In this document: positions 1-64,000 of the stretch, one piece after another
Layout of the letters: each line of letters starts with the position of its first letter
How positions within the stretch are numbered: the first letter of the stretch is position 1
NCBI RefSeq assembly: GCF_016862575.1
Contig: NZ_BONF01000012.1
Location: 62,001 to 126,000 of the forward strand
Length of the DNA stretch: 64,000 nt
Origin: Catellatospora bangladeshensis
GTDB taxonomy: Bacteria; Actinomycetota; Actinomycetes; Mycobacteriales; Micromonosporaceae
Direction of reading: 5' to 3'
Position numbers and translations under genes: made by a program
The notes under the pieces: generated by a model
What the model saw: only the letters and a program-made list of their open reading frames with translations
What the model was told of the DNA's origin: nothing
Database searches by the model: none

Positions 1-45
1 TGACCACGTGAGCATGGACCAGATGACCGAAGGACGACGTACGCG

Positions 46-1743
46 ATGAACGCGCAGGCCCGCCTGCTGGGTGGCAGGTACCAAGTCGGCGAGTTGCTCG
101 GCTACGGCGGCATGGCCGAGGTGCACCGGGGACGCGACCTGCGCCTCGGGCGCGACGTCGCGATCAAGATGCTGCGCACGGACCTCGCCCGCGACGCCAC
201 CTTCCAGATGCGGTTCCGCCGCGAGGCGCAGAACGCCGCCGCCCTGAACCACCCGGCGATCGTCGCGGTCTACGACACCGGCGAGGAGCGCGCGCCCTCC
301 GGCGAGGTGCTGCCGTACATCGTCATGGAGTTCGTGGCCGGGCGCACCCTCAAGGAGGTGCTCGCCGCCGAGGGCCGGCTCATGCCGCGCCGCGCCCTGG
401 AGATCACCGCGGACATCTGCGCCGCGCTGGAGTTCAGCCACCGCCACGGCATCATCCACCGGGACATCAAGCCCGGCAACGTCATGTTCACGCCGAACGC
501 CCAGGTCAAGGTCATGGACTTCGGCATCGCGCGGGCGCTCGCGTCCGGTGCGACCACCATGACCCAGACCTCGGCCGTCATCGGCACCGCGCAGTACCTC
601 TCCCCGGAGCAGGCGCGCGGCGAGGCCGTGGACGCGCGCTCGGACGTCTACGCGGCCGGCTGCGTGCTCTTCGAGCTGCTCTGCGGGCACCCGCCGTTCG
701 TCGGCGACTCGCCGGTGGCGGTGGCCTACCAGCACGTACGGGAGGAGCCGCCGGCGCCCAGCGAGTCCAACCGCGACGTCACCCCCGACATCGACGCGGT
801 CGTGCTCAAGGCGCTGTCGAAGAACCCCGCCAACCGCTACCAGTCGGCCGGTGAGATGCGGGCCGACCTGCTGCGCGCCGCCGCGGGCCGCCCGGTCATG
901 GCGACCCCGGTGATGCGCGAGGAGCAGACCATCCCGATGACAGCGCCGGCGCGCACCGGCACCGGCCGCAACGCCCCGGCCCGGGTGGGCGACGCCCGCC
1001 GCCGCCGCGCGTCGGGCTGGGTCATCGCGACCCTGACCGCGCTCGGCGTGCTGGCCGTGGTGGCGCTGACCGCGGGCCTGATCCTGGCGAACCAGCCCAA
1101 GGACATCCCGGTGCCCAACCTGATGGGCAAGACCGAGGCCGAGGCCAAGGCGCTGCTGGCCAGCGCCGGGCTGACCCCGAAGATCGGTGAGCCGATCCTG
1201 GACTCCGACTGCCGGAAGGACACGGTCGTCAACCAGAACCCGTCGCAGGGCGAGGCGGTCAAGGAGAAGACCGAGGTCGTCTACCAGATCTGCAACGGCA
1301 AGCCGCTGGTCGAGGTGCCACCGCTGGTCGGCTCGAACCGCGTCAATGCGGAGAACCTGCTCGCCGCTCGGAAGCTGGTCGCCGATTTCAAGGAGAAGGA
1401 CAGCGACAGGCCTGCGGGCGAGGTGCTGGAGACCATCCCGGCCGCCGGCGAGAAACTCACCGAGGGCGAGACCGTGCAGGTCATCGTCTCCAAGGGCCTC
1501 GTCAAGGTCCCGTCTCTGGTGGGCAAGAGCCAGGCTGATGCGATCGCCGAACTGACCGGTCTCGGCTTCGAGTACGAGGTGAAGCAGGGCGAGCCTGCTC
1601 CGGATCCGAGCAAGACCGGCTATGTGTCCAGTCAGAACCCCGGCCCGAATGCGCTGAAGCCCAGGGGCACCAAGATCACCATTGTGGTGTTCCGTGCGCC
1701 TCCAGAGGAGTCGCCGTCACCGTCACCTTCGCCGTCCGAATGA
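46..1743 (+). CDS. pknB: Ser/Thr protein kinase with PASTA domains (PknB)
   Basis: This is a membrane Ser/Thr kinase that senses cell-wall fragments and phosphorylates division and wall-synthesis proteins. The kinase domain covers about residues 10-275, with the Gly-rich loop LGYGGMAEVHRG, the VAIK lysine, the HRDIKPGN catalytic loop and the DFG motif all intact. A basic linker leads to one membrane helix near residues 323-347. Three extracellular PASTA repeats follow, starting near PVPNLMGK, VEVPPLVG and VKVPSLVG, and the tail is Pro/Ser/Glu rich. ATG follows an AAGGACG ribosome site. Mycobacterial PknB has four PASTA repeats, so three is slightly short. The usual pknA, pbpA and rodA neighbours would lie to the left of the window. 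No terminator is obvious after it. Identification is firm. Confidence 0.96.
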   Translation: MNAQARLLGGRYQVGELLGYGGMAEVHRGRDLRLGRDVAIKMLRTDLARDATFQMRFRREAQNAAALNHPAIVAVYDTGEERAPSGEVLPYIVMEFVAGRTLKEVLAAEGRLMPRRALEITADICAALEFSHRHGIIHRDIKPGNVMFTPNAQVKVMDFGIARALASGATTMTQTSAVIGTAQYLSPEQARGEAVDARSDVYAAGCVLFELLCGHPPFVGDSPVAVAYQHVREEPPAPSESNRDVTPDIDAVVLKALSKNPANRYQSAGEMRADLLRAAAGRPVMATPVMREEQTIPMTAPARTGTGRNAPARVGDARRRRASGWVIATLTALGVLAVVALTAGLILANQPKDIPVPNLMGKTEAEAKALLASAGLTPKIGEPILDSDCRKDTVVNQNPSQGEAVKEKTEVVYQICNGKPLVEVPPLVGSNRVNAENLLAARKLVADFKEKDSDRPAGEVLETIPAAGEKLTEGETVQVIVSKGLVKVPSLVGKSQADAIAELTGLGFEYEVKQGEPAPDPSKTGYVSSQNPGPNALKPRGTKITIVVFRAPPEESPSPSPSPSE

Positions 1744-2173
1744 CAAAGGTCTCATGCTCTGAACCCGGGGCAGACATTTCGGCGGGGCGACCCACCGAGC
1801 GGTACTTCGCGGGGGTGTCGAGGAAGCTCTGTAACGTCCGTGATCGATGGCGGGCGAGGTCTGCGGTAAATGGTTCTTTGACCGAAAGAACTGAGCACCG
1901 GAGGCCTTGTGGGTCGGCCCAGTGTTAGCAATGGCTCCAGCCCTACTCGCTGCTCGCCGAACAGAGCTGCCCGCCTCGCTACCGCGTGGATCCGGAAAGA
2001 TTTGTGCATCATTGTTCGTATTCTTACCCTTATGGGAGCGACGTTCGACGCTACATATCACGGGCATCTTTGAACTTAAATCTCTCTTGTGCGCCAAAAG
2101 TGGTATTGGTACCGTTCTATTGCTCAGCTCAGGCAATAGCCGCGCGGTCAAACGGAAGGTTCGAGGGAGATTA
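1744..2173. other. 430-bp lower-GC intergenic stretch
   Basis: No convincing gene lies here. Short open frames on both strands lack a ribosome site and protein-like composition. The right half, from about 1985, is visibly richer in A/T than the rest of the window and leads directly into the peptidoglycan-binding gene, so its promoter should lie here. TTGTGC near 2090 with TACCGT 17 bases later is one possible promoter, but it is weak. Confidence 0.5.
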
Positions 2174-2647
2174 ATGAAGCGTCTGGGTGCACTATCGGCA
2201 GCGATGTGTGTGGCAGTGGCTCTTGGTTCGGCTCTGGTCGCATCACCCGCGGTTGCGGCATACCCTAAGTGCACCACCAATGAGTTCGTGTATGGAACTG
2301 GCTTGAATTCGATCAAGCAGATCCCGACCTCGGGAACTACGGTGGCAGCTACGAGCTGCGATCTTCGCTATGGCGACAACAACAACAATGCTGTCCGGTA
2401 CGGGCTTCAGCAGTCGTTGAACAACTGCTTTGGGCCAAACGGATCGAAAGCACATGTGTTTAGCCCTGCACTGACAATGGACGGCGACTTCGGTACGAAG
2501 ACCCAGGAAGCCCTTCTTGCTGTTCAGGACTATCTCGACATCAGCATCGATGGCAGCTACGGACCCCAGACCAGAGACGCGATGTGGTGGGGAAGCGGGC
2601 CGGGTGGGCCTTGCGCCAAGATCGCTCAACCAATCCAGCTGGCCTAG
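2174..2647 (+). CDS. Secreted peptidoglycan-binding domain protein
   Basis: This 157-residue protein has a clear signal peptide (basic start MKRLGAL, hydrophobic core, ending SPAVA before AYPK). A peptidoglycan_binding_1 domain fills the C-terminal half: residues MDGDFGTKTQEALLAVQ and IDGSYGPQTRDAM show the two DG-x-GxxT turns of that fold. Four cysteines outside the signal suggest disulfides. ATG at 2174 is chosen because GAGGGAG precedes it and the signal peptide starts there; the frame stays open upstream but without signal-like sequence. Codon use is less GC-biased than in neighbours, with many A/T third positions, which hints at acquired DNA. It probably binds cell wall outside the membrane. 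No catalytic domain is present. Confidence 0.8.
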   Translation: MKRLGALSAAMCVAVALGSALVASPAVAAYPKCTTNEFVYGTGLNSIKQIPTSGTTVAATSCDLRYGDNNNNAVRYGLQQSLNNCFGPNGSKAHVFSPALTMDGDFGTKTQEALLAVQDYLDISIDGSYGPQTRDAMWWGSGPGGPCAKIAQPIQLA

Positions 2648-2668
2648 CTGCCGATCTGATGCCGCTGG

Positions 2669-2710
2669 CAGCGGGCATCCGTGGGCTGTGAATGCCCAGG
2701 ATGCCCGCTG
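2669..2710. terminator. Bidirectional terminator hairpin
   Basis: Arms CAGCGGGCATCC and GGATGCCCGCTG pair perfectly, and an inner TGGGC/GCCCA stem extends the hairpin. It lies between the convergent peptidoglycan-binding gene and pabA and is followed by TCGTCTTCCT. Confidence 0.85.
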
Positions 2711-2774
2711 TCGTCTTCCTCGGGGACCCGTGAGACCTGGATACCGGGTCCTCGAAGGCGAAGTCTGTGCGGGT

Positions 2775-3422
2775 TCAGGCGGGGAAAGCGGCGAGGCGGC
2801 GCTGCTCGACCTCTTCGGCCAGGGCCGGGGCGCGGTCGAGGGCCTCGGTGTGGCCGCAGGACGCCAGCCAGTTGGCCAGCATCAGGTGGCCGCCCTGGGT
2901 GAGCACCGACTCGGGGTGGAACTGCACGCCCTCGATCGGCAGGGTGCGGTGCCGCATCGCCATCACGACCCCCGATTCGGTACGCCCCGTCACCTCGATC
3001 TCCGCGGGCAGGGTGTCCTCGACGACGGCGAGGGAGTGGTAGCGGGTCGCCGTGAACGGGTCCGGCAGGCCCGCCAGCACACCCGCCCCGGTGTGCGTGA
3101 CCTGCGACGTCTTGCCGTGCAGCAGCTCGGGCGCGCGGGTCACCGTGGCCCCGAACGCCTGCCCGATGGCCTGGTGCCCCAGGCACACCCCGAACAGCGG
3201 GAGCTTGCCGCCGTACTCGGCGATGACGTCCAGGCAGATGCCGGCCGACTCGGGCGCGCCCGGTCCGGGGGACAGCAGCACGCCGTCCGCGCCCAGCCTG
3301 CCCACCTCCGCGACGCCGATCTCGTCGTTGCGCCGGACCTCGCACTCCACCCCGAGCTGGCCGAGGTACTGCACGAGGTTGTAGACGAACGAGTCGTAGT
3401 TGTCGATCACAAGAACGCGCAT
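2775..3422 (-). CDS. pabA: Glutamine amidotransferase, aminodeoxychorismate/anthranilate synthase component II
   Basis: This class I glutamine amidotransferase supplies ammonia for making 4-amino-4-deoxychorismate (folate branch) or anthranilate. At 215 residues it begins MRVLVIDNYDSFVYNL, the classic PabA/TrpG start. The oxyanion segment LLSPGPGAPE, the nucleophile Cys in GVCLGHQAIG and the His/Glu pair in VQFHPES are all visible. The frame stays open far upstream, but only the ATG at 3422 gives a family-like start. It is the last gene of the minus-strand sortase group, 5 bases after the small membrane protein. The synthase component I partner is not in the window, so PabA versus TrpG rests on the usual actinobacterial position next to sortase E and pknB. 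Confidence 0.92.
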   Translation of the reverse strand: MRVLVIDNYDSFVYNLVQYLGQLGVECEVRRNDEIGVAEVGRLGADGVLLSPGPGAPESAGICLDVIAEYGGKLPLFGVCLGHQAIGQAFGATVTRAPELLHGKTSQVTHTGAGVLAGLPDPFTATRYHSLAVVEDTLPAEIEVTGRTESGVVMAMRHRTLPIEGVQFHPESVLTQGGHLMLANWLASCGHTEALDRAPALAEEVEQRRLAAFPA

Positions 3423-3427
3423 GGCCC

Positions 3428-3715
3428 TCACCTGGCGGTCGAGCTGGACGGCTCCGGGGTGTCCCCGGTCTCGTACGGGATTTCGTGATCGTCGGGCTCG
3501 CCGGAGGGTGCCCCGGGGATCTCGAACGGGTCCTCCAGCTGCGAGTATCCGCTGTCGGGGTCGCCGACCTGGACATCGTCGAAGGGGAGCAGGGGCTCGG
3601 CCCACGGGAAGATCACGTACCACAGCAGCGCGCCGACGATGCCGAGCAGCACGAACGAGCCGGCCAGCTTGCCGCGCAGGCCGAAGGGCAGTTTGCGCCA
3701 GATCCATGCGTACAT
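3428..3715 (-). CDS. Small single-pass membrane protein of the sortase operon
   Basis: This 95-residue protein has a basic N-terminus ([16 protein letters not shown]), one membrane helix (about residues 17-36) and an acidic, Pro-rich outer tail of about 55 residues. Its ATG shares a base with the sortase stop codon (TGATG), which points to translational coupling. I know of no characterised function. Proteins of this type are commonly found between class E sortase and pabA in actinobacteria. The acidic extracellular tail and tight coupling suggest it works with the sortase at the membrane, but that is inference. Confidence 0.8.
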   Translation of the reverse strand: MYAWIWRKLPFGLRGKLAGSFVLLGIVGALLWYVIFPWAEPLLPFDDVQVGDPDSGYSQLEDPFEIPGAPSGEPDDHEIPYETGDTPEPSSSTAR

Positions 3716-4893
3716 CAGGCGGCTCCTGCCAGTTCGGCGGGCGGCCCGGCGGAGCGCGGCTGCTCGTGCACGAGCGTCCCGTGGATGATCAGACGCTGGT
3801 AGTTGTCGAACTTCGGGTTGCAGGTGGTCAGCGTGAGCAGCTTCCCGGCGGTCATGGTCGGCGGCACCGGCCGCACCACCTCGACCGCGGACGGCAGCAC
3901 GATGCGCTGCTTGGCCACCTCGTACACGTAGTACATGTCCTTGGTCTCGACGACGATCTTGTCGCCGCCGTGGAGCTTGTCCAGGTCCCAGAAGGTGGCC
4001 CGGTTGCGGTGCCCGGCGACCGAGAAGTTGCCCTCCTGGCCGGGCATCGCGCTGTTCGGGTAGTGGCCTGGCGCGTAGCGGATGTCCTTCTGCGTCACGC
4101 CCTGCACCACGACCCAGTGCTTGTTCAGCTTGGGGATGTAGAGCTTGGCGACGGGCTGCCCGGCGGGCGGCGGCTTGGGCTTGCCGGTGACCGACGGGCT
4201 GGGCGTCGGCGTCGGGCCGCCCACGGTCGGCTCGCCCCAGTTCAGCTGCTGTTCCAGCTCGTTCTGGTGGCCCTCGACGATGGCCGTCTTGCCCCACACC
4301 TCGTACGCCGCGAAGAGCAGGATGACCAGGCCGAACGTGATCATCAACTCGCCGGTGCCGCGCAGCGTCGTGCGCAGCACCGACCCGAAGGTGGTGCGGG
4401 TGTACTCGGAGTGGATGCTGCGGTAGTTCTTCTCGCCGGCCCGCACGGCCTTGACCGGCGGCGGCTCCGGCTCGCCGCTCCAGCGCGGGCGGGGCGACGG
4501 CTTGGGCTCGTCCGCCGACGGCGGTGGGGCGGGCGGGATCGCGCCGAGCAAGCCGGTCTCGTCGGTGGCGATCGCCCGGCCGGTCACCACCGAGGGCGCG
4601 GGCTTGGCGATCCGGGGGAGCTGGGTGGTCTCGTCCGAGATACGCGGCAGGTACGTGGTCTCGTCGCTCGCCGCGGCCGGGCTCACCGGCGCGGGACTCA
4701 CGGGGGCCGCGCTGACGGGGGCGGCTGGTCGCGGCGACGGCGGCGTGGAGATGACGGGCAGTACGGTCGTCGCGTCGGCGGGCACCACGGGCAGCACGCT
4801 CGTGATCGAGGCGTCAGCCACGGGCTCGTCGGTCACCCGGGGGAACGTGGTCGTCTGGTCGTCCTCGGGCTCCAGCGCCCTGTGCCTGCTCAT
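3715..4893 (-). CDS. Class E sortase
   Basis: This transpeptidase cuts a sorting signal in secreted proteins and links them to the cell wall. The 392-residue protein has a long Pro/Thr-rich cytoplasmic N-terminus with repeated TTxLP-type motifs, one membrane helix near residues 184-201, and an extracellular sortase domain. The catalytic His ([10 protein letters not shown], about 295), Cys ([10 protein letters not shown], about 358) and Arg (NYQRLIIHG, about 367) are present, and TLTTC is typical of class E. ATG at 4893 is preferred: GGAGAG precedes it, and longer versions would run back into the DUF881 gene. No sorting substrate with an obvious LAXTG tail was seen in the window. Confidence 0.92.
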
Positions 4894-4909
4894 GCTGCTC
4901 TCCGGCTTG

Positions 4910-5722
4910 TCAACGCGGGACCGAGGCATGGCGCAGCAGCACGGACCCCTGGTAGGCGGGTGCCTGGATGTCCGCCTCGCGGGTGACGCTATATCCCAGG
5001 CCGTAGTCCCGTACAGCATCACGGAAGGCCCGGACGCCGTTGGAGGCGTCCAGTGCGGCCTGGAGCCGGGCCGGGTCGCCGATCGCCGAGATCACGAACG
5101 GCGGGGAGTAGCGCTTGCCGTCGAGCAGCAGGGTGTTGCCGACGCACTGCACGGCGGTGGTGGTGATGACACGGACGTTCATGATGGTCATCGCCTCGGC
5201 GCCGCCCGCCCAGAGCGCGTTCACCACGGCCTGCACGTCCTGCTGGTGCACGACCAGGTCGTCCTGGGTCGCGGCGCCGGGGGTGAGGTCGTCGTCGGCG
5301 CTGTTGGGGGCGTCGTCCATGCGCACCGTGAGCCCCCGCCCGTGTACGGCGGTGAGCCCGGCGGCGGACAGGTAACCCTCGCCCCGGGCGTGCTCCTGGG
5401 CGACCGGGCCGTCGCCGACGGCGAGCGCGTCGGTCAGCCCGTCGATCTCGTTGCGCAGCTGGTCGACCCGCATCCGGGCGTCCTGGGTCTCGGCTTCCTT
5501 CTTGCTGATCAGCTCGCCGAGCGCGACACGCCGGTCCTCGCGCAGCGAGGTGCCGGCCGAGACGGTGGCGCTCATGGTGAAGAGCAGGCCGGCCGCGGCC
5601 GCGATCAGGGGCACGCCGAGCGTCCAGCCGCTGCGGCGCCGGCCGGGCAGCCGGGTGAACGCGCGACCGGCCCGGAGCACGGCCTTACGCCATGACGAGG
5701 TGCCGGATGTGTATTCCACCAC
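4910..5722 (-). CDS. DUF881 family membrane protein
   Basis: This 270-residue protein has a basic N-terminal tail, one membrane helix near residues 33-55, a coiled-coil stretch ([19 protein letters not shown] onward) and an extracellular alpha/beta DUF881 domain with [24 protein letters not shown] and [13 protein letters not shown]. Bacillus relatives include YlxX/YlxW-type proteins linked to division and sporulation; the exact role is unknown. GTG at 5722 follows GGAGGGGGAGT, a strong ribosome site. It heads the minus-strand group leading to sortase, 16 bases upstream of the sortase start, and is divergent from crgA with about 110 bases between, a standard actinobacterial arrangement. Confidence 0.88.
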
Positions 5723-5834
5723 TCCCCCTCCGTGCCAAAACGCAACAACCTGACTACGCTATCTGTCGAACATTATTCAGGCCCATGCCCGAGGTCACCG
5801 ACCGGTGTGGGCAGGGCCCCTCCAGGAGACAGCC

Positions 5835-6098
5835 GTGCCGAAGTCGCAGGTCCGCAAGAAGAAGATCTACACGCCGCCGACCGACGTGATGCCCAACGCC
5901 ACCGCGGCGGAGAAGAAGCCGAGCCCGATGTGGCTGCCGATCACGGCGGTGTCCCTGATCGTTTTCGGCATCGCGTGGCTCGTCGTGTACTACCTGTCCG
6001 AGACGCTCTACCCCGTGGCGGGTTGGGGGTATTGGAACCTGGCTGTCGGCTTCGGCGCCATGGTGGGCGCGCTGGGTCTCCTCTCGAAGTGGCGATGA
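5835..6098 (+). CDS. crgA: Cell division protein CrgA
   Basis: CrgA is a small divisome protein that recruits or stabilises FtsZ, FtsI and FtsQ partners at the septum. The 87-residue product has a basic N-terminus (VPKSQVRKKKIYTPP), two membrane helices (PITAVSLIVFGIAWLVVYYL and YWNLAVGFGAMVGALGLL) and ends in SKWR, matching the family in length and ending. GTG at 5835 is chosen over an in-frame ATG ten codons earlier because CAGGAGACA lies just ahead of it. The position beside DUF881, sortase and pknB agrees with the identification. Confidence 0.93.
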   Translation: MPKSQVRKKKIYTPPTDVMPNATAAEKKPSPMWLPITAVSLIVFGIAWLVVYYLSETLYPVAGWGYWNLAVGFGAMVGALGLLSKWR

Positions 6099-6129
6099 CC
6101 TCTCCGAGCCGTCCACGATAGCGCGCGTT

Positions 6130-6157
6130 CGAGGTCGCGGCCGGTGCCGCGACCTCG
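6130..6157 (+). terminator. Hairpin after crgA
   Basis: CGAGGTCGCGG and CCGCGACCTCG form a perfect 11-bp stem with a 6-base loop, 31 bases after the crgA stop. There is no U tract, as usual in this GC range. Confidence 0.65.
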
Positions 6158-6233
6158 ACGCTGTCCCGACCGTCCGCCCCCGGCAGCGTGCCCGCTGACC
6201 TAGGGTGATGGTCAGCCTGTGCGAACCCTCACA

Positions 6234-6247
6234 TTACTGAACGGTAA
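6234..6247. promoter_or_regulatory. TTAC-N6-GTAA operator upstream of etfD
   Basis: TTACTGAACGGTAA is a near-palindrome 62 bases before the EtfD start. It overlaps a possible -35 (TTACTG) with TAAGCT 16 bases later. The same motif is found twice upstream of fadE5. Confidence 0.65.
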
Positions 6248-6309
6248 CTAGGGCGTAAGCTCCGGAGGGACATATACACAGGGCTGATCCGACGCAGGGA
6301 GGCGTGGGT

Positions 6310-8478
6310 ATGGGCGTCGTTCAGATCGTCAGCACGGTCGTCGCGCTGGCCGTGACCGCGGTCGCGGTGGTGCTCGTCGTGCGGGCGGTGCGGCAGATGC
6401 TCGCGGTGATCCGGCTGGGCCAGCCTGACCCGACACGCTCCGGCGACCGGGGCGCGCGCTGGAAGACCATGCTGACCGAGACGTTCGGCCACACGAAGAT
6501 GTTCAAGTGGTCGGTCGTCGGCGCGGCGCACTGGCTGGTGATGATCTCCTTCATCATCCTGTCCACGCTCGTGGCCGGCGCCTACTTCGAGGTGGTCAAC
6601 CCGGCGTGGGAGCTGCCGATCGTCGGCGGCTGGGACGTGTTCGCGTTCGTCACCGAGTGGATCGGCATCCTGGGCATCCCGGCGATCCTCGTGCTGATCG
6701 CGATCCGGCTGCGCCAGCGCCCGAACAAGCAGTCCAACTCGCGCTTCGCCGGCTCCACGATGTGGCAGGGCTACTTCGTCGAGTACATCATCATCACGGT
6801 CCTGGTCCTGGGCTTCCTGATCCGGGGATTCAAGGTCTCGTCCGGGCTGTTCCACCACCCGGCGTGGGCCACCCCGCTGTCGCACGCGCTCGGCGCGGTG
6901 CTGCCCGCCTCGCTGACCGCGATCACGGTCGTCGCGCTGATCAAGATCTGTGTGTCGATGGGCTGGGCGATCACCATCGGCCTCAACCCGACCATGGGTG
7001 TGGCCTGGCACCGGTTCCTCGCCTTCTTCAACATCTACTTCAAGCGTTACGCCGACGGCGCGCCCGCGCTCGGCGCGCTCAAGCCGATGACCTCCAACGG
7101 CGCCCCGATCGACCTGGAGGAGGCCGACCCGGAGAAGGACACCTTCGGTGTCTCCCAGGTCGAGCACTTCGGGTGGAAGGGGCTGCTCGACTTCTCGACC
7201 TGCACCGAGTGCGGCCGCTGCCAGTCGCAGTGCCCCGCCTGGAACACCGGCAAGCCGCTGTCGCCGAAGCTGATCGTCCTGTCGCTGCGCGACCACGCCT
7301 ACGCCAAGGCCCCCTACCTGCTGGCCGGTGGCGGCAAGGACCTCACCGGCGAGGAGAAGGGCACCGCCGAGCAGCTCGCCGGGGTCAACGTGCTCGCGCT
7401 GGCCGAGGCCGAGCGTCCGCTCATCGGCGGCGCCGCCGAGCTGGGCGTCATCGACCCGGACGCACTGTGGTCGTGCACCACCTGCGGGGCGTGCGTGGAG
7501 CAGTGCCCGGTCGACATCGAGCATGTCGACCACATCGTCGACATGCGCCGCTACCAGGTCATGATCGAGTCGTCGTTCCCGTCCGAGGCCGGGGCGATGC
7601 TGCGCAACCTGGAGAACAAGGGCAACCCGTGGGGCGCCCCGCCGAACACCCGCGAGGACTGGACCAAGGGCCTGGACTTCCCGGTGCCGCGGGTCGGCGA
7701 GGTCGACGAGTTCGAGTACCTGTTCTGGGTCGGCTGCGCCGGCGCGTTCGAGGACAAGGCCAAGAAGACCACCCGCGCCGTGGCGAGCCTGCTCAACGAG
7801 GCCGGGGTGAAGTTCGCGATCCTGGGCAACAACGAGACCTGCACGGGCGACCCGGCGCGGCGGATCGGCAACGAGTTCGTGTACCAGATGCTCGCCCAGC
7901 AGAACGTCGAGACGATCAAGGAAAGCGGCGCTCTGAAGATCGTCGCGACCTGCCCGCACTGCTTCAACACCCTCGGCAACGAGTACAAGGAGCTCGGCCT
8001 GGAGGTCGAGGTCGTGCACCACACCGAGCTGCTCGCGCACCTGGTCAAGACCGGCAAGCTGACCCCGGTCGCACCGGTCGACGGCGGGCTGACCTACCAC
8101 GACCCCTGCTACCTCGGCCGCCACAACCGCGTGTTCACGCCGCCGCGCGAGGTCCTCGGCGCAGCCATCGGCGCGGGCGCCACCAGCTCCGCGGGCGACG
8201 GCACCGGCATCCTGGAGATGGGCCGCCGCGAGGAGCGCTCGTTCTGCTGCGGCGCGGGCGGCGCCCGCATGTGGATGGAGGAGCGCATCGGCAAGCGGAT
8301 CAACGTCGAGCGCACCGAGGAGGCCCTGGCCACCGGCGCGAAGACGATCGCCGTGGGCTGCCCCTTCTGCTCCACGATGATCACCGACGGCGTCCGCTCC
8401 AAGGGCCAGGAGGACGTCGAGGTCATCGACGTCGCCACCGTCCTGCTCCGCTCGGTGAAACCCACCCCCGCGGCCTGA
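6310..8478 (+). CDS. etfD: Membrane Fe-S oxidoreductase, EtfD-like (CCG domains)
   Basis: This 722-residue protein joins several N-terminal membrane helices (about residues 1-240) to two 4Fe-4S motifs (CTECGRCQSQCP near 299 and CTTCGACVEQCP near 391) and two cysteine-rich CCG domains (CPHCFN and CCGAGG). The order matches mycobacterial Rv0338c/EtfD, which passes electrons from the electron-transfer flavoprotein, reduced by acyl-CoA dehydrogenases, to the quinone pool. The function is by homology. ATG at 6310 is preferred to GTG at 6304 because GGGAGG lies seven bases ahead of the ATG. The upstream operator is shared with fadE5, which fits beta-oxidation. It stands alone; etfA and etfB are not in the window. 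Confidence 0.88.
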   Translation: MGVVQIVSTVVALAVTAVAVVLVVRAVRQMLAVIRLGQPDPTRSGDRGARWKTMLTETFGHTKMFKWSVVGAAHWLVMISFIILSTLVAGAYFEVVNPAWELPIVGGWDVFAFVTEWIGILGIPAILVLIAIRLRQRPNKQSNSRFAGSTMWQGYFVEYIIITVLVLGFLIRGFKVSSGLFHHPAWATPLSHALGAVLPASLTAITVVALIKICVSMGWAITIGLNPTMGVAWHRFLAFFNIYFKRYADGAPALGALKPMTSNGAPIDLEEADPEKDTFGVSQVEHFGWKGLLDFSTCTECGRCQSQCPAWNTGKPLSPKLIVLSLRDHAYAKAPYLLAGGGKDLTGEEKGTAEQLAGVNVLALAEAERPLIGGAAELGVIDPDALWSCTTCGACVEQCPVDIEHVDHIVDMRRYQVMIESSFPSEAGAMLRNLENKGNPWGAPPNTREDWTKGLDFPVPRVGEVDEFEYLFWVGCAGAFEDKAKKTTRAVASLLNEAGVKFAILGNNETCTGDPARRIGNEFVYQMLAQQNVETIKESGALKIVATCPHCFNTLGNEYKELGLEVEVVHHTELLAHLVKTGKLTPVAPVDGGLTYHDPCYLGRHNRVFTPPREVLGAAIGAGATSSAGDGTGILEMGRREERSFCCGAGGARMWMEERIGKRINVERTEEALATGAKTIAVGCPFCSTMITDGVRSKGQEDVEVIDVATVLLRSVKPTPAA

Positions 8479-8484
8479 CCCTCA

Positions 8485-8563
8485 AGACCATCCGACCTGC
8501 CTGGCACATGGGCGAATGCGCGACCAAGATACGCACAAGTGCCAGGCAAGTCGGACGATCAAA
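8485..8563. repeat. Dispersed palindromic element, copy A
   Basis: This 79-bp imperfect palindrome starts 7 bases after the etfD stop. Its reverse complement aligns along its length, loop included, with copies at 39931-40006 and 62304-62384. Outer arms contain GACTTGCCTGGCA-type sequence; the centre holds GCGTATCTTG and CGCATTCGCCCAT on the minus strand. Confidence 0.85.
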
Positions 8564-8627
8564 CCGGCGGGGCTGCGGGGTGCGCCCATCTGGCAGAATC
8601 TTGCGCTGAGGTGATCTGGTCATCGAC

Positions 8628-9935
8628 GTGCTGTCTGAGTTCCTGTACATCCTGCTGTTCGTCCTGCTCACCCTCGGCACGGCGTTCTTCGTGGCGGCCG
8701 AGTTCGCGCTCGTCACGGTCGACCGGGCGGAGATCGACACGCGGGCGGAGCGGGGTGAGCGTCCCGCGCGGACGGTGCGCCGGGCGCTGCGCGAGCTGTC
8801 GTTCCAGCTGTCGGGGGCGCAGCTCGGCATCACGCTGACCGCGCTGCTCACCGGTTACCTCGCCGAGCCCGCGCTGCGGCCGCTGGTCGAGCCGATGGGC
8901 CTGTCCGCGGGCTGGAGCCACGCGATCTCGCTGGGTATCGCGACCCTGTTCTCGATGCTGTTCGGCGAGCTGGTGCCGAAGAACGCGGCGCTGTCCCGGC
9001 CGATGCCGGTGGCGCTGCGCACGGCCGGTCCGATGCGGGTCTTCTCCAACGTCTTCAAGCTGCTGATCAACGCGCTCAACGAGACGGCGAACTGGCTGGT
9101 GCGCCGGATGGGCATCGAGCCGCAGGAGGAGCTGGCCAGCGCCCGCTCGCCGGAGGAGCTGGGCCTGCTGGCGGCGATCTCGGCGCAGGCCGGCGCGCTG
9201 CCGACGGAGACGGCGCTGCTGTTGCAGCGCACGGTGCGGTTCAGCGACAAGCACGCGGCCGAGGCGATGACGCCGCGCATCGACGTGGTGGGGCTGGCCG
9301 GCTCGGCGACGGTCGCCGAGCTGTTCGACGCGGTACGCGAGACCGGGCACAGCCGGTTCCCCGTGTACGAGCAGACGCTCGACACGGTCACCGGGGTGGT
9401 GTCGGTCAACGACGCGCTCGCGGTGCCCCCGGCCCGGCGTGCGCTGACCACGGTCGCCGCGGTGGCCCGGGAGCCGGTGCTGGTGCCGGGCTCGCTGGAC
9501 CTGGACAAGGTGGTCGCGGCGCTGCGCGCGGGCCGGTCCGACTTCGCCATCGTGGTCGACGAGTACGGCGGCACGGACGGCGTGGTGACCATCGAGGACC
9601 TGGTCGAGGAGCTGGTGGGCGAGATCGCCGACGAGCACGACACGGCTGAGGAGGAGGAGTCCGGCTCGATCGAGGTGACCGTGCCGGGCGGCGTGCGCAC
9701 CTGGCTGGTCGACGGCATGCTGCGCGAGGACGAGCTGGACGAGCAGACCGGCTTCCGGCTGCCGGAGGGCCCGTACGAGACGCTGGGCGGCTTCCTGATG
9801 TCGGAGCTGGGCCGGATCCCGGCGGTCGGCGACACGGTGCTGGCCAACGACTGGGAGTTCACGGTGGTGGAGATGGACCGGCACCGGGTGGAGCAGGTGC
9901 GGCTGGTGCGGCTGGCGGGCGACGACGATGAATGA
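8628..9935 (+). CDS. CNNM/DUF21 and CBS domain membrane protein with CorC tail
   Basis: This 435-residue protein has four N-terminal membrane helices of the DUF21/CNNM type (containing AEFALVTVDR and ELVPKNAALSRP), a CBS pair in the middle (from about ARSPEELG to VDEYGGTDGVVTIEDLVEELVGEI) and a C-terminal CorC_HlyC domain. The family is linked to magnesium or cobalt transport, although old annotations say hemolysin. GTG at 8628 is used; the best ribosome site (GAGGTGAT) is about 13 bases away, so the start is less certain. Its end overlaps the next gene by 8 bases, so the two are coupled and probably work as a pair. Confidence 0.9.
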   Translation: MLSEFLYILLFVLLTLGTAFFVAAEFALVTVDRAEIDTRAERGERPARTVRRALRELSFQLSGAQLGITLTALLTGYLAEPALRPLVEPMGLSAGWSHAISLGIATLFSMLFGELVPKNAALSRPMPVALRTAGPMRVFSNVFKLLINALNETANWLVRRMGIEPQEELASARSPEELGLLAAISAQAGALPTETALLLQRTVRFSDKHAAEAMTPRIDVVGLAGSATVAELFDAVRETGHSRFPVYEQTLDTVTGVVSVNDALAVPPARRALTTVAAVAREPVLVPGSLDLDKVVAALRAGRSDFAIVVDEYGGTDGVVTIEDLVEELVGEIADEHDTAEEEESGSIEVTVPGGVRTWLVDGMLREDELDEQTGFRLPEGPYETLGGFLMSELGRIPAVGDTVLANDWEFTVVEMDRHRVEQVRLVRLAGDDDE

Positions 9936-10938
9936 ACTGCTCATCACGGTGGCGCTGCTGCTCGGCAACGCGTTCTTCGTCGGCGCCGAGTTCGCGCTGA
10001 TCGCCTCCCGGCGTACCGTCATCGAGCCGAAGGCGCAGACCTCCCGCCCCGCGAAGTGGGCGCTGTCCGCGATGAACCAGATCCCGCTGATGATCGCGGG
10101 CGCGCAGCTCGGCATCACGCTGTGCTCGCTGGCGCTGGGCGCGATCGCGGAGCCGGCCCTGGCGCACTTCATCGAGAAGCCGTTCCACGCGCTGGGGCTG
10201 CCGCAGAACATGCTGCACCCCACCGCGTTCGTGATCGCCCTGCTCATCGTGGTCTTCCTGCACACGGTGATCGGCGAGATGGTGCCGAAGAACATCACCC
10301 TGGCCGGGCCCGAGGCGAGCGTGCTGTGGCTGGGCCCGCCGATGCTGGCCTTCTGCGTGGCGACCAAGCCGCTGCTGGTCGCGATGAAGTGGGCGGCCCG
10401 GCAGGTGCTGCGGCTGTGGCGGATCGAGGCGGCCGACGCGGTGAAGACCGTGTTCACCGCGGAGGAGCTGGCCGGGCTGGTGGCTCAGGCGCACACCGAG
10501 GGCCTGCTCGACCCGGAGCAGCACGCCCGGATCGCGGGCGCGCTCGCCCTGAACCAGCGCACCGCCGCGGACGCGCTGCGGCCGTGGTCGTCGGTCACCA
10601 GCGTCACCGACGACACCTCTCCGGCCACGCTGGAGGTGCTGGCGACCCGCACCGGGCGGTCCCGCTTCCCGGTCGTGTCGCGGGGGACCCGGCGGGTGCT
10701 GGGCTTCGTGCACATCAAGGACGTGCTGGGCATGGAGGGCGCGAGCCGCCGCGAGCCGATCCCCGGCGGGCTGATCCGGCCGCTGGCGATCGTGCCGCCG
10801 GACCGCTCGCTGGCCGAGCTGCTGCTGTCGATGCGCCGCGAGCGCCGCCACATCGTGCTGGTGAGCGAGGGCCAGGTGCCGGTGGGGGTGGTCACGCTGG
10901 ATGACGTCCTGAACGCGATCATGGCCCCAGCTGCGTGA
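9928..10938 (+). CDS. Second CNNM/DUF21-CBS protein, lacking the CorC domain
   Basis: This 336-residue paralogue of the preceding gene has the same DUF21 membrane domain (AEFALIASRRTV, AGAQLGITLCS, EMVPKNITLAGP) and a CBS pair (VTSVTDDTSPATLEVL to VPVGVVTLDDVLNAI). It ends straight after the CBS pair, so the CorC_HlyC domain of its partner is absent. The ATG lies inside the end of the upstream gene, which implies translational coupling. A long plus short DUF21 pair is common in actinobacteria and suggests a heteromeric transporter or regulator. The ion carried is not known from the sequence. Confidence 0.9.
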   Translation: MNELLITVALLLGNAFFVGAEFALIASRRTVIEPKAQTSRPAKWALSAMNQIPLMIAGAQLGITLCSLALGAIAEPALAHFIEKPFHALGLPQNMLHPTAFVIALLIVVFLHTVIGEMVPKNITLAGPEASVLWLGPPMLAFCVATKPLLVAMKWAARQVLRLWRIEAADAVKTVFTAEELAGLVAQAHTEGLLDPEQHARIAGALALNQRTAADALRPWSSVTSVTDDTSPATLEVLATRTGRSRFPVVSRGTRRVLGFVHIKDVLGMEGASRREPIPGGLIRPLAIVPPDRSLAELLLSMRRERRHIVLVSEGQVPVGVVTLDDVLNAIMAPAA

Positions 10939-11004
10939 ACACCATTCCGGCAAGGCACGCTGCGTGACATTCGGGCAGCTCAGCGAAGTTGTCCAGTTGG
11001 CGGC

Positions 11005-11034
11005 TTGAAACCGGCTCACCTTGTTTCCTAGGGT
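11005..11034 (+). promoter_or_regulatory. Candidate promoter for the first NlpC/P60 gene
   Basis: TTGAAA (11005-11010) and TAGGGT (11029-11034) are separated by 18 bases. Transcription from it would start at or near 11040, at the base of the hairpin described next. Confidence 0.5.
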
Positions 11035-11035
11035 T

Positions 11036-11093
11036 GGTGTCCGTCTGGTGCGTACGCCGGGCCGTGACCCCTCGCGACCCCGCACCGGACACC
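11036..11093 (+). promoter_or_regulatory. Structured 5' leader of the NlpC/P60 gene
   Basis: GGTGTCC (11036-11042) pairs with GGACACC (11087-11093), and GGTGCG (11047-11052) with CGCACC (11081-11086), giving a 13-bp stem with a one-sided 4-base bulge. Wall-hydrolase genes of actinobacteria often carry a c-di-AMP riboswitch here, but I could not match that consensus, so only structure is claimed. Confidence 0.5.
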
Positions 11094-11146
11094 GCTGACG
11101 GGCTCCCCTCCTTCGCCCCGTCGCGGTAGGCGGAAAAGGAGCTCCG

Positions 11147-12148
11147 GTGTCCCCCCTCCGTACCGCGTCGCGCCCGCTCTCCCGCGTGCTCGTGCTGGTC
11201 GCCGCGCTGCTCGCCGGGCTCGTGCCGGCGCTGCCCGCGCACGCCGAGCCGGACACGATCGCCGAGATCGAAGCTGAGATCAGCAAGACCTGGGAGAAGC
11301 TCGAACCGCTGATCGAGGAGTACAACAAGGTCCACAGCGACCTGAAGAAGCTGCAGAAGAAGGCGACGACGATCGAGCAGAAGCTGTCGCCGCTGCGGCT
11401 GACCGTCGAGGTCACCCGCACCCGCGTCGGCGTCATCGCCTCCGAGTACTACAAGGGCGGCCGCAGCGCCCAGGTGAACGCGATGCTGTCCGGCGGCTCG
11501 CCGAAGCAGTTCGCCGACCAGCTGATGATCCTGGAGTACCTGGCCCACGACAAGCAGCAGCAGATCGCCGCGACGACCGAGGCCAAGGCGAAGTACGACG
11601 TCGAGAAGTCGGCGCTGGACCAGGCGATCGCCGAGCAGAAGGCCAAGGACCTCGACATGGCGGCCAAGAAGAAGGTCATCGAGGCGCAGATGACGGAGCT
11701 GCAGAAGCTGCGCACGCGGGCCTACGGCTCGGGCGCCCCCGGCGGCTCGCTGAAGATCGGCAGCGCCTGCCCGGCCCAGATGGGCAGCGGCAAGGGCCAG
11801 ATCGCGGCGGCCTGGGCCTGCAAGCAGATCAGCAAGAAGTACGTGTGGGGCAGCGCCGGCCCGAACACCTTCGACTGCTCCGGCCTCACCCAGCAGGCGT
11901 GGAAGCAGGCCGGGGTGGGCCTGAGCCACTACACCAAGGACCAGTGGGGCGAGGGCACCCGCGTCAGCGCGGCGAATGCCAAGGTCGGCGACCTGGTCTT
12001 CTTCTTCAGCGACCTGCACCACGTCGGCATCTACGTCGGCACCGTGGGCGGGGAGCGGGTGATGGTGCACGCGCCGCACACCGGTGACGTGGTCCGCATG
12101 GCCTACATCAAGTACATGCCGGTCGCCGGGTACGTACGCCCGAGCTGA
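11147..12148 (+). CDS. Secreted NlpC/P60 peptidoglycan endopeptidase with coiled coil
   Basis: This enzyme of the RipA/CwlO type cuts peptide cross-bridges in peptidoglycan. The 333-residue protein has a signal peptide (ending AHA before EPDT), a long coiled-coil region of about 160 residues rich in Glu, Lys and Gln (KTWEKLEPLIEEYNKVHS onward), and a C-terminal NlpC/P60 domain. The catalytic Cys is in FDCSGLTQQAW (about 244) and the His in LHHVGIYVG (about 291). GTG at 11147 follows AAAAGGAG at 5 bases. It is paralogous to the gene at 15257-16261, sharing the coiled-coil pattern and YVWG-SGP-FDCSGLT block. The coiled coil probably holds the enzyme inactive or docks it to a partner. Confidence 0.93.
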   Translation: MSPLRTASRPLSRVLVLVAALLAGLVPALPAHAEPDTIAEIEAEISKTWEKLEPLIEEYNKVHSDLKKLQKKATTIEQKLSPLRLTVEVTRTRVGVIASEYYKGGRSAQVNAMLSGGSPKQFADQLMILEYLAHDKQQQIAATTEAKAKYDVEKSALDQAIAEQKAKDLDMAAKKKVIEAQMTELQKLRTRAYGSGAPGGSLKIGSACPAQMGSGKGQIAAAWACKQISKKYVWGSAGPNTFDCSGLTQQAWKQAGVGLSHYTKDQWGEGTRVSAANAKVGDLVFFFSDLHHVGIYVGTVGGERVMVHAPHTGDVVRMAYIKYMPVAGYVRPS

Positions 12149-12157
12149 GCACGAGCG

Positions 12158-12200
12158 CGAAAGAAGGGCTCCCCGCGAATCGCGGGGAGCCCTTCTTTCG
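12158..12200. terminator. Strong bidirectional terminator
   Basis: A perfect 20-bp stem (12158-12177 with 12181-12200) with a 3-base loop and TTCTTTCG on its right arm. It serves the NlpC/P60 gene and the convergent amidase gene. Confidence 0.93.
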
Positions 12201-12210
12201 TTGCGGTGGG

Positions 12211-14184
12211 TCAGTAGGTGACGGCCGGGCGGATCACCACGTCGTCGCGCTTCACGTACGCGATGCGGTGGCCGAACTGGATCTGCACGTACTGCGTGTC
12301 ACCGCGGATGACGGTGCCGTCGCCGGGCGACGACCAGTCGAACGTGCTGGCCCGGTAGTACTCGCTCGCCAGCACCGGACCGGCCGCGTAGCGCTGGCCC
12401 GCAGCGATCGTGTACTGCGTGTACGCGCTCACCGCCTGCACCGGCACGCCCGCCGGGTAGGCCGCCGCCTCCGGGTAGGCGCGCCCGAACACGGGAATGC
12501 TCGCCAGGCCCGGCTTGGGCTCGACGACGAACCCGACGTTCCACAGCGGCCCGGCGTCGGCGTTGCGGAACCACGCCTTCTGGCCGAGGTACCAGATCGC
12601 GGTCCACTCGGCGGTGCGCTCGGCGACGGCGTACGTCTGCCCGGCGGAACCCCGCGCGCAGTGGTCGCTGACCAGCATGGTGCTCGCCTTGGTGCCGCAC
12701 CGGCCCGGATCGCGCACCAGCGGCGCGGTCAGGTCGGGCGCGGTACGCAGGATCACCGAGGAGCTGGAGCGCGCCGGGCACGGGTTGCTCCCCGCGCCGG
12801 TGCAGCCGGTGAAGGCGGGCTTGTTGGTGGCGTAGTCCGGGTTGAGCGTGACCAGCCCGGCGTGCCCCGCCAGCGGCTCCGGCAGGCCCCGGAACGGCGC
12901 CTTGAGCAGCTCGAAGTAGTGCGCCCAGTCCCAGTACGGGCCCGGGTCCCAGTGCATGCCGGAGATCGTCGACGCGATCGTGCCGGGCACGTTGTCGTGG
13001 CCGATGATGTGGTTGCGGTCCAGCGGGATGCCCAGCCGCAGCGCCAGGTACCGCACCAGCTTCGCGGAGGTGCGGTAGAGCGCCTCGGTGTACCAGCCGC
13101 CGTGCGCGGCGAAGCCCTCGTGCTCCAGGCCGATCGCCTTGGCGTTGACGAACCAGTTGCCCGCGTGCCAGGCGACGTTCTTCGACTTCACGTGCTGGGC
13201 GATGTGCCCGTCGACCGAGCGCAGGGTGTAGTGCCAGCTCACGTACGTCGGGTCGGAGATGAGCCGCAGGGTGGTGGCCCAGCTTCCCTCGGTGTCGTGG
13301 ATGACGATGTACTCGATGCGCTGCGACTGCGGCCGGTTGCCCAGGTCGTGGTTGCCGTAGTCGCCGTCGCCGAACGCCTGGTAGGGCGCGGGCAGCGATT
13401 CGCAGGAGATGTCGATCGGGCACTCGATGCCGTCCGGCCGCTCCAGCCGGCGCAGGCCGAGGCGGGACAGCCACTCCTTCACCGGGTTCACGCCGCGGCC
13501 GGGCAGGGTGAGCGCGTGGCCCTCGTCGGTGGTGCGGCCGGCGCCGTCGCGCAGCGTCGCGTAGACCTCGTCGGCGAACGCGGCGGCGGCCTGCTCGTTG
13601 TCGGCGCCGGAGTAGCGGGCCACCGCGGCGTACCAGGCGTTCGGGTCGCTGCCGGCGCCACGCGGGCCGTTCAGCTGCTGCTGGTACGACGCCAGCAGCG
13701 CGGCGCCGCCCCGGATGTTGGCGACGGGGTCGGTGCGCAGCGCCTCGGCGCTCAGCCCGGTCAGCGCCGCGGCGGCCGGCAGCGTGTGCAGCGCCGCCTC
13801 GGCGGGCGGCGGGGCGTCCGTCGGGTGCCCGGCGGCCTTGGGGCGGCTGTCGTCACCGCGGGCGTCCTCGGGCACGGCCGGCTCGGCGTTCTCGGGGACG
13901 GCGGTGGGCAGCGCGGCCACGTAGGTGGCGTCGGTAAGGTGCATCGGGCCGTAACCGCCGGAGGTGCTGGGCGTCCCGGCGTTGGCGTCCCAGCGGGACT
14001 CCAGGTAGGACACACCGAGCAGCACCGCGACGGGTACGCCGTACTCCTCGGCGGCGGCCTGGTAGTCGGCCTGGCGGGACGGTGGCGGCTCGGCCTGGGC
14101 GGCGACCGGCACCAGGCCGGCGGCCAGCCCCACGCCCGTCGCGGTCAGCACCGCCAGGCGGCGCAGGGGAATTCGGGGTGACAC
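12211..14184 (-). CDS. Secreted N-acetylmuramoyl-L-alanine amidase with transglycosylase-like region
   Basis: This 657-residue wall hydrolase has a signal peptide (VSPRIPLRRLAVLTATG to AQA). Next is a lysozyme-like region resembling lytic transglycosylases (VLLGVSYLESRWD, GGYGPMHLTD) with a candidate catalytic Glu. In the middle is an Amidase_2 domain with zinc-type residues in YIVIHDTEGSW and IIGHDNVPGT. A Cys-containing C-terminal part of about 200 residues probably binds wall or substrate. It may therefore cut both glycan and peptide bonds, although activity of the first domain is inferred from motif only. GTG at 14184 is chosen because AAGGGAG lies 6 bases ahead and the signal peptide begins there. 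Confidence 0.88.
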   Translation of the reverse strand: MSPRIPLRRLAVLTATGVGLAAGLVPVAAQAEPPPSRQADYQAAAEEYGVPVAVLLGVSYLESRWDANAGTPSTSGGYGPMHLTDATYVAALPTAVPENAEPAVPEDARGDDSRPKAAGHPTDAPPPAEAALHTLPAAAALTGLSAEALRTDPVANIRGGAALLASYQQQLNGPRGAGSDPNAWYAAVARYSGADNEQAAAAFADEVYATLRDGAGRTTDEGHALTLPGRGVNPVKEWLSRLGLRRLERPDGIECPIDISCESLPAPYQAFGDGDYGNHDLGNRPQSQRIEYIVIHDTEGSWATTLRLISDPTYVSWHYTLRSVDGHIAQHVKSKNVAWHAGNWFVNAKAIGLEHEGFAAHGGWYTEALYRTSAKLVRYLALRLGIPLDRNHIIGHDNVPGTIASTISGMHWDPGPYWDWAHYFELLKAPFRGLPEPLAGHAGLVTLNPDYATNKPAFTGCTGAGSNPCPARSSSSVILRTAPDLTAPLVRDPGRCGTKASTMLVSDHCARGSAGQTYAVAERTAEWTAIWYLGQKAWFRNADAGPLWNVGFVVEPKPGLASIPVFGRAYPEAAAYPAGVPVQAVSAYTQYTIAAGQRYAAGPVLASEYYRASTFDWSSPGDGTVIRGDTQYVQIQFGHRIAYVKRDDVVIRPAVTY

Positions 14185-14366
14185 TTTCGGCTCCCTTCGA
14201 GTGTCCGATGCGGTCACCCTGCCTTCGGCCGGTCGGGTAGTCAATAGTTGACGTAATCAGATTCAGAATCGAAACTTATCTTCAATCGGATGAGCCGCTT
14301 TACCGACAAACGCGCTGTCCGAAGCGATGACACGGTCTGCTCACGACATCTGGTAAAGATGAGCGA

Positions 14367-15185
14367 ATGCGAGGCAGATGGTGGATAGCGACGGCGTTCG
14401 GCCTGGTCGCCGTCGCGGCGGTGGTCGTGGTGCTGGTCCTGCGGCAGGACGGGCCGGTCCCGGATGCGGCGGGACCGTCCTCGGCGCCGTCGTCCCCGGC
14501 CGCCCCGCCCGGCCCGAGCGCGGCGCCGTCGCGCGCCGTGGGCGCGCACGGGGTGCTGCTCGACTTCAGTGACGGGCTGACCGTGGCCCGGGTCGCCGGC
14601 GAGCCGTCGGCGGTGCGCGAGGAGCGGTCCACCGGCGGCGAGGTCCGGCTGGTGCCGCGGGACGGCGGGTGGGCGGTCCACTTCCCGGCGCGCTGCCAGG
14701 AGGCCGACCCCAAGCAGTGCCCGCGCGCGATCCTGGAGGCCGGTGCGGGCGCCTCGCTCAACCCCGGCACGGGCACGCTGCACTGGGGCGCGGCGGTGCT
14801 GATGACCGCCGACGAGACCAGTGACGGCTCCAATGTGGTGCAGAAGGGCTACTCGCAGACGGGCAGCCAGTTCAAGCTCCAGGTCGACGGGGCCAAGGGC
14901 CTGCCGAGCTGCGTCGTCGCGGGGCCGGTGGCCGGGGTCAACGGCATCCACGTCGCCAAGGCCAAGCGCAGCGTCGCGGACGGGCAGTGGCACCGGCTCA
15001 GCTGCGTACGCGAGGGTGACCGGTTGCGCATCGAGGTGGACGGCACGACCGAGGCGGAGATCATGATTCCTGCCGAGCTGGACATCACCAACGACGCACC
15101 GCTGCGCATCGGCGGCAAGGGCGTGGCCACGAACAACGACCAGTTCCACGGGACCCTCGACGACGTGTACGTCGAAATCGGATGA
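14367..15185 (+). CDS. LamG/concanavalin-like membrane-anchored or secreted protein
   Basis: This 272-residue protein begins with a signal or anchor helix (MRGRWWIATAFGLVAVAAVVVVLV), followed by a Pro/Ser/Ala linker and a jelly-roll domain of the LamG/concanavalin type. The segment QWHRLSCVREGDRLRIEVDG and the ending NNDQFHGTLDDVYVEIG are typical of that fold. Such domains bind polysaccharide or act as lectins. No catalytic residues can be named. There is no lipobox. It lies between two wall-hydrolase genes, so a role at the cell surface is likely. It resembles LamG proteins scattered through Micromonosporaceae genomes. Confidence 0.75.
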   Translation: MRGRWWIATAFGLVAVAAVVVVLVLRQDGPVPDAAGPSSAPSSPAAPPGPSAAPSRAVGAHGVLLDFSDGLTVARVAGEPSAVREERSTGGEVRLVPRDGGWAVHFPARCQEADPKQCPRAILEAGAGASLNPGTGTLHWGAAVLMTADETSDGSNVVQKGYSQTGSQFKLQVDGAKGLPSCVVAGPVAGVNGIHVAKAKRSVADGQWHRLSCVREGDRLRIEVDGTTEAEIMIPAELDITNDAPLRIGGKGVATNNDQFHGTLDDVYVEIG

Positions 15186-15218
15186 AGCCGCAGCTGACAC
15201 GCGAGGCATCGAGCGGGT

Positions 15219-15248
15219 TTGCGTTCTTGCGACGGTGCTGCCTAACGT
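15219..15248 (+). promoter_or_regulatory. Candidate promoter giving a near-leaderless transcript
   Basis: TTGCGT (15219-15224) and TAACGT (15243-15248) are 18 bases apart. The GTG start of the downstream gene is at 15257, so transcription would begin within a few bases of the start codon. Confidence 0.5.
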
Positions 15249-15256
15249 GAATCCTC

Positions 15257-16261
15257 GTGGACAGCCATAATCGGCCCCTGGAAGGGCTCCCCAGCGCACC
15301 ACGAATACGCCGCGGCCTGCTGACGGCGGCCGCCGTGACCCTCGCCCTGCTCGCGCCCGCGGCCCCCGCGCACGCGAACCCCACCCCCGCCGAGATCGAG
15401 AAGCAGATCGACGCGCAGTGGAACAAGCTCGAGCCGGTCATCGAGGAGCACAACGCCACGAAGATCAAGCTGACCAAGCAGAAGAAGAAGGCGGACGAGC
15501 TGAACGCACAGCTCGCGCCCTTGGAGCAGCAGGTCCTCGTCACCCGCACGCGTATCGGGGTGCTGGCCGACCAGCTCTACCGCGGCGGCGCGCTGGCCCA
15601 GGCCAATGCCTTTCTGAGCAGCGGTGACGCGAGCGCGATGGCCGAACGCCTGCTGGTGCTCGACCAGCTCGCGCACGACAAGAAGGCCCGCATCGCCGAC
15701 GTGCTCTCCGCCAAGTCCGCGTTGGACGAGGTGAAGAGGCCGCTGGACGAGCTGGTCGCGCAGCTGACGAAGACCGAGGCCGAGCAGGCCGCGCGGGCCA
15801 AGGCGATCGAAGCCGAGATCAAGAAGCTGAACAAGCTGCGGCTGGACGCGTACGGCAGCCAGTCCGGCATCGGCGAGCTCGCCCCGGTGCCCTGCCCGAC
15901 GTCGTATCCGGGCGGCGCGGGCGCGCAGGCGGTCAAGTTCGCCTGCAAGCAGATCGGCAAGATCTACGTCTGGGGCGCGTCCGGCCCGGACCACTTCGAC
16001 TGCTCCGGCCTCACCATGGCCGCGTGGCGCGCGGCCGGGGTGTCCCTGCCGCACAACGCCAAGGCGCAGCGGGCCGAGGTGAAGTCGGTCAGCCGGTCCG
16101 AGCTGAGACCCGGCGACCTGGTCTTCTACTACAGCGACCTGCACCACGTCGGCATGTACGCGGGCAACGGCTGGATCGTGCACGCGTCACGTTCGGGCCT
16201 GCCCATCCGGATGCGCAAGATGGACGACGGCAACATCCACAGCTACGGCCGCCCGGCCTAG
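15257..16261 (+). CDS. Second secreted NlpC/P60 endopeptidase with coiled coil
   Basis: This 334-residue paralogue of the gene at 11147-12148 has a signal peptide (RRGLLTAAAVTLALLAPAAPAHA), a coiled-coil region (IEKQIDAQWNKLEPVIEEH onward) and a C-terminal NlpC/P60 domain. The catalytic Cys is in HFDCSGLTMAAW (about 249) and the His in LHHVGMYAG. The GTG start has no good ribosome site, but a promoter ends just upstream, which fits leaderless translation. Its different 5' end compared with the paralogue means the two hydrolases are probably controlled separately. Substrate cleavage (D-Glu to meso-Dap bond) is inferred from the family. Confidence 0.92.
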   Translation: MDSHNRPLEGLPSAPRIRRGLLTAAAVTLALLAPAAPAHANPTPAEIEKQIDAQWNKLEPVIEEHNATKIKLTKQKKKADELNAQLAPLEQQVLVTRTRIGVLADQLYRGGALAQANAFLSSGDASAMAERLLVLDQLAHDKKARIADVLSAKSALDEVKRPLDELVAQLTKTEAEQAARAKAIEAEIKKLNKLRLDAYGSQSGIGELAPVPCPTSYPGGAGAQAVKFACKQIGKIYVWGASGPDHFDCSGLTMAAWRAAGVSLPHNAKAQRAEVKSVSRSELRPGDLVFYYSDLHHVGMYAGNGWIVHASRSGLPIRMRKMDDGNIHSYGRPA

Positions 16262-16268
16262 CGCCCCG

Positions 16269-16946
16269 TCAGGAGGCCGGCCGGAGCATCGGCGGGTGGA
16301 GCAGGCGGGTGGGGCCCCGGCGGAACAGCTGCGCCGGGCGCCCCCGCTCCGCCGCGACGCTGCGCCCCACCGGCTCGACGAAGCCGGGCGTCGAGGTCAC
16401 CTTGCGGTGGAAGTTGCGCGGGTCCAGCGTGGCCCCCCACACCGTCTCGTACACCTCGCGCAGCTCGCTGATGGTGAACTCGGGCGGGCAGAACGCCGTC
16501 GCCAGCGGGGTGTACTCGAGCTTCGCCCGCGCCCGCTCCACCCCGTCGGCCAGGATGCGGGCGTGGTCGAAGGCCAGCTCCCCGGCGGGCAGGGTGACCC
16601 AGTCCGCGCTCGCCGCGTCGCTGCCCGCCACCGGGGTGGGCAGGTCCGGCAGCAGCGCCAGGTAGGCCACGGTCACCACCCGGCCGCGCGGGTCGCGGCC
16701 CGGCTCGCCGTAGGTCGCGAGCTGCTCCAGGTGCCCGCCGGGCGCGGTCAGCCCGGTCTCCTCACGCAGCTCGCGCACCGCCGCCGTGTCGAGGTCCTCG
16801 CCGGCCAGCACGAAGCCGCCCGGCAGCGCCCACGCGCCGCGGAACGGCTCGATGCCGCGGCGGACCAGCAGCACCTGCAGCGCGGCGCCGCGGACGGTCA
16901 GCACCACCAGATCCGTCGTGACGGAGAACTCCGGATAGTCGGCCAT
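16269..16946 (-). CDS. Nudix hydrolase with NrtR-type winged-helix tail
   Basis: This 225-residue protein has an N-terminal Nudix fold with a complete Nudix box (from GGFVLAGED to RELREETGL) and a C-terminal segment (TISELREVYETVWGATLDPRNFHRKV) matching the winged-helix part of NrtR, the ADP-ribose-responsive regulator of NAD genes. The intact box suggests it may also hydrolyse ADP-ribose, whereas many NrtR proteins have lost this. ATG at 16946 is preferred to GTG at 16961 because MADYPEF is a normal Nudix start; the longer form would begin inside the operator. It is divergent from the SPFH and NAD kinase-like genes with two operator-like repeats between, which supports a regulatory job in NAD metabolism. 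Confidence 0.85.
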   Translation of the reverse strand: MADYPEFSVTTDLVVLTVRGAALQVLLVRRGIEPFRGAWALPGGFVLAGEDLDTAAVRELREETGLTAPGGHLEQLATYGEPGRDPRGRVVTVAYLALLPDLPTPVAGSDAASADWVTLPAGELAFDHARILADGVERARAKLEYTPLATAFCPPEFTISELREVYETVWGATLDPRNFHRKVTSTPGFVEPVGRSVAAERGRPAQLFRRGPTRLLHPPMLRPAS

Positions 16947-16951
16947 CTGAT

Positions 16952-16972
16952 TTATCACCACCTTGACGAGAA
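16952..16972. promoter_or_regulatory. Operator-like repeat 1 (NrtR candidate)
   Basis: TTATCACCACCTTGACGA and the next 3 bases, read on the minus strand, match the second repeat at 16987-17007 at about 16 of 21 positions. It overlaps the translation start region of the Nudix gene, which would suit autorepression. Confidence 0.6.
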
Positions 16973-16986
16973 TCTAGCACGGCGCT

Positions 16987-17007
16987 TATCGTCATGGTGA
17001 CGAAAAA
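16987..17007. promoter_or_regulatory. Operator-like repeat 2 (NrtR candidate)
   Basis: The core TCGTCATGGTGACGA (16989-17003) is a perfect 6-3-6 palindrome flanked by TTA and AAA. It lies 36 bases before the SPFH start and is related to the repeat at 16952-16972. Confidence 0.65.
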
Positions 17008-17042
17008 GGGACCCGGGGACTTCCGAAGGAGAACGATCCACC

Positions 17043-18080
17043 ATGGCCGACGTATCCAGGCGCCTCTTCCTGCGGCACCTGCGCAGCACCCCCACGAGCT
17101 GGGTGAGCCACAGCGTCCGCGGCCGGGCCAAGCGCTCCGGCGTGGGGCTGGCGTTCTGGTATCGGCCGCTCACCGCCGTGCTGAGCGAGGTGCCGGTCGA
17201 CGACCGCGAGCTGCCGCTGCTGTTCCACGCGCGGACCAGCGACTTCACCGACGTCACCGTGCAGGCCACGGTGACCTACCGGGTTGCCGAGCCGGCCGTC
17301 GCGGTCAGCCGGCTCGACTTCTCGATCGACCCGTACCAGGGCACGGCGCGCGGCCGCCCGCTGGACCAGATCGCCACGCTGCTCGCCGAGCTGGCCCAGC
17401 AGCCCGCGCTCGACCTGCTCAGCCGGCTGCCCCTGGCCGAGGCGCTGACCGAGGTGGCGGCGGTGCGCGAGGCGGTCTCGGCCGCGCTGGGCAGCGAGGC
17501 GCGCCTGTCCGACCTCGGCGTGCAGGTGGTCAGCGCCCGCGTGGTGGCGATCCGGCCGGAGCCCGAGCTGGAGCGCGCCCTGCAGACGCCGACCCGCGAG
17601 GCGGTGCAGGTCGAGGCGGACCGGGCCACCTTCGCGCGCCGGGCGCAGGCCGTCGAGCAGGAGCGCGGCATCGCGGAGAACGAGCTGAAGAACAAGATCG
17701 AGCTGGCCCGCCGCGAGCAGCAGCTCGTCGAGCAGCACGGCGCCAACGCCCGCCGCAAGGCCGAACTGGACGCCGCGGCGCAGCTCGCCGACGCGCAGGG
17801 CCGGGCCGAGCGCGACCGGCTGCTCACCGCGGCCGAGGCGGAGAAGGAGCGCGCGCTGGCCGAGGCCAAGGCGGCCGGTGTCCGGGCGCTCGGCGTCGCG
17901 GCGGGGGAGGCCGAGGCGGCCAAGCTCGCGGCATACCGCGACCTGCCCGCCGAGGTGCTGCAGGGCTTGGCGCTGCGCGAGCTGGCCGGTCAGCTGCCCG
18001 AGATCGGCCAGCTGACCGTCACGCCCGACGTGCTCACCGGCCTGCTGGCGCGCTTCGGCGCGGGCAGCGCGGACCGCTGA
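17043..18080 (+). CDS. SPFH/band 7 domain protein
   Basis: This 345-residue protein has an SPFH (stomatin/prohibitin-like) domain at about residues 55-185 and a long charged coiled-coil tail rich in Ala, Glu, Arg and Lys (ELKNKIELARREQQLVEQHG to EAEKERALAEAKAAG). No membrane helix or signal peptide is visible, unlike classical flotillins, so it may attach to membrane through the SPFH part or stay cytoplasmic. AAGGAG lies about 11 bases before the ATG. It is the first gene of a plus-strand pair with the NAD kinase-like gene, downstream of NrtR-type operators. A role as a scaffold for NAD-related or membrane proteins is inference. Confidence 0.85.
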   Translation: MADVSRRLFLRHLRSTPTSWVSHSVRGRAKRSGVGLAFWYRPLTAVLSEVPVDDRELPLLFHARTSDFTDVTVQATVTYRVAEPAVAVSRLDFSIDPYQGTARGRPLDQIATLLAELAQQPALDLLSRLPLAEALTEVAAVREAVSAALGSEARLSDLGVQVVSARVVAIRPEPELERALQTPTREAVQVEADRATFARRAQAVEQERGIAENELKNKIELARREQQLVEQHGANARRKAELDAAAQLADAQGRAERDRLLTAAEAEKERALAEAKAAGVRALGVAAGEAEAAKLAAYRDLPAEVLQGLALRELAGQLPEIGQLTVTPDVLTGLLARFGAGSADR

Positions 18081-18141
18081 TGGGCGAGCGGCACCGGCGG
18101 CCCGGTGCGGGCCGTGACGGCGCGCGCGGCGAGGAGGCGTG

Positions 18142-19041
18142 ATGGCGACGCTCGCGCCACGGGTGGTCGTGGTGTCCCGGCGCAGTGAGCTCGACGAGCT
18201 GCTGGGCCGCCACGGCACCCGCGCCGCCGCGGCGTACTTCCTCAAGGAACGGGGGAGGGAGATCGGCGAGGTGGAGGAGCGGCACGCCGCGCAGGAGGCG
18301 GCGCTGGCCTCGGTCGGCGCCGCCCTGCCGGCGGACTGGCGGCGCGGGCGGGTGCACCGCGACGACCTGTCGCGCTTCCTGTTCGCGCCGGAGGACATCG
18401 TGGTGACCGTCGGCCAGGACGGCCTGGTCGCGAACGTGGCCAAGTACCTGGCCGGGCAGCCGGTGATCGGCGTGAACCCGGAGCCGGGCCGCAATCCCGG
18501 CGTGCTGGCCCGCTTCGACGCCCGCGCGCTGGGGAAGCTGCTGCCCGCGGTGCTCGCCGGGCGGGCGGCGACGCAGCAGCGGGCGATGGCCGTGGCCACC
18601 CTCGACGACGGGCAGCAGCTCGCCGGGCTCAACGAGATCTACATCGGGCACCAGACGCACCAGTCCGCCCGCTACGTGCTCACCACGCCGCAGGGCGAGC
18701 AGGAGCGGCAGTCGTCCTCGGGGGTGCTCGTCGGCACGGGCACCGGCGCCACGGGCTGGTGCGCCTCCATCGCGCTCAGCCGGGACCTGGCGGACGTCCT
18801 GCCCGGCCCCGACGCCGACGAGCTGTGCTGGTTCGTACGCGAGGCCTGGCCGTCGCCCGCGACGGGGGCGCGGCTGACCGCGGGCCGGGTGGGCGCCGGG
18901 CAGCGGCTGACGCTGACCAGCGAGAGCGAGCGGCTGGTGGTGTTCGCCGACGGGGTGGAGACCGACCACCTCGTGCTGGCCTGGGGTCAGCGGGTCAGCG
19001 TCGCGGCGGGCACCCGCCGGCTCAGCCTCGTGGTCGGGTGA
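18142..19041 (+). CDS. NAD kinase-like protein, divergent
   Basis: This 299-residue protein resembles NAD kinases/diacylglycerol-kinase-fold enzymes that phosphorylate NAD to NADP. The sequence VTVGQDGLVANVAKYL sits where NAD kinases have GGDG followed by a helix, so the first Gly of the pair is replaced (GQDG). The later loop VLVGTGTGATGWCAS resembles the TPTGS-type substrate loop. The C-terminal beta-sandwich (LTSESERLVVFADGVET) fits. ATG at 18142 follows GAGGAGG; GTG at 18139 is too close to it. It follows the SPFH gene in an apparent operon downstream of NrtR-type operators, which supports a link to NAD. Activity is uncertain because of the changed motif. Confidence 0.8.
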   Translation: MATLAPRVVVVSRRSELDELLGRHGTRAAAAYFLKERGREIGEVEERHAAQEAALASVGAALPADWRRGRVHRDDLSRFLFAPEDIVVTVGQDGLVANVAKYLAGQPVIGVNPEPGRNPGVLARFDARALGKLLPAVLAGRAATQQRAMAVATLDDGQQLAGLNEIYIGHQTHQSARYVLTTPQGEQERQSSSGVLVGTGTGATGWCASIALSRDLADVLPGPDADELCWFVREAWPSPATGARLTAGRVGAGQRLTLTSESERLVVFADGVETDHLVLAWGQRVSVAAGTRRLSLVVG

Positions 19042-19059
19042 ACACTCTCACAAAGATTT

Positions 19060-19075
19060 ACGACCGGTCGGTCGT
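19060..19075. promoter_or_regulatory. TetR-type operator
   Basis: ACGACCG-GT-CGGTCGT is a perfect 7-2-7 palindrome, 18 bases before the TetR start. Its position suggests autoregulation and control of the following thioesterase gene. Confidence 0.75.
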
Positions 19076-19093
19076 CATTTGTAGAGTACGGCT

Positions 19094-19723
19094 ATGACCG
19101 GGACTGACGGGCGGCTGGCGCGCGGTGAGCGTACGCGCGCCGCCGTGCTCGACGCGGCGGTGGCGCTGGCCAGCCGGGCCGGGCTGGACGGCCTGTCGCT
19201 GGGCCAGCTCGCCGACCTCCTGCACGTGAGCAAGTCCGGGCTGTTCGCGCACTGGTCCTCCAAAGAGGAGCTGCAGCTCGCTGCGATCGAGCACGCCCGC
19301 GAGCAGTGGGCCCGCCGGGTGGTGGCGCCCGCCCTGGAGCACCCCCGCGGCATCCGCCGCCTGTTCGCGCTGCACGAGTCGCGCCTGGCCTTCTACTCCG
19401 ACCGGGTGCTGCCCGGCGGCTGCTTCTTCGCCAGCGCCGAGTTCGAGTCGACCGGCCGCGCCGGTGCGGTGCCGGACCGGCTCGCCGTCGTGCTCGGCGA
19501 GTGGATCACGCTGCTGGAGCGGCTGGTCACCGAGGCCGTCGAGCTGGGCGAGCTGCCCGCCGACGTGGTGCCGCGGCGGCTGGCGTTCGAGATCGACGCC
19601 GCGGGCGTCGCCGCGCTGCTGCATTCGAGCCTGCTGGCGCGCAGCGCCGACGACGCGCGCCAGGCCGTGCTGGCCCGGCTGCGCGGCCTCGCCACCGACC
19701 CCGGCCTGTTGCCGTACGAATGA
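19094..19723 (+). CDS. TetR/AcrR family regulator
   Basis: This 209-residue repressor has an N-terminal helix-turn-helix (TRAAVLDAAVALASRAGLDGL then LGQLADLLHVSKSGLFAHW), the standard TetR DNA-binding pattern. The C-terminal ligand domain (FALHESRLAFYSDRVLPGGCFF onward) resembles the YxaF/TetR_C-type group. The ATG has little ribosome site, and the palindrome just upstream probably overlaps the promoter. The thioesterase gene follows after 10 bases, so the two are likely co-transcribed. The inducer may be an acyl-CoA or an aromatic molecule handled by the thioesterase, which is inference. Confidence 0.92.
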   Translation: MTGTDGRLARGERTRAAVLDAAVALASRAGLDGLSLGQLADLLHVSKSGLFAHWSSKEELQLAAIEHAREQWARRVVAPALEHPRGIRRLFALHESRLAFYSDRVLPGGCFFASAEFESTGRAGAVPDRLAVVLGEWITLLERLVTEAVELGELPADVVPRRLAFEIDAAGVAALLHSSLLARSADDARQAVLARLRGLATDPGLLPYE

Positions 19724-19733
19724 AAGGCCCGAG

Positions 19734-20171
19734 ATGAGCACCGCCACCCTGGACAGCACCGTCGGCACCACCCGGCCGGTCGTCATCCACCTCGACGACC
19801 TGGACATCGTCGGCATCATGCACAACGCCCGGTACGCGCTGGTCCTGGAGCGGGCCATGGCGGAGTTCTGGGCCGAGCACGGCTACCACTTCCACGGCGG
19901 CGTCCCGAGCAGCCCCGACATGATCGCCGCGGTGCGCGAGTTCGCGATCACGTACCACGTGCCGGTGCGCGGCACGGGCCCGATCCAGGTGCAGTTCTGG
20001 CTGGACAGCATGGGCGGCTCCAGCGCCGTCTACGGCTTCCGCTTCCTGTCCGAGGACGGCGCGACCGTCTTCGCCGACGGCCGCCGCGTCATGATCAAGA
20101 TGGACCGGACCGGCCGCCCCACCCCCTGGACCGACCAGGGCCGTGCCATCGCCGCCAAGCTCATGCGCTGA
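19734..20171 (+). CDS. Hotdog-fold acyl-CoA thioesterase
   Basis: This 145-residue protein has a 4HBT-type hotdog fold: DDLDIVGIMHNARYALVLERAMAEFW carries the D-x-(x)GxxxNxxY motif in which Asp is the usual catalytic residue. The strands EFAITYHVPVRGTGPIQVQFWLDSMG follow. It hydrolyses acyl-CoA thioesters; the chain length cannot be told. ATG at 19734 is used because GGCCCGAG precedes it and it starts after the TetR stop. It forms a pair with the TetR gene. A hydrophilic ending (GRAIAAKLMR) is typical. Confidence 0.88.
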   Translation: MSTATLDSTVGTTRPVVIHLDDLDIVGIMHNARYALVLERAMAEFWAEHGYHFHGGVPSSPDMIAAVREFAITYHVPVRGTGPIQVQFWLDSMGGSSAVYGFRFLSEDGATVFADGRRVMIKMDRTGRPTPWTDQGRAIAAKLMR

Positions 20172-20225
20172 CCGCTCCGTCACGGCGGGGACGCGGGAAG
20201 CCGGTCCGGCTGGCATCATCAGCGG

Positions 20226-21122
20226 GTGCGTCTGCCCAAGGCCGTTCCCGCGCTGCTCACCGCGGCCGCCGTGCTGCTCGCCGCCACCGCGTGCGGCGCG
20301 GAGCCGGACGTGCCCGCGTTCGTCGGCGGCCCGGCCACCGCGACACCGGCCGCAGCCGCCGCCTCCCCGAGCACTTCCGGCCTGCCGTCGCCGAGCGCCG
20401 TCGCGACGCCGACGGGCCGGCCGAGGCTGCCCGGCCAGACCAAGCCAGGGCTGCTGCCGCCGGTCGTGAACCACGGGCCGCGCGCCGGCGGCCTGGTCGC
20501 GCTCACCTTCGACGCCGACATGACCGACGACATGCTCGCCCGGCTCCGCAGCGGCAAGGTCGAGTCGTACGCCAACGTGCGCATCATCGAGCTGCTGGAG
20601 CGGGGCAAGGTCCCGGCGACCTTCTTCCTCACCGGCAAGTGGGTGCAGCGCTATCCCGAGCTGACCCGGCGGATCGCCGGCAACCAGCGGTTCGAGCTGG
20701 CCAACCACACCTTCGGCCACCAGGCATTCACCCCGGGCTGCTACAACCTGCCGCGCATCCCCCCGGCCGGGATGACCGAGGACGTGGCGAAGACCTTCCG
20801 AATCATCGAGGGGTACGGCGGACGCCAGACCCGCTACTTCCGCTTCCCGGGGCTGTGCCACGACCGCGCCGCCCTGCGTGCGCTGTCCCCGCTCGGGCTG
20901 ACCGTGGTCGACGGCGACGTGGTCAGCGGTGACCCGTTCGCCACCGACTGGCGGCCGATCGTCAAGGCCGTGCTCAGCAAGGTCAAGCCCGGCTCGGTCG
21001 TCATCCTGCACGTCACCGAGGCGAACGCCCGGTTCACCGACGAGGCGCTACCGCACATCCTGAAGGGACTCGCCGAGCGTGGCCTGCGCCCGGCGCCACT
21101 GTCCGAAGTGCTCGCGGCCTGA
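20226..21122 (+). CDS. Polysaccharide deacetylase lipoprotein (NodB domain)
   Basis: This 298-residue enzyme has a lipoprotein signal (LLTAAAVLLAATAC, the Cys being about residue 23), a Pro/Ser/Thr-rich linker and a carbohydrate esterase 4 domain. The domain shows LTFDADMTDDM (catalytic and metal-binding Asp), ATFFLTGKW, the metal motif HTFGH and YFRFPGLCHD. The enzyme removes acetyl groups from cell-wall or extracellular glycans, outside the membrane. GTG at 20226 gives a good signal peptide; the ribosome site is poor. It stands alone ahead of the subtilase island. The substrate cannot be told from the sequence. Confidence 0.9.
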   Translation: MRLPKAVPALLTAAAVLLAATACGAEPDVPAFVGGPATATPAAAAASPSTSGLPSPSAVATPTGRPRLPGQTKPGLLPPVVNHGPRAGGLVALTFDADMTDDMLARLRSGKVESYANVRIIELLERGKVPATFFLTGKWVQRYPELTRRIAGNQRFELANHTFGHQAFTPGCYNLPRIPPAGMTEDVAKTFRIIEGYGGRQTRYFRFPGLCHDRAALRALSPLGLTVVDGDVVSGDPFATDWRPIVKAVLSKVKPGSVVILHVTEANARFTDEALPHILKGLAERGLRPAPLSEVLAA

Positions 21123-21207
21123 GCGGCTCGTCGGACACCGGGACCGATCGGCCGTGCGGATGATCCATGGTGTGGCAGGTAGGTGGATGTCCGGGTAGGC
21201 GATGCAT

Positions 21208-21255
21208 GGGACGATCCCGCAGCGTGATCTTGCGCGCCTCGCGGGGGAGGGTCTC
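21208..21255 (+). promoter_or_regulatory. Conserved leader of subtilase 1
   Basis: GGGACGAT and TGATCTTGCGC stand at the same distance from the TTG start (GGGACGAT begins 48 bases before it) as in the other two subtilase genes. GGGGGAGG is the ribosome site. Confidence 0.6.
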
Positions 21256-24200
21256 TTGAACATCCGTCGTTCGGTGTCGGCCGTGCTCGGAGCCGCGCTG
21301 CTGCTCGCGGCCGCGCCGTCCAGCGCGAGCCCGCCGTCACCCGCCCGTTCCGCCGACCGGGCCGAGCCCGTCGCCGCGGCGGCAGCGGCGAACCTGAAAC
21401 CGGTCCGTCCGGCCGCGCCGCCGAGCAGCCCGGCGGGTGTTCGCGACCTCGGCGGTCCCGTGCGCGCCACCGCCGATCCGGGCTTCGAACCGCACACAGT
21501 CCTGGTCAGGTTCAAGGCCGGCACGTCGGCGTCGGCGCGGGGTCAGGTCGCGAGCCGGGTGCGCGGCAAGGTGTCCGGCCAGGCGCCCGTCGCCGGGTAT
21601 GTGAAGATCACTACGGCGGGGCCGGCGGCTGACGCGCTCGAGGTGCTCCGCGCGGACGCGGCCGTCGTGCAGGCCTCCCTGGACCACCGGCGCACCGTGT
21701 CGAAGACGCCCAACGACCCCTTCTTCCCGGACTACCAGAAGTACCTGGCCACGATCCGGCTTCCGCAGGCCTGGGACGTGCTGTCCACCGCCACCACGGT
21801 GACCATCGCCGTCGTCGACACCGGCGTGGACACCGGGCACCCCGATCTGGCCGGCCGCACCGTGCCCGGCTACAACGCGGTGGCGAACAACAGCGACGTC
21901 ACCGACCGGCGCGGGCACGGCACGATGGTCGCCGGGATCGCCGCGGCCAACACCAACAACGGCCTGGGCGTGGCCGGCGCGGCGTACCAGGGCCGGATCA
22001 TGCCCATCATGGTGTTCTCCGGGGAGTACGCCTACGACTCGGACATCGCCGAGGGCGTGATCTGGGCGGTCGACCACGGCGCCAAGGTGGTCAACATGTC
22101 GCTGGGCGGGGCCGGGGAGACGCCGGTGCTGCACGACGCGATCAAGTACGCGGTCGGCAAGGGCGTGCTGGTGGTCGTGTCGGCGGGCAACACCGGCGAC
22201 GACTCGCCGCACTACCCGGCCATGTATCCCGAGGTGCTCACGGTCGGGGCGACCGACGTGGCCGCCTCCATCACCGATTTCAGCTCGTGGGGTGAGCACG
22301 TCGACCTCGCCGCACCGGGCTACAAGATCATGTCGACGTACTCGCGGACCGCCTCGGGCGGCGCCTACACGTACGCGAGCGGCGCGGGCACCTCGTTCTC
22401 GGCGCCGCTGGTCGCGGGGGTCGCGGCGCTGACCCGGGCGAAGTATCCGAGCCTGACCCCGGCGCAGGTCATCGAGCGGCTGAAGGCGACCGCCCGCGAC
22501 GCCGGGCCGCGCGGCATCGACCCCTACTACGGCCATGGGATCGTCGACGCCTACGCGGCCCTCGGCGGAGCGCCGACCACCGCCTTCGCCATGAGCCCGG
22601 TGGACGGCGACGACGCGCCCACGCAGGCCAGGCCGCTGACGACGCAGCTCACCGGATGGGTCGGCCTCGAAGGCGACGTCGACTGGTACCGGTACGAGGT
22701 GCCGGCCGCCTCCCGCGTCTTCGTCCGGCTCACCGCACCGATCATCGACGAGTACCGGGCGCACAACTTCGAGCCGATGATGTGGGTGTACGACACCGAC
22801 CTGCGCCTGGTCACCAGCGCCGCCGGGCACGTGGCCACCGAGGGCGTGGGCGGCGTGTGGGGTGCGGGCACCTACTACATCAAGGTCCACAGTCGCAATG
22901 CGAGCACCGACGACCGCAGCTACACGCTCCACGGCTCGCGCTCCCCGACCGTGGACGGGGACTTCCCGCCGTTCGCGGCAGGCGTCGAGCGGGCCGTCGG
23001 GCGGGCCTACGCCCATGCGACGGCGATCGGCGACGTCACCGGCGACGGGCGGCCGGACGTGCTGCTCACCACCGACAACTACGCCGATCCGCAGAACGAC
23101 TGCAAGCTGTTCGTGTTCCCGCAGCGGCCCGACGGTTCGTTCGACCCGCCGCGCCGGTACGACACCCGGATCTTCCACGACAACGTGCGCACCAACTGGG
23201 CTCCGATCGCGATCCTCGACGTGAACGGCGACGGACGCGACGACGTCGCCCTCGCCACCGGCAACGGGGTCGAGCTGTTCGCGCAGGCTGGCGACGGCAC
23301 GCTGCAGCCGGGCGTGCTCGTGCCGGACACCGCGGGCTCCCAGCACATCGCGGCGGGCGACATGGACGGCGACGGCGACACCGACCTGGTGTACTCGGCC
23401 GGTGCGGTGTACCTGCTGACCCAGAGCGGCGGCGGGACGTTCACGAGGTCCCTGATCGCGAGCGGCGGCACGGCCCGCGAGGTCGAGATCGGCGACCTGA
23501 ACGGCGACGGCCGCCTCGACGTGGCGTCACCTGTGGAGGGCGGGGTCAACGCACACCTGGCCGGGCCGGGCGGCTGGACGACCGTCAAGCAGGCCCACGG
23601 AAGCGCCGGCACGCTGGTGCCGCGCGGCATCGAGGTCGCCGACCTGAACGGCGACGGCCGCGCCGACATCGCCGCGACCCTCCCCGCACCGGACACCTGG
23701 CTGCAGGTCTTCCACCAGCAGCCCGACGGCACCCTCCGCGCGGCCCCGCTGCAGTTCTCGCATGCCGAACCGGGCGCCGTCGAGGCCGGGGACTGGGACC
23801 ACGACGGGCGGACCGACCTGTTCGTCGCGCACGGCGAGGGCGGTCTCAGCACCGTGGCCATGTACCGGCAGCTGCCGGCCGGGACCCTCGCCGTGCCCCA
23901 GATCGGCGAGGCGAACTTCCAGGACGACGTGTGGCCGAACGTGATGGCAGTCGGGGACCTCGACGGCGACGGCTACCCGGACATCGCCGCCGCAGCCGGC
24001 TACGCCGACGGCCTCTGGACGGCGTACAACGTCAACGGCATCCCCGCGCAGCTCGGCCCGCAGCTGTGGGTGCGGGGCACCGGCGTGCCCGCCTTCGGCA
24101 GCCTGGGCCGCACGCCTCGGCTGACCGTCAGCATGCAGCGCGAACTCGACCCGGCCACGGTCAACGGCCGGACCGTGCGGCTGCTCGACGGCCGCACCGG

Positions 24201-24405
24201 CAAGGCCGTCGACCTGCCCGTCAGCTACGACCCGGCCACCCGAACCATCACCGTCACGCTGGTCCGCGAGGCCCGGCGACCGGGAGCGGTGCGGCCGGCC
24301 GCCCCGGTCCTGCTGCCCGACCGGTCGTACCGCCTCGTGCTGGACGGCGTCGCGGACACCGGCGGCGAGCTGCTGACCGGTTACACGGTGTGGTACGTCG
24401 CCTGA
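21256..24405 (+). CDS. Secreted subtilase 1 with beta-propeller (FG-GAP/VCBS) and Ig-like tail
   Basis: This 1049-residue S8 protease has a signal peptide, an I9-type propeptide (HTVLVRFKAGTSASARG onward) and a catalytic domain. Asp is in AVVDTGVDTGHPDLAG, His in RRGHGTMVAGIAAANT, Asn in VVSAGNTGDDSPHYP and Ser in AGTSFSAPLVAG. A PPC-like beta domain with DVDWYRYEVP follows, then about seven FG-GAP/VCBS repeats (VTGDGRPDVLL, LNGDGRLDVA, DLDGDGYPDIA), which usually bind calcium and ligands, and an Ig-like tail (LDPATVNGRTVRLLDG). TTG at 21256 follows GGGGGAGG; an in-frame ATG at 21202 lacks one. It is paralogous to the genes at 24946 and 31053. It should act outside the cell. Confidence 0.9.
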   Translation: MNIRRSVSAVLGAALLLAAAPSSASPPSPARSADRAEPVAAAAAANLKPVRPAAPPSSPAGVRDLGGPVRATADPGFEPHTVLVRFKAGTSASARGQVASRVRGKVSGQAPVAGYVKITTAGPAADALEVLRADAAVVQASLDHRRTVSKTPNDPFFPDYQKYLATIRLPQAWDVLSTATTVTIAVVDTGVDTGHPDLAGRTVPGYNAVANNSDVTDRRGHGTMVAGIAAANTNNGLGVAGAAYQGRIMPIMVFSGEYAYDSDIAEGVIWAVDHGAKVVNMSLGGAGETPVLHDAIKYAVGKGVLVVVSAGNTGDDSPHYPAMYPEVLTVGATDVAASITDFSSWGEHVDLAAPGYKIMSTYSRTASGGAYTYASGAGTSFSAPLVAGVAALTRAKYPSLTPAQVIERLKATARDAGPRGIDPYYGHGIVDAYAALGGAPTTAFAMSPVDGDDAPTQARPLTTQLTGWVGLEGDVDWYRYEVPAASRVFVRLTAPIIDEYRAHNFEPMMWVYDTDLRLVTSAAGHVATEGVGGVWGAGTYYIKVHSRNASTDDRSYTLHGSRSPTVDGDFPPFAAGVERAVGRAYAHATAIGDVTGDGRPDVLLTTDNYADPQNDCKLFVFPQRPDGSFDPPRRYDTRIFHDNVRTNWAPIAILDVNGDGRDDVALATGNGVELFAQAGDGTLQPGVLVPDTAGSQHIAAGDMDGDGDTDLVYSAGAVYLLTQSGGGTFTRSLIASGGTAREVEIGDLNGDGRLDVASPVEGGVNAHLAGPGGWTTVKQAHGSAGTLVPRGIEVADLNGDGRADIAATLPAPDTWLQVFHQQPDGTLRAAPLQFSHAEPGAVEAGDWDHDGRTDLFVAHGEGGLSTVAMYRQLPAGTLAVPQIGEANFQDDVWPNVMAVGDLDGDGYPDIAAAAGYADGLWTAYNVNGIPAQLGPQLWVRGTGVPAFGSLGRTPRLTVSMQRELDPATVNGRTVRLLDGRTGKAVDLPVSYDPATRTITVTLVREARRPGAVRPAAPVLLPDRSYRLVLDGVADTGGELLTGYTVWYVA

Positions 24406-24412
24406 CCTGAAC

Positions 24413-24448
24413 GCGGGGACCTCGGCAGCCGTTCTGCCGGGGCCCCGC
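24413..24448 (+). terminator. Terminator hairpin after subtilase 1
   Basis: Arms around GCGGGGACCTCGGCAG and CTGCCGGGGCCCCGC pair with minor mismatches and a 5-base loop, 7 bases after the stop. Confidence 0.7.
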
Positions 24449-24478
24449 CTGACGGGTCCGCGGCGGTAGCCTCGGCCG

Positions 24479-24802
24479 ATGCGGGGGCTGATCTGGTTCA
24501 GGGGACTGTGCGGCGCCGTCGTGGGCGCGTCGCCGATGGCGATGCTGCTCGTCCTGCCCAGCGGTGATCAGGGCGGCCGCTGCGTGGAGGACTGGTACCT
24601 GTACGCCGGGATCTTCGGCGGCTTCCCGTGGTTCGTCGTCTTCACGGCCGCGCTTACCACCTTGCGCACCAGCCGGACCAGGTCGTTCGCGGTGGGGGTG
24701 CTGCTCGGCGCGGTGGCGCTGGCCGCCTCCTTCGCCGTCGGCGCCTCGGCCGGGCTCAACCCGCCCGGGGTGACCGGCACCTGGCACTGCGTCCTCGACT
24801 GA
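24479..24802 (+). CDS. Small membrane protein of unknown function
   Basis: This 107-residue protein has about three hydrophobic segments (LCGAVVGASPMAMLLVL, LYAGIFGGFPWFVVFTAALT and FAVGVLLGAVALAASFAVGA) and two Cys, one in GGRCVEDW and one in TWHCVLD near the end, which could pair outside the membrane. I do not recognise a family. The ATG has no strong ribosome site. It lies between two subtilase genes on the same strand, downstream of a terminator, so it probably has its own promoter. It is not clearly linked to the proteases. Confidence 0.6.
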   Translation: MRGLIWFRGLCGAVVGASPMAMLLVLPSGDQGGRCVEDWYLYAGIFGGFPWFVVFTAALTTLRTSRTRSFAVGVLLGAVALAASFAVGASAGLNPPGVTGTWHCVLD

Positions 24803-24835
24803 GGGCGGTCTGTCCGCCTTACGCGGCAAGAGAGA

Positions 24836-24856
24836 TCGGCTGACCGGCTGATCAGT
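24836..24856 (+). promoter_or_regulatory. Upstream box of subtilase 2
   Basis: TCGGCTGACCGGCTGATCAG followed by T is identical to 30943-30963 upstream of subtilase 3, and both begin exactly 110 bases before the TTG start. It contains the palindrome CTGATCAG. Confidence 0.7.
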
Positions 24857-24945
24857 TAAAGGGACTCCTGGCCGGTTGCCCCGGCCTTGCCGTACCTGGG
24901 ACGATGCGCCCGCGCGATCTTGCGCACCTCACGGGGAGGACCCTT

Positions 24946-27900
24946 TTGAACGTCCGTCGAACGATGACGGCTGTCCTCGGTCTGGCCATTCTGCTCGCGG
25001 CGGCGCCCTCCAGCGCCAGCCCGCAGCCGTCCGCCGAAGCCGACAGCCACCGTACCGAGCCGACCGCCGCCCAGGCCGTCGCCGCGAGCACCGCCCGCAC
25101 GGGTGAAGCCATCACCACCGCCACTCCCGACGGCGTCCGCCGCCTGACCGCTCCGCCGGTCAAGGGCAAGGTCGCCGAGGCGGAGTATGCGCCGCACACC
25201 GTCCTGGTCAAGTTCAAGGCGGGCACGTCCGCCTCCGCACGTGGCCGGGTGGCCGGGCGGGTCAGCGGCAAGCTCTCCACCGACGCCGCCACCGCCGGCT
25301 ACGTGAAGATCACGACCACCGGCCCGGCCGCGAAGGCAGCGGCGGCACTGCGCACGGACGCCGCCGTCGCGGAGGTGTCGCTGGACTACCGGCGCACCGA
25401 GTCGAAGGTGCCCAACGACTACTACTACGCCGCCTACCAGAAGAGCTACCTGTCCACCATCCGGGTGCCGCAGGCGTGGGACGTGCAGTCCTCCGCCACC
25501 GGAGTGACCATCGCGATCGTGGACACCGGAGTGGACACCGGCCACCCGGACCTCGCCGGGCGGACCGTCGCGGGCTACAACGCCGTCGCCAACAACAGCA
25601 ACGTCACCGACTCGCGCGGCCACGGCACGATGGTCGCGGGCATCGCCGCCGCCAACACCAACAACACGTGGGGTGTGGCCGGTGCGGCGTACAACGGCCG
25701 GATCATGCCGATCATGGTGTTCAGCGGCCAGTACGCCTACGACTCCGACATCGCCGAGGGCGTGATCTGGGCCGTCGACCACGGCGCGAAGATCGTGAAC
25801 ATGTCGCTGGGCGGCAGCGGGCAGACCCCGGTGCTGCACGACGCCATCAAGTACGCCGTCGGCAAGGGCGTGCTCGTGGTCGCCGCGGCCGGCAACACCG
25901 GCGGCAACGGCCCGCACTACCCGGCCATGTACCCGGAGGTGCTCACCGTCGGCGCGACCGACCATGTGGGCCGGCTGACCGACTTCAGCTCGTGGGGCGA
26001 CCACGTCGACATCGCCGCGCCCGGGTTCGACATCATCTCCACCCACTCCCGGACCACCGAGTACGGCCCGTCGTTCACCTACGGGATCGGTGGGGGCACG
26101 TCCTACTCGTCCCCGCTGGTCGCCGGTGTCGCGGCACTGGTCCGGGCGAAGTACCCGAGCCTCACCGTGGCCCAGGTCATCGAGAAGCTGAAGTCGACCG
26201 CGCGGGACGCGGGACCCCGCGGCATCGACCCGTACTACGGCTCCGGTGTGCTCGACGCGTACCGCGCCCTGGGTGGAGCCGCGACCAGCGACTTCTCGAT
26301 GCTGGCCGCGGACGGCAACGACCTGCCCGCGCAGGCCGAGGTGATCCCCTCGACCGCCCTGTCCGCCACGACCGGGATCGAGGGCGACGTCGACTGGTAC
26401 AAGTTCGCCGTGCCGGCCGACTACCGCGTCACCTTCACCCTCACCCCGCCGCCCTACAACGGCGACTACGCGCAGAACTTCGACGGGGTGCTCGCCCTCT
26501 ACGACGCCGACCTCCGCCTGATCCAGGAGGTGGACAGCGCCGAGGGCACCGACCACGAAGAGGTCATCACCCGGCCGCTGCGCCGCGGCACCTACTACGT
26601 CAAGGTCCGCAACTTCAACGGAGCGCCGGGCGCCGGCTTCTACGAGCTGCGCGCGCGGACGGCCACGCCGGAGTACCTGGACTTCCCGCCGTTCGGCAAC
26701 GGGGTCTACTTCAACACCGGCGAGTCCTCCCCGGCGGCGACCGCGATCGGCGACGTCACGGGAGACGGCCGGCCGGACGCCCTGCTCACCACGGAGTACT
26801 CCAGCGACGCGGACAACGGCTACAAGCTGTTCGTGTTCGCCCAGAACGCCGACGGCACGCTGTCGCCCGGCAGGAAGTACGACACCCGCATCTCGCACTT
26901 CGACGAGGCCCCGATCGCGATCGGCGACCTCAACGGGGACGGGCGCAACGACGTCGCGCTCGGCGCGGGCACCGGCGTCGAGATCTTCCTCCAGCAGCAG
27001 GACGGCACTCTGGCCGCGGGCGTGCTCGTGCCCGACACCGAAGGCGCGGCCTTCATCGCCGCGGCGGACATGGACGCCGACGGCGACGCCGACCTGGTCT
27101 ACTCCGCAGGGGGCGTCTTCCTGCTCACCTCGGCGGGCGGCACGTTCACCAAGTCGGCGATCGCCGCTGACACGATGTCCCGCGAGGTGGAGATCGGCGA
27201 CCTGAACTCCGACGGCCGCCTCGACGTCGCGACGACCGCCATCGGCGGCGTGGCGGTGCACCTGGCCGGCGCCGCCGGCTGGACCACGAAGGCGTACAGC
27301 TACGGCGGGGGTGGCAACACGTTCGCCGTCGAGGTCTCCGACATCAGCGGTGACGGCCGGGCCGACATCGCCGCCACCGTCGACTCCGGCGACACGTACC
27401 TGGTCGTCTTCCGCCAGCAGGCCGACGGCACCATGTCCGCGTCGCAGAACCTGACCGTGTTCACCAGCCCGGACGGCGTCGAGTCGGGCGACTGGGACAA
27501 GGACGGGCGGCTCGACCTGTTCGTGGCGCACGGCGGCTGGGGCAGGGTGAGCATGTACCGCCAGCGCACCGACGGCACGCTGGAGGCGGCCCGCGTCGGC
27601 GGCGCGGACATCGCGCAGCACTCCCACCCGAACGCGATCTCCACCGGGGACCTGAACAGCGACGGCTACCCGGACGTCGCCACCGCCACGAACTACAACA
27701 ACGGCATCTGGATCGGCTACAACGTCAACGGCGCGTCGCCGTTCGGCGCCGGGGAGTGGGTCTGGAACACCAGCGTCAAGCCGTACGCCAAGCTGGGCCG
27801 CACGCCCACGCTCACGCTGACGATGCGGCGCCCGCTGGACCCGGCCACGGTCAACGGCCAGACCGTGCGGCTGGTCAGCGGCCGCACCGGCCGGGCGGTC

Positions 27901-28098
27901 GCCGGTCTGCCGGTCAGCTACGACCCGGCGACCGGCACCATCACCGTCACGCTCCGGCGTGAGGCGGTCCGGCCGGGCACGCGCCCGGGAGCCGACCCGG
28001 TCCTGCCGGACATCACGGGGTATCGCCTCGTGCTCGACGGCGTCGAGGACACCGCCGGCAACACCCTCACCGGCTACACGGTGTGGTACCTCGGCTGA
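24946..28098 (+). CDS. Secreted subtilase 2 with beta-propeller and Ig-like tail
   Basis: This 1050-residue protein is a close paralogue of subtilase 1. It has a signal peptide (TMTAVLGLAILLAAAPSSA), an I9 propeptide and an S8 domain with Asp (AIVDTGVDTGHPD), His (SRGHGTMVAG), Asn (AAGNTGGNGPHYP) and Ser (GGGTSYSSPLVAG). Then come a PPC-like domain (DVDWYKFAVP), FG-GAP/VCBS repeats (LNGDGRNDVALG, MDADGDADLVY, LNSDGYPDVA) and an Ig-like tail (LDPATVNGQTVRLVSG). The TTG start has GGGGAGGA ahead. The N-terminal leader and upstream box match subtilase 3 almost exactly, so this and subtilase 3 look like the more recent duplicates. Activity is expected to be extracellular and calcium dependent, inferred from family. 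Confidence 0.9.
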   Translation: MNVRRTMTAVLGLAILLAAAPSSASPQPSAEADSHRTEPTAAQAVAASTARTGEAITTATPDGVRRLTAPPVKGKVAEAEYAPHTVLVKFKAGTSASARGRVAGRVSGKLSTDAATAGYVKITTTGPAAKAAAALRTDAAVAEVSLDYRRTESKVPNDYYYAAYQKSYLSTIRVPQAWDVQSSATGVTIAIVDTGVDTGHPDLAGRTVAGYNAVANNSNVTDSRGHGTMVAGIAAANTNNTWGVAGAAYNGRIMPIMVFSGQYAYDSDIAEGVIWAVDHGAKIVNMSLGGSGQTPVLHDAIKYAVGKGVLVVAAAGNTGGNGPHYPAMYPEVLTVGATDHVGRLTDFSSWGDHVDIAAPGFDIISTHSRTTEYGPSFTYGIGGGTSYSSPLVAGVAALVRAKYPSLTVAQVIEKLKSTARDAGPRGIDPYYGSGVLDAYRALGGAATSDFSMLAADGNDLPAQAEVIPSTALSATTGIEGDVDWYKFAVPADYRVTFTLTPPPYNGDYAQNFDGVLALYDADLRLIQEVDSAEGTDHEEVITRPLRRGTYYVKVRNFNGAPGAGFYELRARTATPEYLDFPPFGNGVYFNTGESSPAATAIGDVTGDGRPDALLTTEYSSDADNGYKLFVFAQNADGTLSPGRKYDTRISHFDEAPIAIGDLNGDGRNDVALGAGTGVEIFLQQQDGTLAAGVLVPDTEGAAFIAAADMDADGDADLVYSAGGVFLLTSAGGTFTKSAIAADTMSREVEIGDLNSDGRLDVATTAIGGVAVHLAGAAGWTTKAYSYGGGGNTFAVEVSDISGDGRADIAATVDSGDTYLVVFRQQADGTMSASQNLTVFTSPDGVESGDWDKDGRLDLFVAHGGWGRVSMYRQRTDGTLEAARVGGADIAQHSHPNAISTGDLNSDGYPDVATATNYNNGIWIGYNVNGASPFGAGEWVWNTSVKPYAKLGRTPTLTLTMRRPLDPATVNGQTVRLVSGRTGRAVAGLPVSYDPATGTITVTLRREAVRPGTRPGADPVLPDITGYRLVLDGVEDTAGNTLTGYTVWYLG

Positions 28099-28111
28099 TC
28101 AGCCACGTGAA

Positions 28112-28150
28112 CGGTGGAGCCCCGGCAGGTCGCCTGCCGGGGCTCCACCG
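28112..28150 (+). terminator. Terminator after subtilase 2
   Basis: A perfect 18-bp stem (28112-28129 with 28133-28150) with a TCG loop followed by TTTC. Confidence 0.92.
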
Positions 28151-28191
28151 TTTCCCGCGGCTGTCTCGAAGCCGGGGTTAGGCTGTCCGCC

Positions 28192-28740
28192 GTGCGCCGT
28201 GCGAGCTTCTACGACCTGCACTTCGGTGTCCTGCCCGGCGGGGCGCGCAAGGACGCCCACCACATCCGCGGCACCATCGCCGAGATCAAGGCGGATCTGG
28301 CCGCCGAGCTCGCGCAGGGCCTGAACCTGTACCTGCTGTGCTGGTACGGCGCGACGCTGTCGCTGGACGTCTACCAGCACGGGATCCGCACCGAGTCGAT
28401 AGACCTGCACCCTTACGTGACGATCGCCGTCGAGGGGTATCCGGACATCACGTTCACCGGGCCGGGGCGGCCGCTCGGGCACGACTTCGAGGCCGACGAC
28501 GAGACCGACGAGGGCAGCCTGTCCGAGCAGTTTCTCATCGGCGACCTCGAAGAGGTCACCACGGTGACCGTCGACTGGACCCGGATCACGGTGCCCGCAC
28601 TGCTCGGCGAGGTGGCCCGGCCGGGCGGCTTCGTGACCGTCCGGGCAGCGGAATTCGGCGAGGTCGAGGGCGAGGCGGACGAGAAGGCGCTGCGCGACGC
28701 CGGGTACATCCCGTACGGCTGCACCGACTCCGAGTCGTAG
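28192..28740 (+). CDS. Hypothetical cytoplasmic protein
   Basis: This 182-residue protein has no signal or membrane segment. It is acidic, with clusters such as DFEADDETDEG and GEVEGEADEKALRDAG, and has an alternating strand pattern (DITFTGPGRP, TVTVDWTRITVPALL). I do not recognise the family. GTG at 28192 is chosen because an earlier start would run through the terminator stem of subtilase 2. No good ribosome site is seen. It ends at a shared bidirectional terminator and lies within the protease island, but nothing in it points to secretion or proteolysis. It may be an unrelated gene between duplicates. Confidence 0.65.
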   Translation: MRRASFYDLHFGVLPGGARKDAHHIRGTIAEIKADLAAELAQGLNLYLLCWYGATLSLDVYQHGIRTESIDLHPYVTIAVEGYPDITFTGPGRPLGHDFEADDETDEGSLSEQFLIGDLEEVTTVTVDWTRITVPALLGEVARPGGFVTVRAAEFGEVEGEADEKALRDAGYIPYGCTDSES

Positions 28741-28751
28741 CCGCCGTGACA

Positions 28752-28791
28752 GACGGAGACGGCCCGCAGTCGCCTGCGGGCCGTCTCCGTC
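28752..28791. terminator. Bidirectional terminator
   Basis: GACGGAGACGGCCCGCA (28752-28768) and its complement (28775-28791) form a perfect 17-bp stem between two convergent genes. Confidence 0.92.
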
Positions 28792-28806
28792 GGGGGTCCT
28801 AGCGCA

Positions 28807-30687
28807 TCAGAAGACCCGGTCGAAGATCTGCCACCCCTTGGCGATGACCGCGCCGGTGGCGTTGATCCACTGGCCCTTGCCGTTGGTGGTGTAGAGCCGG
28901 ACCTCGCCGGTGGACTTGACGCCCACCAGGTCGATCATGTTGTCGCCGTTCCAGTCGCCGGGCGACATGAAGGTGGTGAACGTCTGCCAGCCGGAGCCGA
29001 TCTGGGTGCCGGACGGGTTCTGCCAGCCGCCGGAGCCGTTGCTGTTGTACATGTACAGCTTGCCGTCGGGCTTGCGGCCCAGCAGGGTCTGGAAGCCGTC
29101 GCCCTGCCACGAGCCGGGGGTGAGGATGGTGTTGAACATGCCCCAGCCGGTGCCGATCCGGGTGCCGGAAGGATTCTTCCAGCCGCCCGCGCCGTCACTG
29201 GTGTAGATCCACAGCTCACCGTTGGGCTTGCGGCCCATCAGGTTGGGCATGCCGTCGCCCATCCAGTTGTTGGTGACCATGATGTCGTTGAACATGTTCC
29301 AGCCGGAGCCGATCTTGATGCGGGGCAGCAGGTTGCCGTCGCCGCCGATCGTGTACTGCCACAGCCCGCCCGAGCCGTCCCGGGCGATGATCGACGGCTC
29401 GCCGTCACCGTTCCAGCTGGTCACCCGCATGATCTTCGTGTACGTGTTCCAGCCGTAGCCCAGCGACATGGCGGCGTTGAAGCCGTAGTAGCCGTCCTTG
29501 TAGAGCCCGGATCCGCCGAACATGATGACCTCGCCGGACTTGCTGCAGACATCGGTCGAGGTGCCCGAGGTCTTGCAGCGGACCATGAAGTCACTGTGGC
29601 CGTCACCGGTCCAGTCCGGATTGACCAGTCCACTGCGGGCCATGTCCTCGGTGATCAGGTCGTGGAAGGTGGGCACCCGCATGTAGATGCCGTGGTCCGC
29701 GGGGCAGTAGCCCTTGAACCGGGTGGAGATGATGCCGTACTGGACACCGTCCACGAACAGGGGGCCACCGGAGTCGCCGTGGCATGCGCCGTTCGAGTAG
29801 GGCACGCCCGCACAGAGCATGCTGTAGGCGTTGAACTTGAAGAAGTCGTACGCCGACGAGCAGGTGCTGTCGGCGATCATCGGCACCGTGGTCGCCCGCA
29901 GCAGGCCGACACCCGTGTTGTTGACGCCGTCGTCGACCCCGTAACCGACGATCGTCGCGGCGGTGTCCGCGGGCGGGATGTCGGCACCCTGCGCCGGTAG
30001 TGTGACCGGCGTGTAGGCGCCGTCCAGCGCGTCCTTCAGGGTGAGCACCGTGACGTTGTCGTGCGGATAGGGGTTGCCCGACGATGGTGACGTCCAGACC
30101 TTCTCCTGCTCGGCGTGGTTGTAGCCCTGGTGGGTCCAGGTGCTGGCCACCCGGGCGACCTGACCGCCGGAGCCGGCGACGCCCTGCCTGACGTCGGCGC
30201 GGCCCGCGACCACGAACGTGGCCCCGAACGGCAGATCCACCGAGCACTGGGCGGCGGTCAGCACCTTCTCGGGGCTGAGTACAGTGCCGGTGCAGGTGCG
30301 GAGGAACCAGGCGTACTCGTCGGCCTGGTCGTCCCACGCGACGAAGTACGACATGACGGCCACCACGCTTGGGTGCGCGGCCGGAGCGACCAGCTCGCCG
30401 CCGATGATCCGCGAGTCGCCCGGCTTGAGGGTGGCCCTGCCGCTGAAGGCCGACCCGGAGGATCCGGGCTTGGGCATGGGGTGCGTGGCACGCACCGCCC
30501 CGGCCGGAATCTCGTCGGGCGTGAGGGCGATGTCCCCGGCGTTGGCCGGGAGCGGCGGCGGGCCGTCAGACGCCGCGTTGGCGACGCCCGAGGGCAGTAC
30601 GAACGCCGCACCGCCCAGCACGAGACCGGCCAGCGCACCGGCCAGCCGACGTCCTTTGGGCGGTCGAGGCGTGTCCCCGTTTGACAC
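28807..30687 (-). CDS. Secreted trypsin-fold (S1) protein with His-to-Gln change and VCBS-like repeats
   Basis: This 626-residue secreted protein has a signal peptide (RRLAGALAGLVLGGAAFVLP to ANA), an S1 domain starting IIGGELVAPAAHPS, and about five C-terminal repeats with DWTGDGHSDF, SWNGDGEPS, NWMGDGMPN, SWQGDGFQT and DWNGDNMIDL, resembling FG-GAP/VCBS blades. The Ser is intact (CHGDSGGPLF) and the Asp appears present (PHDNVTVLTL), but LTAAHC reads LTAAQC: codon CAG replaces the His codon. It is thus probably catalytically dead or very weak. GTG at 30687 follows GGGGAGAAG. It sits between active subtilase paralogues. A binding or decoy role is possible. A sequencing error is the main alternative. 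Confidence 0.88.
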   Translation of the reverse strand: MSNGDTPRPPKGRRLAGALAGLVLGGAAFVLPSGVANAASDGPPPLPANAGDIALTPDEIPAGAVRATHPMPKPGSSGSAFSGRATLKPGDSRIIGGELVAPAAHPSVVAVMSYFVAWDDQADEYAWFLRTCTGTVLSPEKVLTAAQCSVDLPFGATFVVAGRADVRQGVAGSGGQVARVASTWTHQGYNHAEQEKVWTSPSSGNPYPHDNVTVLTLKDALDGAYTPVTLPAQGADIPPADTAATIVGYGVDDGVNNTGVGLLRATTVPMIADSTCSSAYDFFKFNAYSMLCAGVPYSNGACHGDSGGPLFVDGVQYGIISTRFKGYCPADHGIYMRVPTFHDLITEDMARSGLVNPDWTGDGHSDFMVRCKTSGTSTDVCSKSGEVIMFGGSGLYKDGYYGFNAAMSLGYGWNTYTKIMRVTSWNGDGEPSIIARDGSGGLWQYTIGGDGNLLPRIKIGSGWNMFNDIMVTNNWMGDGMPNLMGRKPNGELWIYTSDGAGGWKNPSGTRIGTGWGMFNTILTPGSWQGDGFQTLLGRKPDGKLYMYNSNGSGGWQNPSGTQIGSGWQTFTTFMSPGDWNGDNMIDLVGVKSTGEVRLYTTNGKGQWINATGAVIAKGWQIFDRVF

Positions 30688-31052
30688 AGACTTCTCCCCA
30701 TGTCGGAGGTGCTCACACACGGCCGAGTAACGGCCGTGGCCTCGGTGGCGGTCAGTAGCCGAAAGCCTCGATGAGAGATCCGGCGAGGCACTGGTCGCGA
30801 CCCTTGAATCGGCTGCCCGCCGTATCGGGCGGCGAGCCGGGTTCACCCGCGACGACGGCCACGAGACCGACCCGAGCGTCCGCACACCGTAACAAGATCC
30901 GTCAAGCGGGAGAATGGTCCGTCCGCCGGATTCGCCGGTCGGTCGGCTGACCGGCTGATCAGTGAAGTGGCCACGCGGTCGGTTGTTTCCATGCTGCCTC
31001 ACCTGGGACGATGCGCCCGCGCGATCTTGCGCACCGCACGGGGAGGACCCTC
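30688..31052. other. 365-bp divergent intergenic region of the protease island
   Basis: No gene is evident. It holds the 5' region of the S1 protein, including an 8-bp hairpin (30718-30738, CACGGCCG with loop AGTAA), and the upstream box and leader of subtilase 3. Both promoters should lie here but I cannot place them firmly. Confidence 0.6.
30943..30963 (+). promoter_or_regulatory. Upstream box of subtilase 3
   Basis: This repeats the 21-bp box at 24836-24856 with the same 110-base distance to the TTG start. Confidence 0.7.
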
Positions 31053-34000
31053 TTGAACGTCCGTCGAACGATGACGGCTGTCCTCGGCCTGGCCATCCTG
31101 CTCGCGGCGGCGCCGTCCAGCGCCGGCCCGCAGCCGCCCGCCGAAGCCGACAGCCACCGAGCCGAGCCGACCGCCGCGCAGGCCCTCGCCGCGAGCACCG
31201 CCCGCACGGACCGATCAGCGGCCGCCACCGTGGACGGCGTCCGGCGTCTGGCCGGGCCGGACGACAAGGGCAGGACCGCCGAGCCGCAGTACGAGCCGCA
31301 CACCGTCCTGGTCAGGTTCAAGACCGGCACGTCCGCATCGGTGCGCGGGCGGGTCGCAGGCCGGATCGGCGGCAAGGTCTCCACCGGCGCGACGGCCGTC
31401 GGCTATGTGAAGATCACGACCAGCGGGCCGGCCGCCGAGGCCGTCGCAGCTCTGCGTGCCGACGCCGCCGTCACGGACGTGGCGCTGGACTACGGGCGCA
31501 CCAAGTCGAAGGTGCCCAACGACTACTACTACGCGCAGTACCAGAAGTACCTGTCCACGGTGCGGCTGCCGCAGGCGTGGGACCTGCAGTCCGCCGCCAC
31601 CGGCGTGACCATCGCCATCGTCGACACCGGCGTGGACGGCGGGCATCCCGACCTGGCCGGCAAGCTCGTCCCCGGCTACAACTCGGTGGCGAACAACAAC
31701 CAGACCGCGGACTACGATGGTCACGGCACGATGGTCGCGGGCATCGCCGCCGCGAACACCAACAACACCTACGGCGTGGCCGGTGCGGCGTACAACGGCC
31801 GGATCATGCCGATCATGGTGTTCAGCGGTGAGTACGCGTACGACTCCGACATCGCCGAGGGCGTGATCTGGGCCGTCGACCACGGCGCGAAGATCGTGAA
31901 CATGTCGCTGGGCGGGGCCGGGCAGACCCCGGTGCTGCACGAGGCGATCAAGTACGCCGTGGGCAAGGGCGTGCTGGTGGTGGTCGCGGCGGGCAACACG
32001 GGCGACGACTCGCCGCACTACCCGGCGATGTACCCCGAGGTGCTGACGGTCGGGGCGACCGACCACGCGGCCGCCCTCACCGACTTCAGCTCGTGGGGCG
32101 ACCACGTCGACCTCGCCGCGCCGGGCTTCGACATCATCTCCACCCACTCCCGCGCCACCCCGCTCGGCTACAACTTCGCGTACGGCATCGGCGCGGGCAC
32201 GTCGTTCTCGTCCCCGCTGGTCGCCGGTGTCGCGGCGCTGGTCCGGGCGAAGTATCCGAGCCTCACCCCGGCGCAGGTGATGGACAAGCTGAAGTCCACC
32301 GCCCGCGACGCGGGGCCGCGGGGCATCGACCCCTACTACGGCCACGGGGTCCTCGACGCCTACCGCGCGCTCGGCGGCCCCGCCACGACGCCTTTCCCGC
32401 TGCAGTTGCTGGGGGCGGGCGAACCCAACGACGTGCCGGCCCGAGCGGTGGCGTTCACCTCACCCGTCAGCCAGAACGGGCCGGCGGCGACCATGACCGG
32501 GAGCATCGCCGTCGAGGGCGACGTCGACTGGTTCCGCTTCCAGATGCCCGTCGACGGCCAGGTGATGGTGCAGATGATCCCGCCTGGTCCGGACCGCGAA
32601 CCCCGGATCATGGATCCGGTCATCGCGGTATACGACGCCGAGCTGCGGCTGGCGGGAGAGGGCGACGACCCCTACGGCCCCGACGCGGGCGAGACGCTCA
32701 CCGTACCGGTGCGCGCCGGGACCGCGTACATCAAGGTGCGCACTGCCAACGGTGTGGCCGATCCGCGTCCATACCAGCTGTCCGTGCACGTGACCATCGC
32801 GTCGTCCGGGTTCTTCCCCGCGTTCACGAACGTCAAGGCGCTGCGGCAGGACGACACCTACGGCAGGACGCTCGCACTCGGTGACGTGACGGGCGACGGC
32901 CGCGTCGACGCGCTGCTGGCGCCCGGCTGGCGGGGCGGCTGGACCAACGAGAGCAAGCTCGTCGTGTACCCGCAGCTCCCCGACGGTGCCCTGGGCGAGC
33001 CGGTCAAGTACCCGGTGCGCCACTCGGACTCGATCGATCCGGACGTCGTCGTGGTGGACGCCGACCACGACGGGCGCCAGGACGTCGCGCTGATCACCTC
33101 GGCCGGTGTGGAGGTCCTCCGGCAGAACGGGGCGGGCACGCTCGAAGCCGGGGCACTCGTGTACAGCGACACCCGGGTCCGCCACCTGGCCGCCGGCGAC
33201 CTCGACGGTGACGGCGATCAGGACCTGGTCGTGAACACGGACGGCTCTGGCGCCGTGGTGCTGATGCTCACGCAGGAGCCGGCGGGCGTCTTCGCGGCGA
33301 CCACGATCGGCTCCGGGTCCAGCTCCGGCGGTGAGCTGGAGATCGGCGACGTGAACAACGACAGCCGGCTTGACGTGACCGTTCCGAGCCCCGGTGGCGT
33401 CACCTCGTACCTGGCCGGGACCGGGGGCTGGACCGCCGTGCCGCATGTCGTCTACACCGGCACCGCCAACGCCGGAGCAGTCGAGGTAGCCGACGTCACC
33501 GGTGACGGTCTCGCCGACCTGCTCGTATTGGGAGCCGACCGCCTGGACCTGCTCCGACAGGTAGCTGGGGGCGCCTTCGCCGCGCCCGCGGCGGTCACGG
33601 TGCCGGAACGTCCCCGGACGGTCGAGGTTGCCGACTGGGACCGCGACGGCCTGCTGGACATCGTCACCTCGCACGAGAACGGCAGTGTCGTCGTGGTGCG
33701 TCAGCAAGCAGGTGGTTACGCCACCCCCATCTCGGGCGGCCTGTCGGTGTCGCGAAACGCCGGGCCGAACAGTACGGCGCTGGGAGACCTCAACAGCGAC
33801 GGCTACACCGACATCGCCGGGATCATCGACCCCTGGGACGGGCTCGTGGCGGCGTACAACGTCCTCCCGGTCCGGCCTGTCGCCGAGCAGTGGTGGATCC
33901 GCGATGTCAGCGTGGCCGACCTGTCGACCGCACCGCAGACCGTCCGGCTGACCGTCAAGGCGGCTCGGAAGCTCGACCCCGCCACCGTGAACAGCCAGAC

Positions 34001-34235
34001 GATCCGGCTGCTCAGCGGCGTGACGGCAAGGGCTTACGCGACTCACGTCAGCTACGACGCGAGCACGGGCACGATCACCGTGACGCTGGTGCGGCCGCGC
34101 GGCGGTCTGGGCCGCAACATGGCAGCACGGGATAGGGTAATCACGGGACGGACGCCATACCGGCTGGTCATCGGCGCGATCGCGGACGTCGAAGGCAATG
34201 TGCACCGTGGGTACTCGATGACCTACGTGAGCTGA
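31053..34235 (+). CDS. Secreted subtilase 3 with beta-propeller and Ig-like tail
   Basis: This 1060-residue paralogue of subtilases 1 and 2 has a signal peptide, an I9 propeptide (HTVLVRFKTGTSASVRG) and an S8 domain with Asp (AIVDTGVDGGHPD), His (YDGHGTMVAG), Asn (AAGNTGDDSPHYP) and Ser (GAGTSFSSPLVAG). The PPC-like domain (DVDWFRFQMP) and FG-GAP repeats (VTGDGRVDALL, LDGDGDQDLVV, LNSDGYTDIAG) follow, and the Ig-like tail has LDPATVNSQTIRLLSG. The N-terminal half is very close to subtilase 2, while the propeller has diverged more. TTG follows GGGGAGGA. A terminator and the tRNA gene follow. It should be secreted and active. Confidence 0.9.
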   Translation: MNVRRTMTAVLGLAILLAAAPSSAGPQPPAEADSHRAEPTAAQALAASTARTDRSAAATVDGVRRLAGPDDKGRTAEPQYEPHTVLVRFKTGTSASVRGRVAGRIGGKVSTGATAVGYVKITTSGPAAEAVAALRADAAVTDVALDYGRTKSKVPNDYYYAQYQKYLSTVRLPQAWDLQSAATGVTIAIVDTGVDGGHPDLAGKLVPGYNSVANNNQTADYDGHGTMVAGIAAANTNNTYGVAGAAYNGRIMPIMVFSGEYAYDSDIAEGVIWAVDHGAKIVNMSLGGAGQTPVLHEAIKYAVGKGVLVVVAAGNTGDDSPHYPAMYPEVLTVGATDHAAALTDFSSWGDHVDLAAPGFDIISTHSRATPLGYNFAYGIGAGTSFSSPLVAGVAALVRAKYPSLTPAQVMDKLKSTARDAGPRGIDPYYGHGVLDAYRALGGPATTPFPLQLLGAGEPNDVPARAVAFTSPVSQNGPAATMTGSIAVEGDVDWFRFQMPVDGQVMVQMIPPGPDREPRIMDPVIAVYDAELRLAGEGDDPYGPDAGETLTVPVRAGTAYIKVRTANGVADPRPYQLSVHVTIASSGFFPAFTNVKALRQDDTYGRTLALGDVTGDGRVDALLAPGWRGGWTNESKLVVYPQLPDGALGEPVKYPVRHSDSIDPDVVVVDADHDGRQDVALITSAGVEVLRQNGAGTLEAGALVYSDTRVRHLAAGDLDGDGDQDLVVNTDGSGAVVLMLTQEPAGVFAATTIGSGSSSGGELEIGDVNNDSRLDVTVPSPGGVTSYLAGTGGWTAVPHVVYTGTANAGAVEVADVTGDGLADLLVLGADRLDLLRQVAGGAFAAPAAVTVPERPRTVEVADWDRDGLLDIVTSHENGSVVVVRQQAGGYATPISGGLSVSRNAGPNSTALGDLNSDGYTDIAGIIDPWDGLVAAYNVLPVRPVAEQWWIRDVSVADLSTAPQTVRLTVKAARKLDPATVNSQTIRLLSGVTARAYATHVSYDASTGTITVTLVRPRGGLGRNMAARDRVITGRTPYRLVIGAIADVEGNVHRGYSMTYVS

Positions 34236-34258
34236 CCGCCTCCGCGGGAGAACGAGAA

Positions 34259-34295
34259 AGCCTGGTAGGACGCGAGTCCGACCAGGCTTCTTCTT
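34259..34295 (+). terminator. Terminator after subtilase 3
   Basis: AAGCCTGGT and ACCAGGCTT form the outer stem, with inner GGAC/GTCC, followed by TCTTCTTG. Confidence 0.85.
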
Positions 34296-34296
34296 G

Positions 34297-34370
34297 TGGA
34301 GCGGGTGACGGGAATCGAACCCGCACTGTCAGCTTGGGAAGCTGATGTTCTGCCATTGAACTACACCCGC
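34297..34370 (-). tRNA. tRNA-Gly (anticodon CCC)
   Basis: The minus strand folds into a full cloverleaf: acceptor GCGGGTG with CACCCGC, D arm GTTCAATGGCAGAAC, anticodon stem TCAGC/GCTGA with loop TTCCCAA (anticodon CCC), and T arm with loop TTCGATT (the T-loop GTTCGATTC pattern). The CCA end is encoded (TCCA). The gene lies between subtilase 3 and the PPOX gene. tRNA genes can be integration sites, but no integrase is near. Confidence 0.96.
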
Positions 34371-34444
34371 GAGCGGCACCACTGTACCTGACGTTCCCGC
34401 GCGCGTGCACGTAGGTAAGCGCCGCAGTTCGCCCCCGTCGCGTG

Positions 34445-34945
34445 TCATGCCGCTACGAGCTGGAGAAACGGCTGGCGCGGCCGGCTGCTCGCCGGCTCGC
34501 GCCTGTTCGCCGGGTCGCGCCAGGTGATCGGGTACGCCCCCGGCTCGTGGCGGTGCAGCAGCGCCGCCTCGACGGTGAGTTCGTAGAGCCGCCAGTCCAC
34601 GGTCGGGGCGGCCCGGTGCTGCCGGACCAGCCGATCGACGACGGTGAGGCTGGTGACGGGGTGGGCGCGGCCGCTGACGTACGCCTCGGCGTCGGTGTCC
34701 TCGGCGGGGAAGGCGTGCAGCGCGTAGCGGCCGTCGCGTTCGAGGTCGCGCCGCTTCGGCGAGTCGACCACGAACAGGTAGAGCCCGTCGTCGGCGACGA
34801 TGGGGGAGACGGGGTGCACCCGCGGCCCGCCGTCGGCGCGTACGGTCGCCAGATAGCCCATGCCGGCGCCGTACTGGTGCAGCAGGGCGCGGATCGACGA
34901 GGCCAGCCCCGGTGCGGCGGCGGCGAATGCGGTCCAGGTTGCCAT
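34445..34945 (-). CDS. Pyridoxamine 5'-phosphate oxidase family protein
   Basis: This 166-residue split-barrel protein has GMGYLATVRADGGPRVHPVSPIV followed by DGLYLFVVDSPKRRDLERDGRYALHAF, the FMN or F420-binding pattern of the PPOX class. It lacks the clear substrate residues of true PdxH and is shorter, so it is more likely an F420- or flavin-dependent reductase or heme-binding relative. Its ATG follows a region with TCGAACACGTGTTCGAGA, a palindrome that may act as an operator. It is a single gene next to the tRNA. The substrate cannot be told. Confidence 0.85.
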   Translation of the reverse strand: MATWTAFAAAAPGLASSIRALLHQYGAGMGYLATVRADGGPRVHPVSPIVADDGLYLFVVDSPKRRDLERDGRYALHAFPAEDTDAEAYVSGRAHPVTSLTVVDRLVRQHRAAPTVDWRLYELTVEAALLHRHEPGAYPITWRDPANRREPASSRPRQPFLQLVAA

Positions 34946-34957
34946 GGTTCGACTTTA

Positions 34958-34974
34958 TCGAACACGTGTTCGAG
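34958..34974. promoter_or_regulatory. Palindrome upstream of the PPOX gene
   Basis: TCGAACACGTGTTCGA is a perfect 16-bp palindrome about 13 bases ahead of the PPOX start, suitable for a dimeric regulator. Confidence 0.6.
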
Positions 34975-35019
34975 ACGCACCGAGACACGCGGGTGCGTCC
35001 ACCAACGGGTGAGCCCGGG

Positions 35020-35072
35020 TTAAGAAGGGCACCTTCTACAACGCATTGCGTTAAGAAGGTGCCCTTCCTTAA
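35020..35072. repeat. Palindromic cruciform element before dcd
   Basis: TTAAGAAGGGCACCTTCT and AGAAGGTGCCCTTCCTTAA are inverted copies with one inserted base. AACGC/GCGTT pairs in the centre. Each arm also contains AGAAGG-CCTTCT symmetry. Similar AAGAAGG palindromes are, from memory, scattered in Micromonosporaceae genomes. Confidence 0.8.
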
Positions 35073-35089
35073 GGGGTAGGCTGCGCAGC

Positions 35090-35668
35090 GTGTTGCTATC
35101 TGACCGGGATCTGGTGGCGGAGATCAAGGCGGGGCAGCTCCAGCTGGAGCCGTTCGAGCCGAGCCTGGTGCAGCCGTCGAGCATCGACGTACGGCTGGAC
35201 CGGCTGTTCCGGGTGTTCAACAACCACCTGTACACCCACATCGACCCGGCCGAGCAGCAGGACGAGCTGACCACGCTTGTCGAGGTCGACGACGGGCAGC
35301 CGTTCGTGCTGCACCCGGGCGAGTTCGTGCTGGCGTCGACGCTCGAGGTGGTGACGCTGGGCCACGGGCTGGCGGCGCGGCTGGAGGGCAAGTCGAGCCT
35401 GGGCCGGCTGGGGCTGCTGACGCACTCGACCGCGGGCTTCATCGACCCCGGCTTCTCCGGTCACGTGACGCTGGAGCTGTCGAACGTCGCCACGCTGCCG
35501 ATCCGGCTCTGGCCGGGGATGAAGATCGGCCAGCTCTGCGTGCTGCGGCTGTCCTCGGAGGCGGAGCACCCTTACGGCTCGTCTGTGAACGGCTCGCGCT
35601 ACCAGGGGCAACGCGGTCCGACGGCGTCGCGCTCGTACCTGAACTGGCGCACCTGGCCGACGGCCTGA
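35090..35668 (+). CDS. dcd: dCTP deaminase (probably bifunctional with dUTPase)
   Basis: This 192-residue trimeric nucleotide enzyme turns dCTP into dUTP and, in actinobacteria such as Mycobacterium, on to dUMP. The start [21 protein letters not shown], the substrate segment [13 protein letters not shown] and the active-site block [17 protein letters not shown] with the catalytic Glu are present, and the length matches the bifunctional form. GTG at 35090 has no ribosome site, but TAGGCT ends 8 bases before it, so the message may be leaderless. The palindromic element lies immediately upstream and may separate it from the PPOX gene or affect its expression. The tail [10 protein letters not shown] is typical. 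Confidence 0.95.
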
Positions 35669-35812
35669 GCTGGGCGTTTCCTTCTGCGAAGCACGAGTTT
35701 CGGAAACGAGTAGAACAGTTTCTGAAAAATCGTGAAACGTAGTCTCATCCGACCGGACAGATTACGCTCCGCCGACGGGACAATCTGAGCGGCATGACGG
35801 AGTTGATCAGTC

Positions 35813-36967
35813 ATGCTAGTTGCCGTACGCATGCCTATTGCCCTGCCGGGCGGACGCCCGCTAAGCCCTGGTTTCCGCGCCGGACTCGGCGCGGCCTTCG
35901 TGCTGCTCTTTTTGATCTGCGCGGTGGAGCTGGCCGACGGCCGCGAGGCGCGCTTCGTGGGCCTGCTGGCAACGGTCCCGTTCCTGGCCGCGGTGTTCGC
36001 GCCGTGGCAGGCGGTGCTGATCGCGGGCGGCGCGGCGACCGCGGCGGGCACGGTCTTCGCGGTGTTCGGGATGACCGGCGATCAGGTTGCCCAGCAACAG
36101 CAGCAGTCCGACCTGTCGTCCTTCATCAACGTGATCGGCATCGGCCTGGCCACCGGCATCGCGGCGCTGGTGGCCGTGGTGCGGCAGCGGCAGGCCGAGC
36201 GCATCGCCGAGCTGGCGAAGCTGGCCACCATCGCCCAGCAGGCGGTGCTGCGGCCGCTCGGGCCGAAGGTGGGCACGCTGGCCGTGGCCGGGCGCTACAT
36301 CTCCGCCACCGCGGCCGCCGACATCGGCGGCGACCTCTATGAGGCGCTCGACACGCCGTACGGCGTTCGCATGATCATCGGTGACGTGCGCGGCAAGGGC
36401 CTGGACGCGGTGCGTACGGCGAGCATCGTGCTGGGCTCGTACCGCCATGTCGCCTTCGAGCGGGCCGATCTGCGCGCCATCGTGGCCGACCTGGACCGGG
36501 CGGTCGCCCGCAGCGTCGGCGACGAGGACTTCGTCACCGCCTGCCTGGTCGAGGAGCGCGGCGGCACGCTGACCATCGTCAACTGCGGCCACCCCGCGCC
36601 GATCCTGATCCGGCGCGGCGAGGTGATCACCCTTGATCCGCCCTCGCCGGCGCCGCCGCTGGGCTTCATGCCGGTGGTGCGCAGCCGCGTGGAGCGGCTC
36701 GAACCCGGCGACCGGCTGCTGCTGCTCACCGACGGCCTGGCCGAGGCGCGCCGCGACGGCGAGTTCTTCCCCATCAACCAGCGGGCCTGGAAGCTGCTCG
36801 GCCACGGCACCGTCGCCGACGGCCTGGCCTCCGTGGAGTCCGCGCTGCTGGAATGGGTGCACAACCGGCTCGACGACGACATCGCGCTGATCCTGATGGA
36901 GTACGCGGGGCCGTCCCAGCCCACGCCCATGCCGGTGCCCAGCTGGGAGCTGGGCGCGACCAACTGA
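35813..36967 (+). CDS. Membrane PP2C/SpoIIE-type Ser/Thr phosphatase
   Basis: This 384-residue protein has about three membrane helices in the first 120 residues (AGLGAAFVLLFLICAVEL, FVGLLATVPFLAAVFAPW and FINVIGIGLATGIAALVAVV), a linker and a C-terminal SpoIIE/RsbU phosphatase domain. The metal-binding Asp residues lie in DIGGDLYE and GDVRGKGLDAV, and a third in LLLLTDGLAEAR; a DDDIALILM motif follows. Such enzymes usually dephosphorylate anti-anti-sigma factors, but no sigma regulatory partner lies nearby. ATG at 35813 is used; another ATG lies at 35831. It has no extracellular sensor domain, so its signal is unclear. Confidence 0.88.
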   Translation: MLVAVRMPIALPGGRPLSPGFRAGLGAAFVLLFLICAVELADGREARFVGLLATVPFLAAVFAPWQAVLIAGGAATAAGTVFAVFGMTGDQVAQQQQQSDLSSFINVIGIGLATGIAALVAVVRQRQAERIAELAKLATIAQQAVLRPLGPKVGTLAVAGRYISATAAADIGGDLYEALDTPYGVRMIIGDVRGKGLDAVRTASIVLGSYRHVAFERADLRAIVADLDRAVARSVGDEDFVTACLVEERGGTLTIVNCGHPAPILIRRGEVITLDPPSPAPPLGFMPVVRSRVERLEPGDRLLLLTDGLAEARRDGEFFPINQRAWKLLGHGTVADGLASVESALLEWVHNRLDDDIALILMEYAGPSQPTPMPVPSWELGATN

Positions 36968-36974
36968 CGCCTGG

Positions 36975-37109
36975 TCAGGCGACCGTGGCCGACCGGCTGC
37001 GGCGCACCGAGATGCTGATCATCGGCAGCGTGTGCGGCGCGCGGTGGCGGCCGACGTAGCGGACCGGGTAGCGCGGCTCGAACAGCAGCCGGTGCAGCTT
37101 GTCGATCAT
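36975..37109 (-). CDS. Small basic protein, 44 residues
   Basis: This short gene encodes a product beginning MIDKLHRLLFEPRYPVRYVG and ending RSRSATVA, with high Arg and His content and no membrane helix. It has a consensus ribosome site (GGGGAGG, 4 bases before ATG) and third positions that favour G or C as in real genes. I do not recognise it. It lies between the SpoIIE gene and the fadE5 promoter region, transcribed leftwards. A nucleic-acid-binding or regulatory role is possible, but not shown. Confidence 0.65.
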   Translation of the reverse strand: MIDKLHRLLFEPRYPVRYVGRHRAPHTLPMISISVRRSRSATVA

Positions 37110-37299
37110 GATTCCTCCCCAGTGTGCGGCGGGCCGAGGGTGCCCACGTCACTCGGAAGAACGACGTCGATGGAGAAAGGTTGCGCGTCCCGGCGTGGCG
37201 GCTTGCTTATGTCCGGAATGAGGCATATCTACCTACGCTTTCGCATGACCTCGCGAGCAAACGTCATCACGCTGTGATGTGAACTTCTCGGCAGTTCGC

Positions 37300-37329
37300 T
37301 TGCCGATGGTTACTGGTGAGTAATACAGT
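37300..37329 (+). promoter_or_regulatory. Candidate promoter of fadE5
   Basis: TTGCCG (37300-37305) and TACAGT (37324-37329) are 18 bases apart, with the first operator filling the last 14 bases of the spacer. Confidence 0.55.
37310..37323. promoter_or_regulatory. fadE5 operator 1
   Basis: TTACTGGTGAGTAA: arms TTACT and AGTAA are a perfect palindrome around GGTG. It lies between the -35 and -10 elements. Confidence 0.7.
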
Positions 37330-37334
37330 CGACC

Positions 37335-37348
37335 TTACTGGCCGGTAA
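37335..37348. promoter_or_regulatory. fadE5 operator 2
   Basis: TTACTGGCCGGTAA is a near-perfect palindrome at the likely transcription start, 23 bases before ATG, 25 bases after operator 1. Confidence 0.7.
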
Positions 37349-37370
37349 CGAGTGCGCTGAGGGCGGGAAG

Positions 37371-39209
37371 ATGAGCCACTACCTGAGCAACCTGCGGGAT
37401 CTTGAGTTCAACCTGTTCGAGGTGTTCGAAACGCCCTTCGGTGAGGGACCGTTCGCCGAGGTCGACACGGACACCGCGCGCAGCGTGCTGGGCGAGATCG
37501 ACCGCATGGCGCGCGTCGACCTGGCCGCGAGCTACGTCGACGGCGACCGCAACCCGCCGGTGTACGACCCGGCGACCTACACCGTGGCCATGCCCGACAG
37601 CTTCAAGCAGTCCTTCAAGACCTGGATGGACGCCGAGTTCTGGCGCCTGGACCTGCCGTCCGCCCTCGGCGGCAGCAACTCGCCGCGCACCCTGACCTGG
37701 GCCTGGGCCGAGCTGGTGCTGGGCTCCAACGCCCCCATCTGGATGTACGGCTCCGGCCCGTCCTTCGCGCACGTGCTGCACGTCGAGGGCACCCCGGAGC
37801 AGCAGGAGTGGGCCAAGCTCTTCGTCGAGAAGAAGTGGGGCTCCACCATGGTGCTCACCGAGCCGGACGCCGGCTCGGACGTGGGCGCCGGCCGCACCAA
37901 GGCGATCAAGCAGGAGGACGGCTCCTGGCACATCGAGGGCGTGAAGCGCTTCATCACCTCGGCCGAGCACGACATGTCGGAGAACATCATCCACTACGTG
38001 CTGGCCCGCCCCGAGGGCCACGCGGGCGGCACCAAGGGCCTGTCGCTGTTCGTCGTGCCGAAGTTCCACTTCGACCCGCAGACCGGTGAGCTGGGCGAGC
38101 GCAACGGCGTGTTCATCACCAACGTCGAGCACAAGATGGGCCTCAAGGTCTCCACGACCTGCGAGACCACCTTCGGCGGGCACGGCGTACCGGCCAAGGG
38201 CTGGCTCGTCGGCGAGGTGCACGAGGGCATCCGGCAGATGTTCCTGATCATCGAGAACGCCCGGATGATGGTCGGCACCAAGGCCATCGCCACCCTGTCC
38301 ACCGGCTACCTGAACGCGCTGTCCTACGCCAAGGAGCGGGTGCAGGGCGCGGACCTGCTGCAGATGACCGACAAGGCCGCCCCGCGCGTCACCATCACGC
38401 ACCACCCCGACGTGCGCCGCTCGCTGCTGCTGCAGAAGTCGTACGCCGAGGGCCTGCGCGCCCTGGTCGCGTACACGGCGTACTGGCAGGACCGGGTCAC
38501 CGTGGCCGTCGCCGCGGGCGACGAGAAGGCCGCCAAGCGCGCCTCGAAGATCAACGACCTGCTGCTGCCGCTGGTCAAGGGCTGCGGCTCGGAGCGCGCG
38601 TTCGAGCTGCTCGGCAGCGAGGCGCTGCAGACCTTCGGCGGCTCCGGCTTCCTGCAGGACTACCCGCTGGAGCAGTACGTCCGCGACGCGAAGATCGACT
38701 CGCTGTACGAAGGCACCACCGCGATCCAGAGCTTGGACCTGCTGTTCCGGAAGATCGTGCGGGACAACGGCCGCTCGCTGATGTCGGTCGCCGGGGAGAT
38801 CCAGGAGTTCCTCACCAACGAGACCGGCAACGGCCAGCTCAAGGAGGAGCGCGCCGCGCTCGCCGCCGCGCTGGGCGACGTGCAGGGCATGCTCGGCACC
38901 CTGACCGGCTGGCTGGCCGAGTCGCAGGGCGACGACCCGCGCGCCCTGTACAAGGTCGGCCTGCACTCCCGCCGCCTGCTGCTGGCGCTGGGCGACCTGG
39001 TCGTCGGCTGGCTGCTGCTGCGCCGCGCCGACGTGGCCCTCAAGGCCCTGACCGGCGAGCCGTCCGCCGCAGACCAGCACTTCTACAACGGCGTGGTGAC
39101 CTCCGCGCGGTTCTTCTCGCGCGAGGTGCTGCCGCGGCTGGCCGCCGACCGGCGCATCGTCGAGCTGGGCACGCTCGACGCGATGGACCTCGCCGAGGAC
39201 GCCTTCTAA
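37371..39209 (+). CDS. fadE5: Acyl-CoA dehydrogenase, FadE5-like
   Basis: This 612-residue flavoenzyme performs the first oxidation step of fatty-acid beta-oxidation. It matches mycobacterial FadE5 (611 residues) closely by recollection: the start [18 protein letters not shown], the FAD-binding stretch [52 protein letters not shown] and the catalytic region [25 protein letters not shown], and the end MDLAEDAF. FadE5 is known for broad-chain acyl-CoA use. Electrons would go to the ETF and then to the EtfD-like protein at 6310. Both genes share the TTAC-N6-GTAA operator. ATG follows GGGCGGGAAG. A terminator follows. Confidence 0.93.
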
Positions 39210-39238
39210 GAGACCGACACCCATCCCACCAACAGGTG

Positions 39239-39279
39239 AACGGCGCCCCCTCGCCACGCTTCGTGCGGGGGGCGCCGTT
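39239..39279 (+). terminator. Terminator after fadE5
   Basis: AACGGCGCCCCC (39239-39250) and GGGGGCGCCGTT (39268-39279) pair perfectly, then CCCCTTTCC. Confidence 0.88.
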
Positions 39280-39366
39280 CCCCTTTCCGCTGGATCAGCC
39301 GCCCGCCCGGCCCGCTATCACCGAAGTTGGGATGCGCGAGGGCCGCGTCTGCGGCAAGCTGGGCTC

Positions 39367-39888
39367 ATGGCTCCGCTGTCGGGCGCCGATACGCGCCCAC
39401 GCACCCTCGTACTGCTGCGTCACGCCAAGGCCGACCGCCCGGCGGGGGTGCCCGACGCCGACCGGCCGCTGACCGACCGCGGCCACGCCGACGCCGCCGC
39501 CGCGGGCGCCTGGCTGGTCAACCAGGGTTACGTCCCTGATCTCGTGCTCTGCTCGCCCTCCCGGCGCACCCGGCAGACCTGGCACGCCGTCGCGCTCGCG
39601 CTCGCGGGCGCCGGCTCACCGGTGGTCCACTACGAGCGCCCGCTGTACGAGGGCTCGCCCGAGGACCTGCTCCAGGTCATCCACGAGGCGCCGCCCGAAC
39701 ACCGCACCGTCCTGCTGATCGGCCACAACCCGGCCATCTCGCAGCTCACCGAGCAGCTCAGCGCGGGCAGCGGCGGGGTGGACTCCGACGGCCTGCGGAC
39801 CTGCGGCATCGCCGTGCACCAGACCGACACCGACTGGTCCGCCACCGAGACCGCCAAACTCATCACCACCCACACCCCCCGCGCCTGA
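39367..39888 (+). CDS. sixA: SixA-type phosphohistidine phosphatase
   Basis: This 173-residue member of the histidine phosphatase superfamily carries the catalytic start TLVLLRHAKAD (RHG-type with Ala for Gly, as in SixA), the second-shell Arg in SPSRRTRQTW, the Glu in LYEGSPEDLL and the second His in LIGHNPAIS. SixA removes phosphate from phosphohistidine. ATG at 39367 is used without a clear ribosome site; the hydrophobic core begins after residue 12. Its last 25 codons end almost wholly in C. Dispersed element copy B lies 43 bases downstream. Confidence 0.9.
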   Translation: MAPLSGADTRPRTLVLLRHAKADRPAGVPDADRPLTDRGHADAAAAGAWLVNQGYVPDLVLCSPSRRTRQTWHAVALALAGAGSPVVHYERPLYEGSPEDLLQVIHEAPPEHRTVLLIGHNPAISQLTEQLSAGSGGVDSDGLRTCGIAVHQTDTDWSATETAKLITTHTPRA

Positions 39889-39930
39889 CCCGCCTCTCCC
39901 GACCCGACCCGGCCCCGCCGCGCCGCGCCG

Positions 39931-40006
39931 CGATCATCCGACTTGCCTGGCAAACGGGCGTATCTTGACCGCGCATTCGCCCATCTGCCTGGCAAGTCGA
40001 GCGATC
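39931..40006. repeat. Dispersed palindromic element, copy B
   Basis: A 76-bp imperfect palindrome in the gap between convergent sixA and the hemolysin III gene. It shares GACTTGCCTGGCA, GGGCGTATCTTGACC, GCATTCGCCCATCTG and CCTGGCAAGTCG with copies A and C. Confidence 0.87.
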
Positions 40007-40053
40007 TTGGCGCCGGGGGGCGAGGCGGAGCCGGGCCGGGCGGGGCGGGTGGG

Positions 40054-40728
40054 TTAGGCGAAGAGGGCGAAGTAGATGGCGATGTGGTGGCAGAGCGCGG
40101 CGACGAGGGTGCAGGCGTGGAAGAACTCGTGGTGGCCGAAGACCTCGGGCCACGGGTTGGGGCGCCGCAGCGCGTAGAAGACCGCGCCGACGCTGTACGC
40201 CGCGCCGCCGACCAGAAGCAGGACCAGCGCGGTGACGCCGCCGTTGCGCAGGATGTCGGGCAGCACGGCGACCGCGACCCAGCCCAGTGCCAGGTACAGC
40301 GGGGCGGACACCCAGCGCGGCGCGTGCGGCCAGATCAGCGACATGGCCGCTCCGCCGACCGCGCCCGCCCACACGAGCGCCAGCAGCAGCGCGGCCTTGC
40401 CCGAGGGCAGCAGGAGCAGGCAGAACGGGGTGTACGTGCCCGCGATGAAGATGAAGATCATGGCGTGGTCGAGCCGCCGCATGAGCTGGTAGCCGCGCTC
40501 GCTCCACACCCGCCGGTGGTAGAGCCCGCTGACGCCGAACAGCCCGCACACGGTGAGGCTGTAGACGGCGACGCTGAGCACGGGTGTGGTGCCGGGCCGG
40601 AACGCGGCGATCGAGACGAGCACGATGCCGCAGACCAGGGCGACGAAGAAGGCGTACGCGTGCAGCCAGCCGCGCATTCGCGGCTTGCCGATGTCGACGG
40701 GGCGCAGACGGGTGGCGGTGCCGTTCAT
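40054..40728 (-). CDS. Hemolysin III/TrhA (PAQR) family membrane protein
   Basis: This 224-residue protein has seven membrane helices. The family's conserved parts are visible: GVSGLYHRR, DHAMIFIFIAGTYTPF and the C-terminal GHHEFFHACTLVAALCHHIAIYF, with the His residues that bind zinc in the PAQR fold. Bacterial TrhA proteins help keep membrane energy and lipid order; the hemolysin label is historical. ATG at 40728 precedes a GAGGGCATG context with weak ribosome site. It is divergent from pxpB, with a TTAC-N6-GTAA palindrome in the shared promoter region. Its leftward end faces element copy B. Confidence 0.9.
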   Translation of the reverse strand: MNGTATRLRPVDIGKPRMRGWLHAYAFFVALVCGIVLVSIAAFRPGTTPVLSVAVYSLTVCGLFGVSGLYHRRVWSERGYQLMRRLDHAMIFIFIAGTYTPFCLLLLPSGKAALLLALVWAGAVGGAAMSLIWPHAPRWVSAPLYLALGWVAVAVLPDILRNGGVTALVLLLVGGAAYSVGAVFYALRRPNPWPEVFGHHEFFHACTLVAALCHHIAIYFALFA

Positions 40729-40750
40729 GCCCTCAGGTTACGACACCGTA

Positions 40751-40772
40751 GGTTACTCATCCGTAAGTGACC
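40751..40772. promoter_or_regulatory. Palindrome between hemolysin III and pxpB genes
   Basis: A 22-bp imperfect palindrome starting GGTTACT and ending AGTGACC. The inner 14 bases TTACTCATCCGTAA fit the TTAC-N6-GTAA pattern seen at etfD and fadE5, but the middle differs. Confidence 0.5.
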
Positions 40773-40798
40773 GGGGTGAGGCCGGTAACATCTGCGTC

Positions 40799-41377
40799 GT
40801 GCTGGTCAGGCCGTACGGCTGGGACGGGGTGCTGCTGGAGGTCGACGACCCGGCGGCGTGGTTTCGCGCACTGTGGGCCGCCCGGGAGCGCGGCGAGCTG
40901 GTGTGCGAGGAGATCGTGCCCGCCGCCCGGACGGTGCTGCTGCGCGGTGTCCAAGGACGACCGTGCTGGCAGGACTGGACGCCCGCCGCGGGCGAGGCCG
41001 CGACCGCCCGGCGGCTGGACGTGCCCGTGCACTGGGACGGGCCTGACTACGCGGCCGTGGCGGCGGCCTGGCGCGCCGAGCCCGCCGACGTCCTCAAAGG
41101 AACCGGATTCACGGTCGCGTTCTGCGGCTTCGCGCCCGGCTTCGGCTACCTCACCGGGCTGCCCGAGCAGCGGTGGCTGCCCCGGCTGGCCAGCCCGCGC
41201 ACCCGGGTGCCCGCCGGCTCGGTCGCGCTCGCGGGGCCGTACGCCGGTATCTATCCCCGCAGCTCCCCCGGGGGATGGCAGCTCGTCGGCCGCACCGGCC
41301 TGGACCTGTTCGTCCTGGACCGCGACCCACCGGCCCTGCTCACCCCCGGCACCCTGGTGAGGTTCACCGATGCTTGA
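40799..41377 (+). CDS. pxpB: 5-oxoprolinase subunit PxpB (KipI family)
   Basis: PxpB works with PxpC and PxpA to hydrolyse 5-oxoproline (pyroglutamate) to glutamate with ATP. This 192-residue subunit has the family core CGFAPGFGYLTGLPEQRWLPR, RTRVPAGSVALAG and YAGIYPRSSPGGWQLVGRT. GTG at 40799 begins the conserved part (VLVRPYG); longer versions run into the divergent promoter. Its stop overlaps pxpC by 8 bases, so the operon is coupled. KipI relatives in Bacillus inhibit kinase KinA, but the complete pxpBCA set here makes oxoprolinase the better call. Confidence 0.92.
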   Translation: MLVRPYGWDGVLLEVDDPAAWFRALWAARERGELVCEEIVPAARTVLLRGVQGRPCWQDWTPAAGEAATARRLDVPVHWDGPDYAAVAAAWRAEPADVLKGTGFTVAFCGFAPGFGYLTGLPEQRWLPRLASPRTRVPAGSVALAGPYAGIYPRSSPGGWQLVGRTGLDLFVLDRDPPALLTPGTLVRFTDA

Positions 41378-42278
41378 GGTGATCGCCCCCGGCCCGCTGG
41401 CCACCGTCCAGGACCTGGGCCGCTTCGGCTACGCCCAGCTCGGCGTCTCCCGCTCCGGCGCCCTCGACCCCGCCGCCCTGCGCCTGGCCAACCGCCTCGT
41501 CGGCAACCCCGAAACCGACGCCGCCCTCGAACTCACCTACGGCGGCACCGTGCTGCGCGCCCACGCCCCCCTCTGGTGCGCCCTCACCGGCGCCCCCGCC
41601 CCCCTCACCGTCGACGGCCACCCCGCCCCCTACGGCGCCCCCTTCGCCCTCCCCACCGGCGCCCTCCTCACCATCGGCACCCCCACCCACGGCATCCGCA
41701 GCTACCTGGCCCTCGCCGGCGGCCTCCCCATCCCACCCGTCCTCGGCTCCCGCAGCACCGACACCCTCTCCACCCTCGGCCCCCCACCCCTTTCCCCCGG
41801 CACCACCCTCCCCACCGCCACCCCTCCCGCGCCGATCTTGCGTGAGCTGTGGGGACGACACGCGCCTACCGGGCAGAACGGCAACACTTCGCGCAAGATC
41901 GGCGCGGTGGACTTCGTGCCGTGGAGCGCGCCCGGGGCGGAGATCCGGGTGAGGGTGCGGTTCGGGCCGCGGGAGGGGTGGTTCGCGGAGCCGGGGGAGT
42001 TGCTGCGGCGGGTGTACACGGTGGGGCAGGGGGACCGGATCGGGGTGCGGCTGGACGGGCCGCCGCTGGCCCGCGCGATCGCGGGGGAGCTGCCCAGTGA
42101 AGGGCTGGTCGCGGGGGCGGTGCAGGTGCCGGGGGACGGGCGGCCGCTGGTGTTCCTCGCCGATCACCCGACCACCGGCGGATACCCGGTGATCGCGGTC
42201 GTGCACCCCGCCGATCTCGGGCTGCTCGCCCAGGCGCGGCCGGGCACTAGGGTGGTCTTCCATGGATCTCAACGCTGA
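41370..42278 (+). CDS. pxpC: 5-oxoprolinase subunit PxpC (KipA family), with internal palindrome
   Basis: This 302-residue subunit has the start VIAPGPLATVQDLGRFGYAQLGVSRSGALD and GGTVLRAHAPLW typical of the biotin-dependent carboxyltransferase/KipA group, and the C-terminal segment GGYPVIAVVHPADLGLLAQARPG. The gene overlaps pxpB and pxpA. A 77-bp palindrome at 41829-41905 lies in frame in the middle, adding about 26 residues (PILRELWGRHAPTGQ onward) in a weakly conserved linker. Before it nearly all codons end in C; after it most end in G. The frame is intact, so the protein is probably functional. Confidence 0.92.
   Translation: MLEVIAPGPLATVQDLGRFGYAQLGVSRSGALDPAALRLANRLVGNPETDAALELTYGGTVLRAHAPLWCALTGAPAPLTVDGHPAPYGAPFALPTGALLTIGTPTHGIRSYLALAGGLPIPPVLGSRSTDTLSTLGPPPLSPGTTLPTATPPAPILRELWGRHAPTGQNGNTSRKIGAVDFVPWSAPGAEIRVRVRFGPREGWFAEPGELLRRVYTVGQGDRIGVRLDGPPLARAIAGELPSEGLVAGAVQVPGDGRPLVFLADHPTTGGYPVIAVVHPADLGLLAQARPGTRVVFHGSQR
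41829..41905. repeat. 77-bp palindromic insertion inside pxpC
   Basis: Terminal arms GCGCCGATCTTGCG and CGCAAGATCGGCGC are perfect 14-bp inverted repeats. The size matches the dispersed element, but the sequence differs. Confidence 0.88.
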
Positions 42279-42996
42279 TCTCGGCGAGGGCTTCGGCCGC
42301 TGGGAACTCGGGGACGACGAGGCCCTGCTCGACGTGGTGACCAGCGCCAACGTCGCCTGCGGCTTCCATGCCGGGGACGCGGCCACCATGCGCCGCACCT
42401 GCGCGCTGGCCGCGAGCCAGGGTGTCGCGGTGGGTGCGCAGGTGGGCTACCGCGATCTCGCCGGGTTCGGCCGCCGCTTCATCGAGTACGAGCTGCCCCA
42501 GCTCCGCGACGAGATCATCTATCAGGTCGGGGCGCTGCAGGCGCTGGCCGCGGCCGAGGGCACCCGCGTGCGGTACCTCAAACCGCACGGCGCGCTCTAC
42601 CACGCCGTCGCGCACGTCGACGCGATCGTCGACGCGGCCCGCGCCACCGGGCTGCCCGTGCTCTGCGCGCCGGGCTCGCCGCTGGCCACCGCCGCCGGGG
42701 ACGCGGTCGTGCCGGTCTACGCCGAGGGCTTCGCCGACCGGGCGTACCGGGCCGACGGCACGCTGCTGCCGCGCGGCAAGCCGGGCGCCGTCATCACCGA
42801 CCAGGAGGAGGTGGTGGCCCGCGCCCTGCTGATGGCGGTCGACCAGCGCGTCATCGCCCTCGACGGCACCGTGCTCCCGCACGCCGTCGACTCCATCTGC
42901 CTGCACGGCGACACGCCCGGCGCGGTCACGCTGGCCCGCGCCGTACGCGAGGCCCTCGCCCAGGCCGACGTTCCCCTGCGCCCCTTCCTGCCCTGA
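42262..42996 (+). CDS. pxpA: 5-oxoprolinase subunit PxpA (LamB/YcsF family)
   Basis: This 244-residue TIM-barrel-like subunit begins MDLNADLGEGFGRWELGDD and includes ANVACGFHAGDAATM, RVRYLKPHGALYHAV and SICLHGDTPGAV, all signatures of the LamB/YcsF family. It overlaps the end of pxpC by 17 bases. With PxpB and PxpC it completes the oxoprolinase complex and lets the cell use or detoxify pyroglutamate. A weak GACCCG/CGGGTC hairpin follows. The identification is firm. Confidence 0.95.
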   Translation: MDLNADLGEGFGRWELGDDEALLDVVTSANVACGFHAGDAATMRRTCALAASQGVAVGAQVGYRDLAGFGRRFIEYELPQLRDEIIYQVGALQALAAAEGTRVRYLKPHGALYHAVAHVDAIVDAARATGLPVLCAPGSPLATAAGDAVVPVYAEGFADRAYRADGTLLPRGKPGAVITDQEEVVARALLMAVDQRVIALDGTVLPHAVDSICLHGDTPGAVTLARAVREALAQADVPLRPFLP

Positions 42997-43015
42997 CCCG
43001 TCCGGGTCGGGGCGG

Positions 43016-44836
43016 TCAGGTGTCGAGGCCGCGGAGGATGAGCGGGAGGCGGTCCGTGCCGTCGGGGGTGACCTCGATCGGGACGCCCCAGTCCTGGCGG
43101 GTGAGGTGGCAGGCGGCGTGCTCGGCGTCGGCGTCGCAGGTCGCGGCCTGGGCCACCACCTGGAGCACCCCGCGCGGCACGGCGGGGTTGAGCACCAGCT
43201 TGCGCGACAGGTCGGTGGTCACCCCGGCGCCTTCGAGCAGCAGCTCGGCGGGTGAGGCGGACACCTCCAGCCGGGTCGGGTCGCCGAAGCTGCGGTCCAG
43301 CTTCTGGCCGGGCGCCGGCGTGAAGATCACGTCCAGGTCGACCGTGCCCGGGGCGAGCCGCGACGGCGGGCGCTCGACCTTGTGCCTGCCCCCGTCGACC
43401 TGCCCGGCCGTCGCCGCCGGGGCGAGCCGGACCAGCCGGTGCGCCGCCGACTCGACCACGACCGCATTGCCGTCCGCGTCCAGCACCACGTCGCTGGGCT
43501 CGGCGAAGCCGCTGTCGACCGTGGACACCACGCCGTCCTGCCAGCGCCGGACCGCGCCGTTGTACGTGTCCGCGATCAGCACCGAGCCGTCCGGCAGCGC
43601 GCACACCCCGAGCGGGTGCTGCAGCAGCGCCTGGTCCGCCGGTCCGTCGACATGCCCGAAGTCGAACAGGCCCTGACCGACCGCGGTGTGCAGCTCGCCG
43701 TCCTCGATCCAGCGCAGCGCGCTGGTCTCCGAGTCGGCCAGCCACAGCCGCCGCCCGTCGGGCGAGGCGGACAGGCCGGACGGCTGCGCCAGCCACGCCT
43801 GGTCCAGCGCGCCGTCGCGCAGCGCCTCGACGGTGGTGCCCGCGTACAGGCCGACCGTGCGCTTGACCGGGTCGAACCACCAGAGGGTGTGCGTGCCCGC
43901 CATCGCGACGACGACCCTGCCGTCGAACCAGGCCACGTCCCACGGCGAGGACAGGTCCATGGCCCGCGCGTCGTGCGCGTGCGCGTCCAGGCTCGACCGC
44001 CACTGCCGGCCCGTCCCGGCGAGCGTGGTCACGGTCAGGTCGGCCAGCTTCACGCCGCGCAGCAGGTGGTTCACCGTGTCGGCGACGACCACGTCGTACC
44101 CGACGCGGGCGGCGACCTCCGGGGGCAGCGCGCACAGGCCCTGGGGTTCGGAGAAGCTCGCCTGCCCGGCGGGGCCGTCGGCGCGCCCGCGCGCGCCGGA
44201 GCCGATGCGGGTGACGACCGTGCCCAGGTCCGCGTCGAGCAGGGCCAGGCTGTGCCGGGCCGAGTCGGACACCAGCATGGTGCCGTCGGGCAGCGGCAGC
44301 GCCTTGCCCGGGAAGCGCAGCAGGGTGTCGCTCGGCGGCGGCGGCACGAACGGCCCGCTCCCGCGGCGCAGCGTGCCCTTCGCCTCGTGCTCGGCGATCA
44401 GCTGGTCGAGCAGCCGGCGCAGGCCCTCGGCGTGGCCCTCGCCCGCCATGGACGCCACCACGTAACCCTCGGGGTCCACGACCGACAGGGTCGGCCATGC
44501 CTTGGCCGCGTACTGCTGCCACATGAGCATCTCGGGGTCGTCCAGCACCGGGTGCGCCACGCCGTAGCGCTCCACCGCGGCGGCGAGCGCGTCGGCGTCG
44601 CGCTCGTGTTCGAACTTGGGCGAGTGCACCCCGATGACGACCAGGACGTCGCCGTACTTCTCCTCCAGCGGCCGCAGCTCGTCGAGCACGTGCAGGCAGT
44701 TGATGCAGCAGAAGGTCCAAAAGTCGAGAATTACGACGCGTCCGCGCAGGTCCGCCAGCGAGAGGTTGCGCCCGCCGGTGTTGAGCCAGCCGCGGCCGCG
44801 GAGTTCAGGAGCGCGGACACGCGCGGTCGTCGCCAT
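43016..44836 (-). CDS. Thioredoxin-like and NHL-repeat protein (NHLRC2-like)
   Basis: This 606-residue protein has an N-terminal thioredoxin-like domain (residues about 1-150) with VVILDFWTFCCINCLHVLDELRP, in which CINC is the redox pair, and a C-terminal six-bladed NHL propeller (repeats such as PDGTMLVSDSARHSLALLD, PDGRRLWLADSETSALRWI and PDGSVLIADTYNGAVRRW). The architecture is that of NHLRC2-type proteins. There is no signal peptide, so it is cytoplasmic. Its exact partners are unknown; a redox or scaffold role fits. ATG at 44836 is preceded by a weak ribosome site. It is divergent from the VOC gene. Confidence 0.88.
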   Translation of the reverse strand: MATTARVRAPELRGRGWLNTGGRNLSLADLRGRVVILDFWTFCCINCLHVLDELRPLEEKYGDVLVVIGVHSPKFEHERDADALAAAVERYGVAHPVLDDPEMLMWQQYAAKAWPTLSVVDPEGYVVASMAGEGHAEGLRRLLDQLIAEHEAKGTLRRGSGPFVPPPPSDTLLRFPGKALPLPDGTMLVSDSARHSLALLDADLGTVVTRIGSGARGRADGPAGQASFSEPQGLCALPPEVAARVGYDVVVADTVNHLLRGVKLADLTVTTLAGTGRQWRSSLDAHAHDARAMDLSSPWDVAWFDGRVVVAMAGTHTLWWFDPVKRTVGLYAGTTVEALRDGALDQAWLAQPSGLSASPDGRRLWLADSETSALRWIEDGELHTAVGQGLFDFGHVDGPADQALLQHPLGVCALPDGSVLIADTYNGAVRRWQDGVVSTVDSGFAEPSDVVLDADGNAVVVESAAHRLVRLAPAATAGQVDGGRHKVERPPSRLAPGTVDLDVIFTPAPGQKLDRSFGDPTRLEVSASPAELLLEGAGVTTDLSRKLVLNPAVPRGVLQVVAQAATCDADAEHAACHLTRQDWGVPIEVTPDGTDRLPLILRGLDT

Positions 44837-44944
44837 GGGGCAAGCCTATCGAGGTGATCAGCGCGGTCGAGCGCGGCGGCTGTGATCTCCGAGACGGGCG
44901 CCGTCGCCCGGCATGATCGGCGCAGGCCGGGGGATACTCCGGGC

Positions 44945-45280
44945 ATGGTGCGTATCGGTGCGATCGTATGGCAGGTGTCCGACCTCGGCAGGGCACGCGA
45001 GTTCTGGCGCGGCGCCCTCGGCTACGAGGCCACCCCGGACAACCCCGACTTCCTGGCCGACCCGCGCGGCACCGGCCCCCGCCTGCACCTGGACACCGGA
45101 GACCGGATGCACCTGGACCTGTGGGCGGAGGACGCGGCCGAGCAGCGGGCCGAGGTCGCGCGGCTGGTGTCGCTGGGCGCCCGGGTCGTCGAGGACTGGA
45201 CCTACCCCGAGGACGCCGACTTCGTCGTGCTCGCCGACCCGGACGGCAACCTGTTCTGCGTGATCGACAAGTCCGCCTGA
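44945..45280 (+). CDS. VOC (glyoxalase/dioxygenase) family protein
   Basis: This 111-residue single-domain VOC protein has the paired beta-alpha-beta-beta-beta modules: VRIGAIVWQVSDLGRAREFWRGALGYEA and PDGNLFCVIDKSA at the end. Metal-binding His and Glu positions are not all identifiable. Members include dioxygenases and resistance proteins. ATG at 44945 is taken as the start because IGAIVWQVSDL is the typical opening. The last two codons and stop lie in a 20-bp palindrome shared with the convergent MFS gene. The function is not predictable beyond fold. Confidence 0.85.
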   Translation: MVRIGAIVWQVSDLGRAREFWRGALGYEATPDNPDFLADPRGTGPRLHLDTGDRMHLDLWAEDAAEQRAEVARLVSLGARVVEDWTYPEDADFVVLADPDGNLFCVIDKSA

Positions 45281-45290
45281 TCAGGCGGAC
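45271..45290. terminator. Palindrome covering both stop codons
   Basis: GTCCGCCTGATCAGGCGGAC is perfectly symmetric. It encodes Ser-Ala-stop for the VOC gene and, on the other strand, for the MFS gene, and could act as a bidirectional terminator. Confidence 0.75.
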
Positions 45291-46567
45291 GCCGTCGCGA
45301 GCACGGCCGGCGCGGCGGGTGCCGCGAGCCCGTCCTGCTCGTCGGTGATCAGGCCGCGCAGCGACAGCGCCACCAGCGACGCCGACAGCGTGCCGACGAT
45401 GACCAGCCCGATCCAGACCGCGCCCAGCCCGGCGCCGAGCAGCGGACCGGCGGTGATCGGCGCGATGACGGCGGACAGGCCCCACACCATGCCCGACAGC
45501 GCGTTGTACCGGCCGCGCAGCTCGTCGGTGGCGAGCGCGTTGACCAGCGCCGGGCTGATCGGCGAGAGCAGCGTCTCGCCGGTGGCGAAGACCGCCCCGA
45601 AGACGATCACGCAGGCGGCGCTGAGCAGCGCGTTCCTGCCGTCGACGAGCCCGGCGAGGCCGAGCACGAGCCAGGCCGTGGCGAAGACGGCGCCGACCAC
45701 GGCCAGCGCCCGGGTCCGGCTGCGGCCCTGCAGTTTCTTGATCACGACGAGCTGCGCCAGCACGATGACGACGGTGTTGGCGGTGAAGGCGTAGCCGACG
45801 ACCTGCGGCGTCACCCCGGCCACCGTGGTGGCGAAGCCCGCGAAACCCACTTCGAGCTGGGCGTATCCCGACGCGGTCAGCAGCACGCTGAAGATCAGCA
45901 GGCGGCGGAACGGCCGGTGCCGCACGACCTCGGCGTACCCCTTGCCGGCGGGCCCGCCGGTCTGCTGCGCCGCGTCGGCGACGAGGCGGCGGCCGACCTG
46001 CGGCATCGAGGCCAGGATGACGAACGGGCCCGCGTAGCAGAGCATGTCGAGCACGTAGATCAGCTGGAAGGTGCCCGGCCGGGCGGTGTCGACGACGGTG
46101 CCGGAGATCGCCGAGCCGACGCCGATGCCGAGATTGAGCAGGGCGAACTGCAACCCGAAGACGCGCTGCCGCTCCCCCTCGCCGGTGAGGGAGCTGAAGA
46201 TCGTGGTCTGGCCCGCCCAGATGCACGAGGCGCCCAGGCCGCCCAGGGTCAGCGCCGTCCAGGCCAGCCAGGTGTTGTCGACCAGCGCCAGCAGGCCCAT
46301 GCCCGCCGCCTCCAGCAGCAGCGCGGGCAGCACCACGCGGCGTGCGCCGTACCGGTCGATCAGGGTGCCGCCGATCGGCGAGACGACCAGGGTGAGCAGG
46401 CCGAACCAGCCGATCAGGAGGCCGACCGTGCTGCCCGGCAGGTGCCGCACCTCGGTCAGGTAGATGTAGAGGAACGGCAGCGTGAGCCCTCGGCCCAGCG
46501 AGGAGAAGGCGGTGCCGATCAGCATCCGGCGTGCTTCGGGCCGCGTGGGCAGGGCGTCGCGCAACAT
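45281..46567 (-). CDS. MFS transporter
   Basis: This 428-residue protein has twelve hydrophobic segments and the MFS loop motif between helices 2 and 3 (GGTLIDRYGARRVVLPALL). The opening LIGTAFSSLGRGLTLPFLYIYLTEV is like drug exporters. It probably exports small molecules by proton exchange; the substrate is unknown. There are 0 bases between its stop and that of the VOC gene. A 30-base palindrome (46613-46642) lies ahead of its start and ends the upstream gene. A cytoplasmic tail rich in Ala ends in ATASA. Confidence 0.92.
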   Translation of the reverse strand: MLRDALPTRPEARRMLIGTAFSSLGRGLTLPFLYIYLTEVRHLPGSTVGLLIGWFGLLTLVVSPIGGTLIDRYGARRVVLPALLLEAAGMGLLALVDNTWLAWTALTLGGLGASCIWAGQTTIFSSLTGEGERQRVFGLQFALLNLGIGVGSAISGTVVDTARPGTFQLIYVLDMLCYAGPFVILASMPQVGRRLVADAAQQTGGPAGKGYAEVVRHRPFRRLLIFSVLLTASGYAQLEVGFAGFATTVAGVTPQVVGYAFTANTVVIVLAQLVVIKKLQGRSRTRALAVVGAVFATAWLVLGLAGLVDGRNALLSAACVIVFGAVFATGETLLSPISPALVNALATDELRGRYNALSGMVWGLSAVIAPITAGPLLGAGLGAVWIGLVIVGTLSASLVALSLRGLITDEQDGLAAPAAPAVLATASA

Positions 46568-46612
46568 GCGCCCAGTCTGGTGGCGGGGTCCGACGTCACG
46601 CGACCGAATAAG

Positions 46613-46642
46613 ACGGCCCTGTGGTCATGACCACAGGGCCGT
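46613..46642 (-). terminator. Terminator of the repeat-rich membrane protein
   Basis: ACGGCCCTGTGG and CCACAGGGCCGT pair around TCATGA; the full 30 bases are a perfect palindrome. Confidence 0.88.
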
Positions 46643-46665
46643 CCGCTGCTTACTCGTTCACCGGG

Positions 46666-49143
46666 TCACGGGGTGGGCGTGGGCTCCGCCGACGGGTCGC
46701 CGCCGGTGGTCGCGGTGGCCGGGGCCAGGCACAGCACCTTGCTGCCGACGGTGACGTGCGGCTGCTGCTTGTCGGGGCACTGCTCCAGGGTGTCGCCGAC
46801 CGACACGACCTTGAACGCGCCGCCGTCGCCGCAGTCGGCCTTGACCGCGGCGCTGCCGGACTGCTTGAGGCAGTCCCCGACGCCGAAGGACGGCTCGGCC
46901 TCGCCGCCGCCCATCAGCTTGTCCACGCCGATCAGCAGCCCGAAGGCCAGTGCCAGCAGCAGCGCGCAGCCGACCACGACCCCGATGATCAGGCGGCCGC
47001 TGCGGACCGGCTTGATCTCGGTCGCCCCGGTCTCCTCGGGCTTGAACTTGTCGAACCGGTTCTGGTCGGCACCGCCGGGCGGCGGCGAGTCGACCGGCGG
47101 ACGCTGGCCGGGCACCAGGCCGGGTCCGGCAGGCGGCGGGCCCACCGGACGGCCGGGCGCCATGGCAGGCGGTGGCATGTGCGGCGGCGCCGCCTGGGTC
47201 GGCGGCGGCATGTGCGGCGCGGCAGGCGGGGGCATGTGCGGGGCCGCGGGCGGCGGCATGTGCGGCGCGGCCGGGGGTGCCGTTGCGGCCTGCGGTGCGG
47301 CCGCGGGCTGCAGCAGGTCGCCGAACGCGTGCCCGCGCGTCTGCCGCTGGGCGGGCGCGGCGGGCTGCTCCGGGGCAGCGACGGGCTCGTCCGCGGGGCG
47401 GGGCGCGCCGTACACCGTGGACGAGCGGGCGATCGGCGGGGCCGGCTGCGGCTCGGCGGCCGCGGCGGGCTGCGGGCTGGGCACGGTGACCCGGGCGCTC
47501 GCGCGCGCCGCACCGGCCGCGGGGACCTGCGCCGCGGCCTGGACCGGGGCGGTCGCCGGAGCGGCGGCCGGCACGGGAGCGGGCGGGGGCGGCGACACCG
47601 GAGCGTCCGCCGGGGCGCTCACCGCGGCCGAGCCGTAGACGCGCGGCTGCGGCTTCGGCATGGCGGCCGGGGCGTCCTCGCCGGGCGTCAGCCGGCTGGC
47701 GGCCGGGACCGAGGCGGTGGCGACACCGACCGACGCGCGGGCGACGGACGGTGGCGGGGTCACCGGGATCGCGGGCGGCGTGCTCACCGGCGCGGCCGGG
47801 TCGGTGACGGGCGGCGTGCTGACCGGGGCCGACGCGACCGGCGGCGTGCTGACCGGCACCGACGCCGCGGCGGCGAACGGCGCCGGGGCGGCCGGCTCGG
47901 GCTCGAACGGCATCGACTCGAACGACGCCGGCTCCCGCTTGGGCAGCGGCTCGTAGGCAGGCGCGGCCGGCTCGAAGGACGGCGCTGCCTGGTAGACGGC
48001 GGGCTCGTAGGACGGGGCCGGCTCGTAGGACGGCGCGGCCTCGCGAACGGGCTCGTACGAAGCTGCGGGCTCGTAGGACGGCGCGGGCTCGCGAACGGGC
48101 TCGTACGAAGCTGCGGGCTCGTAGGACGGCGCGGGCTCGTATGAGGGCGCGGGCTCGTAGGACGGCGCGGGCTCGTGCGAGGACGCGGGCTCGTAAGGCG
48201 GAGCGGAGTCATACGACGACGCGGGCTCATACGACGGCGCGGGCTCATACGACGGAGCCGGCTCGTAAGACGGGGCGGAGTCGTACGACGGCGCCGGCTC
48301 GTATGCCGCCGGGTCGTAGGGCGACGCGGGCTCACGGGTCGGCAGGGGCTCGTACGACGGCGCGGCTTCGCGCGTCGGCAGCGGCTCGTAGGCCGCCGGC
48401 TCCGGCTCGGGGTCCATCAGCGCGGCCACTGCGGGCGGCGGGGTCCACGGGCCGGTCGGGGCGCTCGGCTTGGGGCTGTCGCCGGCGGCGAAGGCGGCCC
48501 AGGAGGCCGAACCGCCGGTGTTCTCGGGCGCGGCGGCCGGGGCCGGCGGCTCCTCGGCCTTGGCGAAACCGGACTCCAGGTCCGAGTAGTCGGGCCAGGC
48601 CGGGGCGGCTTCCGTCTTGGGCGCGTCCCACGACTGCTCCTGCTGCCAGGAGTCCGCGGCGGGCGTGGTCTGCGGCGCGGACCACTGGTCTGCGGCGGGG
48701 GTCCACTCCGGCTGCGCGGGCGGCGTCGCCCAGGACGGGTCGGCGGCGGGCGTCGACCAGTCCTGCTGCGCGGCCCAGTCCGGCTCGACGGGGGGCGCGG
48801 CCGGGGCGGCGGGCGGCACGAACGGCTCGTGCGCGGCGAAGGACGACGACATCTCGTGGCGTACGCCGGGGATCGGCACCACCGCGGGCGCCGGGACGTA
48901 CGGCGCGTCGTCGCCCGACGGGGCGGCGGGGGCGGGTTCGGCCGGGAAGCCGCCGAAGGTGCTGGCGGAGGGCTGGCCGTCCACGGAGTCCGGCGGGAAG
49001 TCCGCCTCCGGGGCGCTGCCGTACGGGGTGAAGACCGGAAACTCCTCGGGCGCCGGGGGCGCCTCGAACAGGCCGAAGCCACCCTTGCGGTCGGCTGCGT
49101 CAGCCGGCGGCCAGCCGGGCTGCTGCGGTGCCTCGGACGTCAT
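46666..49143 (-). CDS. Repeat-rich membrane protein with LppU-like outer domain
   Basis: This 825-residue protein has a very long Pro/Ala/Ser/Glu-rich N-terminal part with about 20 hexapeptide repeats of the YEPAPS type near residues 245-400. One membrane helix lies near residues 715-740 (LIIGVVVGCALLLALAFGLL). A compact outer domain with Cys in VGDCLKQS, VKADCGDG, LEQCPDK and VLCLAP follows, of the LppU/SCO3897 kind. The repeats are probably disordered and cytoplasmic and could bind partners or membrane. Function is unknown. The matching frame on the other strand is a shadow of low-complexity sequence. ATG at 49143 is used; the repeat number may vary between strains. Confidence 0.83.
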   Translation of the reverse strand: MTSEAPQQPGWPPADAADRKGGFGLFEAPPAPEEFPVFTPYGSAPEADFPPDSVDGQPSASTFGGFPAEPAPAAPSGDDAPYVPAPAVVPIPGVRHEMSSSFAAHEPFVPPAAPAAPPVEPDWAAQQDWSTPAADPSWATPPAQPEWTPAADQWSAPQTTPAADSWQQEQSWDAPKTEAAPAWPDYSDLESGFAKAEEPPAPAAAPENTGGSASWAAFAAGDSPKPSAPTGPWTPPPAVAALMDPEPEPAAYEPLPTREAAPSYEPLPTREPASPYDPAAYEPAPSYDSAPSYEPAPSYEPAPSYEPASSYDSAPPYEPASSHEPAPSYEPAPSYEPAPSYEPAASYEPVREPAPSYEPAASYEPVREAAPSYEPAPSYEPAVYQAAPSFEPAAPAYEPLPKREPASFESMPFEPEPAAPAPFAAAASVPVSTPPVASAPVSTPPVTDPAAPVSTPPAIPVTPPPSVARASVGVATASVPAASRLTPGEDAPAAMPKPQPRVYGSAAVSAPADAPVSPPPPAPVPAAAPATAPVQAAAQVPAAGAARASARVTVPSPQPAAAAEPQPAPPIARSSTVYGAPRPADEPVAAPEQPAAPAQRQTRGHAFGDLLQPAAAPQAATAPPAAPHMPPPAAPHMPPPAAPHMPPPTQAAPPHMPPPAMAPGRPVGPPPAGPGLVPGQRPPVDSPPPGGADQNRFDKFKPEETGATEIKPVRSGRLIIGVVVGCALLLALAFGLLIGVDKLMGGGEAEPSFGVGDCLKQSGSAAVKADCGDGGAFKVVSVGDTLEQCPDKQQPHVTVGSKVLCLAPATATTGGDPSAEPTPTP
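47930..48405 (-). repeat. Coding tandem repeats (YEPAPS-type hexapeptide)
   Basis: An 18-bp unit (containing GGCTCGTAGGACGGCGC on the plus strand) repeats many times with small changes. It encodes PSYEPA blocks and is within the membrane protein gene. Confidence 0.8.
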
Positions 49144-49294
49144 ACGCGCACGCCTCCTTCTCTATCGCCATCCCAGGCGACGCCGAGCGGAAGGTGCGCA
49201 GGGGTCAGAAGCCGAGGGGTGGCGGCCGTGCCCACCGTACCGGTCCCGGCGCGCGACCGGTACCCGGGAGTGGCCCGCTGACGGCCGCTCAGCA

Positions 49295-49336
49295 TTGTGG
49301 CCCCCGCCCGGCCGTACGGCTGGACAGGGGCCACAA
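49295..49336 (-). terminator. Hairpin after the 47-codon gene
   Basis: TTGTGGCCCC (49295-49304) and GGGGCCACAA (49327-49336) form a 10-bp stem, downstream of the small minus-strand gene. Confidence 0.6.
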
Positions 49337-49361
49337 CGCTTTTGGAGGAGGAGAAAACGTC

Positions 49362-49505
49362 TCAGTGCAACCGGACGAACACGGCTGCCATCGGGTCGCC
49401 CAGCTCAGCGGCGCGGCGGCGCTGCGCGCGCTCGGCGTGGGGGCGCTCCAGGTGGATCTGCTCGGCGCTGCGGCTCCGCGTCCGCATCTTCTTCATGATG
49501 CTCAT
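49362..49505 (-). CDS. Small basic protein, 47 residues
   Basis: This short minus-strand gene starts MSIMKKMRTRSRSAEQIHLE and ends AAVFVRLH. It is rich in Arg and has a helical, charged middle (RPHAERAQRRRAAELGD). It lacks a ribosome site, but AATACT stands 4 bases before ATG, so it may be leaderless. A hairpin terminator follows the stop. The codons favour G or C at position 3. I do not recognise it, and the call is less certain than for larger genes. It lies between the ABC exporter and the repeat-rich membrane protein. Confidence 0.45.
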   Translation of the reverse strand: MSIMKKMRTRSRSAEQIHLERPHAERAQRRRAAELGDPMAAVFVRLH

Positions 49506-49591
49506 GCCGAGTATTAGATCGTACGAGCCCCCATCTTCGCCAACGATTATTAGGTGAGCTGAGACACCAGCCTAAGATTCGTAGGTGAGGC

Positions 49592-51199
49592 TCAGTTTCG
49601 GGGCGTGATCGCGGCGAGCAGCTCGGGCTGCCGGTGATCGAGCACGTCACCGGCCGTGACGACGCCGAGCCACACCGCGGCCACCGCGTACGCCAGGCCC
49701 GCCGGCAGCGCGAGCGCCGCGCCGACCGCCCCGCCGAACAGCACCAGCAGCAGCACCGGCAGCGCCAGCACCATCCCGGCCAGCCACGCGGCCATGGCGA
49801 GCAGGCTCTTGACCATGCCGGAGCCGGTGTTGACGGCGAACGGGTTCTGGTTCTCCGGCAGCGCGTAGGCGGCCCACACCGAGACGTGCGTGGCGCAGGC
49901 CAGGCCGGTGCCGTACGCGGCGAACAGGGTGCCCGCCATGACCGGCAGCAGGGACAGGTCCTCGCGGAGCACGGCGTTGAGCACGGCCAGCGCAGCCAGG
50001 ATCGGCACGATGATCCAGGAGTACGCGACCACCCGGGCGCGCAGCTCGATCCGGCCGGGCACCCCGGTCACCACGTGCGCGGCGTACGCCGTGCCGTCGT
50101 AGCCGAACTGGTTCGCGATGCCGAGCCCGGCCAGCGCTCCGACGATCACCATCGAGAATCCGTGCACGTTCTGCGCGACGGCGCCCTGCCCGCCCTGCGA
50201 CCCGAGGTTCGTCACCACCGGCAGGAACACGGCGATCACCGCGAACGTGATCAGGCTGGCGCGGCGGCGCACGTCGCGGCCCCAGTACTTCAGCTCCCGC
50301 GCGACCAGCGCGCCGTACTGGGTGCGGGGCCGGCGCGCGCCGAGGAACCGGGCGACCGGCGTGCCGGAGGCGGCCCGCGTCCGCACCGCGCCCCCGCCGC
50401 CCGGGGCGGCCAGCATCGCCGACTCCAGCGAGCCCGCCCACCACCACATGAGCAGCAGTATCGTCAGCACGGTGAGCGCGAGCCGGGCCCCGGCCGCCGC
50501 CCAGCGGCCGTCCAGCGCGTCGACACCGACCACGTACGGGGCGGCCAGCGGCGTCCAGCCGAGCACGTCGGCCACCGCGACGAGCCGGCCGGTGCCGACA
50601 TGCTGCGCGCTGTTGGTGATCATCAGCTGGATCGGGCCGAGCGAGGCGGCCAGCACGGCGAGCAGCACCGCGGCCAGGTCGCGGGTGCGCCGGGCCCGCA
50701 GCGCCCGGGAGAACGCGCTGGTCACCGCGCGGCTGAGCACGACGCACAGCAGCAGGCCGAGCAGCACCCCGAGCGCGGCGACCAGCCCCGGCAGCGGGCC
50801 GCCACGCAGCGCCGCGCCGATCGCCAGGCCGGACGAGGCCAGCAGGGTCGCGGCGGCGGGCACCCCGAGCAGGGCCGCGACCAGCAGGCCGCGGACCAGG
50901 TCGCGCCGGGGGAGCGGGAGCAGGGCGAACCGGCCCGGCTCCAGCGTCTCGTCCACCCCGAACCAGACCAGCGGCAGGAACAGCCAGCCCAGCACCAGCG
51001 CCGCACCGCCGAAGGCGGGCACCAGCGCGGCCGCCGCCGGGCTGTCCGAGGCCACCGCCGCGGCGGCGGCCAGGGCGGCGAAGCCGCCGTAGACCACCGC
51101 GCCGACCAGGCCGAGCACGAACATGACGACCTTCGTGGAGCGGCCGCGGAAGCCGTTGCGCAGCACGCGCAGCTTCAGCCGGGCGAACGTCAGAGCCAC
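49592..51199 (-). CDS. ABC transporter permease
   Basis: This 535-residue membrane protein has about 12 or more hydrophobic segments (VVMFVLGLVGAVVYGGFAAL near the start and LLAMAAWLAGMVLALPVLLLVLF near the end). It follows the ATPase gene with a 10-base overlap, so the two make an exporter. No substrate is implied by the sequence; such pairs often export peptides, lipids or antibiotics. GTG at 51199 gives VALTFARLKLRVLRNGFRGR. The family is only loosely conserved, and the start is set by the overlap. Confidence 0.85.
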   Translation of the reverse strand: MALTFARLKLRVLRNGFRGRSTKVVMFVLGLVGAVVYGGFAALAAAAAVASDSPAAAALVPAFGGAALVLGWLFLPLVWFGVDETLEPGRFALLPLPRRDLVRGLLVAALLGVPAAATLLASSGLAIGAALRGGPLPGLVAALGVLLGLLLCVVLSRAVTSAFSRALRARRTRDLAAVLLAVLAASLGPIQLMITNSAQHVGTGRLVAVADVLGWTPLAAPYVVGVDALDGRWAAAGARLALTVLTILLLMWWWAGSLESAMLAAPGGGGAVRTRAASGTPVARFLGARRPRTQYGALVARELKYWGRDVRRRASLITFAVIAVFLPVVTNLGSQGGQGAVAQNVHGFSMVIVGALAGLGIANQFGYDGTAYAAHVVTGVPGRIELRARVVAYSWIIVPILAALAVLNAVLREDLSLLPVMAGTLFAAYGTGLACATHVSVWAAYALPENQNPFAVNTGSGMVKSLLAMAAWLAGMVLALPVLLLVLFGGAVGAALALPAGLAYAVAAVWLGVVTAGDVLDHRQPELLAAITPRN

Positions 51200-51945
51200 G
51201 ACAGCTCCGCCCCGGTGGCCGTGCGGCCGCCGACCACCTCGACGAACGCCTCTTCGAGGGTGCGCTGCCCGCGTACCTCGTCCAGGGTGCCGACGGTGCG
51301 GATGCGGCCCGCCGCCATGATCGCCACGTGGCTGCACAGCCGCTCCACCACCTCCAGCACGTGGCTGGAGAAGATGACCGTGCCGCCCCCGGCGACGTAG
51401 CGGGTGAGGATGTCGCGGATGGTCGCGCCGCTGACCGGGTCCACGGCCTCGAACGGCTCGTCGAGCACCAGCAGCCGCGGCGCGTGCAGCAGCGCGCAGG
51501 CCAGCGCGATCTTCTTCTTCATGCCGGCCGAGTAGTCGACGACCAGGGTGCGCCCGGCGTCGGTCAGCGCCAGCACGTCCAGCAGCTCGGTGACGCGGGC
51601 GTCGATGACCTCGGGCGCCATCCCGCGCAGCAGGCCCTGGTAGGTGAGCAGCTCGGTGCCGTCGAGCCGGTCGAAGAGGCGTACGCCGTCGGGCATCACG
51701 CCGATCAGCGACTTCGCGCGGACCGGGTCGTGCCACACGTCGTGGCCGAGCACCAGGGCCCGCCCGGCGTCCGGGCGCAGCAGCCCGACCGCCATGGACA
51801 GGGTGGTGGTCTTGCCGGCCCCGTTGGGCCCGAGCAGGCCGAAGAACGAGCCGGCCGGCACGGCCAGGTCGACGCCGTCCACGGCGACCTTGCCATCGAA
51901 GGTCTTGACGAGCCCCTGAAGGGCGAAGGCGCTGTCCACGGTCAC
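51190..51945 (-). CDS. ABC transporter ATP-binding protein
   Basis: This 251-residue ATPase has Walker A (GPNGAGKTTT), the Q-loop region (IGVMPDGVRLF), Walker B (LLVLDEPF) and the H-loop (FSSHVLE). The signature is YSAGMKKKIALA in place of LSGGQ, as in many exporters. It pairs with the overlapping permease. ATG at 51945 precedes a good start (MTVDSAFALQGLVKTFDGK). A terminator stem of the upstream gene is 26 bases before it, so it has its own promoter. The exported compound is unknown. Confidence 0.94.
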   Translation of the reverse strand: MTVDSAFALQGLVKTFDGKVAVDGVDLAVPAGSFFGLLGPNGAGKTTTLSMAVGLLRPDAGRALVLGHDVWHDPVRAKSLIGVMPDGVRLFDRLDGTELLTYQGLLRGMAPEVIDARVTELLDVLALTDAGRTLVVDYSAGMKKKIALACALLHAPRLLVLDEPFEAVDPVSGATIRDILTRYVAGGGTVIFSSHVLEVVERLCSHVAIMAAGRIRTVGTLDEVRGQRTLEEAFVEVVGGRTATGAELSWL

Positions 51946-51970
51946 GGTCCGACTCTAGACCGGCCGCGCC

Positions 51971-52008
51971 CGGCTCCCCCGCCCCGAACAGCGGGGGCGG
52001 GGGAGCCG
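51971..52008 (-). terminator. Terminator after the DUF4173 gene
   Basis: A perfect 15-bp stem (51971-51985 with 51994-52008) of G/C-rich arms and an 8-base loop. Confidence 0.88.
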
Positions 52009-52014
52009 TGGCGG

Positions 52015-53850
52015 TCAGCGCCGGTTGGCGTTCTCCCGCTCGGCCGCGATGCAGGAGCCCTGCGCCGGGCGCAGCTCGCTCTTGATCTCGGCGATCAGGT
52101 CCCGGGCGTGGTCGCGGCTGAGGTTCCAGGCGTACCACTGGTCCGGGTTGTCGCGCAGGTCGCGGACCATCCAGCTGAGCGCGCAGCTGCGGTACGGCTC
52201 GGGCAGCTTGACCAGCTCCGGGGCCGCGTCCGGGCCGAGCGCCCGCAGGTACCAGAAGTCGATCTTCTGGAACCGCTCGACGTTCTGCTCCGCGATGAAG
52301 TGCTCGGGGTTGGCCGCGCCGAGGAAGAGCAGCAGGCCGGCGAAGCCCGCCACCGCCGCCCGCGGGAACCAGCCCGCCCGCAGCTTCCACCCGGCCAGCG
52401 CGATCAGCACGAACACGCCGCCGAGGTAGAGCTCGACCGAGCCGAAGAACAGCCGCTCCCGGGTCCAGCCGTAGGTGTTCTGGTAGAGCCACATGCGCCA
52501 CACCGCCGAGCCGACGATGACCATGCTGAGCAGCACCAGCGCGCCGAGCAGCGAGCGCAGCAGCACCCGGTCCTGCACCGTCTCCTTGACCGCCCAGCGC
52601 GACACCAGGCCGATCACGACCAGCGTCAGCAGGGTCACCACGAGCAGCTGGCCGAAGCCCTGCACCGCGTACTCGGAGTAGGTCAGGCCGCTGGTCTTCT
52701 GGATGTACGCCTTGTCGCCGAAGAAGAAGCGCAGCTGCACCGCGACGAACGCGGCGAACAGCAGCACCAGGCCGCCCAGCGGCAGCGCCACCTCGATGCG
52801 GCCGATGCGCCGCGAGGACGGGCGCTCCAGCCCCGACAGGTCCGGCGGGGCCAGCACCGTGAAGATCGCGCCCGCCGTGATCAGGCCGCCGATAACCGTG
52901 TAGATCAGCAACCGCATGAACGTACGCATGTTGATCTCAGGCAGGATGTCGCCGAGCAGCGTGGCGAATGCGGCGTCGGCCGAGGCCAGCAGCGCGCCGA
53001 AGACGATCAGCAGGATCACCGTCACGACCAGCGACAGCACGATGCGGCCAGCGGTGCCGCCCTTCTCCCGGGACTTCTGCCAGGCGCTCGCGCCCCGGCC
53101 CAGCCACGGGATCGCCCGGAACGCGGCCAGCGGCAGCGCCAGCGCGCCGACGATCACGGCGCGCACCGAGTGGCCGCCGGCCACCGCCAGCGAGCCGCAG
53201 GCCACCGCGCCCAGCACGCAGAACACGTACAGCCAGCCCGCGTCGCGGAAGGTGCCGACCGCCAGCAGGGCCAGCGCGAGCACCGCCCAGCCGATCCGGA
53301 TCAGTCGCTCGCTGCGGGTGTCCGGCTTCGGGCCGAACCGGGCCGCGTGCCAGATCGCCCCGGCCATGACCAGGCCGACCAGCAGCCAGCCGACGGCGGG
53401 CCGGCTCAGCGGCAGCGCGATGGCCGTGGCCAGGCCGCCGATGAGCGCGGCGGTCCAGGCCGCCGGACCGCCCGCGTAGTCAGGCCCCTGCCAGCGGGTG
53501 GCGAGGAAGCCCGGCGGGGGCGGCGGCAGCGGGGCGAACCGGGCCGCTTCCGCCGGGTACGGCTGCGCGGGCAGCTTGGCCGGGGCGGGCGGCTCGGTCG
53601 CAGGGGCGACCGGCGCCGCGAACCCACCGGGCGCCTTCGCCGCGGCGGCAGCCGGGTCGCCGACCGCGTCCGGCGCTGCGGGCGCGTCGGCGGCAGGGGA
53701 CCCGGCGGTCACCGACTCCGCTGCCGGGGCCTCGGCGGGAGCCGCCGGTGCCGGGTCGGCGGAAGCCGGGGCAGCCGCCGGGACCTCGGCCGACGCGGGT
53801 GGCGACGGCTCAGGCGGGGGCGTGCCTTCCGGAGAGGTGTGGGACATCAT
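52015..53850 (-). CDS. DUF4173 multi-pass membrane protein
   Basis: This 611-residue protein has an Ala/Pro-rich cytoplasmic N-terminus of about 110 residues and about 12 membrane helices (WTAALIGGLATAIALPLS to LGGVFVLIALAGWKL), ending in a soluble tail with conserved YSEYAVQGFGQLLVVT and WYAWNLSRDHARDLI, typical of DUF4173. Its function is unknown. Its start lies inside the 3' end of the sensor kinase gene (overlap 41 bases), so it is translated with the two-component system and may be part of the response. ATG at 53850 (or 53847) has GTCGGAGG ahead. Confidence 0.87.
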   Translation of the reverse strand: MMSHTSPEGTPPPEPSPPASAEVPAAAPASADPAPAAPAEAPAAESVTAGSPAADAPAAPDAVGDPAAAAAKAPGGFAAPVAPATEPPAPAKLPAQPYPAEAARFAPLPPPPPGFLATRWQGPDYAGGPAAWTAALIGGLATAIALPLSRPAVGWLLVGLVMAGAIWHAARFGPKPDTRSERLIRIGWAVLALALLAVGTFRDAGWLYVFCVLGAVACGSLAVAGGHSVRAVIVGALALPLAAFRAIPWLGRGASAWQKSREKGGTAGRIVLSLVVTVILLIVFGALLASADAAFATLLGDILPEINMRTFMRLLIYTVIGGLITAGAIFTVLAPPDLSGLERPSSRRIGRIEVALPLGGLVLLFAAFVAVQLRFFFGDKAYIQKTSGLTYSEYAVQGFGQLLVVTLLTLVVIGLVSRWAVKETVQDRVLLRSLLGALVLLSMVIVGSAVWRMWLYQNTYGWTRERLFFGSVELYLGGVFVLIALAGWKLRAGWFPRAAVAGFAGLLLFLGAANPEHFIAEQNVERFQKIDFWYLRALGPDAAPELVKLPEPYRSCALSWMVRDLRDNPDQWYAWNLSRDHARDLIAEIKSELRPAQGSCIAAERENANRR

Positions 53851-54964
53851 TGCCTCCGACTTCTGCGGGCGACTGATGAGGGATCGGCTTCTGGGGGAGC
53901 GTGATGCGGATGCGGCAGCCGGTCCCGCCCGGGGGATCGACGATCGCGATGGTGCCGTGGTGCAGTTCCACCGCCCAGCGGGCGATGGCGAGTCCGAGGC
54001 CCGTGCCGCCGTCCTGCGACTGCGCGTTCTTGCCCCGGGTGAAACGCTCGAAGACCCGCTCCCGGAGGGCGGGCGCGATGCCCACCCCCTGATCGAGCAC
54101 CTCGAAGACGGTGTTGTGGCCCGACGGGCGGGCGCTCACGGTGACCAGGCCGCCGGGCGGGCTGTGCCGTGCCGCGTTCTCCAGCAGGTTCGCGAAGACC
54201 TGGTGCAGCCGGGCCGGGTCGGCGTGGATGGTGTGCGCGACGACGCCGTCCAGCCGGAACCGGGTCGCCGGGGCGTTCAGCCCGGCCTCGTCGACGACGG
54301 CGGCCAGGAACTCGGCCACCTGCACCGGCACCCGGTGCAGCGCCGCCGCGCCCGCGTCGACCTTCGACAGGTCGAGCAGCTCGGTGACCAGGCGGCCCAG
54401 CCGCTCTGTCTGCGCCAGCGCGGTGCGCAGCGTCGCCGGGTCGGGCGCGCTCACGCCGTCGACCATGTTCTCCAGCACCCCGTGCAGCGCGGTGATCGGC
54501 GTACGCAGCTCGTGCGACACGTTCGCGATCAGCTCGCGGCGCTGCTGGTCGCTGGCGGCGAGGTCGGCCGCCATCAGGTTGAACGCGCGGGCCAGCGTGC
54601 CCACCTCGTCGCGGCTGGTGGCGCGTACCCGGCGGCTGTAGTCACCGCGCGCCATGGCCCGCGCCGCCGCGGTCATCTGGCGCAGCGGCCGGGTCATGCC
54701 GTGCGCCAGCACCTGCAGCGTGATCAGGCCGACCAGCGCGGCGGAGATGGCCACCGGCCAGTTGACGAACCCGAGCCGGCCCCAGAAGACCAGCAGGCCG
54801 GTCGCGCCGGAGATGCCGAGCAGGATGGCCAGCTTCAGCTTGATCGAGCGGAACGGGTCCAGCGGGCGCGGCAGCCGGTCCAGCACGTTGTTCGAGAGCA
54901 CGATGAGCGGCCCCAGCACGCGGTACATGGGGATGCTCAGCCAGTCGAGGACGCGCTCGATCAC
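53810..54964 (-). CDS. Two-component sensor histidine kinase
   Basis: This 384-residue kinase has two membrane helices (KLAILLGISGATGLLVFWG and ISAALVGLITLQVLAHG), so its outer part is very short, a HAMP domain (MTRPLRQMTAAARAMARGDYS), the phospho-acceptor His in IANVSHELRTPITAL, and an ATPase domain with NLLENAARHS and GTGLGLAIARWAV. Its GTG start overlaps the response regulator stop (GTGA), and its end overlaps the DUF4173 gene. The near absence of an outer domain suggests that it senses membrane or internal signals, or works through the DUF4173 protein. Confidence 0.94.
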   Translation of the reverse strand: MIERVLDWLSIPMYRVLGPLIVLSNNVLDRLPRPLDPFRSIKLKLAILLGISGATGLLVFWGRLGFVNWPVAISAALVGLITLQVLAHGMTRPLRQMTAAARAMARGDYSRRVRATSRDEVGTLARAFNLMAADLAASDQQRRELIANVSHELRTPITALHGVLENMVDGVSAPDPATLRTALAQTERLGRLVTELLDLSKVDAGAAALHRVPVQVAEFLAAVVDEAGLNAPATRFRLDGVVAHTIHADPARLHQVFANLLENAARHSPPGGLVTVSARPSGHNTVFEVLDQGVGIAPALRERVFERFTRGKNAQSQDGGTGLGLAIARWAVELHHGTIAIVDPPGGTGCRIRITLPQKPIPHQSPAEVGGNDVPHLSGRHAPA

Positions 54965-55653
54965 GCCGGCTCGGCCTCCAGCGCGTAGCCGACGCCGTGC
55001 ACGGTGCGGATCAGGTCCGCACCCAGCTTGCGGCGCAGCGCCTTGATGTGCGAGTCGACGGTGCGGGTGCCGTAGCCCTCGGCCCAGCCCCAGATCTCGG
55101 CCAGCAGCCGCTCCCGCGGCAGCACCGACCGGTGCCGCTCGGCGAGGTACACCAGCAGGTCGTACTCGGTCGGGGTCAGGTGCGCCTCGGCGCCGTCGCG
55201 GCGCACCCGGCGCTCCGAGCGGATGATCTCCAGCGGGCCGAGCTTGATCGACGCCTCCGGCGAGGTGGTCCGCTCCGCCCGGCGCAGCAGCGCGTGCACC
55301 CGGGCGGCCAGCACCCGCAGCGAGAACGGCTTGGTGAGGTAGTCGTCGGCGCCCACCGCGAGCCCGACCAGCAGGTCGTTCTCGTCGTCGCGGGCGGTGA
55401 GCATGAGCACCGGCACCGGCCGTCCGGCCTGCCACTGCTGCCGGTGGATCTGGCGGCACACCTCCAGCCCGTCGAAGCCGGGCAGCATCAGGTCGAGCAC
55501 GACCAGGTCGGGCTTGAGGCGCTCGGCGGCGTCCACAGCGGCCGGCCCCGTCCCGGCGTGCGCGACGGCGAAGCCCTCGGCCCGCAGCCGGGCGATCACC
55601 GACCCGGCGATGGTGGGGTCGTCCTCCACCACCAGGACGCGACGTTCACTCAT
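54961..55653 (-). CDS. OmpR/PhoB-type response regulator
   Basis: This 230-residue regulator has a receiver domain with acidic pocket VVEDDP, phospho-acceptor Asp in LVVLDLMLPG (about 52), Thr in LMLTARDD and Lys in YLTKPFS. A winged-helix output domain (LTPTEYDLLVYLAERHRSVLPRE, TVDSHIKALRRKL) follows. It should bind direct repeats, but no clear site was found in its promoter region (55654-55817), which is shared with the Uma2 gene. It is the first gene of a minus-strand operon with the kinase and DUF4173 gene. ATG at 55653 is the start. Confidence 0.95.
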   Translation of the reverse strand: MSERRVLVVEDDPTIAGSVIARLRAEGFAVAHAGTGPAAVDAAERLKPDLVVLDLMLPGFDGLEVCRQIHRQQWQAGRPVPVLMLTARDDENDLLVGLAVGADDYLTKPFSLRVLAARVHALLRRAERTTSPEASIKLGPLEIIRSERRVRRDGAEAHLTPTEYDLLVYLAERHRSVLPRERLLAEIWGWAEGYGTRTVDSHIKALRRKLGADLIRTVHGVGYALEAEPA

Positions 55654-55817
55654 GACCTGGGACTGTAGCGGTCACCTGTGGTGACCATCAGTACCAGTTG
55701 TGAAGAACCTGTGCTGGGCCACGACGACCCGACTTATTCCCGACCTAGGGAAACTTCCTATCGGGGTACGGCTGAGGCAGGCTGGAAACGCCGGACGCGC
55801 ATCGCTAGGAAGGACGG

Positions 55818-56384
55818 GTGACCACCATGGCCCATCCACTGCTCCGGGCTGAGCCCCTGCGCGCCTGGCGGTTCGAGGACCTCCTCGACTCGCCCGACGA
55901 CGGCTACCGGTACGAGATCTTCGACGGGAGCCTCCTCGTGACCCCACCACCCCCGATGCCACACGCGAACCTGGTCTACCGGCTGCGCCGGGCCCTCGAA
56001 CGGCAGGCACCCGAGACTCTGGCCGTGTGCGAAGCGATCGGCGTGCTGCGCGAAGACGGCACCTCGTATTTCGTCCCCGACCTGGTCCTCTTCGACGCCA
56101 CCCTGTTGGGCACGACACTGCCCGCGCTGCCCCCGTCGGCGGCACAGCTGATCGTCGAGGTCGTCTCGCCCAGCAATCCCAGCAACGATCTGGTTCTCAA
56201 ACGTCACGGATACGCCCTGGTCGGTGTGGCCGAGTACTGGATCGTCGATGTACGCACGCAGGAGGTGCTGGTGCTGACCGACCCGTCGCCGACGGGATAC
56301 CTGACCGAGGAGAAGCACACAGGCTCGCTGCGCAACGACAGGCCGTTCTCCTACGAGATCGACCTGGCCGCGATCTTCGCCTGA
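55818..56384 (+). CDS. Uma2 family (DUF820) nuclease-fold protein
   Basis: This 188-residue protein has the restriction endonuclease-like fold of the Uma2 family: DDGYRYEIFDGSLLVTPPPPMPHA, VPDLVLFDATL and LIVEVVSPSNPSNDLVLKRHGY, where the Asp, Glu and Lys are the likely PD-(D/E)xK residues. Members are common in cyanobacteria and actinobacteria, and their role is unknown. GTG at 55818 follows AGGAAGGACGG; ATG at 55827 is an alternative. It is divergent from the response regulator gene. It ends at a shared terminator. Confidence 0.9.
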   Translation: MTTMAHPLLRAEPLRAWRFEDLLDSPDDGYRYEIFDGSLLVTPPPPMPHANLVYRLRRALERQAPETLAVCEAIGVLREDGTSYFVPDLVLFDATLLGTTLPALPPSAAQLIVEVVSPSNPSNDLVLKRHGYALVGVAEYWIVDVRTQEVLVLTDPSPTGYLTEEKHTGSLRNDRPFSYEIDLAAIFA

Positions 56385-56394
56385 CTCTGGAGAC

Positions 56395-56433
56395 GATCAG
56401 GGCTCCCCGCACGCCGAGCGGGGAGCCCTGATC
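56395..56433. terminator. Bidirectional terminator
   Basis: GATCAGGGCTCCCCGC (56395-56410) and GCGGGGAGCCCTGATC (56418-56433) form a perfect 16-bp stem with a 7-base loop between convergent genes. Confidence 0.94.
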
Positions 56434-56447
56434 GGTCTGGGGACGGG

Positions 56448-58400
56448 CTACCGGCCGAGACCCTGCGGCCGGGTCGGTGCCGTCATCGTGCCGGGCTTGC
56501 GGGGCACCGGGATCCGGTAGAGGGTCGGCTGCGAAGTGCAGCCCTGCACGCTCAACGCGACGTCGGTCTCGGCCCCGGCCCTGGTCTGCACGGCGCGCTG
56601 GTTCGTGGCGTCGAGCGGCAGCCGCAGCCAGCAGCCGCCGGTGCCGGTGTCCAGCCGCACCAGCACCGGGCCGCTGTTGAGCCCGAGGAGGTTGAACTGC
56701 CCGTCGGTCAGGGAACCCGCATTGATCAGGTCGCCGGTGTACGCGTCGTGCACGCTGACCGTTCCGCCCGTGGCGCCGGCGACGGTGCCGTACAGGAGTC
56801 CGCCGAGCGGCAGCGTGACGTCGTAATAGCTGATCTTGCCGGGCAGGATGCGCAACGGGGCGGCCAGCAGGCGGCTGGATGCGCCGCCGGACCAGGTGAC
56901 CGCGCTCTCCACCGGCTCCCGTTCGGCGATGCGCAGCGGCCAGGCGTACGGGCCGATCCGATTGATCCAGTAGGCGCCGTCGCTCCCGGCGCAGCCGAGA
57001 TGCTCCATCAGGACGGCCAGGTTCGGGCGCGGTGCGAAGGGCTGCACGCAGATCCGCGCGTCGGTCGGCGCCGCGGTCGTGGACACGTGGCCCATGACTG
57101 TGCCGCCGTGATCGAGCCTGATGTCGGGGGCGTCGATGAAGGCGCCCTCGGCGAGCTGGTACACCGCGGCTTTCGCCGCATCGCCGGTGCCGCCGGTCAC
57201 GCTGACCCACTGCATGGCCGGTTGGGGGTAGCCCAAGCTGGTCGGCTGATCGGGCAGCGCGAACAGCCGGACCCGGGAGGCGTCCAGCGGCGCGATCTCC
57301 AGGCGCCCGTCCGCGTCGGAGCAGAACGTGCCCGCCACCCGCGCGCCGCGGTCGGAGGAGGTGAGCACGACGCCGTCGGGCTCGGCAGGCACCGCAGCGA
57401 CGCAGGTGCGCGGGTGCAGGCCCGGGTCCGCCCGCATGGCCACCCGGGTACGCAGCGCGTACGCCCGCTTCAGGCGGATCTCCACGCGGGTGGTCCGGCC
57501 CGGTTCGATGACGACGGTGCGGGCCTCCGGTGACCAGTGGGTGCGCTGACGCGGGGTGAGGACGAGGTCGTACTCGCCGAAGGTGCCCGTCCAGGCTGCC
57601 GGGCTGCCGTCTGTTGCCGTGCACCTGGTGATCGTCGTGCCGCTGTTCAGCTGCCTGAGTGCGCCGCACAGCTGCGCCGGCGCGCCGGTCACGTCGTCGA
57701 CCGCGACGAGCTCGATCCCTCCCGGTGGCAGGAGCTGCTCGTCGACCGTGAGGTCACTGCCGTCCCCGACTTCGAACCACGTGCCTTCCTCGTAGGTCGT
57801 CTTGCCGGGCACGTACTGGAGAGGGAGGTTCTCACCGGTCACCGCGATCTTGAAGCGTCCCGGCGGGGCGTTCTCGATGGTGTACTGCCCGCCGTAGGAG
57901 AAGGCTCGCGCGTACCCGCCGGGGTGGAGTTCGGTCATCAGGGTGACGGCGCCCAGCGCCGGGTCGCCGTGCTCGTCGGTGATCCGGCCGTGGACCCGCG
58001 GCGCCTGGTGCAGCAGGTCGAAGCTCGCGGACCTGCGGTCGCCCGATCGCACGGCCTGGGGTCGCATGCTGTTCCACCCGGCCAGCTCGTTCCACCAGAA
58101 CTCGGGGTAACCCACGGCCGTCGCCTTCAGGGCGTACCAGGTGTCGCCGCTGCTGGTGCAGCAGGCGATCTCCATCCGGTAGTACCCCTCGGCGTCGGTG
58201 CAGGCGGAGCCGACGGGCTGGGCGGTGCCCCAGGGCAGCACGCTGACGCACGCACCGGCCAGCGGGGACCGGGTCGAGTAGTCCCGCACCAGGCCGCTGA
58301 ACGTGACAGTCGTTCCCGCGGCCTGGGCGGGCACGGCCACGAGGGGGATGAGCAGCGCGCACGCGAGCGCGAGAGCGCCGCGGCGGAAGAGGCGGGGCAT
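56448..58400 (-). CDS. Large secreted protein with carboxypeptidase-regulatory-like beta domains
   Basis: This 650-residue protein has a signal peptide (MPRLFRRGALALACALLIPL to AQA) and several beta-sandwich domains of the carboxypeptidase-regulatory/SpaA-like type: FSGLVRDYSTRSPLAGACVSVL, VHGRITDEHGDPALGAVTLMT and MGHVSTTAAPTDARICV. Several Cys pairs suggest disulfides. No enzyme motif or sorting tail is visible, so it is probably a surface or matrix protein. ATG at 58400 has GGAG 7 bases ahead; an earlier start would lengthen the N-terminus before the signal. It is a single gene between terminators. Confidence 0.8.
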   Translation of the reverse strand: MPRLFRRGALALACALLIPLVAVPAQAAGTTVTFSGLVRDYSTRSPLAGACVSVLPWGTAQPVGSACTDAEGYYRMEIACCTSSGDTWYALKATAVGYPEFWWNELAGWNSMRPQAVRSGDRRSASFDLLHQAPRVHGRITDEHGDPALGAVTLMTELHPGGYARAFSYGGQYTIENAPPGRFKIAVTGENLPLQYVPGKTTYEEGTWFEVGDGSDLTVDEQLLPPGGIELVAVDDVTGAPAQLCGALRQLNSGTTITRCTATDGSPAAWTGTFGEYDLVLTPRQRTHWSPEARTVVIEPGRTTRVEIRLKRAYALRTRVAMRADPGLHPRTCVAAVPAEPDGVVLTSSDRGARVAGTFCSDADGRLEIAPLDASRVRLFALPDQPTSLGYPQPAMQWVSVTGGTGDAAKAAVYQLAEGAFIDAPDIRLDHGGTVMGHVSTTAAPTDARICVQPFAPRPNLAVLMEHLGCAGSDGAYWINRIGPYAWPLRIAEREPVESAVTWSGGASSRLLAAPLRILPGKISYYDVTLPLGGLLYGTVAGATGGTVSVHDAYTGDLINAGSLTDGQFNLLGLNSGPVLVRLDTGTGGCWLRLPLDATNQRAVQTRAGAETDVALSVQGCTSQPTLYRIPVPRKPGTMTAPTRPQGLGR

Positions 58401-58470
58401 GTCCGCTCCGAGTTCAAGATCGGCGTTGGCCACCGGATCTTAAGTCAGCGGCATGCCCCGTCGGCTCCTC

Positions 58471-60036
58471 CTAGTAGGCACCCTTGCGGCGCAGCACGAC
58501 ACCGACGGTCCGCCAAAGAATGCTCAGGTCGTATGCGAGCGACCAGTTGTCGACGTAGTACAGGTCCAGCCGGACCGACTCGTCCCAGTTCAGGTCGGAG
58601 CGGCCGGAGACCTGCCACAGACCGGTCATGCCGGGCCGGACCAGCAGGCGGCGGCGTACGTCGCCCAGGTAGTCGCCGTCCTCGGCGGGCAGCGGACGCG
58701 GCCCGACCAGGGACATCTCGCCCTTGAGCACGTTGATCAGCTGGGGCAGCTCGTCGATCGAGCTGGCGCGCAGGAACCGGCCGACCGGCGTGACCCGCGG
58801 ATCGTCACGGATCTTGAAGAGCATGCCGTCGGTCTCGTTCTGCGCCTCCAGCTTGCTCTTGCGCTCCTCCGCGTCGGTGTACATGGTGCGGAACTTCCAC
58901 ACCTTGAACAGCTGACCCTCGTGGCCGACGCGCAGCTGGCGGAAGAACGCCGGGCCCCGGTCGGTCAGCGAGATGGCGAGCGAGATCAGCAGGAACAGCG
59001 GCGCGAGCAGGATCAGGCCGATGGCGGCCGCGACCCGGTCCAGCGTGTTCTTGGCCAGCCAGGCGACGCCGGAGAGCTTCGGCTCCTCGACGTGCAGCAG
59101 CGGCAGGCCCTCGATCGGGCGGATGTGCACGCGGGGCCCGGCGATGTCGGTGAGCTGCGGCGCGACCACCAGGTCGATGCCCGTGCCCTCCAGCTGCCAG
59201 GCCAGGCGGCGCAGCTCGTCGGGTTCCGCGCCGGCCGAGCCGCACACCGCGATGGTGTCGGCGCGCAGCTCGCGCACCAGGTCGACGAGGTCGCGGCCGT
59301 AGTACACCGGCACCGGCGCCTGGGAGCGCCGGGAGGCGGGCACGTGCTCGGACAGGTGGATCGCGACGGGGACCAGACCGGCCTTCGGGTTGCGGGCGAC
59401 GACCTTGTACACGAACAGCGTCTCCGGCAGCGAGCCGATGAGCAGCATCCGGTACGTCGCCATGCGCCCGCGGCGGCGCACCACGTAGAGCACGCGCCGG
59501 GCGAGCAGCCGCGCCGCGATGATGTACGTCATCGCCGCCAGGATCACGAAGGCGACCGTGCCGCGGGACAGGCCCTCGCCACCGGCCTTCTGGAAACCGA
59601 AGGCGATGAACGAGACCGTCGCGGCGACCGCGATGGTGGCCCGGAAGACCCGCTTGAACTCGTCGGTGCCCAGGCCGATGACGCGCCGGTCGTAGGCGCC
59701 GTTGCCCCACAGCAGCAGCAGCCACAGCAGCGGCATGAAGGCGTACGCGGCGACCTGGAACTCGACGATCCCCTCGAAACCCGAGGTGACCCGGTTGATC
59801 TCCAGCTGGGAGATCACGGTCCAGCTCGCCGCCATCACGCACAGCAGGTCCGAGATGATCAGGCAGAGCAGGTACGGCCGGTGCCAGCGGGCCCGGCGCG
59901 CGGTGGGGCGGGCGAACGCGTTGCGTGCCACGCCGTTGGTCTTCGGCACGGGGGGCAGCTCGTATCGATCGGCTACGTAGTCCGGGACATTCGACCGCTT
60001 GGGCACGGTGGTCGGGTGCTTCAGGCTCGTCGTCAC
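58471..60036 (-). CDS. Polyprenyl-phosphate sugar phosphotransferase (exopolysaccharide initiation)
   Basis: This protein (521 residues from GTG at 60036) starts exopolysaccharide chains by adding sugar-1-phosphate to undecaprenyl phosphate. It has about four N-terminal membrane helices, a Rossmann-like middle part (MATYRMLLIGSLPETLFVYKVVAR) and the C-terminal sugar transferase domain with KVWKFRTMYTDAEERKSKLEAQ, SSIDELPQLINVLKGEMSLVG and RPGMTGLWQVSGRSDL, all intact. An earlier GTG at 60135 would add 33 residues and lacks a ribosome site; GGGAGG lies 11 bases before the one chosen. Other exopolysaccharide genes are not in the window, but a GT4 gene is nearby. Confidence 0.9.
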   Translation of the reverse strand: MTTSLKHPTTVPKRSNVPDYVADRYELPPVPKTNGVARNAFARPTARRARWHRPYLLCLIISDLLCVMAASWTVISQLEINRVTSGFEGIVEFQVAAYAFMPLLWLLLLWGNGAYDRRVIGLGTDEFKRVFRATIAVAATVSFIAFGFQKAGGEGLSRGTVAFVILAAMTYIIAARLLARRVLYVVRRRGRMATYRMLLIGSLPETLFVYKVVARNPKAGLVPVAIHLSEHVPASRRSQAPVPVYYGRDLVDLVRELRADTIAVCGSAGAEPDELRRLAWQLEGTGIDLVVAPQLTDIAGPRVHIRPIEGLPLLHVEEPKLSGVAWLAKNTLDRVAAAIGLILLAPLFLLISLAISLTDRGPAFFRQLRVGHEGQLFKVWKFRTMYTDAEERKSKLEAQNETDGMLFKIRDDPRVTPVGRFLRASSIDELPQLINVLKGEMSLVGPRPLPAEDGDYLGDVRRRLLVRPGMTGLWQVSGRSDLNWDESVRLDLYYVDNWSLAYDLSILWRTVGVVLRRKGAY

Positions 60037-60246
60037 CTCACCTGGGTCCTCCCGTGCGTCACGTTCCTGCCCGGTGGTGCCGGTCAGTGCTGCAGCCCTG
60101 CGATCGGAACGTGCGGCAGGACGGGTGTCGCCCACGACGTTCAGTCTCGCATGGTTTGTCCGAGGTCGGCGGGAGACACCGTTTGCGACCGTGTCATCCG
60201 AAGACCCCAGGACCGGGACACTATACGAACTGGGCCGTGGGCGACA

Positions 60247-61101
60247 CTAGCGCAGGAGTTTGGAAAGTCGACGATCTGCGAGCGGTTTACCCCCTGTTTG
60301 GCACGTCGGGCAGTACTGCAGGCTCGAATCGGCGAACGACACCTCACGCACCGTATCGCCGCAGACCGGACACGGCTGCCCAGCCCGCCCGTGCACCCGC
60401 AGGCCCGCGCGCTTCTCGGCCTTGAGCGTGGCCGCCTTCTGCCCGGCGGACCTGGTCACCGCCTCGGTGAGCACCTGCACCATCGCCGTGTGCAGGTTCT
60501 CCAGCTGTTCAGGTGTCAGCCGGTCCGCCCGCGCGTACGGCGACACCCGCGCGGTGTGCAGGATCTCGTCGGAGTACGCGTTGCCGATGCCCGCGAGCAC
60601 CTGCTGGTCACGCAGCACGCCCTTGATCTGGGCGTTGCGGCCGCGCATCAGCTCGGTGAAGGCGGCCAAGTCCAGGCTGAGCGCGTCCGGCCCGAGCCGC
60701 GCGATCCCGGGCACCTGCCCCACGTCGGTCACCAGGTAGGCCGCCAGGCGTTTCTGCGTACCCGCCTCGGTCAGGTCGAAGCCCGACCCGTCGCCCAGCC
60801 GCACCCGCAGCGCGATCGGCCCCTTGCCCGGCTTGAGCAGCGTGTCCGGCAGCGCGTCGCGGTAGTGCAGCCAGCCCGCCCGGGACAGGTGGATCACCAG
60901 GTGCAGGTCGTCCAGCTCGACGTCGAGGAACTTGCCGTGCCGGCCCGCGCCGGTGATCGTGCGGCCGTGCAGGGCCGTCAGGGGCGGGTCGAACGTCTTG
61001 AGGGCGCTGATCGCCGACACGTCGACCCGCTCGACGCGCTGGCCGACGGCTCGCTCACGCAGGTACGCGGCGAGCGCCTCCACCTCGGGCAACTCTGGCA
61101 C
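60247..61101 (-). CDS. Fpg/Nei family DNA glycosylase
   Basis: This 284-residue repair enzyme removes oxidised bases and cuts the strand. The N-terminal PELPEVEAL contains the catalytic Pro and Glu, the Lys lies in GRHGKFLDVEL, the helix-two-turns-helix region shows GIGNAYSDEILHTARV, and a C-terminal zinc finger has CPVCGDTV and YCPTCQT. This is more like the second Fpg/Nei-like gene of actinobacteria than MutM itself, so no symbol is given. ATG at 61101 is divergent from the GT4 gene with 46 bases between. Confidence 0.93.
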   Translation of the reverse strand: MPELPEVEALAAYLRERAVGQRVERVDVSAISALKTFDPPLTALHGRTITGAGRHGKFLDVELDDLHLVIHLSRAGWLHYRDALPDTLLKPGKGPIALRVRLGDGSGFDLTEAGTQKRLAAYLVTDVGQVPGIARLGPDALSLDLAAFTELMRGRNAQIKGVLRDQQVLAGIGNAYSDEILHTARVSPYARADRLTPEQLENLHTAMVQVLTEAVTRSAGQKAATLKAEKRAGLRVHGRAGQPCPVCGDTVREVSFADSSLQYCPTCQTGGKPLADRRLSKLLR

Positions 61102-61147
61102 GGCGCTAACGCTACCGTTCTATCGACAACACAGCAGGGAGCAGCAG

Positions 61148-62308
61148 TTGAAGGTCGTCGTCGCCCACAACCGGTACCGCTCCGAGCTGCCCTCGGGTGA
61201 GAACGTCATCGTCGACCAGGAGATGGCGCAGCTCGCGGCGGCCGGGGTCACCGTGCTGCCGTTCCTGCGCAACTCCGACGACATCCCGTCGCTGTCGGCC
61301 GCGCAGAAGGTGCTGCTGCCGATCTCCCCGATCTGGGCCCCGGCCGCGCAGCGCGACCTCACCGCGCTGCTGAAGCGGGAGCGCCCGGACGTGCTGCACC
61401 TGCACAACCCGTACCCGCTGCTGTCGCCCTGGGTGGTGCGGACCGCGCACGCCCACGGGGTGCCGGTGGTGCAGACCGTGCACAACTACCGGCAGGTCTG
61501 CGCGCCCGGCCTGTACTTCCGCGACGGCCACGCCTGCCACGAGTGCCGCGGGAAGGCGTTCGCGCTCCCGGCGATCAAGCACAAGTGCTACCGCGGCTCC
61601 ACCGCGCAGAGCGCGATCATGGCGACCACGCTGGCCGTGCACCGCGGCACGTGGCGCTCGGTCGACCGGTACATCGCGCTGACCGGCGCCATCGCCGACC
61701 ACCTGCGCGACTTCGGCATCCCCGACGAGCGCATCGTGGTCAAGCCCAACGGCGTCGACGACCCCGGCCAGCCCGCCCAGCCGGGCGAGGGCCTGCTGTT
61801 CGTCGGCCGCCTGTCTCCCGAGAAGGGTCTCGGCCTGCTGCTCGACGCCTGGCGGCGGCACCCCGACGGCTCGCTCGGCACGCTGCGCATCGTCGGCGAC
61901 GGCGAGCTGCGCCCGCTGGCCGAGCAGGCCGCGGCCGAGCGCCGGGACGTGGAGTTCCTGGGCCCGCAGGACCGGGCGGGGGTACGCGCCGCGTTCCGCG
62001 CCTCGGCCCTGTTCGCCGCCCCGTCGACCTGGCACGACGTGCTGCCCACGGTGATCATCGAGGCGCTGGCGTCCGGCCGTCCCGTCATCGGCACCACGCT
62101 GGGCGGCATCCCGTACCTGATCGACACCGCCGGTTTCGCCGTCCCGCCCACCGCCGAGGACTGGGCCGCCGCCCTCCCCGACGCCCTCAAGGCGGCCCCC
62201 ACCCTCTCCGACACGGCCCGCCGCCGCTACGAACAGACCTTCCACCCCGACGTCGTCACGTCAAAACTCCTCGCCGTCTACGACTCCCTCCGCCGCCGCC
62301 CCGCTTGA
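61148..62308 (+). CDS. GT4 family glycosyltransferase
   Basis: This 386-residue GT-B enzyme has an N-terminal domain (KVVVAHNRYRSELPSGENVIVDQE, LHLHNPYPLLSPWVV) and a C-terminal nucleotide-sugar domain with LLFVGRLSPEKGLGLLLDAW and STWHDVLPTVIIEALASGRPVIGT, where Glu is the conserved donor-binding residue. A Cys-rich loop (GHACHECRGKAF) is common in this subgroup. TTG at 61148 follows GGGAGCAG and begins the conserved fold. The sugar and acceptor are unknown; exopolysaccharide synthesis is likely given the sugar transferase 1.1 kb away. Its stop codon lies at the edge of the palindromic element copy C. Confidence 0.9.
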   Translation: MKVVVAHNRYRSELPSGENVIVDQEMAQLAAAGVTVLPFLRNSDDIPSLSAAQKVLLPISPIWAPAAQRDLTALLKRERPDVLHLHNPYPLLSPWVVRTAHAHGVPVVQTVHNYRQVCAPGLYFRDGHACHECRGKAFALPAIKHKCYRGSTAQSAIMATTLAVHRGTWRSVDRYIALTGAIADHLRDFGIPDERIVVKPNGVDDPGQPAQPGEGLLFVGRLSPEKGLGLLLDAWRRHPDGSLGTLRIVGDGELRPLAEQAAAERRDVEFLGPQDRAGVRAAFRASALFAAPSTWHDVLPTVIIEALASGRPVIGTTLGGIPYLIDTAGFAVPPTAEDWAAALPDALKAAPTLSDTARRRYEQTFHPDVVTSKLLAVYDSLRRRPA

Positions 62309-62384
62309 TCGTCGGACTTGCCAGGCACCTGGGCGTATCTTGACCCGCCATTCGCCCATCTGCCTGGCAAGTCGAACGATCAAG
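62304..62384. repeat. Dispersed palindromic element, copy C
   Basis: An 81-bp imperfect palindrome. Its ends CTTGATCGT and ACGATCAAG are symmetric, and it includes the stop codons of both convergent flanking genes. It aligns with copies A and B. Confidence 0.9.
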
Positions 62385-63828
62385 AAGGGTCGGCGTACAG
62401 CGCCGGGAGATCGACCAGGAGGACGCCTTCGGCGTTCGCGACCTTACGTAGCTCGTCGGTGAAGCCGGCGCCGCTGTAGCAGGCGAGCCGGGTGCGGGCG
62501 ACACGGTGCCCCTTGGCGGCGAGCAGATCGCGTGCGCGGCGGAGCCGGTCCAGGTGTGCGATGCCCATCGTCTGCCGCCACTTCGCCTCGCCCAGTGACA
62601 GCACCGCTCCATCGGTGCCGAGCACCGCGACGTCGATCTGGATCTGGGTACGTGCGGCCTGGTCGGCGACGGTGCCCGCCGCGACCGTGCTCGGTGGCTC
62701 GCCGAACAGGGTGTACGCGTTGCGCAGCGCGAACTCCCGGCACAGCTGCTCGAAGTGGGGTCCGACCACCTGGGCCCGGAAGGTCTCCTGCCCGGCCTGC
62801 CAGGCCTGCTCGGCCATTCCGCGCTCCAGGAAACTCCAGTTGCGGCGCATGACCGCCGAGTAGAACGTGATCAACGGCTCGGCGATCCGGTAGGTGGATC
62901 TGCCGGTCCGGAATGCGTCCGGCTCCTTGGCGACCAGGCCGCAGTCCTCCAGCACGGTCAGCGGGTGCCCGATGTTCGTGGAGGGCCGCTCCAGGTAACC
63001 CGCGATGCCGCCACGGGTGTTGTGGCCGAGCGCGATGGCGCCGAGCACCCCGTGATACAGCGGGGTGTCCCGGGCTCCGGTCTCCTCCGCGAGCAGGTAT
63101 CGCGCCTCCCGGAACAGCGGGACCGCCGGGTTCAGCACGGTGCGGATCACCCAGGAGTCGAAATCGCCGAGGCCCGCCGGAGCGTCGGAGTGGACGAACT
63201 CGTGACGGTAGGCCGGGGTGCCGCCGACGATGCTGTGCAGGAGAACCGCCAGCTCAGGCTGGTCGGCCACCCCCCAGAACTCGGCGGCCGTGCGGTAGTC
63301 CATGGGCGGCACGACCAGTTCCAGGCTGGCACGCCCTCGTAGTGGGGCGTTGCCCGCCAGCAGGTTGCCCATCACGGCCATGGCCGAGCCGCAGACCAGC
63401 AGCTTGGATGACGTCTCTCGGGCCACTCCGCCGGGGTCGAGCACGTGCTGGAGCTGGGAGGCGAGAGAGGGGCTGGCCGACAGCAGGTAGGGAAGCTCGT
63501 CGATGATGATCAGCCCATCCGGCACCACCGCGTACAGCCGTCGCAGCGCCTCCTCCCAGCTGTGCAGCTCGAACGCGCCGCCGGTGCCGGCGCGGGCTGC
63601 CAGCGCCCGCCCGAAACGGCGCAGCGACTCCAGCTCGGTGTCCTCGGTAGCCGCGAAGTAGAAGCCGTCGGTGGCTCGGGCCAGCGCATCCAGCAGGAAG
63701 GTCTTCCCCTGGCGGCGTCGCCCGCTGACCACCCCGAACCTCGCACTGGCCGCGGGGGACGTCGCGAACCTCGCGAGCGCCTCCCACTCGGCATGGCGAT
63801 CGAACACGGCTTCAGGCTTGGCAAGCAT
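62380..63828 (-). CDS. AAA ATPase with PD-(D/E)xK nuclease-like tail (DUF234 group)
   Basis: This 482-residue protein has an archaeal-type ATPase domain (residues about 1-230) with Walker A VSGRRRQGKTFLL and Walker B GLIIIDELPYLL. A winged-helix linker follows, then a C-terminal domain with IDVAVLGTDGAVLSLGEAKWRQ, in which Asp and GEAKW fit the PD-(D/E)xK nuclease pattern. These proteins are scattered and mobile among prokaryotes, and their role is unknown; defence or plasmid maintenance is possible. ATG at 63828 has no ribosome site; a TATAGT box lies 8 bases ahead, so it is probably leaderless. The promoter has A/T-rich repeats unlike its surroundings. Confidence 0.88.
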   Translation of the reverse strand: MLAKPEAVFDRHAEWEALARFATSPAASARFGVVSGRRRQGKTFLLDALARATDGFYFAATEDTELESLRRFGRALAARAGTGGAFELHSWEEALRRLYAVVPDGLIIIDELPYLLSASPSLASQLQHVLDPGGVARETSSKLLVCGSAMAVMGNLLAGNAPLRGRASLELVVPPMDYRTAAEFWGVADQPELAVLLHSIVGGTPAYRHEFVHSDAPAGLGDFDSWVIRTVLNPAVPLFREARYLLAEETGARDTPLYHGVLGAIALGHNTRGGIAGYLERPSTNIGHPLTVLEDCGLVAKEPDAFRTGRSTYRIAEPLITFYSAVMRRNWSFLERGMAEQAWQAGQETFRAQVVGPHFEQLCREFALRNAYTLFGEPPSTVAAGTVADQAARTQIQIDVAVLGTDGAVLSLGEAKWRQTMGIAHLDRLRRARDLLAAKGHRVARTRLACYSGAGFTDELRKVANAEGVLLVDLPALYADPS

Positions 63829-63831
63829 ACG

Positions 63832-63880
63832 TAGAACTATAGTTCTTAGAACTACACCTCTAAGAACTACGCCTCTAACG
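63832..63880 (-). promoter_or_regulatory. A/T-rich repeat promoter of the ATPase gene
   Basis: On the minus strand GTAGTTCTTAGA occurs twice in tandem, 15 bases apart, then AGAACTATAGTTCT (63833-63846) is a perfect palindrome containing TATAGT. It may bind an autoregulator. Confidence 0.65.
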
Positions 63881-63901
63881 AACCGGCACCGGTGCGCAGC
63901 C

Positions 63902-63965
63902 CCGCAGTTTCGGGGAAAGTGCGCTCTAGGGAGCGCGCGAAGCCGCAGTTTCTCTGAAACTGCGC
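63902..63965. repeat. Paired short hairpin repeats
   Basis: CCGCAGTTTCGGGGAAAGTG (from 63902) and CCGCAGTTTCTCTGAAACTG (from 63943) are related hairpins 41 bases apart, each closing with GCGC. Between them GCGCTC/GAGCGC forms a third stem. Confidence 0.65.
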
Positions 63966-64000
63966 CCACAGCAGCGCGGGCACGGCCGTCAGGAGCGGTA

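Follow-up and report, generated by a model that had tools for sequence, protein, structure and literature searches.

An 81-bp palindromic repeat at gene ends in the genus Catellatospora

At positions 62304 to 62384 of the DNA analyzed here, a 64,000-nucleotide stretch of the Catellatospora bangladeshensis genome (the window), two genes converge on an 81-bp near-palindrome, termed element A. The question raised by this locus is what kind of element it is and what it may do where genes end. The initial annotation had named three copies in the window, and all three were found to be present and to align end to end; the positions given for them were roughly right, while the exact bounds were slightly shifted, since each copy spans 81 bp. 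A profile scan of the contig detected no fourth copy of element A in the window. The copies, together with the parts of the third one and the stop codons within it, are as follows.

62304-62384, plus strand: element A copy 3, an 81-bp near-palindrome with convergent neighbours
62304-62314, plus strand: left outer arm of copy 3, columns 1-11, CWWGATC... (alignment A3)
62315-62327, plus strand: left inner arm of copy 3, GACTTGCCAGGCA, with the small palindrome TGCCWGGCA inside
62331-62335, plus strand: upper stem GGGCG of copy 3, partner of 62353-62357
62336-62342, plus strand: conserved unpaired core TATCTTG of copy 3
62349-62352, plus strand: second conserved loop part of copy 3, CATT (consensus CWTT)
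62353-62357, plus strand: upper stem CGCCC of copy 3
62361-62373, plus strand: right inner arm of copy 3, TGCCTGGCAAGTC
62374-62384, plus strand: right outer arm of copy 3, columns 71-81 (alignment A3)
62306-62308, plus strand: TGA stop of the plus-strand gene 61148-62308, built from terminal bases of element A
62380-62382, minus strand: stop codon of the minus-strand gene 62380-63732, within copy 3
39929-40009, plus strand: element A copy 2, between the convergent genes 39367-39888 (plus) and 40054-40728 (minus); core at 39961-39967
8483-8563, minus strand: element A copy 1, between the tandem genes 6310-8478 (plus) and 8628-9935 (plus); core at 8525-8531, minus strand

The unit consists of CWWGATCGTCCGACTTGCCWGGCACNYGGGCG, the core TATCTTG-N6-CWTT and the inverted arm (alignment A3). 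It measured 81 bp, without gaps and with sharp ends, in all 30 aligned copies from the source genome (G000), and an apparent 1-nt insertion was seen in one copy of another genome of the genus, G010. The inner palindrome TGCCWGGCA recurs in each arm, so that element A is built as an inverted pair of short palindromes. The RNA fold of the 62304 copy reached -51.9 kcal/mol (z -10.6), a value equalled by none of 200 shuffled sequences, and its DNA fold -30.8. In some copies (L004, L007, L021 and others), C-rich left and G-rich right flanks lengthen the palindrome.

The loop had been described as conserved where structure alone would not require it. This needed correction in part, as GGGCG and CGCCC form a stem and only TATCTTG, N6 and CWTT are unpaired, but the core is indeed conserved beyond the needs of pairing: TATCTTG was exact in 23 of the 31 copies detected from the arms only in five unselected blocks, lay within one mismatch in 27 and carried two mismatches in the other four. 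Further, in a set of 78 copies that included own-genome loci, with 50 copies at loci retrieved by searching for the whole element, the core was exact in 68 and had one mismatch in 6 and two in 4. Over these 78 copies, entropy was 0.18 bits in the core, 0.14 in the upper stem and 0.24 in the inner arms; CWTT had 0.55 and N6, the only variable part of the spacer, 1.28.

A search of the whole genome for more copies, which had been suggested at the outset, was amply rewarded. A covariance model of element A (R1) gave at least 150 scored matches in the 8.8-Mb source genome, corresponding to at least 133 distinct places, a lower bound given that a known copy (C12:29242) is not among the matches listed; with this number of places, chance is excluded. 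The family was present in all 11 genomes of the genus, with 79 to at least 150 matches each, both strands counted, and at least 150 in seven of them. When R1 was run over 150 genomes of the Micromonosporaceae, with stricter filters and on the best 31 candidates per genome, so that weak relatives may be missed, 12 genomes had a match, namely the 11 of the genus and one of the 139 others, which had two weak matches. An exact pattern retrieved 30 stretches from named public genomes, and each of these belongs to Catellatospora. In the sister genome G006, whose proteins have a median identity of 98% to those of the source genome, an exact 16-base arm, TCCGACTTGCCWGGCA, occurred 104 times, while the reversed control occurred 0 times. 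Element A is a genus-specific repeat.

Two side observations belong here. Among the 100 of the 104 G006 places that are listed, exact arms were sparse at approximately 4.8-7.4 Mb of G006:C1 compared to the rest of the chromosome. In the genome outside the genus (G028; L238, L239), one weak match had A-like arms and another core, and the second was a lone palindrome of 41 bp, CAAGATC...TGCCTGGCA...GATCTTG, which may represent a monomeric form.

The three window copies had been reported to lie after a plus-strand gene, which is right for each of them; as convergent genes flank two of them, a gene end on each strand adjoins there. Genes were taken from our own codon-score caller rather than from an annotation. 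Among 81 copies of element A (52 from the own genome and the rest from relatives, chosen by the own-genome profile and some of them orthologous), 40 were convergent, 39 tandem, 1 divergent and 1 inside a called gene. Relative to intergenic length, 28% of which is divergent space, this corresponds to a depletion from divergent gaps (p 1e-10) and an excess in convergent ones (p 3e-10). The terminal bases of the element supplied the stop codon of a neighbour in 12 of the 81 copies, and those of the 62304 copy did so for both neighbours.

Element A, a GC-rich hairpin after a stop codon, has the hairpin of an intrinsic terminator. A T-run (5 T in 8 nt) was present on none of the 162 sides of the 81 copies, whereas ordinary intergenic hairpins had one in 42 of 828 cases, and the mean number of T in the flanks was 0.64 versus 2.35; for want of the T-run, element A is no canonical intrinsic terminator. 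A second terminator scan also returned 0, but it covered loops of 3-8 nt only, and the 17-nt loop of element A is beyond its reach. A promoter search gave 0 sites at the 62304 copy.

Element A is accompanied by other palindromes. We analyzed syntenic blocks of 240 or 640 kb from five genomes of the genus (G000, G006, G001, G010 and G007) with a hairpin scan made without the A motif, which found 38-46 strong hairpins per 240-kb block versus 0-2 in triplet-shuffled sequence. They included at least six further multi-copy families with unrelated arms, designated B, C, D, F, G and H, plus E, and their abundance differed by clade: 640 kb of G007 contained 21 copies of C and 0 of B, and 640 kb of G001 contained 13 of B and 7 of C. 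The exact C arm, GCAGTTTCGGGGAAASTGC, was present in every one of the 11 genomes of the genus, with between 9 and 344 hits in each, and in none of the other 139 genomes of the family. The E hairpins, of about 44-56 bp, began -2 to 16 nt from a stop in 17 of 18 cases, and family E looks like an ordinary terminator. It resembles element A in being a gene-end hairpin, and is seldom found together with A, B or C at convergent genes; element A differs from it in its greater length, T-poor flanks and conserved core. Three of these families have members in the window, to which no strand is assigned.

63900-63964: family C member, with arms GCAGTTTCGGGGAAASTGC
41827-41907: family F member, with GATCTTGCG arms, inside a gene according to our caller
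35019-35071: family E hairpin GAAGGGCACCTTC..., terminator-like elsewhere and divergent here by the gene call

Parts of the element A core recur in these families. A similar core, GAATCTTGG...ATTC, was present in 9 of the 21 G007 copies of C, under arms unrelated to those of A, and was absent from the C copies of G006 (0 of 6) and G001 (0 of 7). The hexamer ATCTTG was dense in family F and in family D of G006 and G001, and was not found in B, E, G or H, nor in the D copies of G007. This distribution gives a hint that copying or binding machinery might see the ATCTTG core.

Compensatory changes among copies, proposed initially as a mark of a mobile element or a functional RNA, were weak within the own genome: pair 20/62 was unpaired in 15 of 30 copies, and 72 of 500 shuffles had at least as many pairs with changes on both sides. 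They were stronger across the G006, G001 and G007 clades, where 72 cells were changed on both sides while shuffles gave 47.7 ± 6.0 and slid versions no more than 17, counts that are inflated by shared ancestry; the joint change of the arms from GAC/GTC to GAG/CTC is one example. Two of the five cross-clade measures, namely how many pairs had changed and how many pair types occurred, were not above those of shuffles.

These results bear on the suggestion that the element functions in RNA. A strand-specific function was rejected, because the core showed no orientation bias, with 24 of 39 tandem copies having it on the sense strand (p 0.20), and it failed further on two orthologous sites where the element is inverted between species (G010 block positions 124797 and 173619 versus G000 block positions 124304 and 177605). 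No Rfam family matched at the element at the gathering threshold, the only match in the window being a tRNA. A functional structured RNA, of which the loop core TATCTTG would be read in the transcript, is consistent with the conservation of the core in the arm-detected block copies, with the similar core under unrelated arms in G007 copies of C and with the pairing kept across clades, but it is at odds with the missing strand bias and the two inversions, with the Rfam result and with the absence of the core from the 13 C copies of G006 (6) and G001 (7), and we rank it as the least probable of the readings considered here.

The lack of strand preference would equally suit a double-stranded DNA site for a dimeric protein, such as a nucleoid, topology or recombination factor, for which TGCCWGGCA would provide half sites and the core another site. 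In 15 of 30 own-genome copies, the central W of each TGCCWGGCA does not pair with its counterpart, as would be expected for two separate palindromic sites, and several proteins reportedly bind REPs, according to the abstract of PMC2817692. Against this, the arms change together between clades with pairing kept, which a fixed site would not need, and element A is exchanged with B and C, which have arms unrelated to its own; we therefore consider a protein site very improbable.

This exchange is visible at the window copies themselves. At the site of the 8483 copy, the orthologous junction carries A in G006, B in G001 and G010 and a variant A in G007. At the 39929 site, A is found in G000 and G006, B in G001 and G010 and nothing in G007, and at the 62304 site A is found in G000, G006 and G001, A in inverted orientation in G010 and C in G007, with a C copy besides A in the corresponding gap of G006.

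Different families occupied the same junction more often than expected in all three comparisons between clades: 11 versus 4.0 junctions for G006/G001 (314 junctions, p 7e-6), 10 versus 6.6 for G006/G007 (308 junctions, p 0.02) and 9 versus 4.6 for G001/G007 (326 junctions, p 0.002), these block-based p values being too small because ancestry is shared between blocks (G000/G006 and G001/G010). The test used pairs of neighbouring orthologous genes, grouped into strata by their orientation and by the gap that remains once elements are subtracted, and covered different-family sites at convergent and tandem junctions with family E set aside. A first permutation, within raw gap-length bins that included the element, had shown no significant excess (p 0.24, 0.05 and 0.15), and was judged to be over-conditioned since the length of the raw gap is set by the element. 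A G006 site of A that had another family in G001 had B there in 5 of 6 cases (p 0.006). Between the close relatives G006 and G000, no exchange was observed among 14 junctions with elements in both. At G006 block position 376389, a similar C-rich/G-rich frame was seen though the elements, A in G006 and B in G001, differ.

Sequence comparison of the copies at shared sites gave a different picture at short and at long distance. Orthologous A copies compared with G007 were 63-73% identical, other pairs between those clades averaging 66-68% and within-genome pairs 78-80%; there is no site-specific likeness with G007. Shared-site copies of G006 and G001 were 80-82% identical versus a between-clade mean of 75%, about equal to the within-genome means, and each was at or below its best own-genome paralogue; as this likeness exceeds the between-clade mean, concerted change is unsupported for that pair. 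Identity between G000 and G006 was 94% at one shared site, and the G010 copies were few, divergent and uninformative for likeness. Rewriting or re-insertion is indicated over the longer distance to G007 only, where rewriting may be the cause of the missing site-specific likeness, fast plain divergence of orthologues being the alternative.

We also determined whether ordinary hairpins accompany the elements. At convergent block junctions with gaps of 40 to 600 nt, another hairpin was present in 11 of 51 junctions with A, B or C versus 124 of 180 without a family element. The deficit persisted when elements were masked and junctions with gaps of 0 to 600 nt were matched by the gap left over, with 2 of 17 for A versus 8.5 expected and 14 of 51 for A, B and C together versus 26.8; junctions that carried only D, F, G or H were set aside, and the threshold of 10 used here and those of 9, 11 and 12 agree. 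The own-genome loci gave 7 of 26 convergent (15.4 expected) and 4 of 23 tandem (9.2 expected), with expected rates that were taken from the blocks; two of the 26 convergent loci (L001 and L021) lie inside the C12 block, and some other loci have orthologues in the G006 block. In the blocks, the tandem deficit was not significant (p 0.31).

In 23 convergent comparisons in which A, B or C is present in one species and the other has no family element, some sites being counted twice, an ordinary hairpin was present in both species in 5, only in the element-free species in 5 and in neither in 13. In 11 of these 13 hairpin-less comparisons, the genes of the element-free species were 0-25 nt apart, and the hairpin deficit may therefore partly reflect insertion into tight, hairpin-free junctions. 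Taken from its place and from the scarcity of ordinary hairpins, the function of element A would be termination or stabilisation.

The initial annotation had also suggested recent mobility. Species do differ by copies that were gained, lost or exchanged, as at G007 block position 223891, where A and C lie in a 284-nt convergent gap that measures 3-4 nt in four other genomes, but a clean insertion with a target-site duplication was recognised at none of 14 aligned sites. No autonomous source element with separated arms was recognised in 2.4 Mb of blocks, nor were clear solo arms found in them; the 640-kb G006 block had 13 single-arm matches within one substitution, 10 of which lie inside called genes, and we read these matches as chance. 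With regard to candidate enzymes, Y1/RAYT proteins (PF01797) had 0 matches in G000, G007, G008, G009 and G010 and 1-3 matches in the other six genomes of the genus, in frames mostly of 150-157 aa, two with an internal stop. A RAYT/IS200 mobiliser was accordingly rejected for G000.

Separately, a gene that by eye is DUF559/AbiEi-like, beside a gene that by eye is fumarase-like, is flanked on either side by a copy of element A in three clades (G006 block 327533-328713, G001 block 295036-296230 and G007 block 321885-323207). The idea that it acts as the mobiliser was dropped, PF04480 matching 4-7 times per genome in four genomes.

Could element A then be purely selfish, that is, a non-autonomous mobile element of MITE or REPIN type served by an enzyme in trans, found at gene ends through target preference and the purging of harmful insertions, with families sharing sites because these are common hot spots? 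Its fixed length and sharp ends, species-specific gains such as that in G007, the lineage-specific abundances of the families, the surplus of orthologous junctions shared by different families and the lack of the T-run expected of a terminator all speak for such an origin. We nevertheless consider it somewhat unlikely, as G000 and four other genomes of the genus have no Y1/RAYT, neither a clean empty site with target duplication at the 14 aligned sites nor an autonomous separated-arm element in the blocks was recognised, and the gap-matched hairpin deficit is not predicted by it, unless insertion avoids or destroys hairpins or favours tight junctions.

The reading that we prefer, with confidence slightly better than even, is that element A is a REP/REPIN-like, orientation-neutral gene-end hairpin, interchangeable with other families and copied without a RAYT in G000. 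Its hairpin would most likely protect the 3' end of the mRNA or aid T-run-free termination from one or both sides, and would occupy gene ends that have no ordinary terminator hairpins. It would be exchangeable with other palindrome families, above all B, and over longer times its sites may be rewritten or refilled with the current version of the lineage, by a copying process that would be independent of a RAYT transposase in G000. A gene-end hairpin of this kind would tolerate inversion, exchange and replacement by another family.

The name REP/REPIN-like requires qualification. Passages of PMC3116915 describe the REPINs of P. fluorescens SBW25 as inverted conserved ends that form one hairpin, with common spacings of 71 and 110 bp, and as extragenic elements of high copy number with compensatory changes and a spacer less conserved than the ends. 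Element A resembles them in its inverted short palindromic arms, single hairpin, fixed spacing and high copy number. In a broad sense it is also like REPs, being repetitive, palindromic and extragenic at 3' ends; REPs are described in parts of PMC3733652 as lying between convergent or unidirectional genes, near 3' ends, with element ends that give stop codons, and different REPs are stated there to occupy roughly one site, recB in two Xanthomonas species. It differs from RAYT-type REPINs, however, in that G000 has no cognate RAYT, the consensus has no GTAG tag, the spacer holds a conserved asymmetric core and the blocks contain no clear solo arms; as neither the transposase nor the tag nor a variable spacer was found, we do not class element A as a RAYT-type REPIN.

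Two other known systems were compared. CGTC-tagged REPs, according to passages of PMC3733652, are mostly from alpha-proteobacteria, form head-to-head dimers for the most part and have no dedicated transposase known. Element A shares the letters CGTC, in columns 7-10, but by eye has CGAC after them and no corresponding tail, whereas the stems described in those passages start with complementary AT and have tails that are mostly CCA; the main text of that paper has 0 mentions of actinobacteria, Streptomyces, Micromonospora, Frankia or Salinispora. The paired USS/DUS of Neisseria and Pasteurellaceae are described in parts of PMC1852404 as inverted pairs enriched in tail-to-tail positions, with an argued use as terminators. 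Element A likewise is a genome-wide inverted-pair repeat enriched at convergent genes, but it lacks the T-run, versus A/T tails in the passages on USS/DUS, and its unit is the full 81-bp element. No published description of element A was found in the open-access literature, which was the scope of the search, most subscription journals lying outside it.

Most REP-type repeats in the literature considered are proteobacterial, and many of them are linked to RAYT transposases. Here, several abundant palindrome families occur in an actinobacterial genus, 5 of whose 11 genomes have no RAYT. With different families at the same gene ends and ordinary hairpins scarce there, comparison of sister species can test selfish passengers against swappable 3'-end signals. 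A further-reaching idea, which we hold to be distinctly doubtful, is that Catellatospora possesses a set of interchangeable gene-end modules, with every lineage multiplying its own families (A in G000 and G006, B in G001 and G010, C plus a variant A in G007) and overwriting others at the same junctions by non-RAYT machinery, possibly one that recognises the ATCTTG core common to A and part of the C copies of G007. Were this true, gene-end signals would be a mobile and replaceable part of the genome, and if these palindromes end or protect transcripts, they would constitute a natural collection of orientation-neutral 3'-end parts.
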